38,019 nt of DNA from Bacteroidales bacterium (lineage in GTDB: Bacteria; Bacteroidota; Bacteroidia; Bacteroidales; UBA932): assembly GCA_021443515.1 (NCBI GenBank), contig JABUTT010000194.1:1-38019 (forward strand). The letters are read 5' to 3'. Positions 1 to 38,019 of this stretch are shown here, piece after piece (positions within the stretch are counted from its first letter, which is position 1; each line of letters starts with the position of its first letter). The notes beneath the pieces were generated by a model. That model ran no database searches. It was not told where the DNA came from and was given only the letters and a program-made list of their open reading frames with translations. Made by a program: the position numbers and the translations under genes.

Positions 1-446
1 GCCGCCGACTTATTGTCGGGAACATCGAGAAGTTGAACCTTGAAAGGAAGACTCGCGCCATAAAGAACCACAGGGTGGAAGAAGCCGTCTGCCTCATAAT
101 TGTAGTTGAGTCCGAGACGGGAAACCACGCTCATCGCAAGGGCCGGGGATTTAATGACCACGAGCTCGTTATAGACATTGGAGTTGGACTTGAATATGTC
201 CATACCTATCATAGCCTCACCTCCGAGAGTAGGGGTACGGCGGTCATCCTTCACGAGCACAGTCGCGCTGCGAAGATACACAGGCGGCGTCTTCTTGATG
301 TAAAGAGCGCCACAAATCACGCAGACAATCACGCCTATTACGAACCAGTACCAATAGCGGAGGACTATTCCTACGAATTCCTTCAGGCTTATGGTCTGCT
401 GTTCTTCTCTGATAGAGTTTTGATTTGTAATGATTTCGTTTGTCAT
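1..446 (-). CDS. Wzz-type chain-length determinant / exopolysaccharide tyrosine kinase, N-terminal part; truncated at left window edge
   Basis: Minus-strand reading from ATG at 446 gives MTNEIITNQNSIREEQQTISLKEFVGIVLRYWYWFVIGVIVCVICGALYIKKTPPVYLRSATVLVKDDRRTPTLGG..., a Wzz N-terminus (TM helix followed by Y.A.A.vlV.dd). The frame is open to base 1, so the ORF track does not list it. Confidence 0.85.
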   Translation of the reverse strand, partial: MTNEIITNQNSIREEQQTISLKEFVGIVLRYWYWFVIGVIVCVICGALYIKKTPPVYLRSATVLVKDDRRTPTLGGEAMIGMDIFKSNSNVYNELVVIKSPALAMSVVSRLGLNYNYEADGFFHPVVLYGASLPFKVQLLDVPDNKSA

Positions 447-465
447 AATACGGGAACTTGAGGTA

Positions 466-1287
466 CTATCTTGCACTCTGAAGCACTATGCTGATAATTG
501 TTGCGGTGAGAGAAGCGATTGAAACCCAGAAAGAGGCGCTCAGGACATTGTTTCCGTTGACGGTGGCCTGACGGGCGCGCATCTTATTAGGTTTCACATA
601 AATGACATCATTCTGCTGGAGATAGAAACCTTCAGATGAAGTCATTTCCTCTGCAGAGTTTATATTCAGATGATAGACCTTCTGAACGCCATTCTCGGTA
701 CGAATGACCTGAATGTCCTTGCGGATACCGTAGATGGTAAGGTCACCGGCCACGGCAATGGCATCGTAGATAGTGAAACTGTCGTGAGTAATGTTGTATA
801 CGCCCGGTTTTGTGACCTCTCCGAGCACAGAAACCTTGAGATTGAGAAACTCCACCGAAACCGTAGGGTCCTTGATAAGGTCCTCCCTGATGAGCCTGTC
901 CGATATCAATTCCGAAATCTCCGACCTCGTAAGGCCCGAAATATGAAGTTTTCCAAGCACCGGAAACATAATGTTGCCATCCACATCAATGGTGTAACTT
1001 GCCGACTGCTGGGATGAAGCGGAAATGCCCGGAACACCGACCTGGTTGGAATAAATCGGAAGATTGAACAAAGCTGCAAGCTCAGGGTCCTTGCTGCTTA
1101 CGATGATGGTGATTTTGTCCTCTGGTTTAACCTTTATGGCCTTGCCCGGAACAGATGAAATCTCGTTTACATTAGTCCCTTCCTGCTTTTCGGCATCCTG
1201 AAAATATGGGATTTCCTTCACGGAATTACAAGATGCAACCATGAAGATGGCAGCAGCGGCGCAAAGGAGTGTTTTGATTAACTTCAT
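466..1287 (-). CDS. Wza/BexD-type polysaccharide export outer-membrane lipoprotein
   Basis: Lipoprotein signal MKLIKTLLCAAAAIFMVASCNSVKEIPYFQD; export/SLBB features (YTIDVDGNIMFPVLGKLHISGLTRSEISELI; VSVLGEVTKPGVYNI). ATG at 1287 preferred over the ORF-track start at 1377. Confidence 0.9.
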   Translation of the reverse strand: MKLIKTLLCAAAAIFMVASCNSVKEIPYFQDAEKQEGTNVNEISSVPGKAIKVKPEDKITIIVSSKDPELAALFNLPIYSNQVGVPGISASSQQSASYTIDVDGNIMFPVLGKLHISGLTRSEISELISDRLIREDLIKDPTVSVEFLNLKVSVLGEVTKPGVYNITHDSFTIYDAIAVAGDLTIYGIRKDIQVIRTENGVQKVYHLNINSAEEMTSSEGFYLQQNDVIYVKPNKMRARQATVNGNNVLSASFWVSIASLTATIISIVLQSAR

Positions 1288-1463
1288 ATCGTGTTTTCTC
1301 TTTTTCACAAAAACATATAATCGGGCAAATATAGTAAAATAAAAGCAATTTTCCGCGTTATATGCCCCTAAAAACAACGATTTCGGAGGAGCAGAAAATT
1401 AAACGTTTAAAAAAACTGAAACGGTTGTTGCGGCCCTTATTTTTGCACCCAAAACACAGAGAT

Positions 1464-3071
1464 ATGAAAAAGAATATGAAAACCTTGAAAACGCTGACCT
1501 TGATTTGCTCAGTCCTTCTCTTGGGAGTCCCGGCTTCCTGCTCGAAAAACTACTTGGACTCCACGCCTTCATCCACCGACACTCCACTCTCACACGGGGA
1601 AATTGTCCTCGGAGGCAAGTTGAACAACCCTTATACAACAGAAAATATGACAAAGGCGCTCGAGGCTGTATGCACGCAGGATGTGCTTGAAGAGAATTTT
1701 CCAATCACAAAAGCCGGAGACAGGCTCTCTCCAACACATTATTATGTAAGATTCTTGCCCCTTAACAACAAGGAGGCGGAAGCGGTTTATGACCTTGGTT
1801 TGCCAATATATGACCATCCTCTCGACTATAAAATCGAACAGGACGGAGACTGGTATCATGACCCTGTAATACCCGAATACGACATCACCTATCTATATAC
1901 GGTGGCACCGGTGGATTTTGATTTCAAGGGCCTGAAACACGAAGTCCTGAGCAACTGCTACATCCCTGAGGAAGACACGAAAGGCAGTCCCGTGGACTGG
2001 GCGGAAGTTGAAAGGACGGCATTCATAATCACAGGCAACGAGGACTGTCTCACTAAAGCCTCCAGCCCAGCCTATACTCCAGAAGGACAAATACTTATGA
2101 GTGACCCGGACTTTAACGGAGGCAAGCCTTTCGGAGTGTCGGAGGTCAAAGTTATGTGCAATGTTTTCGTAAAGTTCTGCACCACTTTCACCGACAGGGA
2201 CGGTCGCTATAAAATGTCAAAAAGTTATGCAAAAAATCCGAGGTACAGGCTTGTTTTTGAGAACAACAAAGGTTTTTGCCAGGGGTTTAACCTCATCATT
2301 CTCAGGGCCTCGGTGTGCGCTCTCGGAACAGCTTCGCCACAAGGTCTCAACGCCACAATCACTCCTTCAAGCGACCCCACGATGTACCGCAGATGCGCGG
2401 TAAACAATGCCGCTTACGACTATTACTGCCGTTGCGACAAGGCTGATATGAATGTGTCGCTGCCACCTTCGGACCTGAGGATATGGACACTCACACCTTT
2501 CCAAGCCTCATCCGCCCCTATGGCCCACCACAACACCCTGACATCGATGACCGCAATCAAGACCGTACTCGGAGCATTTGCTCCTCTCGTGAATTTCTTT
2601 CTTCCGGACCTGATTCTCGGCATTTCCAACGGCACATCCTACAAATACATCTACAATACGGTCACGCACGAACTCTCGCACGCAAGCCATTTTTCCTCTG
2701 TGGGAGCAAGTTATTGGAACACCTACATCAACTACATCTTAGACTGTCTGATAAAGGACGGACTGGACTGCTACGGAGACGGCAATAGGGAAAATGCAGG
2801 CTATTGCGAGGTTGGGGAAATGTGGGCCTACTACCTTTCGAGCGAGATGTTCCGAGAGAGATATGCCTTGAGCGGACCGGACCAGGGAAGCCAATACTGG
2901 TTCAGACCGCAGATTCTCACCTATCTTTCAGAGAGAGGCTTCTCGAAACAGCAGATTTTCGCTGCACTCCAGGGCGGAGTAACATCTCGTGATGCCCTTT
3001 GGGACAAACTCCTCGACCTCTATCCATCTAAACGCACCCTGATCAACCAGGCATTCGAAAACTATAAATAG
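1464..3071 (+). CDS. Large lipoprotein with HELSHASH metallopeptidase-like motif, uncharacterised Bacteroidetes family
   Basis: Signal/lipobox MKTLKTLTLICSVLLLGVPASCSKNYLDS; HExxH-like 'YNTVTHELSHASHF'. ATG at 1464 fits the lipoprotein signal better than the ORF-track start at 1362. Confidence 0.75.
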   Translation: MKKNMKTLKTLTLICSVLLLGVPASCSKNYLDSTPSSTDTPLSHGEIVLGGKLNNPYTTENMTKALEAVCTQDVLEENFPITKAGDRLSPTHYYVRFLPLNNKEAEAVYDLGLPIYDHPLDYKIEQDGDWYHDPVIPEYDITYLYTVAPVDFDFKGLKHEVLSNCYIPEEDTKGSPVDWAEVERTAFIITGNEDCLTKASSPAYTPEGQILMSDPDFNGGKPFGVSEVKVMCNVFVKFCTTFTDRDGRYKMSKSYAKNPRYRLVFENNKGFCQGFNLIILRASVCALGTASPQGLNATITPSSDPTMYRRCAVNNAAYDYYCRCDKADMNVSLPPSDLRIWTLTPFQASSAPMAHHNTLTSMTAIKTVLGAFAPLVNFFLPDLILGISNGTSYKYIYNTVTHELSHASHFSSVGASYWNTYINYILDCLIKDGLDCYGDGNRENAGYCEVGEMWAYYLSSEMFRERYALSGPDQGSQYWFRPQILTYLSERGFSKQQIFAALQGGVTSRDALWDKLLDLYPSKRTLINQAFENYK

Positions 3072-3077
3072 AACCCG

Positions 3078-3644
3078 ATGAAGACGCATATACTCAAAAG
3101 AAGTGTTGTTACACTTTTCTCATTGCTTGCTTATTTCACTGTCAACTCTCAAGAATTCTCTTGTTCGACAAACCTCGCCGATCTGGCATTTCTCGGTGGA
3201 ATCAACACTTCTTTTTCTTATGCGTTTTCGCGACACTGGAGCGCTGATGCCGGAGTCGTTTACCGCCCTTTTACCTTTCGACAAGGTCAGTCAAATCAGT
3301 TTCAAGTTAAAACAAGGTCGGTTTCTGTGGGGGCGAGATACTGGCTCTGGCATTGCTACAGTGGTTTTTATGTCAATTCAAGAATCAAAATTCAGGAATA
3401 CAACGAAGGTGGCATTGTATCCCCTGTTACCAATGAAGGAGAAAGGTATGGCCTCGGTATAGGCGTGGGCTATGCCTATATGCTCTCCTCCCACATAAAC
3501 ATAGAAGCGGGCTGGGGATTGTGGAGCGGTCTGGCAACCTACAAGAAATACTCATGTCCAAGGTGCGGGGATGTTCTCGAGCAGGGCAAGAAAGTATTTC
3601 TTCTTCCCGACACCTTAAATATCGCAATAAGTTACATATTCTAA
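3078..3644 (+). CDS. Secreted, predicted outer-membrane beta-barrel-like protein
   Basis: Signal peptide MKTHILKRSVVTLFSLLAYFTVNSQ; alternating aromatic strands (FSYAFSRHWSADAGVVYRPFTF, GVGYAYMLSSHINIEAGWGLWSG); terminal phenylalanine (ISYIF*). Confidence 0.7.
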   Translation: MKTHILKRSVVTLFSLLAYFTVNSQEFSCSTNLADLAFLGGINTSFSYAFSRHWSADAGVVYRPFTFRQGQSNQFQVKTRSVSVGARYWLWHCYSGFYVNSRIKIQEYNEGGIVSPVTNEGERYGLGIGVGYAYMLSSHINIEAGWGLWSGLATYKKYSCPRCGDVLEQGKKVFLLPDTLNIAISYIF

Positions 3645-3675
3645 GAAACTTATGATAAAACGCACATTTTCCAAT

Positions 3676-4446
3676 ATGAAGCATACTATTTTTATTATCA
3701 CAACGTTTTGGGCTCTGGCTGTTTCCTGCTCCGTGAAGGAAAACCGCGGGGACTGCCGTGGCACCTATATCCTCAATCTCTCAAAGGTAAGCGTTTCCGA
3801 CACGCTATACATAAACTTTTTGTCCTCAAGCGGAGATGCTCAGACCTTTGCCTTCGCTCCCGGAAAGCTGACCGAGGAGATAAAAGTCACCCTGCCCCAA
3901 GGGGAAACCTCGGTCACAGCCTACTGCGGAGATGAGGGAAAATGCAGTTTTGAGAGTTACACTATCGCACGAGGTAGCGACTATCCCCCTCTCTATGCTT
4001 CCAGAAAGGTGGTAAATATCATTGCAGGTGAAATCAGGGACACACTCAGCCTCTACAAGAAATACTCGAAAGTATCCGTTATGCTCACCTACGATGATCC
4101 TATCAATCCTTACAAGCTCCGAATACTCGGCTGTAATGACGGTTACAACTCGAGACTTGAGCCGCACGAGGGGCAGTTTCAAGTGGAAATGGATTCCTAT
4201 TCGGGAGCGCAAAGGATGTTCAATCTGCCACAGCAAACGGACGGAAGCCTCCTTCTCGAACTCTCGGATCCGACCTCAGGCCTTTTCAGACGCTTTGCCA
4301 TAGGACAGATGATACTGGAGAGCGGCTTTGACTGGAGCACACCCAACCTTGAAGATGTGATTCTGACTCTGAGTTATTCCACCACAGAATTGAGGCTCTC
4401 CATATCCGGATGGAAGGATGAATATGTCTTTGACATCAACATTTAA
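3676..4446 (+). CDS. Mfa2/FimB-like (DUF1812-like) fimbrial-anchor-type lipoprotein
   Basis: MKHTIFIITTFWALAVSCSVKENRGDCRGTYILNLSKV resembles the CS.KE.R.dC...L.l.. start of Mfa2/FimB-family proteins. ATG at 3676 preferred over 3652. Confidence 0.6.
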   Translation: MKHTIFIITTFWALAVSCSVKENRGDCRGTYILNLSKVSVSDTLYINFLSSSGDAQTFAFAPGKLTEEIKVTLPQGETSVTAYCGDEGKCSFESYTIARGSDYPPLYASRKVVNIIAGEIRDTLSLYKKYSKVSVMLTYDDPINPYKLRILGCNDGYNSRLEPHEGQFQVEMDSYSGAQRMFNLPQQTDGSLLLELSDPTSGLFRRFAIGQMILESGFDWSTPNLEDVILTLSYSTTELRLSISGWKDEYVFDINI

Positions 4447-4450
4447 GTCT

Positions 4451-6079
4451 ATGTTGGTCAATATAAACGGAGCCAAGTGCGTCGGGATTGACGCTATGCA
4501 CATTACTATTGAAATCGATGTTTCCATAGGCATCGGATTTCATCTCGTGGGACTTGGAGATGTGGCGGTGAAGGAAAGTCTGCTGAGGGTCACCACGGCA
4601 ATGACGACTCTCGGATATAAAATTCCCGGCAAGAAGATAGTTATCAACCTCGCCCCTGCGGACACCCACAAACAGGGCTCCGGCTTCGACCTTCCCATTG
4701 CCGCAGGAGTGCTTTTGGCTACAGAGCAGCTGGATGTGAGCGAAGAAGAAGCCAAAAATATCGCAAGCAACTGCCTCCTGATGGGAGAATTGGGACTTGA
4801 CGGAAGCGTGCGGCAAATCAGCGGAGCCCTGCCTATGCTCTCCCTCGCCCGCTCTTTGGGACTGAAAGAATTCATTTTGCCAAGGGAAAACGCCCTTGAA
4901 ATTCAGGACTATGCTGAGGGATTGAGGGTTTATGGAGTGGAAAGTCTGCCGGATGTGGTGGAAATACTCACAAAGAAAGATGGTTATGAGAAATTCAATA
5001 TAGATTCTTTCGCGAAAGAAGCCCAAAAGGAAAGGCCCGACCCGAGTCTCGGTTTTCCGGAACTGACACTCGCAGGGGTAATGGATATGAGCGAAATAAT
5101 AGGTCAGAATCAGGCAAAGAGAGGAATTGAGATTGCTGCCTCAGGAGGTCACAACATCATCCTTATCGGGAGTCCCGGTTCGGGAAAAAGTTCACTTGCC
5201 AAGGCGATGTGCGGCATTTTGCCTCCCCTTTCTCCCGAAGAGAACCTCGTAACAAGGAAAATCTATTCGGTGGCAGGAATAAGGCAGCCGATGAACTCGA
5301 TGCGTCCCTTCAGAAGTCCCCACTACAGCGCATCCCTTGCATCAATAATAGGAGGAGGATCTTCCTCAGTGGCACCAGGCGAAATTTCCCTCGCCCACAA
5401 CGGAATACTTTTCATAGATGAGTTTTGCGAGGCTTCCAAACAGGTGATAGAAGCGCTTAGGGCCCCTATGGAAGACGGCAAGGTCACTATATCCCGTCTG
5501 AAGGCAAAAATCGACTATCCAGCAAGATTCACCCTTGTTGCCGCCACAAATCCCTGTCCTTGCGGCTACTACGGAGAAGGCAACAGGTGCAAGTGTACAA
5601 GAACAAGGCGGGAACAATATCTCAATCGCCTTTCGGGCCCCCTTCTCGATAGAATTGACCTGCAAATCTGGGTGCACCCCGTTGATCCTAAGAAACTCTC
5701 GAAGAAAGCCCCGGGAGGAGAGACATCCGCAGAAATTGCCCGGAGAGTGAGAAAAGTCAGGGAAATCCAGCGGATGAGGTTCGCGGAAGAAGGCATAAAC
5801 TGCAATGCGGAAATGTCGAATTCACAGATTGGGAGGTTCTGCAACATGACAAATGCCGCCCGGGAAACCCTTGACGGCATTATGGAGAAAATGAAACTCT
5901 CTGTGAGAGCCTATTATAGAATCCAGAAACTCAGCCAGACCATAGCCGACATCGAGGCTGTGAGAAGGAGCGAAGCAGAGGCGGTAAAGAGAGGTGACCT
6001 GAATCCAAATGAGATTTTGGTTGAGCCTCAACACATTTTGGAAGCGGCAAGTTATCGCCTTATAGACGGACAGCCTTAA
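4451..6079 (+). CDS. comM: ComM/YifB family Mg-chelatase-like AAA+ ATPase
   Basis: MLVNINGAKCVGIDAMHITIEIDVSIGIGFHLVGLGDVAVKESLLRV; Walker A GSPGSGKSSLAKA; LFIDEFCEA; zinc-ribbon-like NPCPCGYYGEGNRCKC. ATG at 4451 aligns with typical ComM N-termini. Confidence 0.93.
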   Translation: MLVNINGAKCVGIDAMHITIEIDVSIGIGFHLVGLGDVAVKESLLRVTTAMTTLGYKIPGKKIVINLAPADTHKQGSGFDLPIAAGVLLATEQLDVSEEEAKNIASNCLLMGELGLDGSVRQISGALPMLSLARSLGLKEFILPRENALEIQDYAEGLRVYGVESLPDVVEILTKKDGYEKFNIDSFAKEAQKERPDPSLGFPELTLAGVMDMSEIIGQNQAKRGIEIAASGGHNIILIGSPGSGKSSLAKAMCGILPPLSPEENLVTRKIYSVAGIRQPMNSMRPFRSPHYSASLASIIGGGSSSVAPGEISLAHNGILFIDEFCEASKQVIEALRAPMEDGKVTISRLKAKIDYPARFTLVAATNPCPCGYYGEGNRCKCTRTRREQYLNRLSGPLLDRIDLQIWVHPVDPKKLSKKAPGGETSAEIARRVRKVREIQRMRFAEEGINCNAEMSNSQIGRFCNMTNAARETLDGIMEKMKLSVRAYYRIQKLSQTIADIEAVRRSEAEAVKRGDLNPNEILVEPQHILEAASYRLIDGQP

Positions 6080-6141
6080 AAAGCCATCGTGCCGGCTCGC
6101 CTATACGGCCTCCCTCAGCCTTAGAACTGCCTCACGCAGCC

Positions 6142-7029
6142 TTAGAACTGCTTAAGTTCTTTGCCCTCAATTGCGCTGAGGAGGTTGTTTGCCATACGGC
6201 TGACTCCGAAACGAAGTGTCTTTGGAGAGAGCCAGATAGGGCCGAGTATTCTTGAAACTATGTTGTAGTAAAGAATTGCATCGTCCGCACTCGAGAGGCC
6301 TCCCGCCGGCTTGAAACCAACAATCTTGCCGGTAGTTGCGTGGAAAGCCTTGATGGCTGAACACATAAGGGCGGCTGCTATTGGGGTGGCATTCACAGAA
6401 ACCTTGCCTGTGGAAGTCTTAATGAAATCTGCACCTGCCTCCATTGCGAGGAAACTTGCAGAAAGAATGTGCTCTGCGTCAGGAAGAAGGCCGGTTTCGA
6501 GAATGACCTTGAGAATTACCTTGCGATCGGGAGCAGCATCCTCAATTGTGGCTTTCACTGCCTTGATTTCATCGAAGGCTCCGGCATAGTCGCCTGAGAG
6601 GAACTTGCAGAGATTGAGAACTATGTCCACCTCATCTGCACCATTTTCAACTGCCTTGCGAACCTCAAGAAGTTTCACGTCGAGGAAACTCTGAGATGAA
6701 GGGAAGCAGGCTGAAACCACTGTCGCGTGAAGAGCAGGATTGTTTCTGGTCTCTGCAACCACAGATGCAAAATTTGAGAACACACAAACGGAAGCAGGAA
6801 GAGGATAGTCGGGATATTTCCGGGCATAGTCGTTGACCTTGTTCACAAGGGCTGCCACGGAAGCCTCGGTATCATCGGTTTTCAGGGTTGTAAGATCCAT
6901 CAAAGAGAAGCAGGAAAGCAATGCCTCACGTGTCTTGAGAGTTGGAACTTCCGCCTTTACGGATTCAATCAGGGCTTCGAGAGCCGGAACATCGGCGCTA
7001 AGGCCGTACTTTTGCAGGAATTGTGTCAT
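6142..7029 (-). CDS. deoC: Deoxyribose-phosphate aldolase
   Basis: DeoC motifs: EVDIVLNLCKFLSGDY, KVILETGLL, ADFIKTSTGK, VGFKPAGGL. Confidence 0.93.
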   Translation of the reverse strand: MTQFLQKYGLSADVPALEALIESVKAEVPTLKTREALLSCFSLMDLTTLKTDDTEASVAALVNKVNDYARKYPDYPLPASVCVFSNFASVVAETRNNPALHATVVSACFPSSQSFLDVKLLEVRKAVENGADEVDIVLNLCKFLSGDYAGAFDEIKAVKATIEDAAPDRKVILKVILETGLLPDAEHILSASFLAMEAGADFIKTSTGKVSVNATPIAAALMCSAIKAFHATTGKIVGFKPAGGLSSADDAILYYNIVSRILGPIWLSPKTLRFGVSRMANNLLSAIEGKELKQF

Positions 7030-7038
7030 AGTATCTGA

Positions 7039-7800
7039 TTAAGCGTTTATTTGTATGTTGAATCCCTCCTTTTTGAGAGGTTGGAGTAGAGTTTTTATAT
7101 AGCCTGCAGCAAGTGGGCGCAGGGATGTATCCGGACTTGGGCGGTCGAGAGTATAGACCATAACCTGACGTGGATGAAGCAGTCTGACAAGTTTCATCCA
7201 TTCAAATATCCAGCACTCAAGGTTGAGAAGGGGCTCATTCGGGGCATAGAGCATCATAGTCTGAAGAACAAAGTCCCCGTGGAATGATGCAAGATTTTCG
7301 ATGACCTCGTTGAGATTGTAACTGCCCTCGGGCTTGTTGATGAGAGAAATCACCTCCATCGAAGGACCGTCGAGTTTGAGTATGGGATTGTCGATTTTAA
7401 GCAGAGCGGACTTTACCGAAGACACGGAAAGCCTTGTGGAGTTGCTTAGAACCGATATTTTAGCCTCGGGATAATAGCGGTTCCGAAGAGCAATGGTCGC
7501 ATCTATCACAGCCTCAAAATCAGGATGAAGAGTAGGCTCTCCGTGGCCAGAGAAAGTGATTGAATCTATCGGAGTTCCCGCCTCGGAACAAAATTTCAGT
7601 TTGGTCTCAATGGCCTCAACCACCTCTTTCAACGAAGGAAGGATATGGTCTTCCCTGCCGTCAGCGTTCCAGCCGCACTCACAGTAGATGCAGTCAAAAT
7701 TGCATAACTTGCCACTCCGAGGGGAAATGTTAATTCCAAGCGAAGAACCGAGTCTCCTCGAATGTATCGGACCGTATGCTATGTCATCAAACCTCAGCAT
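7039..7800 (-). CDS. Radical SAM protein (COG0731-like)
   Basis: CxxxCxxC in GKLCNFDCIYCECGWN; FGPIHSRRLGSSLGIN-type N-terminus; TFSGHGEPTLHPDF. ATG at 7800 chosen. Confidence 0.88.
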   Translation of the reverse strand: MLRFDDIAYGPIHSRRLGSSLGINISPRSGKLCNFDCIYCECGWNADGREDHILPSLKEVVEAIETKLKFCSEAGTPIDSITFSGHGEPTLHPDFEAVIDATIALRNRYYPEAKISVLSNSTRLSVSSVKSALLKIDNPILKLDGPSMEVISLINKPEGSYNLNEVIENLASFHGDFVLQTMMLYAPNEPLLNLECWIFEWMKLVRLLHPRQVMVYTLDRPSPDTSLRPLAAGYIKTLLQPLKKEGFNIQINA

Positions 7801-7801
7801 G

Positions 7802-8689
7802 TCAATTTTCCGGTGTTGATTGTTGGAATCTGCCCCCACGTTTTGCGTTCTTCTGCTCTGTAGGTTGCTTGGATTCAGGAGCGGCAGGCTTTGCGGGCTC
7901 CGTAGCTACCGGCTTGGTGGCTTCGGTTGCGGCAGGCTTTGCGGGCTCCGTAGCTACCGGCTTGGTGGTTTCGGTTGCGGCAGGCTTTGCGGGCTCCGGT
8001 GCTGCAGGTGAAGCAAACGAAGCATAGCCCGGCTTCGCCTTGGCTGCTTCTGTGGCATCACCGGCATCCTTAACAGCCAATGTATCTGCCACGGCAAGCG
8101 AATCCACGGCAAATGCAAGGGTATCGACTATTATCATCGGACCGCGGAAAATTGTGTCCCTGCCTTTCTGAGGGTCAAAGTTCCACACGCCACATCCGGT
8201 AGAATCCACATAAACCTTTATGCTGTCGCAGATTGCAAACACCTTCGATGTGTCGCTCAGACCTACTAAGAAGTAATAATGCTCCGGAGCATAGAGGTGG
8301 ATTGCCTCAAGTTTATTTTCAAGAGCCCTCTGTTTTTGGAGTTCCGCCTCATATTCTTCCAATTCGACTGTGGCGGTTTTCAGTTTGGCATCAATGATTC
8401 TGCCTGAAGCCTTGATTACCCTCGTAAAGAGTATCGGGTCGCTCATATAGTTTTCTATCGAGGTCTGATAGTCCTTTGCTGAGTAACCATATTTTTCAAG
8501 TATGCTCTCATAGACCAGGGTGGTATCGAGAAAACGTTTCGAATTGTTGTATTCCTCAGAAATAATCTGGTCTGCAATGAAAATTTCGGCATATATCTTC
8601 TTAAACGTCTTCTTTGGGATGATCTTTCCTCGAGAACATCCCGCAAGGCATATAACCGCGCACAAGAAGAGTAGAAGACTGCGTTTCAT
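7802..8689 (-). CDS. DUF4296-like lipoprotein with Ala/Pro/Thr repeat C-terminus
   Basis: Lipobox MKRSLLLFLCAVICLAGCSRGK; IIPKKTFKKIYAEIFIADQII...YGYSAKDYQTSIENYMSDP resembles DUF4296; C-terminal EPAKPAATETTKPVAT repeats. Confidence 0.8.
   Translation of the reverse strand: MKRSLLLFLCAVICLAGCSRGKIIPKKTFKKIYAEIFIADQIISEEYNNSKRFLDTTLVYESILEKYGYSAKDYQTSIENYMSDPILFTRVIKASGRIIDAKLKTATVELEEYEAELQKQRALENKLEAIHLYAPEHYYFLVGLSDTSKVFAICDSIKVYVDSTGCGVWNFDPQKGRDTIFRGPMIIVDTLAFAVDSLAVADTLAVKDAGDATEAAKAKPGYASFASPAAPEPAKPAATETTKPVATEPAKPAATEATKPVATEPAKPAAPESKQPTEQKNAKRGGRFQQSTPEN
7881..7998 (-). repeat. 48-bp in-frame tandem repeat (2 full copies plus about 22 bp)
   Basis: gcggcaggctttgcgggctccgtagctaccggcttggtgg[c/t]ttcggtt at 7881-7928 and 7929-7976, partial copy from 7977. 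Encodes the EPAKPAATE(A/T)TKPVAT unit. Confidence 0.95.
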
Positions 8690-11145
8690 TATCTGAGAGT
8701 TACCTTGTATTGAGCCTGAAGCGATGAAAGGATTTTGTTCATGATGGAGTCAACTTCTGCGTCAGTAAGCGTCTTTTCTGCATCCTGAAGCACGAAACTG
8801 AGGGCATACTGCTTCTTGTCGCCCGGAATTTTATCTCCTCTGTAAACATCGAAGAGACCGACGCTCTTGACAACTTTCTTGCCCGCCTTTATGGCTGCAA
8901 TGCGAAGTTCGGAGTAAGTCACACTCTCATCCACGAGAAGGGCGAGGTCACGACGAACCTCAGGGAACTTAGGGAGTTCCTTGTACTTGACAGTAGTTCT
9001 CTTGAGCAATTTGTAAAGCACAGGCCAGGAAATCTCGGCTGCCACCACAGGTTGCTTGATACCGAATCTCTTGGCAAGTTTTGGAGCGATTGTGCCGAGG
9101 GTCACAACTACGTCGCCACTGCCCGGAAGAAGGTAAGAAAGACCTTCGGCAAATATATCTTCAGGAGCTGGTTGGGTCTGAAGAAGCTGGATGTCACTTC
9201 CCAGACGGCGCAGCAGGAGTTCGACATAGCCCTTGAGTATGTAGTAATTGCTCTTGCCGTCCTCTGCAGGCAGACGCCAGGACTTTTCCGACGGGCCGCA
9301 CAGGAAGAGGCTGAAGCAGGTATGCTCCTCGTATGAAGAGTGGTCGTTGATGTCCGAGTCCGGTTTTATGGCATAGACAGAACCGTATTCAAAGGTCTTG
9401 ATGAATGGAACCTGATGGTTGAGATTGTAGGCAATGACCTCGAGTCCGCTAAAAATCAGGCTCTGGCGCATAACATTGAGGTCGCTTGAGAGAGGATTGA
9501 GAATTTTCACGCACTTCTCGGCAGGAAAAGCCTTGCAATCGGTGTAGTAGTCGCCCTTTGTGAGGGAATTGTTCATCGTTTCGTTGAAGCCGTTTGAAGC
9601 GAGGAAGTCCGAAATGATGTTGCGCACATATTCAGGCTCGGGCTTTTCGCTCGGAGTGGCATTCAGACTGGTGTGAACCGCTGAAGGAAGTTCTATGTTG
9701 TTGTAGCCGTAGATACGTAGGATTTCCTCGACCACATCACACTCCCTATATACGTCAATCATATAGGAAGGTGCGGCCACAACTGCCCCTGTTGCAGTTC
9801 TTGAGATGAACTCGTACTGAAGGTAAGTGAGAATTTTCTCTATCACATCGTGACCGATTTTCTTTCCAATGAAGGCCTCAATGCGGTCGTAATCAAGTTC
9901 AATTGTCTTCTTTGAAGGTGCATCCGGAGCATAGGCTTTTTCAAAAGAGCCGACTACCTTTGCGCCTGCATATTCCTGCATAAGAATGGCTGCACGCTTG
10001 CCTGCCCATTCGGTGACGAGTGGGTCTGCCCCCCTTTCGTAGCGGAAGGAAGCGTCAGTCTTAAGGGTGTGGAGTTTCGATGTCTTGCGAATGGTCACAG
10101 GATTGAAATATGCGCTCTCGAGGAAAATCTCGGTCGAAGCCTCGGTTGTTCCGCTCTCAAGTCCTCCGAAAACGCCTGCAAGACACATCGGCGCTTCGGC
10201 ATTGGCAATCACAAGGTCGGTGTCGTAGAGTTTTCTTGCAACGCCGTCGAGAGTAGTGAATGGTTCATCTTTAACCGCCCTTCTGACTATAACCTTGCCT
10301 CCCTTTACCTTCGATGCATCGAAAGCGTGGAGCGGCTGACCGATTTCAAAGAGAACGAAATTGGTGATATCGACTATGTTGTTGATAGGCTTGTGACCTA
10401 TGGCCTGAAGTCTTTTTGCGATGAAATCAGGCGAAGGGCCGACTTTAACGTCCTTAAGTGTTATGCCGCTGTAACGTGGAGCGTCAGCAGGCGCGAGAAC
10501 CTCAATAGGCATAGCCTTGCCCGCTCCCTCTTTGAAGGCATCGACAGAAGGGATGTTCAGCGAACAAGGTATGTCGCGAAGTTTCAGATAGGCATAGAGG
10601 TCGCGGGCAACACCGATGTGTGAGGCCGCATCCACGCGGTTGGCTGTAAGTCCGATTTCAATTATGTAATCCTCGGCAAGATGGAGATAATCCTTTGCCG
10701 CAGTGCCAGGCACAGCATCGGGTGAAAGCACCATAATTCCTGCATGGTCCGTGCCTATGCCGAGCTCATCCTCCGCGCATATCATTCCGTTTGATTCGAC
10801 GCCACGGATTTTTGAGACCTTGATTTTGAAGTCTTCGCCAAGCACAGTTCCGACAGTTGCAAGAAGCACTTTCTGTCCTGCAGCCACATTCGGAGCGCCA
10901 CAAACGACCTGAAGAGGCTCGCCACTGCCTGTGTTAAGTTTGGTTACGTGGAGGTGGTCTGAGTCAGGATGTTCGACACATTCGAGAACCTCGGCTACAA
11001 TTACGCCTTTGAGGCCACCCGGAATTTCCTCGGTTTTCTCGAGTGAATCCACTTCAAGACCGATGGAAGTAAGAGCAGCACATACCTGCTCGGGAGTAAG
11101 ATCACAGCTGATATAATCTTTCAGCCAATTGTAAGAAATGGTCAT
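8689..11145 (-). CDS. pheT: Phenylalanine--tRNA ligase beta subunit
   Basis: MTISYNWLKDYI N-terminus, EMAP-like tRNA-binding domain, PRYSGITLKDVKVGPSP, C-terminal anticodon-binding KYKELPKFPEVRRDLALLVDE. Confidence 0.97.
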   Translation of the reverse strand: MTISYNWLKDYISCDLTPEQVCAALTSIGLEVDSLEKTEEIPGGLKGVIVAEVLECVEHPDSDHLHVTKLNTGSGEPLQVVCGAPNVAAGQKVLLATVGTVLGEDFKIKVSKIRGVESNGMICAEDELGIGTDHAGIMVLSPDAVPGTAAKDYLHLAEDYIIEIGLTANRVDAASHIGVARDLYAYLKLRDIPCSLNIPSVDAFKEGAGKAMPIEVLAPADAPRYSGITLKDVKVGPSPDFIAKRLQAIGHKPINNIVDITNFVLFEIGQPLHAFDASKVKGGKVIVRRAVKDEPFTTLDGVARKLYDTDLVIANAEAPMCLAGVFGGLESGTTEASTEIFLESAYFNPVTIRKTSKLHTLKTDASFRYERGADPLVTEWAGKRAAILMQEYAGAKVVGSFEKAYAPDAPSKKTIELDYDRIEAFIGKKIGHDVIEKILTYLQYEFISRTATGAVVAAPSYMIDVYRECDVVEEILRIYGYNNIELPSAVHTSLNATPSEKPEPEYVRNIISDFLASNGFNETMNNSLTKGDYYTDCKAFPAEKCVKILNPLSSDLNVMRQSLIFSGLEVIAYNLNHQVPFIKTFEYGSVYAIKPDSDINDHSSYEEHTCFSLFLCGPSEKSWRLPAEDGKSNYYILKGYVELLLRRLGSDIQLLQTQPAPEDIFAEGLSYLLPGSGDVVVTLGTIAPKLAKRFGIKQPVVAAEISWPVLYKLLKRTTVKYKELPKFPEVRRDLALLVDESVTYSELRIAAIKAGKKVVKSVGLFDVYRGDKIPGDKKQYALSFVLQDAEKTLTDAEVDSIMNKILSSLQAQYKVTLR

Positions 11146-12071
11146 GATTCCAAATCCTCTTTGTTAAACAAATTATCTATATACTCTTTTTTGTCAAATA
11201 CTTTCAAATCATCGACACCCTCACCGATTCCTATGTAGCGGATAGGTATCCTGAACTGATCCACTATACCTATCACCACGCCGCCTTTTGCGCTTCCGTC
11301 AAGTTTCGTGACAGCAAGGGAAGTGACATCAGTTGCCTTTGAAAACTCGGTTGCCTGACGAAAGGCATTCTGGCCTGTAGAGCCGTCAAGCACGAGAAGA
11401 ACTTCGTGTGGGGCCTCCGGAACAACCCTGCGCATCACGTTGCGTATCTTGGTGAGTTCGTTCATCAAATCCACACGGTTATGGAGCCTGCCCGCCGTGT
11501 CGATAAGCACGACATCCGCCTTTCTTGCAACAGCCGCGCTAACCGTGTCAAATGCCACTGAAGCAGGATCCGAGCCCATCTTGTGGGAGATGATGTCCGC
11601 TCCGCTGCGTTCAGCCCATATTGAAAGTTGGTCTATCGCTGCGGCACGGAATGTATCTGCAGCGCCTATAACCACTTTTTTGCCCTGAGAAGCAAATTTT
11701 GAAGCAAGTTTTCCTATGGTGGTAGTCTTGCCCACGCCATTCACTCCGACGACCATAATCACGTATGGTTTTGCCGTAAGTTCATAGCCCACAGGCACCT
11801 GACAGTCATCTATCTCGAGAAGTTTTCCTATCTCATCGTGAAGAAGTTCGATAAGTTCGTCAAGGTTTATGTACTTGTCTCTCTCGACTCTGTCCTCAAG
11901 GTTTTCTATTATTTTTAGAGTGGTTTCAACTCCCATATCGGTTGAAATTAGAGCCTCTTCAATGGCGTCGAGAGTCTCTTCATCGACTACGCTCTTAGCC
12001 ACAAAAGCCCTGGAAAGTTTCTCGAAGAAACTCCTCTTGGTCTGTTGAACACCTTTATCGAATAATCCCAT
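11142..12071 (-). CDS. ftsY: Signal recognition particle receptor FtsY
   Basis: GVNGVGKTTTIGKLA, DTFRAAAIDQL, DTAGRLHN, TKLDGSAKGG. Confidence 0.97.
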   Translation of the reverse strand: MGLFDKGVQQTKRSFFEKLSRAFVAKSVVDEETLDAIEEALISTDMGVETTLKIIENLEDRVERDKYINLDELIELLHDEIGKLLEIDDCQVPVGYELTAKPYVIMVVGVNGVGKTTTIGKLASKFASQGKKVVIGAADTFRAAAIDQLSIWAERSGADIISHKMGSDPASVAFDTVSAAVARKADVVLIDTAGRLHNRVDLMNELTKIRNVMRRVVPEAPHEVLLVLDGSTGQNAFRQATEFSKATDVTSLAVTKLDGSAKGGVVIGIVDQFRIPIRYIGIGEGVDDLKVFDKKEYIDNLFNKEDLES

Positions 12072-12808
12072 TAGTTGAATTTATTGCGTTTAAGTACGAA
12101 ATTGCTTCCGAGATACTTTGTACGTACATCAGGGTCGGCAGCGAGTTCCTCCGGAGTGCCCGCCACAAGGATGTTGCCCTCGTAAAGCAGGTAGGCGCGG
12201 TCGATGATGGCAAGGGTCTCACCCACATTGTGGTCGGTGATGATGATACCGATGTTCTTGTATTTCAATTGGGCGATAATTCTCTGAATATCCTCCACCG
12301 CAATAGGGTCAACGCCTGCGAAAGGCTCATCGAGGAGGATGAACTTAGGGTCGATGGCAAGAGCGCGCGCAATCTCGCAACGACGGCGTTCTCCACCGGA
12401 AAGCTGGATGCCGAGACTCTTGCGCACCTTGTGGAGGTTGAACTCGTCAATCAGGCTTTCAAGACGCTCCTGACGCTCCTGCTTCGGGAAGTTTGCCATT
12501 TCCATAACGGAAAGAATGTTGTCTTCGACACTCATTTTCCTGAAAACGGATGCCTCCTGTGCAAGATAACCCACACCCTTCTGCGCCCTCTTGTACATAG
12601 GGAGGTCGGTAAGTTCTTCATCGTCAAGGAAAATTTTGCCGGCATTCTGCTTGATTAGGCCGGTTATCATATAGAAGGAAGTGGTTTTGCCTGCTCCGTT
12701 AGGACCGAGGAAGCCCACGATTTCCCCCTGTTCGACTTCCATCGAAACACCTTTTACGACTGTTCTGACGCCGTATTTCTTAACGAGGTTTTCGCAACGC
12801 AGTTTCAT
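12071..12808 (-). CDS. lptB: LPS export ABC transporter ATP-binding protein
   Basis: Walker [15 protein letters not shown], signature [31 protein letters not shown]. Confidence 0.95.
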
Positions 12809-14571
12809 TATACCGTAAGTTCTAATTCATTAATTGCATATACCAGATTCTCGTTTTCTTTTGCCATGACCCTCGCCTGGTCGGAAGGCATATAGTGAAC
12901 CTCCTTCACCTCAATAGGATTCACTCCTATTTCGAATGATATCTTGAAGAATTTCAAGCTCTGACGGAAGGAATAAGTGAGTTCTTCAAGTACCTTGTCA
13001 ATTATCCAATCCTTCACGTTCTGGGCAGAAACATTAAAGTGGAACTTTATCTCTCCGTTATCAAGATGCTCGATGGATGTGGATGTTGAAGACAGGGATG
13101 CATACAGACGTGGCTTGGTCACCTCATATTGGGACACAAGAATGTGCCATGAAGCATTGATGTCTTCATCTGAAGGAATTTTTCCCTCCTCCGCCTGCGC
13201 TGCCTCCATTTGTTTTGCGGTTTCATCTATGGCCGTCTCAAGGAAAGACCTTGCCGCAGCCCTCTCCGCCCTGGTCTTGCGAACAGTTTCCGCAGGGGCT
13301 GACTCTGCTACCGGTGCAGGTTGAGGGGTCGGAGCAACAGGAGGTACTGCAACCGCCTGAGGTTCTGTTGCTGACGATGCCGGAGCCACCTGCTGAGGTG
13401 CCGAAGCGGCAGGTGCTGATGCAACAGGTGCCGCTGCAACCTGAGCTTGAGACGCCGCTGCCACCTGTCCTGCCGGGGCTTTTTCTATGAAACTGAGTTT
13501 CATGAGCGACATCTCGATATGAAGACGCTGATTGACTGCCGTGCGATAGCCCGCCTCACAAGCCGTAGTTATATCCATAGCCTTGTAGATAAATGCCAGA
13601 GAGCATTTTGAAGCCTGCTGAGCATATCTGCTTTTTATGGATTCGGGAACCTCGACAAGATTATCCGCGCCACCGACCTTCACGAGGGCAAGGTCCCTCA
13701 AATGACTCGTGATTGCATTAACAAATGCAAGGGAATTGTAGCCTTTTGATATTATCTCATCAAAACGTTTGAACACCGACACGAAGTCCCCTTTGAGAAA
13801 ATCGTCTATGGAATCGAAAGTGTAATCGTAATCTATGACATTGAGATTCTCGACAACATTCTTGTAGTGGATATCCGTGCCGCAGAATGCAACGCACTGG
13901 TCGAATATCGTAAGCGCATCCCTCATTGCTCCGTCTGCCTTTTGGGCTATTACGTGAAGGCTTTCCTCGTCAATCCTCACCCCTTCCTTAGAGGCAATCC
14001 CGCGAATGTTGGTCATTATATCCTCAATCTTTATCCTGTTGAAGTCGTAAGTCTGACAGCGGGAGAGAATGGTTGGAAGTATCTTGTGCTTTTCGGTTGT
14101 GGCAAGAATAAATATTGCGTGTGCAGGCGGTTCTTCAAGTGTCTTGAGGAAGGCATTGAAAGCAGCCTGCGACAACATGTGGACCTCGTCTATGATATAC
14201 ACGCTGTAGCGTCCGACCTGCGGAGGTATCATCACCTGCTCCATGAGGCTCTTGATGTCCTCCACGGAGTTGTTGGAAGCGGCATCAAGTTCATATATGC
14301 AATATGAGCGGTTTTCGGCAAAACTCCTGCAACTTTCGCACTCTCCGCAAGGCTCGAGATTCTCCTTTGGAGACGAGCAGTTTATCATCTTTGCAAAGAT
14401 TCGTGCGGTAGTGGTCTTGCCCACACCTCTCGGGCCGCAGAAAAGATAGGCGTGTGAGAGTTGGTTGCGAGCTATTGAGTTGCGCAAAGTCTGTGCAATG
14501 GTATCCTGGCCGAGAAGCGTCTCGAAGTTCTCCGGGCGATATTTTCTTGCTGATACGATATACTGGTCCAT
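12808..14571 (-). CDS. dnaX: DNA polymerase III subunit gamma/tau
   Basis: [23 protein letters not shown]...[19 protein letters not shown]; zinc module C...CGECESC; Ala/Pro-rich linker. Confidence 0.96.
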
Positions 14572-14588
14572 AATAACAATTAAACCTA

Positions 14589-14619
14589 CAAATATAACAA
14601 TATTTGTCGATTATTGCAA
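14589..14619 (-). promoter_or_regulatory. Bacteroidetes-type promoter for dnaX operon
   Basis: Minus strand TTG-N20-TATATTTG (caaatata at 14589-14596, caa at 14617-14619), just upstream of the dnaX ATG (14571). Confidence 0.6.
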
Positions 14620-15348
14620 TGATGAAAGGATGGAGTATATCTGCAGGTAATATTCTTTCTTTGCATGGGCGTTGAAACCAGCGACGGCTTCCATGGATTC
14701 TTCGGCCGCTGAGACCTTCAAAGGAGCAAGAGACATGGCGCCACCACCTATGCCGGTAAAGTAAAGTCCGGAAATTATGGAATAGGTCGCAACACCTATG
14801 ACAAGAAGTTCACACACAAGATGTTCAACTCCCTTGAGAGGCTCTCCCGAGTAGAAATGGCCGCAGCCCGGAATTATAGAAAGAAGCATTGCGGCGATTT
14901 CGCTTCTCTGACGCAGTTTTGTATTTGAGAGTATGGTTTGGATTGTGTTGGATTCCATCTCGGGTATGATGCCAAGTGACATAGCCTCAGAGAGTTGCGC
15001 TTCGAATTCCTCATATTGTCCGGAAAGATAGCCATAGCAGAGTTTTGATATCGTCAGGGCCTTTCTGTCTCTTTCGGACAGCCCGAACATAGGAGCCCTT
15101 TTTAGCGTTTCGTAAGCCTCCTTGTTCTTGCCTTCTTTGGAATAGCACTCACTCTTTCCGAGTATGGCGACAATGCTTTCCTCGGGGGTCGGGTTATCCC
15201 ACAATGCACGCTCAAACACAGCGGCGGCTACACCCCACTGACCCGCTCCCATCAAGGCATCCGCCCTAATGAGCCACTCCCTCGTTGAGCCGAAACTAAT
15301 TGAAGATATCGTGCAGAGGAATATGGATATTAAAAAGAATCGTCGCAT
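14611..15348 (-). CDS. TPR-containing membrane protein with PGxGxxYxG motif (DUF5683-like)
   Basis: Signal-like N-terminus, TPR-like helices, then AAMLLSIIPGCGHFYSGEPLKGVEHLVCELLVIGVATYSII. Confidence 0.65.
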   Translation of the reverse strand: MRRFFLISIFLCTISSISFGSTREWLIRADALMGAGQWGVAAAVFERALWDNPTPEESIVAILGKSECYSKEGKNKEAYETLKRAPMFGLSERDRKALTISKLCYGYLSGQYEEFEAQLSEAMSLGIIPEMESNTIQTILSNTKLRQRSEIAAMLLSIIPGCGHFYSGEPLKGVEHLVCELLVIGVATYSIISGLYFTGIGGGAMSLAPLKVSAAEESMEAVAGFNAHAKKEYYLQIYSILSSLQ

Positions 15349-16327
15349 TGTGTGATTCGTTTATAGCCGTGTCAATTACCGACACGGAAACATAACTTCC
15401 GTATATGTTGCCTATGTAAAAAAGGCCTGTGAGTGTTGCGAGAACTATTGTTCTCCAGTCGCCGCCTCCCCTTTTAATCCAACTTTCCGCCGTAAATCCG
15501 GCAGTTGTTCCGACTATGAGAAATGAAGACAGGCCGCTCAAAAAATCCCCTGCATACATCTTTCCCGAGCCGGGAATTATCGCCGACATTATGGCCGCGC
15601 CCACTGGAGATTTCTTCTTGTATTTAAGTTTTGCGTCATATATAGTCTCAAGAGACTTCTCATACTCCCCGAGTTCCTTATGAGTAAAGTCCGAGGAGGC
15701 GTTTTTATAGCCCTCCAAATCATTCTCGAGCAGACAGAGACCGGCTTCCTGAAGACTCTGCAATTCGACAAGTTCACTCGGAGCACGGAGAGGTTTCAAT
15801 GCCTCACGAGCCTCCTGCGTCCTTCCGAGAGTGGCAAGCGAAGCTGCGCTGTACAGTATGCTCGGGGCGTAGATTGGAGAGAGTTCGGGGACTTTTGAGA
15901 ACCAGGTTATTGCGGTGTCGAGTTGGAGCACGCTATAAGCGGCAAAACCTTTCAGAAACGAAAGAGTGTCGCTCGGAGAATACAGGTTTTCGGCAAAAAG
16001 AAGGTTCACCGCATCAGCCTTCAAGTCACTCCTAACGAGGTATTTCACGAAATTGAAATCCTCTGAAGCAGACATTGTTCCGTAATTTTCCATATCCGAC
16101 GGAACTAACGCACAGGTCGGGATAGGGTAAATCGGGTCGAAGGAAATCTTCGTTCTGTTATGTGTCATTATGACTCCACGAGAAGCGATTCTGTTCGTGG
16201 ACATTGTGTAGTCAAAGAGAGAAAATGGTCCCCTTATCGATGGGTAAGGCTTTTGAGCAGAGAGCGACAAACAAAGAAAGACCGTCATTGCGGCGGTTAT
16301 TATTCTTTTATGTTCTCCCGTCCTCAT
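15296..16327 (-). CDS. TPR-containing membrane protein with PGxGxxYxG motif, distant paralogue of neighbour
   Basis: Repeat-rich helical N-terminus, then AAIMSAIIPGSGKMYAGDFLSGLSSFLIVGTTAGFTAESW...YIGNIYGSYVSVSVIDTAIN. Overlaps the downstream gene start by 53 bp. Confidence 0.65.
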   Translation of the reverse strand: MRTGEHKRIITAAMTVFLCLSLSAQKPYPSIRGPFSLFDYTMSTNRIASRGVIMTHNRTKISFDPIYPIPTCALVPSDMENYGTMSASEDFNFVKYLVRSDLKADAVNLLFAENLYSPSDTLSFLKGFAAYSVLQLDTAITWFSKVPELSPIYAPSILYSAASLATLGRTQEAREALKPLRAPSELVELQSLQEAGLCLLENDLEGYKNASSDFTHKELGEYEKSLETIYDAKLKYKKKSPVGAAIMSAIIPGSGKMYAGDFLSGLSSFLIVGTTAGFTAESWIKRGGGDWRTIVLATLTGLFYIGNIYGSYVSVSVIDTAINESHNATILFNIHIPLHDIFN

Positions 16328-17092
16328 CTATTTTTTGGAATTCTTCAACGCTTTTTGAATCTCTTTGATGTCTATAGGCTTGGCATCAGCGGGAACCACA
16401 AAATCAAACTCCGGAGCAGGCTCGTTCACCTTGATGTTCGAATACAGGTCCAGACGCACCGTAGAGTCACCCTTTTCCATAAAATAGGTAATTTCCGTCA
16501 CCCTCCTCGGGAAAATGAAATTGCCTGTCGCCTCATAGTTTGAGAGGTAGGTTTTTGTAAGCACCCTGCCCTTTTTATCGTAGTAGATTGCGCAGATTGG
16601 CAGGTAATCCTTGTACACAACCTCTACTTTGGCGCATTTGTTTGAGGATATTTTTGAAATGAAGGTCCTCTTAAGGTAGCCATCCTCCTTCTTTGAATCC
16701 GAAATCACGAATTCATATTGCGAAATCCCGAGATCCTCACCCATACCGTTGGCAAAAATGTAGAGAAGTTCATCCTTTGCCTCCATTATGCCCTGAACAT
16801 CGTTCAAGACCTCATTCGTCGCAGGAGAATACAGTTTTACCACACCGAGGCGGGACACGAGAAAATACATATCCGCATCATCATAATAAGAATGTACCAC
16901 AAGGCTTCCATCCGACTTGCAGAACACGTCTTTTTTGGATATGGTTTTCTTTCCCTTGGCAAGGACCTTGGATTCCACCGAGGCACTCACCTGTCTTTGA
17001 GCGGAACACAGGCTCTCGCTCAAGAAAAACAACGCTATAAGAAAAAACAAAGGGCGGACAATTAAGGCCGCCCTTATTCTGTTATCAGTCAT
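16328..17092 (-). CDS. LolA-like outer-membrane lipoprotein carrier-type protein
   Basis: N-terminal hydrophobic segment; GYLKRTFISKISSNKCAKVEVVYKDYLPICAIYYDKKGRVLTKTYLSNY...PRRVTEITYFMEKGDSTVRLDLYSNIKVNEPAPEFDFVVP resembles LolA/LolA-like C-terminal sheet patterns. Confidence 0.55.
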   Translation of the reverse strand: MTDNRIRAALIVRPLFFLIALFFLSESLCSAQRQVSASVESKVLAKGKKTISKKDVFCKSDGSLVVHSYYDDADMYFLVSRLGVVKLYSPATNEVLNDVQGIMEAKDELLYIFANGMGEDLGISQYEFVISDSKKEDGYLKRTFISKISSNKCAKVEVVYKDYLPICAIYYDKKGRVLTKTYLSNYEATGNFIFPRRVTEITYFMEKGDSTVRLDLYSNIKVNEPAPEFDFVVPADAKPIDIKEIQKALKNSKK

Positions 17093-17095
17093 GGA

Positions 17096-17479
17096 TTAAG
17101 CCCACATGATGAATTTAGGGTTTCCCATATACTTTGAACCGCCACCCTGAGCAATGTCAATGATGTACATGATAAGGTCAACGAGCGGAATGATACCGAA
17201 GATACCACCGACTGTAAGGATGTACCAAAGGATGTTAAGGTTGTTTGTACCGAGAACAACACGATGGATAGCAGCCCATCCAAGGAAAATGTTGCAAATG
17301 ATAGTAACCACCTTTCTTCCTGTTGCATCAAGTGCAGGAAGTGCTGCAGGAGCCTCTACAACGAGTTCTGCCTCCTCAAAAAGAGAGTCAATTGAAGCAT
17401 CGTTAACCTCATAAGAAGCAGCGTTGGCTGCGAATGAGAATGCTGCCAGCGAAACGATAAATGTAATAAACTTTTTCAT
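17096..17479 (-). CDS. TM2-domain-like membrane protein with signal peptide
   Basis: MKKFITFIVSLAAFSFAANA; two TM segments with IFLGWAAIHRVVLGTNN...GGIFGIIPLVDLIMYI, a TM2-like layout. Confidence 0.7.
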   Translation of the reverse strand: MKKFITFIVSLAAFSFAANAASYEVNDASIDSLFEEAELVVEAPAALPALDATGRKVVTIICNIFLGWAAIHRVVLGTNNLNILWYILTVGGIFGIIPLVDLIMYIIDIAQGGGSKYMGNPKFIMWA

Positions 17480-17506
17480 TATAGTCTTTGTAATTTTAAA
17501 AACACG

Positions 17507-17536
17507 CAAAGTTATAACATTTTTGATACCTGACAA
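17507..17536 (-). promoter_or_regulatory. Bacteroidetes-type promoter for TM2/LolA-like operon
   Basis: Minus strand TTG-N19-TAACTTTG (caaagtta at 17507-17514, caa at 17534-17536), upstream of ATG at 17479. Confidence 0.6.
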
Positions 17537-17557
17537 TAATATTTGGATGTTTTTTTA

Positions 17558-18181
17558 TCAAAGTTTGGTAATCAGATACAGGCCGTCACGCAAAGGCAAA
17601 AGTTCCGCTTTGACTCTCGCGTCATTCTCCACAAGGGCATTGAAATTCTTGATTCCTTTTGTCTGAGGGTCGAGTTTCGAGTTCGGATCCAGGGCTTTTC
17701 CCGACCAGAGAACATTGTCCGCCACTATCATTCCACCCTGCCTCAAAAGAGGAAGCACAGCCGTATAATAATCAGTGTAATATCTCTTGTTGGCATCTAT
17801 ATAAACGAGGTCGTATAAAGGCTGCAAACCATTGTCAATACGCAACTTGAGTTCGGGGATCAGTTTCATTGCATCGCCTATGCTAAGATTGATCTGAGAG
17901 TTCACTCCGGCTCGCTTCCAACCCTCTAAAATAAGGTCGGTGAGTTCGTCATTTATCTCGAGGGAGTCCAGTCTCACATCAGGCGAAGCGGAGGCTAAAC
18001 AGATGGAACTGTAACCGGTAAAAACGCCTATCTCAAGTATGTTCCTGTATCCGTTTTTTTGTATAATAGCCGAGAGAAGTTCCCCTACTTCAGCGCCGCA
18101 AAGCATCCTCGCATGATTGGTGCGTATATGCGTCTGACGGGTAAGCCAGTAAAGCGTTTCTGATATTTGGGGACTGAACAT
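17558..18181 (-). CDS. SAM-dependent O-methyltransferase (class I, caffeoyl-CoA OMT-like)
   Basis: NILEIGVFTGYSSICLA; LYDLVYIDANKRYYTDYYTAVLPLLRQGGMIVADNVLWSGK. Confidence 0.92.
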   Translation of the reverse strand: MFSPQISETLYWLTRQTHIRTNHARMLCGAEVGELLSAIIQKNGYRNILEIGVFTGYSSICLASASPDVRLDSLEINDELTDLILEGWKRAGVNSQINLSIGDAMKLIPELKLRIDNGLQPLYDLVYIDANKRYYTDYYTAVLPLLRQGGMIVADNVLWSGKALDPNSKLDPQTKGIKNFNALVENDARVKAELLPLRDGLYLITKL

Positions 18182-18184
18182 CGG

Positions 18185-19438
18185 TTACAAATAGATTAGC
18201 GTTGACATATTTGAAAAAACCTCGTTTGCCACACTCTGAACCTCTTCAGCTGTGACTGCTCCCACCTTGAGTGCCGCCACATTGTCGCTCGGGACACGAC
18301 CATAGCAGGTAAGACTCTTCGCCATACTCAGGGCCTGAGCCTCGCCACTGTCCTCCGCCACGGCAAGTTGGCCGAGAAGTTGCTTCTTTGCAGCTTTAAG
18401 AGCTTTCTCACTCAACGGTTTTCTTTGAAGTTTTGCTATTTCCCTGTGAACCGCCTTTATGCATTTTGAGAGATGTTCTTCCTCGCAACCGAGAATAATG
18501 GACACGATGCCCGTGTCGGCATATTGGGTGTAGTTGCATTCCACATTATACACCCATCCATATCTCTCCCTCAGGGATGAATTCAGTCTGGAGTTCATTG
18601 CAGGACCTCCAAGAATGTTGAAAAGAAGCGTGGCAGCAATACGTTTTCTCTCCTCGTAGAGCGAAGGAGCGTATGAGCCTATAATGCAATTCACGAGATT
18701 ATTGTCCTTGTTGACCTTCTCGAAAAAAGGCTTGTAGTACTTGAAAATATGGACGTCCTTAACCTTTGGGAGAGCTTCTGCAACAGGATCACAACCCTCC
18801 GGATGCGCCGTAGAATAATACTTTCGGGTGAGTCTCAACACCAGCCTCTCAAGATATTCCTCCTTGTAAGGAGCCACGATGACAAAGGCCGTGTTTGCCG
18901 GCACGAAAAACTCTTTCCTGAAAGCTACGAGCTGTTCCGAAGTGATTGACCTCACGCTTTCCTCAGTTCCGAGAATGCGCTTTGATAGAGGGTGGCCAGC
19001 AAAAAGTTTTTCTTCAAAAACATCATATATGTCCTCCGAAGGCGAATCCCTATATGTGTCGATTTCGTCTATCACCACGCCTTTTTCCTTCTCCACCTCA
19101 GCAGAAGGGAAGGTTGCATCGGTTGCAAGTTCAAAGAGAAGGTCTGCCGCCTTGAGTATATCATCCTTGAGAACTGTGGCATGGAAGGTAATGTCTTCCT
19201 TGCTTGTGTAGGCATTGAGTTCTCCCCCAAGCGAATCGAGGTAAGAACTTATTTTTGAGGCGGATTTGCGGGTAGTTCCCTTGAATATGGTATGTTCCAC
19301 AAAGTGCGCAAGGCCCTCGGGATATTTGCCATCTTCAACAACCGTTCCCGACCTTACGCTCAATGCAGTGTAGGCAACTTTGCCATAACTCTGTCTGACC
19401 GCGTATTTTATTCCCTCGGGGGAAATTCCTGATTTCAT
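18185..19438 (-). CDS. M16 family zinc peptidase (insulinase/processing-peptidase type)
   Basis: HxxEH motif in GLAHFVEHTIFKGT; downstream EKGVVIDEIDTYRDSPSE. Confidence 0.93.
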   Translation of the reverse strand: MKSGISPEGIKYAVRQSYGKVAYTALSVRSGTVVEDGKYPEGLAHFVEHTIFKGTTRKSASKISSYLDSLGGELNAYTSKEDITFHATVLKDDILKAADLLFELATDATFPSAEVEKEKGVVIDEIDTYRDSPSEDIYDVFEEKLFAGHPLSKRILGTEESVRSITSEQLVAFRKEFFVPANTAFVIVAPYKEEYLERLVLRLTRKYYSTAHPEGCDPVAEALPKVKDVHIFKYYKPFFEKVNKDNNLVNCIIGSYAPSLYEERKRIAATLLFNILGGPAMNSRLNSSLRERYGWVYNVECNYTQYADTGIVSIILGCEEEHLSKCIKAVHREIAKLQRKPLSEKALKAAKKQLLGQLAVAEDSGEAQALSMAKSLTCYGRVPSDNVAALKVGAVTAEEVQSVANEVFSNMSTLIYL

Positions 19439-20154
19439 TTCTTTTTCGGAATCTTCTTATCCTTATACATATAGAGAGTATGGTCGGAGCATCCTATGTA
19501 CATCTTGTAGGAATGTGAAACTCCATAAGTGGGGTTTGACGGACAGATATCATAGACGACCACCTTGTCGGGGTCAGCCGATTCCATTGCCTCGATAATT
19601 TTACTACTGTCGGTGATGATCTCGGCAGTTCTCGGAATTTTGTTGAACGATGCAAGGGTGGCGAGATTTCCGTAGGCATAACTATCCCTTTCAGTGGCCT
19701 TGCGAATAAATTCCTGCATAAATTCCACAAGAATTGGGAAGAAATAGACATTCTGCTCTGAAAGTTCCTCGGCATTGCCCACGGGAACGGTCACTATATT
19801 TATATTATGGTCCGTGCCCGTCTTGAAAGCATCCAGAACTCTGATACCGCTTCCTTCCTCGCCGGGATATTTCGATATGTTCGTCACAACAAAATAGTAT
19901 TCCGGCTTGCCTTTCAAGGTTTGATACTCTCCGTATGTACAGAATTCATAGGGAGAAATCTCCCACCTCGTATCCACCGCATCACGAAGTACCTTGTCGT
20001 AGAAAATATTGCCTGTAAGTACGAATTTCGTGGTTTTCTCCATAAAATCCGCAATCTCGTGGCGCTTTGTATAAACCTTTGCAGCAGTCTGTCCAAAAGC
20101 CGACAAATCTATCATTGCACATGCAACGCAAAGTGCGAATAAGGTCTTTTTCAT
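19435..20154 (-). CDS. Secreted protein of unknown function
   Basis: Signal peptide MKKTLFALCVACAMIDLSAFGQ; 4-bp ATGA overlap with the M16 gene; no family recognised with confidence. Confidence 0.75.
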   Translation of the reverse strand: MKKTLFALCVACAMIDLSAFGQTAAKVYTKRHEIADFMEKTTKFVLTGNIFYDKVLRDAVDTRWEISPYEFCTYGEYQTLKGKPEYYFVVTNISKYPGEEGSGIRVLDAFKTGTDHNINIVTVPVGNAEELSEQNVYFFPILVEFMQEFIRKATERDSYAYGNLATLASFNKIPRTAEIITDSSKIIEAMESADPDKVVVYDICPSNPTYGVSHSYKMYIGCSDHTLYMYKDKKIPKKK

Positions 20155-20158
20155 ATAT

Positions 20159-20173
20159 CGATAAATTTTATCG
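20159..20173. promoter_or_regulatory. 15-bp palindrome CGATAAA-T-TTTATCG next to start codon
   Basis: Read directly: cgataaattttatcg; 7-bp arms around one central base, 4 nt upstream of the minus-strand ATG (20152-20154). Confidence 0.5.
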
Positions 20174-20289
20174 TTATCACTAAGATATTACCCAACAAAT
20201 AGTAACACGCAAATATATAGTATATATCTGAAATAAGCAAGTTTAGAGAGATAAACTCTCAATTTCAGGAAATTCTGTGGCACTTCTTA

Positions 20290-20440
20290 GTTGCCTCCAA
20301 GCTTTGTTGGCAGCTCTCCTCCGGAGGACTTCCGCTCCGCTCCATTCCTCCCACTGCGCTACGCTTGCGGGTCCATCCCTCTAACGGTCCGAGGGTGGAC
20401 ACGGTCCCCGGAGAAGACTGCCAAACGCTTCTACGGCAAC
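20290..20440. repeat. Imperfect inverted-repeat element of about 150 bp with internal hairpins
   Basis: Left arm gttgcctccaagctttgttggcagctctcctccgga; reverse complement of right arm gttgccgtagaagcgtttggcagtcttctccgggg. Internal stem gtccatccct (20371-20380)/agggtggac (20392-20400) and palindrome TCCTCCGGAGGA near 20317-20328. Confidence 0.7.
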
Positions 20441-20542
20441 AAGCTCCCATCGCAACCGACTCAGCGAGGATAGCCGTTCCTTCGTGCTCCCCGTAGCTGA
20501 GATGGTAGTAGCCGAATCGCATATATTGAGAGACTCCGTCGC

Positions 20543-20580
20543 GACCTCGGACGAAAAACGGCTAAAATCGTCCGAGCCTA
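20543..20580. repeat. 38-bp palindromic direct repeat, copy 1
   Basis: gacctcggacgaaaaacggctaaaatcgtccgagccta; 9-bp perfect arms ctcggacga/tcgtccgag, 13-nt loop. Confidence 0.95.
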
Positions 20581-20625
20581 AAACCACACCCCCACTGCAG
20601 GGCCTTCTATGGCACATCGTAAACT

Positions 20626-20663
20626 GACCTCGGACGAAAAACGCCCAAAATCGTCCGAGCCTA
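20626..20663. repeat. 38-bp palindromic direct repeat, copy 2
   Basis: gacctcggacgaaaaacgcccaaaatcgtccgagccta; differs from copy 1 at two loop positions, stem bases identical; 83-bp period. Confidence 0.95.
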
Positions 20664-20686
20664 TGTTACGCTTCGGTGAAAAGAAC

Positions 20687-20720
20687 AAAAAAACAGCAAG
20701 TACCGCAAATGATACTTGCT
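20687..20720 (-). terminator. Rho-independent-type terminator downstream of ppdK
   Basis: Minus strand AGCAAGTA-N10-TACTTGCT followed by GTTTTTTTGTT (stem arms at 20695-20702 and 20713-20720). Confidence 0.75.
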
Positions 20721-20782
20721 GAATTTTATTTGGAGAGGCGAGCAGGCCTCAATAGCGACCTGCACCGCGAAAATATATGCGA

Positions 20783-23506
20783 TTAGGCCTCGATTGCAGC
20801 CTGCGCGGCAGCGAGACGTGCGATTGGAACGCGGAATGGTGAGCAAGAAACGTAGTTCAGGCCGATTGAAGCGCAGAACTTAACGGATGCAGGGTCACCA
20901 CCATGCTCACCGCAAATGCCACATTTGAGGTTGTTGCGTGTTGCACGACCATTTGTCACTGCATAGTCAACGAGTTTACCCACGCTCTTGGTGTCGAGAG
21001 TCTTGAATGGGTCAGCGTCGAGAATCTTGTTGCCAAGATAGTCGCCCATGAAGGTGCTGACGTCATCACGTGAGAAACCGAATGTCATCTGGGTAAGGTC
21101 GTTTGTACCGAATGAGAAGAACTCTGCGGTACGAGCCATTCTGTCGGCTGTAAGGGCAGCACGAGGTATTTCAATCATAGTACCGAACTTGTAGTCGATA
21201 TTCTCGAGAGTCTTGCTCTCAACCTCTGCCTTGACTTTCTCGCAGATAGCCTTCTGGAAACGAAGCTCGCGCTCGGAAATTGTCACAGGAATCATAATCT
21301 CAGGCTGTGGGTTGAAACCTTCTTTCTTAAGTTCTGCCGCAGCGGTGAAAATAGCCCTGAACTGAGTTTCTGAAATCATTGGGTAAGTGACGTGGAGACG
21401 CACTCCGCGGTGTCCCATCATAGGATTGACCTCATGGAGAGCCTCGCCCCTCTTGTCGATATCTGCCTCTGAAATGTGGAGTTCCTTAGCAAGTTCCTGT
21501 TTCTTGTCGTGAGTCTGAGGAACGAACTCGTGAAGAGGTGGGTCGAGAAGACGGAAGGTAACAGGCTTGCCGTCCATAACCTTCATTGTGCCCTTGACTG
21601 AAGCCTTGATATATGGCTCAAGCTCTGCAAGCGCGCTGCGACGCTCATCATCAGTCTTCGAAAGAATCATCTTGCGGAGTTTTGAAAGCGGAGTCTCTGA
21701 ATTGCTGCCGTAGAACATGTGCTCGATACGGAAGAGGCCGATACCTTCTGCTCCGAATGAGAGAGCGCGTGCAGCATCCTCAGGAGTATCTGCGTTTGTG
21801 CGAACACCCATCTTGCGGAACTTGTCGGCGATTTCCATAAACTTCACGAAACGTGGGTTGTTGGAAGCATCCATTGTAGCGATGCCCTCAGCATAAACGG
21901 CACCCTTTGCACCATTGAGTGAGAATGTATCGCCTTCGTGATATATCTTGTCTGAACCTGCGAAAGAAACTTCCTTCTTCTCAAGGTCAATCTTCATAGT
22001 CTCGCAACCTACGATGCAGCACTTACCCCATCCGCGAGCCACGAGAGCAGCGTGTGAAGTCATACCGCCCTTCTGAGTGAGGATACCTACGCAAGCACGC
22101 ATACCTTCAACATCCTCAGGAGAGGTTTCCTCACGAACAAGGATGACTGCTTTCTTTGCAGCTGCAGCGGCTACTGCGTCAGCATTTGTGAACACGATAG
22201 TTCCTACCGCGCCACCCGGAGAAGCAGGGAGACCGAGCGCAACAGCCTTTGCTTTCTTCTCTGAAGCAGGGTCAAGGATTGGGTGGAGAATTTCGTCGAG
22301 CTGAGAAGGAGAAACCCTCTTGACTGCTGTCTTCTCGTCAATCATACCTTCCTCAAGCATATCCATTGCCATATTGAGGGCTGCAAGACCTGTTCTCTTG
22401 CCCACACGGCACTGGAGCATCCAAAGTTTGCCTTCCTGGATAGTAAACTCGATGTCCTGCATATCGTTGAAGTGACCTTCGAGGTGAAGACGAATGTCGT
22501 CAAGTTCCTTGTAAACTGCAGGCATTGCCTCTTCGAGAGATGCAAGGTGCTTGTTCTGCTCGCTCTTTGTTGCGATGTTGAGCGGGTTCGGAGTGCGGAT
22601 ACCAGCAACGACATCCTCACCCTGTGCGTTGATGAGCCACTCGCCATAGAACTTGTTGTCACCATTGGCAGGGTTACGAGAGAAAGCCACACCTGTAGCT
22701 GAAGTCTCGCCCATATTTCCGAAGACCATTGACTGAACGTTTACTGCTGTGCCCCAATCATCAGGAATACCCTCAATCTGACGGTACTTGATTGCACGCT
22801 TTCCGTTCCAAGACTTGAATACGCCACCGATTGAACCCCAAAGCTGAGCCTCTGCATCATCAGGGAATTCTACTCCGAGAACTTCCTTGATACGAACTTT
22901 GAAAGCCTCAGCAAGAGTTTTGAGTTCTTCTGCAGTGATTTCCGTATCAAGTTTGTAGCCCTTAGCCTCTTTGAGTTCTTCCATCATCTTGTCGAGTTGC
23001 TGGCGGATAGCCTTGCCATCTTCAGGCTCGATACCCTCTGCCTTCTCCATTACGACGTCTGAGTACATCATGATGAGACGACGATATGCATCATATACGA
23101 AGCGTGGGTTGCCTGTTTTCTTGATGAGTCCCGGGATGGTCTTAGAGCAAAGACCGATGTTGAGGATGGTATCCATCATACCCGGCATTGAACTTCTTGC
23201 GCCTGAACGGCAGCTTACGAGAAGAGGATCATTCTCATCGCCGAATTTCTTGCCCATGATTGCCTCTGTAGCCTTGAGAGCCGCAGCGACATCCTTCTTG
23301 AGTTCTTTTGAATAGCCACCGCCGAGTTCATAATACTCTGTGCAGCAGGCAGTTGTAATTGTAAAACCTGCAGGAACAGGCATACCGAGAAGACTCATCT
23401 CAGCGAGGTTTGCACCCTTACCGCCGAGGAGTTCGCGCATTTTGCCATTGCCTTCAGCCTTCTTTCCGCCAAAGCAATAGACTCTTTTTACTGTTTCGTT
23501 TGCCAT
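20783..23506 (-). CDS. ppdK: Pyruvate, phosphate dikinase
   Basis: MANETVKRVYCFGG...LGGKGANLAEMSLLGMPVPAGFTITT; catalytic-His region GGMTSHAALVARGWGKCCIVG; C-terminal GICGEHGGDPASVKFC. Confidence 0.97.
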   Translation of the reverse strand: MANETVKRVYCFGGKKAEGNGKMRELLGGKGANLAEMSLLGMPVPAGFTITTACCTEYYELGGGYSKELKKDVAAALKATEAIMGKKFGDENDPLLVSCRSGARSSMPGMMDTILNIGLCSKTIPGLIKKTGNPRFVYDAYRRLIMMYSDVVMEKAEGIEPEDGKAIRQQLDKMMEELKEAKGYKLDTEITAEELKTLAEAFKVRIKEVLGVEFPDDAEAQLWGSIGGVFKSWNGKRAIKYRQIEGIPDDWGTAVNVQSMVFGNMGETSATGVAFSRNPANGDNKFYGEWLINAQGEDVVAGIRTPNPLNIATKSEQNKHLASLEEAMPAVYKELDDIRLHLEGHFNDMQDIEFTIQEGKLWMLQCRVGKRTGLAALNMAMDMLEEGMIDEKTAVKRVSPSQLDEILHPILDPASEKKAKAVALGLPASPGGAVGTIVFTNADAVAAAAAKKAVILVREETSPEDVEGMRACVGILTQKGGMTSHAALVARGWGKCCIVGCETMKIDLEKKEVSFAGSDKIYHEGDTFSLNGAKGAVYAEGIATMDASNNPRFVKFMEIADKFRKMGVRTNADTPEDAARALSFGAEGIGLFRIEHMFYGSNSETPLSKLRKMILSKTDDERRSALAELEPYIKASVKGTMKVMDGKPVTFRLLDPPLHEFVPQTHDKKQELAKELHISEADIDKRGEALHEVNPMMGHRGVRLHVTYPMISETQFRAIFTAAAELKKEGFNPQPEIMIPVTISERELRFQKAICEKVKAEVESKTLENIDYKFGTMIEIPRAALTADRMARTAEFFSFGTNDLTQMTFGFSRDDVSTFMGDYLGNKILDADPFKTLDTKSVGKLVDYAVTNGRATRNNLKCGICGEHGGDPASVKFCASIGLNYVSCSPFRVPIARLAAAQAAIEA

Positions 23507-23600
23507 AATTGTATTTTTTTGTTTGAATTAGCTAAAAAAACGCTCCTCAAGAGAAAAGCGCGCAAAGATAGTAAATTTTTGGGAATATTCCTAAAAGGAA

Positions 23601-24725
23601 TCAATCCTCCCCTTCAGAAGTCTGGGTGGTGAGGAGCATATCAAGAATCTGAGCCACCGCTCCCCCGTTGCCGTTAAGGATTTTCAGCCCCTTGTGAGAA
23701 AGTGTAGGCTTGCCGACAGTGTAGTAGGCGACCTCCTGAAGAAGAAGCTCGGTGTCCACATAGTCCCTGTCGTATGATGAAACCTGCAAAAGCATGCCCG
23801 GAATCTCGCTGAAAAGGATTTCAACTATGTTTTTCGAAGGATTCTGGCTTTCAAGAGAACCGGTGGAAAGGTCAAGTCCACAACCTCCTTCAGTAAGACG
23901 TGAAGCCGCATAATAGAGACCTCCGCTACCCACCTGAGCGGCACTGAGGGCGATTCCGTCCTTGATGAACTCACGACATATCTGATAGCAGTCGCTGAAA
24001 TAGGCAGAGTCGCCAATGAGTGGCGCGCCCGAACCCACGTGAGAGATAAACGAAGAAAAGGCGCTTCCGGCAAGAGCAGGGGCCGACTGGTCGAACGGAA
24101 TGTAAATCACATAACTCTCCTCTTCCGGAACAAGAGCCTCGTCACATATCTTCTCCTGGGTGATATAGGCATCCTCATAATGCTGCTCGAAACCATCGTA
24201 GGCACTCGAAATAAAGTCCATAAAACCCCTGTCGGAATGCACCCCCGTACAAAAGGCCTCAAATGAACATTTGCCGTGCTTTTCGATGGCATATTCGCTG
24301 ATTTTCACCGAAAGACCGCTTAGAAATTCCGAGGCGGCGGCAACACTATTGTAGAGAGAGGCTGCATTTCCGATTTTTTCGATGTCCCAGTTCCATCTCA
24401 GGCCGATTTCAATCTCCTGCAAAGAAAAAATTCCCTCGCAGAACAAGGTCTCGAGAATTGCTGCCGAGAGGTCTCTGAGGGTGCAGAATTCACTGTGGGT
24501 AAGAGAGAAACTTTTACTTCCAGAATGGATTTTTGAGTTGAGTGCATTGCCATATTTTTCCACCCGGGATGTTTCATAATCCGGTTCCGCCAAGTCCTCG
24601 AGTATGCTTTCATCCACAATGGTCTGAGGAGATGGATATGCTTCGCAGGACTCGTCAAGCAATTCCCTGAGGGTAAGATCCTCGGGAACTCCGTCAATTA
24701 TGAATTTGGAATCAAGAATAGACAT
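23601..24725 (-). CDS. Divergent PurL / AIR-synthase-related (AIRS_C-like) protein
   Basis: C-terminal GDSAYFSDCYQICREFIKDGIALSAAQVGSGGLYYAASRLTEGGCGLDL...EILFSEIPGMLLQVS matches the SAHDVSdGGLa.al.E...G...LFsEspgr pattern of PurL-type AIRS_C domains; N-terminal half much diverged. ATG at 24725 chosen. Confidence 0.6.
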   Translation of the reverse strand: MSILDSKFIIDGVPEDLTLRELLDESCEAYPSPQTIVDESILEDLAEPDYETSRVEKYGNALNSKIHSGSKSFSLTHSEFCTLRDLSAAILETLFCEGIFSLQEIEIGLRWNWDIEKIGNAASLYNSVAAASEFLSGLSVKISEYAIEKHGKCSFEAFCTGVHSDRGFMDFISSAYDGFEQHYEDAYITQEKICDEALVPEEESYVIYIPFDQSAPALAGSAFSSFISHVGSGAPLIGDSAYFSDCYQICREFIKDGIALSAAQVGSGGLYYAASRLTEGGCGLDLSTGSLESQNPSKNIVEILFSEIPGMLLQVSSYDRDYVDTELLLQEVAYYTVGKPTLSHKGLKILNGNGGAVAQILDMLLTTQTSEGED

Positions 24726-24774
24726 TGCTTCAAAAATCACTCTTTCAACAAATCAAAAGTTGCATATCCAACTC

Positions 24775-24801
24775 CAAAGATAATAGTTTTTCTTAAATTT
24801 G
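24775..24801. promoter_or_regulatory. Candidate divergent promoters (PurL-like gene / folC)
   Basis: Minus TATCTTTG (24775-24782) and plus TAAATTTG (24794-24801); no clear -33 TTG seen for either. Confidence 0.45.
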
Positions 24802-24820
24802 CGACTGCGAAGAAGATATT

Positions 24821-26269
24821 ATGAAAGAAAGATATTCCGAGAAAGCATATAATGAACTGATTGAGGACCTGTTCAGTCGTCATCAGAGTTTTCAGACCGC
24901 TGGCAGTAAGGCCTACAAGCCGGGACTTGCAAGGGTGCTTCAATATGATGCTCGTCACGGAAAACCTCACGGCAAATATCCCTGCATCCACATCGCAGGC
25001 ACCAATGGAAAGGGTTCCACCGCTCATTTTCTCGCATCCATACTCCAGAAGGCGGGACTTCGCACAGGCCTTTACACCTCGCCCCACATCATCGACTTCA
25101 CCGAAAGAGCAAGAATCATAGAGAAAGACGAATGTCTAACCATACCTAAAAAGTGGGTTTTCAATTATTTATGCACACACAAGGAAGAATTTGACGATGC
25201 AGGATTTTCTTTCTTTGAAATAACCACGATGATGGCTTTCGAGTGGTTTGCCAAGGAAAAAGTGGATATTGCAGTAATTGAAACAGGACTCGGAGGAAGG
25301 CTCGACACTACCAACATAATCAATCCCCTCTTGAGCATAATCACATCCATAGGCCTCGACCACACGGATATACTCGGCCCGACTTTGGAAGACATAGCAA
25401 GGGAGAAGGCCGGCATTATCAAGGAGCGAGTTCCCGTTGTCGTGGGAGAGAATCTCAGAGGCACATTCGACATCTTCAAAAAGGCCGCAGAAGAGCGTGG
25501 AAGCAGGATATTCCCGGTTGGAGAAGGGTTTACGGGCTGCATTTTCCCGGAAATCAACGACAGCCTTCTCAACGAAATGGACCTGAAGGGAGGTTATCAG
25601 AAAATGAATCTGAGGACAGTAAGGACGGCTCTTGAGGTGATTGCCAAAAACCTCGTCCAAAATCCCGTTCAAACAAAAATCGCTCAGGCCCTGCAAATGC
25701 TCACAAAAGAGAAAGTCCGTGATGCCATTATCCATTGCGCAGAGGTTACGGACTTGAAGGGCAGATGGCAGATTCTTAGGCAAAATCCCCTCGTCATCGC
25801 CGATATGGGCCACAATGCAGCCGCCCTTGAAGGCAATTTTGAGCAACTCTGCGGGTTTTCGAAGGTTGAAAGCCCTATTATAATTTTTGCCAAAGCCCGC
25901 GACAAAGATTTGGTGCCGATAATACCTCTGTTTCCGAAAAATGCCCGCTTCATTTTCACGCAGGCAAAGGGAGCGAGGGCTCTACCGGCAGAGGAGTTGA
26001 AGGCGCAGGCGATTGCTCTTGACCCCGAGAGGGAGGCTTTTGCCACGGCGGTGGTAGAGCCCGAGCCCGCAAAGGCTCTCGAAATAGCGCTTGAAATGGC
26101 TACGAAACGTCCGACAGCCTCCGAAGAGCCAAGCGGCAAGCCCGAGGACGAAGCACACGACTGCGAAATGGCGACGGACAAAAATACCGCCACTGTAATC
26201 TACATAGGCGGTACTTCATTCATTCTCCAGGAACTTCCCGGAATTTCTATTTCTGACGGAAGTAAATAG
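24821..26269 (+). CDS. folC: Bifunctional folylpolyglutamate/dihydrofolate synthase
   Basis: HIAGTNGKGSTAHFLASIL, TSPHIIDFTERARI, ETGLGGRLDTTNII, SIGLDHTDILGPTLEDIAREKAGIIK, MGHNAAA. Confidence 0.95.
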   Translation: MKERYSEKAYNELIEDLFSRHQSFQTAGSKAYKPGLARVLQYDARHGKPHGKYPCIHIAGTNGKGSTAHFLASILQKAGLRTGLYTSPHIIDFTERARIIEKDECLTIPKKWVFNYLCTHKEEFDDAGFSFFEITTMMAFEWFAKEKVDIAVIETGLGGRLDTTNIINPLLSIITSIGLDHTDILGPTLEDIAREKAGIIKERVPVVVGENLRGTFDIFKKAAEERGSRIFPVGEGFTGCIFPEINDSLLNEMDLKGGYQKMNLRTVRTALEVIAKNLVQNPVQTKIAQALQMLTKEKVRDAIIHCAEVTDLKGRWQILRQNPLVIADMGHNAAALEGNFEQLCGFSKVESPIIIFAKARDKDLVPIIPLFPKNARFIFTQAKGARALPAEELKAQAIALDPEREAFATAVVEPEPAKALEIALEMATKRPTASEEPSGKPEDEAHDCEMATDKNTATVIYIGGTSFILQELPGISISDGSK

Positions 26270-27554
26270 TCAGCGGACAACCCGTAAACTCAAAATGCTC
26301 CCTCATCTTGTTTTCAAGGAACCTCTTGTATGGGTCCTTGAGGTATTGCGGAAGATTACAGAAGAAGGCAAATGACGGATTCTTCGTTGGAAGCTGAGTT
26401 ATATATTTGATTTTGATATACTTGCCCTTGTATGCAGGAGGTGGGTAGGCAGCGATTTCGGGGAGCATTCTGTCGTTGAGCACCGAAGTCGGAATCCTAC
26501 GTGAATAGTTCTCGTAAACCTTCTCTGCGGCATCCAGAACATCAAGCACCCTCTGATGGTTAATCACGGATGTAAAAATGACAGGAATGTCGTTGAAAGG
26601 CGCAAGACGCTCAAGAAGGGCCTCACGATATTTCTTCAGAGTGTTAGAATCCTTTTCATACAAGTCCCACTTGTTCACCACGAGCACGCACGCCTTGTTG
26701 TTCTTCTGTATGAGGTTGAATATGCTCATATCCTGACCTTCCATACCCGAAGTGGCGTCAATCATAAGCACGCATACATCGCTGTTCTCAATAGCCCTCA
26801 CCGAGCGCATGACGCTGTAAAACTCAATATCCTCGTGAACCTTGGTTTTCTTACGCATACCGGCAGTGTCCACAAGCATAAATTCATGCCCGAAGCGGTT
26901 GTAATATGTTTCAATTGAATCTCTCGTGGTGCCTGCAACAGGAGTTACAATGTTTCTATTTACGCCGAGAAGTTCATTTGTGAGAGAACTTTTTCCTACA
27001 TTAGGCTTGCCCACAATGGTAATTCGCGGAAGATTTTCGTACGGACGCTCGCTTCCCTCATCTTCAGGCAGGAGTTTCACTATGGCATCGAGAAGGTCTC
27101 CGGTACCCGAGCCTGTTGTGGAGGCAATGCTGAACACCTCGCCGAGACCGAGAGTATAGAACTGGTAGATATCGCACTGGTCGCTAAAATTATCCACCTT
27201 ATTGACTGCAAGAACAACTTTTTTGCCGCTTGAACGAAGCATTTCGGCAATGGTCTCATCATAATCCGTGACTCCGGTCGAAGCCTCGGTCATAAAAAGC
27301 ACTACATCGGCCTCCTCCACAGCCAACACCACCTGACGGCGTATTTCCTCCTCAAAGACGTCCTCGTCCGAAGAAGTGTAACCTCCGGTGTCAACTACTG
27401 AAAAAGTCCTTCCACACCATTCGCATCTGCCGTAATGGCGGTCTCTTGTTACGCCACTGACATCATCCACGATGGCTTTGCGCATGCCTACAAGTCGGTT
27501 GAAAAGAGTCGATTTTCCGACATTAGGTCTTCCTACTATTGCAAGTAAACTCAT
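26247..27554 (-). CDS. der: Ribosome biogenesis GTPase Der/EngA
   Basis: Two tandem G domains: GRPNVGKSTLFNRLVG and GKPNVGKSSLTNELLG; C-terminal KH-like domain. Confidence 0.97.
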   Translation of the reverse strand: MSLLAIVGRPNVGKSTLFNRLVGMRKAIVDDVSGVTRDRHYGRCEWCGRTFSVVDTGGYTSSDEDVFEEEIRRQVVLAVEEADVVLFMTEASTGVTDYDETIAEMLRSSGKKVVLAVNKVDNFSDQCDIYQFYTLGLGEVFSIASTTGSGTGDLLDAIVKLLPEDEGSERPYENLPRITIVGKPNVGKSSLTNELLGVNRNIVTPVAGTTRDSIETYYNRFGHEFMLVDTAGMRKKTKVHEDIEFYSVMRSVRAIENSDVCVLMIDATSGMEGQDMSIFNLIQKNNKACVLVVNKWDLYEKDSNTLKKYREALLERLAPFNDIPVIFTSVINHQRVLDVLDAAEKVYENYSRRIPTSVLNDRMLPEIAAYPPPAYKGKYIKIKYITQLPTKNPSFAFFCNLPQYLKDPYKRFLENKMREHFEFTGCPLTIYFRQK

Positions 27555-27555
27555 T

Positions 27556-27807
27556 TTATTTCTGTTTTATTTCACATCCGATGCAATCGCTGCATCCTAG
27601 GTCAGAGCAAGTCGCATTCTTTTTATGCTTTTTGCCCCATAGGCGGAGTTCTTCCTCTTTTGCACACACTATACCTTTCTCTCTCAATGCCTTGCTGTGG
27701 CTTATTTCACCATCGGGAAACTTTCCGTTCTTCCGGAATATGATGTTGAAGCACAGACCTATGACACTCAGTGCGACAAGTGCAAGTATGGCGAGGAATA
27801 CCTCCAT
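27556..27807 (-). CDS. Small membrane-anchored Cys-rich protein
   Basis: N-terminal TM helix MEVFLAILALVALSVIGLCFNIIF, C-terminal CSDLGCSDCIGCEIKQK; 1-nt gap to der. Confidence 0.7.
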   Translation of the reverse strand: MEVFLAILALVALSVIGLCFNIIFRKNGKFPDGEISHSKALREKGIVCAKEEELRLWGKKHKKNATCSDLGCSDCIGCEIKQK

Positions 27808-27809
27808 AA

Positions 27810-28760
27810 TTAAAAGTCAAATTCTGCGCTTATCGGCTCGAGGTTATATACCCTGTCGATAATTGTAGCGAACATATCGGCAACAGAAAGCACCTTGATC
27901 TTTTCCTTAGGCTTTGAAGGGTCTGTGGTCAGAGGAATGGTGTCCGTGACGATGAGTTCGGTGAGCGCGCTCTTATCTATTCTTTCGTATGCGTCTCCGC
28001 TAAGCACAGGATGGGTACAGCAAGCCCTGACGCTCTTTGCGCCCATTTCTTTAAGCACATCGGCAGCCTTGCAGAGAGTTCCGGCAGTGTCAATCATATC
28101 GTCTATGATAACAATGTTCCTGTCCTTTACCTCGCCTATCGCGGTGATTGAATTCACGACATTAGCGCGAGCCCTTGTCTTGTGGCATATAATCACCGGG
28201 GCATTGAGGTAACGGGCATAGATATTTGCCCTCTTTGCACCTCCCATATCAGGGGCGGCGATGCTGAGGTCATCGATTTTGGCCTTCCTGAGATAAGGGA
28301 TAAAAACCTTCCTGCCGTAAAGATGGTCAACCGGAAAATCGAAGAAGCCCTGAATCTGGTCTGCGTGAAGGTCACAGGTCATAATTCGGTCGCAACCCGC
28401 CGCAGCAAGAAGATTTGCCACGAGTTTCGCGCCGATTGAAACCCTCGGACGGTCTTTGCGATCCTGACGAGCCCAGCCGAAATAAGGCATTACAGCGATT
28501 ACCTTGTGGGCAGAGGCCCTTCTTGCCGCATCAATCATCAGCAGAAGTTCCATAATGTTGTCGGTAGGTGGGATTGTAGATTGCACTATGAATACAGTGC
28601 AACCGCGTACGGACTCGATGTAAGCCGGCTGGAATTCTCCGTCACTGAAGTGGAGAATGTCGCTCTTGCCGAGTTCCAAATTAAGCACTTTTACGATTTT
28701 TTCTGCAAGAGGTTTGCTTTTCTCACAAGCGAAAACCTTGATAGGATGGTTACCGTGCAT
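27810..28760 (-). CDS. prs: Ribose-phosphate pyrophosphokinase
   Basis: MPYFGWARQDRKDRPRVSIGAKLVANLL, CDLHADQIQGFFDFPVDHL, IVIIDDMIDTAGTL. ATG at 28760 is an alternative to the ORF-track start at 28781. Confidence 0.95.
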   Translation of the reverse strand: MHGNHPIKVFACEKSKPLAEKIVKVLNLELGKSDILHFSDGEFQPAYIESVRGCTVFIVQSTIPPTDNIMELLLMIDAARRASAHKVIAVMPYFGWARQDRKDRPRVSIGAKLVANLLAAAGCDRIMTCDLHADQIQGFFDFPVDHLYGRKVFIPYLRKAKIDDLSIAAPDMGGAKRANIYARYLNAPVIICHKTRARANVVNSITAIGEVKDRNIVIIDDMIDTAGTLCKAADVLKEMGAKSVRACCTHPVLSGDAYERIDKSALTELIVTDTIPLTTDPSKPKEKIKVLSVADMFATIIDRVYNLEPISAEFDF

Positions 28761-29358
28761 AGTTTTGTAAAGTTTTTTCAATAAAGTCCAGTACTTCTTC
28801 CCTGCCCTTCTTCGACTCGGACGAGGTTATAAAAAACGGAGGCAGCTCTTTCAACTCCGGTACTGCGGCAAGTATCTGGGCGTTCATACCCTCCACCTGC
28901 CTTGCCACCGCTACAGGCCCCATCTTGTCGGCCTTGGTGTAGATAAAAGCGAAAGAAAGCGTGCTTCCGGCGACCTCCTTGATGAAATCCATATCCGCTT
29001 TCCCGACATTGTGGCGGCAGTCAATCAGGATGAAGAGCATTTCAAGTTCTTCGGAAAAATTCAGATAATTCCTGATTACAGCCTCTATAGCCTTGCGTTC
29101 GCTGTCACTGGCCTTTGCATAGCCATAGCCCGGCAAATCCACAAGATACCAACTGTTGTTGATTAGGAAATGGTTCACGAGACGCGTCTTGCCCGGAGCG
29201 GATGCAGTCTTTGCGAGCCTTGTCAGGGTAAGTGCATTTATCAGACTGCTTTTCCCGACATTGCTCCTGCCGATGAACGCAAATTCCGGAAGACGGACTT
29301 CCGGCTTCTGTGAAACAACGGTTGAACTGCCTGCAAACACGGCATTGGAGATCTTCAT
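28750..29358 (-). CDS. engB: Ribosome biogenesis GTP-binding protein YsxC/EngB
   Basis: FIGRSNVGKSSLINALT, GKTRLVNHFLINNSWYLVDLPGYGYAKAS, YTKADK. Confidence 0.95.
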   Translation of the reverse strand: MKISNAVFAGSSTVVSQKPEVRLPEFAFIGRSNVGKSSLINALTLTRLAKTASAPGKTRLVNHFLINNSWYLVDLPGYGYAKASDSERKAIEAVIRNYLNFSEELEMLFILIDCRHNVGKADMDFIKEVAGSTLSFAFIYTKADKMGPVAVARQVEGMNAQILAAVPELKELPPFFITSSESKKGREEVLDFIEKTLQNYAR

Positions 29359-29466
29359 AGCGCCCCTTTGTTTTGGTATGCAAAGATAATGATTTTACTC
29401 GATACCTTCGGGCAGAAATGATAAAGTTTTTTGATACCTTTGTGAGAATTTATTGGAAAACGCAAC

Positions 29467-30567
29467 ATGAAAGACGAAAGTGACATACTTGACCTATATG
29501 AACTGACCTCGAAAATCGGGGAATGTGTCAGCGAAGGGCTTCCTGAGAACTATCGCGTCAAGGCGGAAATTGCAAGCCTCGGCGTCAAAAACGGGCACTG
29601 CTACCTCGAACTTTCGCAGAACGACCCACTCGGTGGCACAATAGCAAAGTGCAGAGCCACAATCTGGGCCGGGAAATATGCCGTCATATCGAAAAAGTTC
29701 CGAGAAGCCACGGGAGATAACCTGAAAGCGGGCATAGAAATCCTCGCAACAGTGCAGGTAAGTTTCTCACCACTCTATTCCTTCAGCCTCAACATCCTTG
29801 ACATTGACCCCCAAACCACTCTCGGAGCGCTCGAGTTGCAGAAAAAGAAGACTTGGGAAAGGCTCGTCAAAGAAGGCCTCGCCGAAAGGCAGAAGAGCCT
29901 TGAAGTGAAAGACCTCCCCTACCACCTCGCCGTTATTTCAGCAGAAAGCGCCGCAGGTTTCGGGGACTTCTGCCACCATCTCGACGAGAACGAATTCGGG
30001 TTCAAGTTTGAAATAACTCTTTTTGAAGCCTCGATGCAAGGGGAAAATTCACCTGCAAGCATAGCCTCTGCTTTAAGCAAAATCAGCGATGAGGACTATG
30101 ACCTCGTACTCATACTCCGTGGCGGCGGAGGCGTTCTTGACCTGAGTTCATACGACGACTACAACCTTTGCAAAAGCATAGCCCTCTGTCCCGTTCCGGT
30201 GTTCACTGCAATAGGCCACGAAAGGGACCACCACCTGTGCGACGATGTGGCATTTTCGGCGGTGAAAACGCCTACCGCGCTGGCCGATGAACTCATCTCG
30301 ATTTATGCCGCCGAAGATGCCTCGATAGAGAGTTTCGAAGAGCGTCTCAAAAGAGCATTTATTTTGAAAATTTCAAAAATGGAGAATGATATTTCCGTGC
30401 TTGAAAGCCGCATTCACTCCGCAGACCCAAGAAACATATTGTCAAGAGGTTACATCCTCGCCACAGATGCCAAAGGAAAGATTGTGAGAAAGGCAGGAGA
30501 GGTTCATAAAGGAGACAAACTCAACATTCTTTTCAGCGACGGAAAAATCACCACAAAAGTAGAATAG
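29467..30567 (+). CDS. xseA: Exodeoxyribonuclease VII large subunit
   Basis: VKAEIASLGVKNGHCYLELSQ OB fold; DLVLILRGGGGVLDLSSYDDYNLCKSIALCPVPVFTAIGHERDHHLCDDVAFSAVKTPTALADELI. Confidence 0.95.
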   Translation: MKDESDILDLYELTSKIGECVSEGLPENYRVKAEIASLGVKNGHCYLELSQNDPLGGTIAKCRATIWAGKYAVISKKFREATGDNLKAGIEILATVQVSFSPLYSFSLNILDIDPQTTLGALELQKKKTWERLVKEGLAERQKSLEVKDLPYHLAVISAESAAGFGDFCHHLDENEFGFKFEITLFEASMQGENSPASIASALSKISDEDYDLVLILRGGGGVLDLSSYDDYNLCKSIALCPVPVFTAIGHERDHHLCDDVAFSAVKTPTALADELISIYAAEDASIESFEERLKRAFILKISKMENDISVLESRIHSADPRNILSRGYILATDAKGKIVRKAGEVHKGDKLNILFSDGKITTKVE

Positions 30568-30571
30568 GAAT

Positions 30572-30742
30572 ATGGAGAATTTTGACTATAAAAACGCCCT
30601 TGCCGAGTTGGAGAAAATCTTGAAGGAAGTGGAGAATCCCGAGACCTCCCTCGATAGTATCGACGAGTACATAAAAAAGGCTGACGGTCTCATCAGGCAA
30701 TGTCGCAACTACCTTCGCAGCGCCCGAGAGAAATTGGTGTAG
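30572..30742 (+). CDS. xseB: Exodeoxyribonuclease VII small subunit (56 aa; not in ORF track)
   Basis: MENFDYKNALAELEKILKEVENPETSLDSIDEYIKKADGLIRQCRNYLRSAREKLV*; XseB pattern (Y..AL.eLe.Il.evE....sLd......k.a..Li..C...L...e.kl), directly after xseA. Confidence 0.92.
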   Translation: MENFDYKNALAELEKILKEVENPETSLDSIDEYIKKADGLIRQCRNYLRSAREKLV

Positions 30743-30748
30743 AAACCT

Positions 30749-30779
30749 TTGCTTATGCAGTAGATTTTTGCTATCTTTG
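30749..30779 (+). promoter_or_regulatory. Bacteroidetes-type promoter for glycogen operon
   Basis: TTG (30749-30751) - N20 - TATCTTTG (30772-30779), upstream of glgB. Confidence 0.65.
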
Positions 30780-30794
30780 CGCCATTAAAATCAA

Positions 30795-30812
30795 GCGCAC
30801 GCTCGTGTGCGC
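30795..30812 (+). other. GC-rich hairpin in glgB leader
   Basis: GCGCAC-gctcgt-GTGCGC between the -7 box and the glgB start. Confidence 0.6.
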
Positions 30813-30827
30813 ACAAATACACGCGCA

Positions 30828-32846
30828 ATGCAGCAAGAAAACAAAATGATTTATGAGGAGGATGCCTTGCTCCTGCCCTTCAAGCCTATAATCGACTGTA
30901 GGCACGAAGATGTCATCAAGACAAGGAGATTTTTGGCAAAGGGTCACAATTCGAGCCTCTTCAAAAGTGCAAACAATTACCTCTACTATGGACTTCACCG
31001 CCAGAGCGACGGCAGTTGGATATTCCGCGAATGGGCTCCAAATGCCACAAGAATCTATCTGATTGGCGATTTCAACAACTTCAAAAGGACAGACCAGTAT
31101 GCCTTGACGCCCGTAGGGGAAGGCACTTGGGAAATCCACCTCCCTGAAGACGCCATCCACAATCACGACCTCTACAAACTGTTCATAGAATGGCCCGGAG
31201 GCGGCGGAGAAAGGATTCCTTCCTATTGTCGCAGAGCCGTACAGGACGACAATACCAAAATTTTCTGCGCACAGGTCTGGGAAAACGAAAAGCCTTACAA
31301 ATGGCGCTACAAACGTCCCGGAAAAGTTGAGCATCCCCTCATCTACGAGTGCCACATCGGTATGTCGGGAGAGGAAGAGAAGATTTCAACCTTCAACGAA
31401 TTCCGCTCAAACGTTCTTCCATACATAAAGGAACTCGGCTACAACGTCATCCAGATTATGGCGCTTCAGGAGCATCCTTACTATGGCTCTTTCGGCTATC
31501 AGGTAGCGAATTTCTATGCTCTAAGCAGCCGTTTCGGAACTCCTGACGATTTCAAACTTCTCGTCGATGAAGCCCATCGTCTCGGCATTACAGTCATTAT
31601 GGACCTCGTGCACTCCCACAGCGTCTCTAACGTAAACGAAGGTCTCAGTCATTTTGACGGACGCGACGACATCTACTTCCACACCGGAAGCCAGGGCTAT
31701 CATCCTGCATGGAACAGCCGCTGCTTCAATTACGGCAAGAGCGAGACCCAGATGTTCCTCCTTTCGAACATCAAGTTCTGGATGGAAGAATACCGAATCG
31801 ACGGTTTCCGCTTTGACGGAGTTACAAGCATGATATACTGGGATCACGGCCTCGGAAGAATATTTATGGGCTATGAACCATATTTCGATATGCAGGTAGA
31901 CAATGATGCCCTCATCTACCTCACCCTCGCAAACATCCTCATCCACGAAATCCACCACGACGCCCTCACAATCGCAGAAGACGTGAGCGGAATGCCGGGT
32001 ATGGCTGCCCCGTTCGAGTGCGGAGGTATAGGCTTCGACTTCAGAATGGCTATGGGCATTGCCGACAACTGGATAAAGTGGATAAAGGAACTCAGGGACG
32101 AGAACTGGAGCATGGGTGAAATCTGGTATCAGCTCACCAACAAGAGAAAGGACGAAAAGACCATATCCTACGCAGAGTGCCACGATCAGGCGATGGTGGG
32201 CGACAAAACCCTCATCTTCCGCCTCATGGACAAGGAGATGTACACATCGATGAACCTTGAAAGCAAGAGTTTCATCATCGACCGAGGAATGGCCCTCCAC
32301 AAGATGATAAGGCTCGCAACCCTTGCTACATCGGGAGGCGGCTACCTTACCTTTATGGGCAACGAATTCGGACATCCGGAATGGATAGACTTTCCTCGTG
32401 AAGGAAATAACTGGTCCTACAAATATGCCCGCAGGCAGTGGGATCTCATGAGGGCCGACTACCTCCGCTATCGTCCGCTGATGCTCTTTGATGCAGATAT
32501 GATAAAACTCATTGAGGAAAACGACATCCTTTCTTCAGAGGCTGAACTCCTCACACAGGACGAGCAGAAGAAGGTTCTCGTATTCCGCAGGGGCGATTAC
32601 ATCTTCGCATTCAACTTCAATCCTTCACAAAGTTTCACAGGCTACGGATTCTCTGCTCCTGACGGAAACTGGAAGGTGATTATGGATTCTGACGAAAAAC
32701 GATACAACGGCTACCAGAGACTGTCTCTTGGCGAAGAACACAATTCCATCGCCATCCGTTCATCCAATGGAAACCAAAACTACCGCAACACCCTCTATCT
32801 TTACCTTCCGAGCCGTGTGTGCGTAGTGCTTAAAAAAATAAAATAA
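30828..32846 (+). CDS. glgB: 1,4-alpha-glucan branching enzyme, GH13_8-like (eukaryote-type)
   Basis: DGFRFDGVTSMIY, TIAEDVSGMPGMAAP, GGIGFDFRMAMGIADNWIKWIKELRDENWSMGEI, ECHDQAMVGDKTLIFRLMDKEMYT, YLTFMGNEFGHPEWIDFPREGNN. ATG at 30828 or 30846; the ORF track uses GTG at 30807. Confidence 0.93.
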   Translation: MQQENKMIYEEDALLLPFKPIIDCRHEDVIKTRRFLAKGHNSSLFKSANNYLYYGLHRQSDGSWIFREWAPNATRIYLIGDFNNFKRTDQYALTPVGEGTWEIHLPEDAIHNHDLYKLFIEWPGGGGERIPSYCRRAVQDDNTKIFCAQVWENEKPYKWRYKRPGKVEHPLIYECHIGMSGEEEKISTFNEFRSNVLPYIKELGYNVIQIMALQEHPYYGSFGYQVANFYALSSRFGTPDDFKLLVDEAHRLGITVIMDLVHSHSVSNVNEGLSHFDGRDDIYFHTGSQGYHPAWNSRCFNYGKSETQMFLLSNIKFWMEEYRIDGFRFDGVTSMIYWDHGLGRIFMGYEPYFDMQVDNDALIYLTLANILIHEIHHDALTIAEDVSGMPGMAAPFECGGIGFDFRMAMGIADNWIKWIKELRDENWSMGEIWYQLTNKRKDEKTISYAECHDQAMVGDKTLIFRLMDKEMYTSMNLESKSFIIDRGMALHKMIRLATLATSGGGYLTFMGNEFGHPEWIDFPREGNNWSYKYARRQWDLMRADYLRYRPLMLFDADMIKLIEENDILSSEAELLTQDEQKKVLVFRRGDYIFAFNFNPSQSFTGYGFSAPDGNWKVIMDSDEKRYNGYQRLSLGEEHNSIAIRSSNGNQNYRNTLYLYLPSRVCVVLKKIK

Positions 32847-32858
32847 AACCGGTTTGAT

Positions 32859-34802
32859 ATGGCATTGCTCAAATTCAACAAAAAAGAGCTCGTGAACCTC
32901 TCCTATTCCACAAGAAGGGAAATCATTCTTGCGAACAGGACGGGAGCATATTGCAACACGAGCATCTCCCTATGCAATACCCGTAAATATCACGGACTGC
33001 TCGCAGTTCCAATTGACTGCTTTGGGGAGAACAAGTACATCCTGCTCTCATCTCTCGACGAGTCACTTGTGATAGGCGGACGCCAGTTCAACCTCGGCAT
33101 ACACTGTTATGGAGATGTCTATGAGCCGAGGGGACACAAGTACATCATCGACTTCAATGCCGATGTGACTCCCGAAATCACGTATAAAGTCGGAGATGTG
33201 GTTTTCAGAAAACGCCTTCTCATGGCTCCGGATGCTGAAGAGTTGCTCATTGAGTATGAACTCGTGAGCGCCCCTGAAGGAAGCAATGTATCCCTCATAC
33301 TCAAACCTTTCCTCAGTTTCAGGAAAATTCACGAGTTGACCCACGAGAACTCCGAGGCACGCACCGGCTATCGCGATGTGAACGGAGGTGTGGCATACAA
33401 TCTCTACAATGGTTTCCCTGACCTCTTCCTCCAGATTAACAGAAAAGCCGATTACCGCCATCTTCCGGACTGGTACAGGGGTATAACATATTCGGATGAA
33501 TATCGCCGCGGCTTCGACTGCAGGGAGGACCTTCTCGTTCCAGGCAATTTCGTAATAAAACTTTCCGTCGGAAAGGGCCTCATAGTTTCGGCCTCAACGA
33601 AAGAAATCGACCCTAAGAGCCTCACTAAAAAGTTCAAGAGTTACTACGAGCATCGCAGCACCGTGACCGACTATGAGTCTATGCTGAAGATGAATGCCGA
33701 AAACCTTAAATATGTCCGCGGAGGTCGTCACAAAATCACAGCAGGCTTCAGCTGGCTCTATGCCGGTCTTCTCCGCGAGACCATTGCAGCCCTTCCGGGT
33801 CTTACACTTTACGCCAACGGTTCGACCAAGGATTTCGAGCTCATCCTTGATGACCTCATCGCTGCCGAGCAGGAGCGTCTCTACCACCGCACAACCCAGG
33901 TCGAAGCGCCTCTCCAGCTCACCGACACCCTCCAGCAGTACATCCGGTTCGCCCACAATGAGAAGCACGTCTGGAACAAATACAAAGATGTTCTCAAGGG
34001 CATTCTGAGGAGTTATCTCCCAGGCCGCAGGAACGAAATCCAGATGGTCAGCAACGGTCTCCTTTGGGCAAGGCTTCCTCACAGGGCTCTTACCTGGATG
34101 AACGCTTATTGCAACGGAGAGCCTGTCACTGAGCGTCCGGGCTTCCAGGTCGAAGTCAATGCATTCTGGTACAACGCCATCTGCTTTGCACTCGAAATGG
34201 AGAAGAAATATGGCAATGACAGTGAATTCATCGCTCAATTCGAGCCTATCAGAGAGAAAGTTTTAGCAAACTACACCCCGACATTCTGGAATGAAAGGTG
34301 GGGATATCTTGCAGACTACGTGTATGACGGCTATGCCGACCCTGCCGTACGTCCAAACCAACTCTACGCTGCATACGTGGAATATTCTCCGATTAGCGAG
34401 GAAATCATTGCAAAAGTAATGAAGAGCGTTCGTGACGAACTTGTCACTGCAAGGGGACTTCGCACTCTCTCTCCACGCAATCCTGCATACAAGGGGGTAT
34501 ATGAAGGCAGCCAGATTGACCGTGACCTTGCATATCAGCAGGGCAGTTGCTGGACCTTCCTTCTCGCCCCATACGTAGTCGTAATCTTCAAGATGTTCGG
34601 TTCGGCTATGTACAAGAAAGTTGAACACCTGTCAGAAGGATTCCAGGAAGATTACGCAAAACACGGCGTGGGATGCTTCAGTGAACTTTACGATGGAGAC
34701 CCTCCTCACGAGCCTCACGGAGCAATCTCATCTGCAATGTCAACTGCCGCTCTCCTGAGAATCAACTATCTGATGAAACAATATAAGGAGGAAAAGTTAT
34801 GA
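32859..34802 (+). CDS. Glycogen debranching enzyme (amylo-alpha-1,6-glucosidase type)
   Basis: ANRTGAYCNTSISLCNTRKYHGLLAVP N-terminal domain; C-terminal (a/a)6-like YAAYVEYSPIS...YQQGSCWTFLLAPYV...GCFSELYDGDPPHEPHGAISSAMSTAALLRI. Confidence 0.92.
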   Translation: MALLKFNKKELVNLSYSTRREIILANRTGAYCNTSISLCNTRKYHGLLAVPIDCFGENKYILLSSLDESLVIGGRQFNLGIHCYGDVYEPRGHKYIIDFNADVTPEITYKVGDVVFRKRLLMAPDAEELLIEYELVSAPEGSNVSLILKPFLSFRKIHELTHENSEARTGYRDVNGGVAYNLYNGFPDLFLQINRKADYRHLPDWYRGITYSDEYRRGFDCREDLLVPGNFVIKLSVGKGLIVSASTKEIDPKSLTKKFKSYYEHRSTVTDYESMLKMNAENLKYVRGGRHKITAGFSWLYAGLLRETIAALPGLTLYANGSTKDFELILDDLIAAEQERLYHRTTQVEAPLQLTDTLQQYIRFAHNEKHVWNKYKDVLKGILRSYLPGRRNEIQMVSNGLLWARLPHRALTWMNAYCNGEPVTERPGFQVEVNAFWYNAICFALEMEKKYGNDSEFIAQFEPIREKVLANYTPTFWNERWGYLADYVYDGYADPAVRPNQLYAAYVEYSPISEEIIAKVMKSVRDELVTARGLRTLSPRNPAYKGVYEGSQIDRDLAYQQGSCWTFLLAPYVVVIFKMFGSAMYKKVEHLSEGFQEDYAKHGVGCFSELYDGDPPHEPHGAISSAMSTAALLRINYLMKQYKEEKL

Positions 34803-36100
34803 GAGTCTTGATGTTCGGTTGGGAGTTCCCTCCACACATTGCCGGAGGTCTCGGTACAGCCTGCTACGGTATGACCAAGGGTCTTGCCGAAAACGATGTT
34901 GACGTCCTTTTCGTAATGCCACACGCAAGCGGAGACGAGGACGAAAGCGCAGTCAAAATCATAAACGCTTCAGATGTGGTTCCTCTTACTACATCAGACA
35001 ATGTTGAAGAGTTCCTCGGAAAAGTCAAGTTCGTCCACATTGACTCAAACCTCATTCCATACGCAGACCCTTCAGAATTCAAGAAAATCGTGACAGAAGA
35101 AAGGAAGCGTCAGGTGAAGGATTTCAGGGTTCAGTTCGGCCAGAAATACAATTTTTCAGGCAAGTACGGTGCAAATCTTATGGAAGAGGTCGCACGCTAT
35201 GCCATCACAGGCGGCACCATTGCACTCGAGCATAAGGATGAGTTCGATGTTATTCACGCTCACGACTGGCTCACCTATCTTGCCGGCATCGCCGCAAAAG
35301 AACTCACCGGCAAGCCACTCGTGGTTCACGTTCACGCCACAAGTTTTGACCGCAGTAGCGAGGACAAAATTGACACCCGCGTCTATGCTCTCGAAAAGAA
35401 GGGTATGGATGCTGCAGACACAGTAATCACGGTTAGTGACCTTACCAAAAACATAGTTGTTAATAAATACGGCATCAACCCTGCGAAAGTCGTGACTCTC
35501 CACAATGCAGTGGATTTCTCAGGAAAGGAAACCATCCACGTGGAAAGAGGCGTACAGGACAAGGTTGTGACCTTCCTCGGCCGCGTAACCTTCCAGAAAG
35601 GTCCGGAGTACTTCATCGAGGCAGCTGCAAAGGTGCTCAAGAGGCTCGACAACGTGCGTTTCGTTATGGCAGGCAGCGGCGATATGCTCAACAGATGTAT
35701 CCTCCGTGCAGCCAAACTCGGTATCAGCGACCGCTTCCATTTCACAGGCTTCCTTCGCGGAAGAGAGGTGAGCGAAATGTTCGCCCTGAGCGATGTGTAT
35801 GTGATGCCTTCTATTTCGGAGCCATTCGGTATCTCCCCTCTCGAGGCCATGCAAATCAGCGTTCCAACTATTATTTCTAAGCAGAGCGGCGTGGCAGAAG
35901 TCCTCAAATATGCCATCAAGGTAGATTTCTGGGACATCGATGCAATGGCAGACGCAATCTACTCAATCCTCACACAGCCTGCGCTCAGCAAATTCTCCGC
36001 AGAGCAGGGCTACGAGGAAGTCAATACCCTTAAATGGGTAAATGCAGCGGCCAAACTCAAGGTCATTTATGAAAACACCGTCAACGCCGCACAAAAATAA
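34799..36100 (+). CDS. GT4-type glycogen/starch synthase-like glycosyltransferase
   Basis: MRVLMFGWEFPPHIAGGLGTACYGMTKGL; HAHDWLTYLAGIAAKELTGKPLVVHVHAT; MPSISEPFGISPLEAM; ATGA overlap with debranching gene. Confidence 0.93.
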   Translation: MRVLMFGWEFPPHIAGGLGTACYGMTKGLAENDVDVLFVMPHASGDEDESAVKIINASDVVPLTTSDNVEEFLGKVKFVHIDSNLIPYADPSEFKKIVTEERKRQVKDFRVQFGQKYNFSGKYGANLMEEVARYAITGGTIALEHKDEFDVIHAHDWLTYLAGIAAKELTGKPLVVHVHATSFDRSSEDKIDTRVYALEKKGMDAADTVITVSDLTKNIVVNKYGINPAKVVTLHNAVDFSGKETIHVERGVQDKVVTFLGRVTFQKGPEYFIEAAAKVLKRLDNVRFVMAGSGDMLNRCILRAAKLGISDRFHFTGFLRGREVSEMFALSDVYVMPSISEPFGISPLEAMQISVPTIISKQSGVAEVLKYAIKVDFWDIDAMADAIYSILTQPALSKFSAEQGYEEVNTLKWVNAAAKLKVIYENTVNAAQK

Positions 36101-36132
36101 CCACATCAACCACTAAAAAACTGACACACAAT

Positions 36133-37332
36133 ATGAAAAAGAGTATCTGTCTTTATTTCCAAGTCCATCAGCCACTGAGACTTAGACTCTACCGTTTCTT
36201 CGATATCGGAAAAGACTCTCATTATTACGACGATTTCACAAACCGCACCATACTCTCAAGAGTTGCAGAGAAGTGCTATCTTCCTGCCAACGCAATGCTT
36301 GAGGAACTCATAAAGGCAAACAAAGGACGCTTCAAGGTTGCCTTCAGCATTTCTGGTTCTGCCCTCGAGCAGTTCGACCGCTATGCACCCAAGGTAATCG
36401 CATCTTTCAAGAGACTTGCAGACACAGGATGCGTGGAATTCCTCAGCGAGACCTATTATCACTCTCTTGCAGCCCTCGGTAGCGAGCAGGAGTTCAAACA
36501 TCAGGTTGAGAAGCACGCTCAGGCCATCGAATATTATTTCGGAGTCAAGCCTGTAACCTTCCGCAACACTGAGTTGATTTACTCTGATTCCATCTCTGCC
36601 ATGGTATATGAACTCGGCTTCAAAACAATGCTTTCCGAAGGAGCAAGGCACATTCTCGCATGGAAGAGCCCTAACTTCGTTTACAACAGTTGCTTGCAGC
36701 CGAAACTCAAACTTCTCCTGAGAAACTACACTCTCAGCGACGACATTGCTTTCCGTTTCAGCGACAAGGGTTGGAACGAGCATCCACTCACAGCAGAGAA
36801 ATACATTTCCTGGGTTAAGAATGCCCTTTCAACAGACGACATCGTGAACATCTTTATGGACTATGAAACCTTTGGCGAACATCAGAAGGCTTCTTCAGGC
36901 ATCTTCGATTTCTTCAAGGCATTCGTAAATCAGGTGCTCTACGAGAACTCAATCGAGTTCGTAACTCCGGCTCAGGCTACCAAGAAACACTCTTCAGTCG
37001 GGGACATTGAGGCTACCGACCCTGTATCTTGGGCAGATGAGGAAAGGGATATTTCCGCTTGGCTCGGTAACGACCTCCAGAACGATGCCTTCGGCAAACT
37101 CTACGACCTTATCGAGAACCTTTCGATTGCAAATGACGAAGGACTATGGTCTGATTTCGGTCACCTCAGCGAGAGCGACCACCTTTATTACATGTGTACA
37201 AAATTCTTCTCTGATGGAGCAGTCCACTCATATTTCAACCCATACGACACTCCATACGAGGCATTTATAAACTATATGAACGTTTTGAGCGACTTCTCGC
37301 TCCGTGTGAAAGAAAAAGTTAAACTTAAATAA
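36133..37332 (+). CDS. GH57 family alpha-amylase/glucanotransferase-type enzyme
   Basis: MKKSICLYFQVHQPLRLRLYRFFDIG N-terminus; FRNTELIYSDSISAMVYELGFKTMLSEGARHILAWKSPN; IFMDYETFGEHQ. Confidence 0.92.
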   Translation: MKKSICLYFQVHQPLRLRLYRFFDIGKDSHYYDDFTNRTILSRVAEKCYLPANAMLEELIKANKGRFKVAFSISGSALEQFDRYAPKVIASFKRLADTGCVEFLSETYYHSLAALGSEQEFKHQVEKHAQAIEYYFGVKPVTFRNTELIYSDSISAMVYELGFKTMLSEGARHILAWKSPNFVYNSCLQPKLKLLLRNYTLSDDIAFRFSDKGWNEHPLTAEKYISWVKNALSTDDIVNIFMDYETFGEHQKASSGIFDFFKAFVNQVLYENSIEFVTPAQATKKHSSVGDIEATDPVSWADEERDISAWLGNDLQNDAFGKLYDLIENLSIANDEGLWSDFGHLSESDHLYYMCTKFFSDGAVHSYFNPYDTPYEAFINYMNVLSDFSLRVKEKVKLK

Positions 37333-37336
37333 ATCT

Positions 37337-38019
37337 ATGTATTACAGACGAATCGATTTTAGCTACCCATCCTGGAGTAGTGTACTTGTATCCAGGGATC
37401 TTCCCGAAGCCCTAAAAGACCTTGAGACTCTTTCCAAGAATCTCTGGTGGTGTTGGAATGAGTCTGCAAAGGCGCTTTTCAAGGAAATAGACCCTGAAGG
37501 ATGGCACGATTTCAACCACAATCCCATTGCGGTTCTCAACAGTGTCAAATATAAAAAATTCAAACAACTCGCAGCGGACTCCAAGTTCATGGCCCGTCTT
37601 GGGAAAGTAATGAATGAGTTCAACGATTATATGGCTCTCAAAAGCCAAAGAACAAACCCGTCAATCGCCTACTTCTGTATGGAGTATGGTCTTGATGCTT
37701 CCCTGAAGATATACTCCGGCGGTCTCGGCATTCTTGCAGGCGACTACCTCAAGGAGTCTTCGGATATGAACACCAACATGGTGGCTGTCGGTCTGCTTTA
37801 CCGTTACGGCTATTTTACCCAGAAGATTTCATCTCAGGGCACACAGGTCTCAAACTATGACCCACAGGACTTCAACAACATTCCTGCAACTCCTGTAAGA
37901 GATGAGAATGGAGAATGGATGAAGATTGGGGTAGATTTCCCCGGAAGAACAGTTCTCGCACGCATCTGGAAGGTCGCTGTTGGTCGCACTGACCTCTATC
38001 TTCTCGATACAGACTTTGA
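37337..38019 (+). CDS. glgP: Alpha-glucan (glycogen/starch) phosphorylase, N-terminal part; truncated at right edge
   Basis: MYYRRIDFSYPSWSSVLVSRDLPEALKDLETLSKNLWWCWNESAKALFKEID...PSIAYFCMEYGLDASLKIYSGGLGILAGDYLKESSD; open to the window end (final tga is out of frame), so absent from ORF track. Confidence 0.9.
   Translation, partial: MYYRRIDFSYPSWSSVLVSRDLPEALKDLETLSKNLWWCWNESAKALFKEIDPEGWHDFNHNPIAVLNSVKYKKFKQLAADSKFMARLGKVMNEFNDYMALKSQRTNPSIAYFCMEYGLDASLKIYSGGLGILAGDYLKESSDMNTNMVAVGLLYRYGYFTQKISSQGTQVSNYDPQDFNNIPATPVRDENGEWMKIGVDFPGRTVLARIWKVAVGRTDLYLLDTDF

Follow-up and report, generated by a model that had tools for sequence, protein, structure and literature searches.

Within the window, i.e., the whole 38,019-nucleotide stretch of Bacteroidales DNA that was analyzed, positions 20290–20440 very likely represent one of many copies of a palindromic mobile element that is non-autonomous and belongs to a clade of Bacteroidales, which is the best explanation overall. 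The surrounding interval (20265–20663) lies between a minus-strand gene (19435–20154) and ppdK (20783–23506, minus strand), and is a composite of this genus-wide element and a genome-specific satellite. Neither this composite structure nor the pseudoknot that the element contains was part of an earlier note on the same DNA, which had described a single structured noncoding interval.

Layout of the interval

When the window's own genome was searched by blastn with positions 20200–20730, 20 matches were obtained, i.e., the interval is repetitive. Among 101 congeners, 30 yielded a match, almost only on window positions 20309–20439, while the region from ~20450 to 20663 had blastn matches within the window's own genome only, so that the gap consists of an element followed by a satellite. 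The noncoding character that the earlier note had given to 20265–20663 was upheld, as no convincing open reading frame (ORF) was found. Its suggestion of a dispersed MITE- or REP-like repeat held for 20290–20440. The two palindromes in 20543–20663 make up a separate repeat, namely a satellite with an 83-bp period.

The element (20290–20440; all element and satellite features are given on the plus strand) is the 151-bp imperfect inverted repeat previously described, and its central part matches the congener copies. In its outer stem (P1), the left inner arm (GTTGGCAGCTCTCCTCCGGAGGAC, 20306–20329) is complementary to the right inner arm (GTCCCCGGAGAAGACTGCCAAAC, 20404–20426) with a few bulges and mismatches, while the outer parts are GTTGCC (20290–20295) and GGCAAC (20435–20440). 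This P1 belongs to the same subfamily as those of two copies linked to insertion sequences (IS; L026 and L104). The conserved core (20337–20404) matches covariance model R1 with 81.6 bits. It includes a hairpin P3 (20350–20371), in which CCCAC (20350–20354) faces GCGGG (20367–20371) around an inner GCG (20356–20358) and CGC (20362–20364), and a hairpin P4 (20385–20403), in which CG (20385–20386) and GTCC (20387–20390) face GGAC (20397–20400) and CG (20402–20403). The pseudoknot (20377–20395) pairs CCCTC (20377–20381) with GAGGG in the P4 loop (20391–20395). The hairpin reported earlier near 20371–20400 corresponds to the GTCC/GGAC pairing, and the GTCCGAG motif highlighted there is indeed found at 20387–20393, its GAGGG being the loop strand of the conserved pseudoknot.

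The satellite comprises a hairpin module (20460–20501), whose 6-bp stem CTCAGC (20460–20465)/GCTGAG (20496–20501) had also been recognized and whose layout recurs in contigs C108 and C20, and the two palindromic repeats already listed in the earlier note, each 38 bp long. These two units, the first at 20543–20580 (CTCGGACGA-N13-TCGTCCGAG) and the second 83 bp away at 20626–20663, are 95% identical, and the 83-bp spacing is also found in contigs C108, C98, C99, and C20, predominantly at the ends of contigs.

Several other repeats were observed around the interval. Contig C108 of the same genome (L005, 1401–1615) resembles window positions 20110–20324, i.e., the beginning of gene 19435–20154 and the sequence upstream of it, at 85% identity, and this segment adjoins a longer satellite array. 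A 17-nt inverted repeat (94%) connects the satellite region (20511–20527) to the ppdK stop codon (20772–20788), and the tail of ppdK looks partly duplicated (20732–20757 vs 20781–20807). An inverted repeat with A/T runs at 20688–20727 (no strand assigned) fits a putative ppdK terminator. Farther away, a tandem repeat scan identified 2.5 copies of a 48-bp unit at 7881–7998, also readable as 24-bp units.

Distribution, core fold, and outer stem

To survey copies beyond the window, we used a covariance model built on the conserved ~69-nt centre of the element (model R1). Within the genus, this model matched 180 of 200 genomes, often with ≥20 copies each and up to ≥25 or 41 matches per genome. The genome of the window itself contains two cores. 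Across the family, the model matched 37 of 120 genomes and, counted by genus, 9 of 26. An order-wide sample, which doubles as a specificity control for the model, had the core in 3 of 149 genomes, two of them within the family and hence one outside. The genomes surveyed are mostly fragmented MAGs. The matches that carry a name were Bacteroidales MAGs and included Candidatus Cryptobacteroides choladohippi, hence the genus of the window is probably Candidatus Cryptobacteroides. No match to the element was found in viral contigs (one exact pattern) or phage records, no relevant match in Rfam 15 at gathering and permissive thresholds, and nothing relevant in the literature on Cryptobacteroides repeats.

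When aligned, copies from other genomes share a conserved centre, while their outer stem varies from copy to copy. Across 81 distinct cores, 95.3% of the cells in the structure formed by P3, P4, and the pseudoknot were paired, and 13 of 20 pairs had changed on both sides, i.e., the covariation check was positive. This level of pairing was reached in 0 of 500 shuffles, and sliding the partners reduced it to 28–42%. By component, 93% of cells were paired in P3 (double changes at 5 pairs), which occurs in several alternative forms, and 94% in P4 (double changes at 5 of 7 pairs). For the pseudoknot, to which the alignment was not fitted as it was to P3 and P4, 99.7% were paired, with GC, TA, AT, and CG all represented at one pair and TA and CG at the next. 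Among core mismatches, A.C exceeds G.T, mostly from one column.

The sequence of P1 differs between copies, yet its arms stay complementary: the median complementarity score was 37 for 75 copies, vs 15 for flanks paired at random across copies. P1 mismatches included 58 G.T and 73 A.C, i.e., no G.U bias, so that nothing points to selection acting on an RNA strand. Five copies in genome G252 have identical cores (0 differences over 640 compared sites) and nevertheless 35 compensated double changes in P1, alongside 33 single changes that stem largely from one out-of-register copy. This pattern would follow from a DNA-level process in which one P1 arm serves to correct its partner. Specifically, we propose that both arms drift in concert, with template switching inside the hairpin as the probable mechanism, which would let the P1 sequence change fast while complementarity is kept.

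Alternatively, P1 may be target-derived, either because the core inserts into pre-existing hairpins or because it copies the target flank in inverted form on insertion. P1 does differ between copies with near-identical cores, copy L254 of genome G235 resembles an empty site holding one outer P1 arm, and the PrmC gene of L126 has host-like codons (GTTGCAAGGC) in the left flank whose inverted counterpart (GCCTTGCAC) is found in the right arm. However, L254 could equally have arisen by deletion between TGC repeats, deletion derivatives are also known from elsewhere (L310), and P1s of copies in the same genome are homologous and diverge through paired changes, leaving a target origin of P1 rather unlikely. 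We hold a similarly low expectation for a new type of transposition in which the element proper would be the pseudoknotted core with its inner stem, the target flank would be copied in inverted form by snap-back synthesis, the outer stem would be made anew at each insertion, and recognition would be by fold.

Movement and insertion into genes

Returning to a mobile element that carries its own co-drifting arms, the dispersion of copies and the presence of empty orthologues at ~60–80% identity suggest that the element moves. We infer that it would do so as a folded single DNA strand recognized by a trans-acting enzyme, which would join the hairpin to new sites without target duplication. The case for single-stranded DNA as the active form draws solely on the missing G.U bias and the missing target duplications. 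Recent-looking copies were taken from six genomes. For target duplications, 82 of 105 copies had no direct repeat of ≥5 bp near the P1 ends (78%; control 85%), with a small excess of direct repeats at 6 bp (10 copies vs ~3 expected). Copies would then persist between genes, usually just 3′ of a gene, or where the frame stays open in a tolerant loop.

We searched the neighborhood of copies for a recurrent gene that could act as mobilizer and found none except an IS1182-type transposase in four loci. In five loci (L026, L077, L078, L104, and L140), an IS1182-type IS carries the element inside its left end, while most copies are solo. The IS ORF has DUF772 and DDE_Tnp_1_6 domains in the three loci scanned (L026, L078, and L104). 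In all five loci, the element is located between the terminator-like left end of the IS and the transposase start. In genome G235, a unit of P1 and core is found inside a MITE family with terminal inverted repeat (TIR) ACGATTATCCGCAAAATTACCCC and apparent 8–9 bp target duplications, judged by eye. This family (L250–L279 and L310–L323; TIR TTATCCGCAAAATTACCC) has 88 TIR sites and members of several lengths, some of which carry the element core in either orientation.

These loci would be expected if the element were a classical MITE, with P1 as TIRs recognized by a DDE transposase, e.g., that of the IS1182-type IS that carries the element near its left end, and the apparent duplications around the G235 family point the same way. 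We nonetheless consider this improbable: P1 is not conserved between copies, which leaves no sequence-specific TIR, target duplications across the 105 copies are close to control, and the G235 sequence between P1 and the MITE TIRs is non-complementary, so that the unit looks like a passenger. Instead, both the IS1182-type IS and the G235 MITE seem to have acquired the element and to serve as its vehicles, although the IS1182-type transposase may play a role in its movement. RAYT-like Y1 transposases represent a weak lead for the mobilizer. Genomes with Y1 genes (98 of 200) hold a median of 11 element copies vs 6 for those without (MWU p = 6e-5, ignoring kinship), but 16 of 40 high-copy genomes had no Y1 match, and the core was nearby in just 2 of 20 Y1 loci.

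Based on rough ORF calls, intergenic copies are usually located just downstream of a gene and in the same orientation. Many other copies are inserted in frame in Pfam-recognized genes, namely SpoU/TrmH, TilS (PP-loop), a nucleotidyl transferase, PrmC, AroB, a radical SAM protein, TruB, RsgA, a U32 peptidase, GH3, a histidine phosphatase, and a Mur-ligase-type protein that we take to be FolC, and also in a protein that is presumably MazG. For TilS, inserts were found between RGIP and (L)IRPLL in five species, with an empty version in G027, and for PrmC, empty loops of ~16 residues occur beside filled ones, with two copies in G027. For TrmH, the core was detected inside the frame at E < 1e-6 in 15 of the 30 species most similar to an insert-bearing query, which is thus not a genus frequency, and more weakly in two others. 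Since the inserts of some of these 15 species are related, there were fewer than 15 separate insertion events. The TrmH inserts (10 forward and 7 reverse) occupy all three phases of one shared loop, and among the sequences listed there was no internal stop through the insert. In an AlphaFold model of one filled TrmH, insert residues 65–89 have pLDDT < 50 for an overall mean of 84, i.e., the insert sits in a predicted disordered loop of an otherwise confident model. Separately, a candidate second repeat (GGGGTGTTTGAGGGGGTNCGCCCCCTCATTGA) was observed in the intergenic region upstream of the element in L026 and in frame in PrmC of G111 (L292), where it is flanked by a ~24 bp direct duplication.

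The insertion pattern also bears on the second option of the earlier note, a structured ncRNA, or more generally a cis-regulatory or noncoding RNA kept for a host function. Such an RNA could account for the strong covariation with a pseudoknot and for intergenic copies mostly following a gene in the same orientation. Yet copies occur at many places with unrelated neighbors and by the tens per genome, they are found in both orientations and all three phases inside protein-coding genes, P1 has no G.U excess, and Rfam gave no match, which together make a host RNA gene very unlikely. Less plausible still is an intron-like or bypass element, i.e., in-gene copies removed from the mRNA or skipped by the ribosome. 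The many housekeeping genes hit and the strongly folded insert are in line with it, but frames stay open through the inserts, which would be needless if the copy were removed or skipped, and both orientations occur within one TrmH loop. Finally, a unique degenerate spacer with chance palindromes, which has the lack of an ORF and nothing more in its favor, is refuted by the copies in the host and its relatives and by the covariation of the core, and its probability is close to nil.

Relation to known repeat families

By behavior, the closest known kind to this mobile element would be the Rickettsia palindromic elements (RPE), a likeness drawn from described features. RPE and the Wolbachia palindromic repeats are multi-copy repeats of ~105–150 bp (PMC10969869, PMC2229807, citing Ogata et al.), found in intergenic positions as well as in frame within conserved genes, with mobilizer and target duplication unknown (PMC10969869, PMC2229807). 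The element is alike in size (151 bp), palindromy, copy number per genome, and in-frame insertion in conserved genes (TrmH, TilS, PrmC, TruB, RsgA, AroB, and others). However, RPE have one conserved peptide while the element has none, as it is read in both orientations and all phases in TrmH, and the element differs in its Bacteroidales host, GC-richness, conserved pseudoknot core, and hypervariable outer stem.

Correia/NEMIS, RUP, and ERIC are MITEs, i.e., small, non-autonomous, with inverted-repeat ends and many copies, and MITEs usually have fixed TIRs and target site duplications (TSDs; PMC2229807). The element shares the former set of features, but its ends are not conserved in sequence and have no consistent TSD, the MITE that hosts it in G235 being an apparent exception. 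Integron attC sites are recognized by their folded structure and have a variable stem sequence. The element has a variable stem as well, but its centre is conserved while the outer stem varies, and no cassette context was seen. REP and BIME are hairpin DNA repeats associated with RAYT (Y1) transposases, for which no TSD is expected. The element is likewise a hairpin DNA repeat, and more copies of it are held by genomes with Y1 genes, but it is larger, has a pseudoknot, and was nearby in only the two of 20 Y1 loci mentioned above. REP elements are surveyed in PMC3733652.

Protein-coding palindromes have so far been described mainly for Rickettsia and Wolbachia, and the element would represent a second family, in a distant lineage. 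We know of no other bacterial repeat for which a fixed pseudoknot core paired with co-drifting arms has been described. With members in hundreds of genomes from bacteria that are common in the gut and rumen, this second family makes both the entry of such repeats into essential proteins and their movement testable, and in TrmH a single loop has received many separate insertions.
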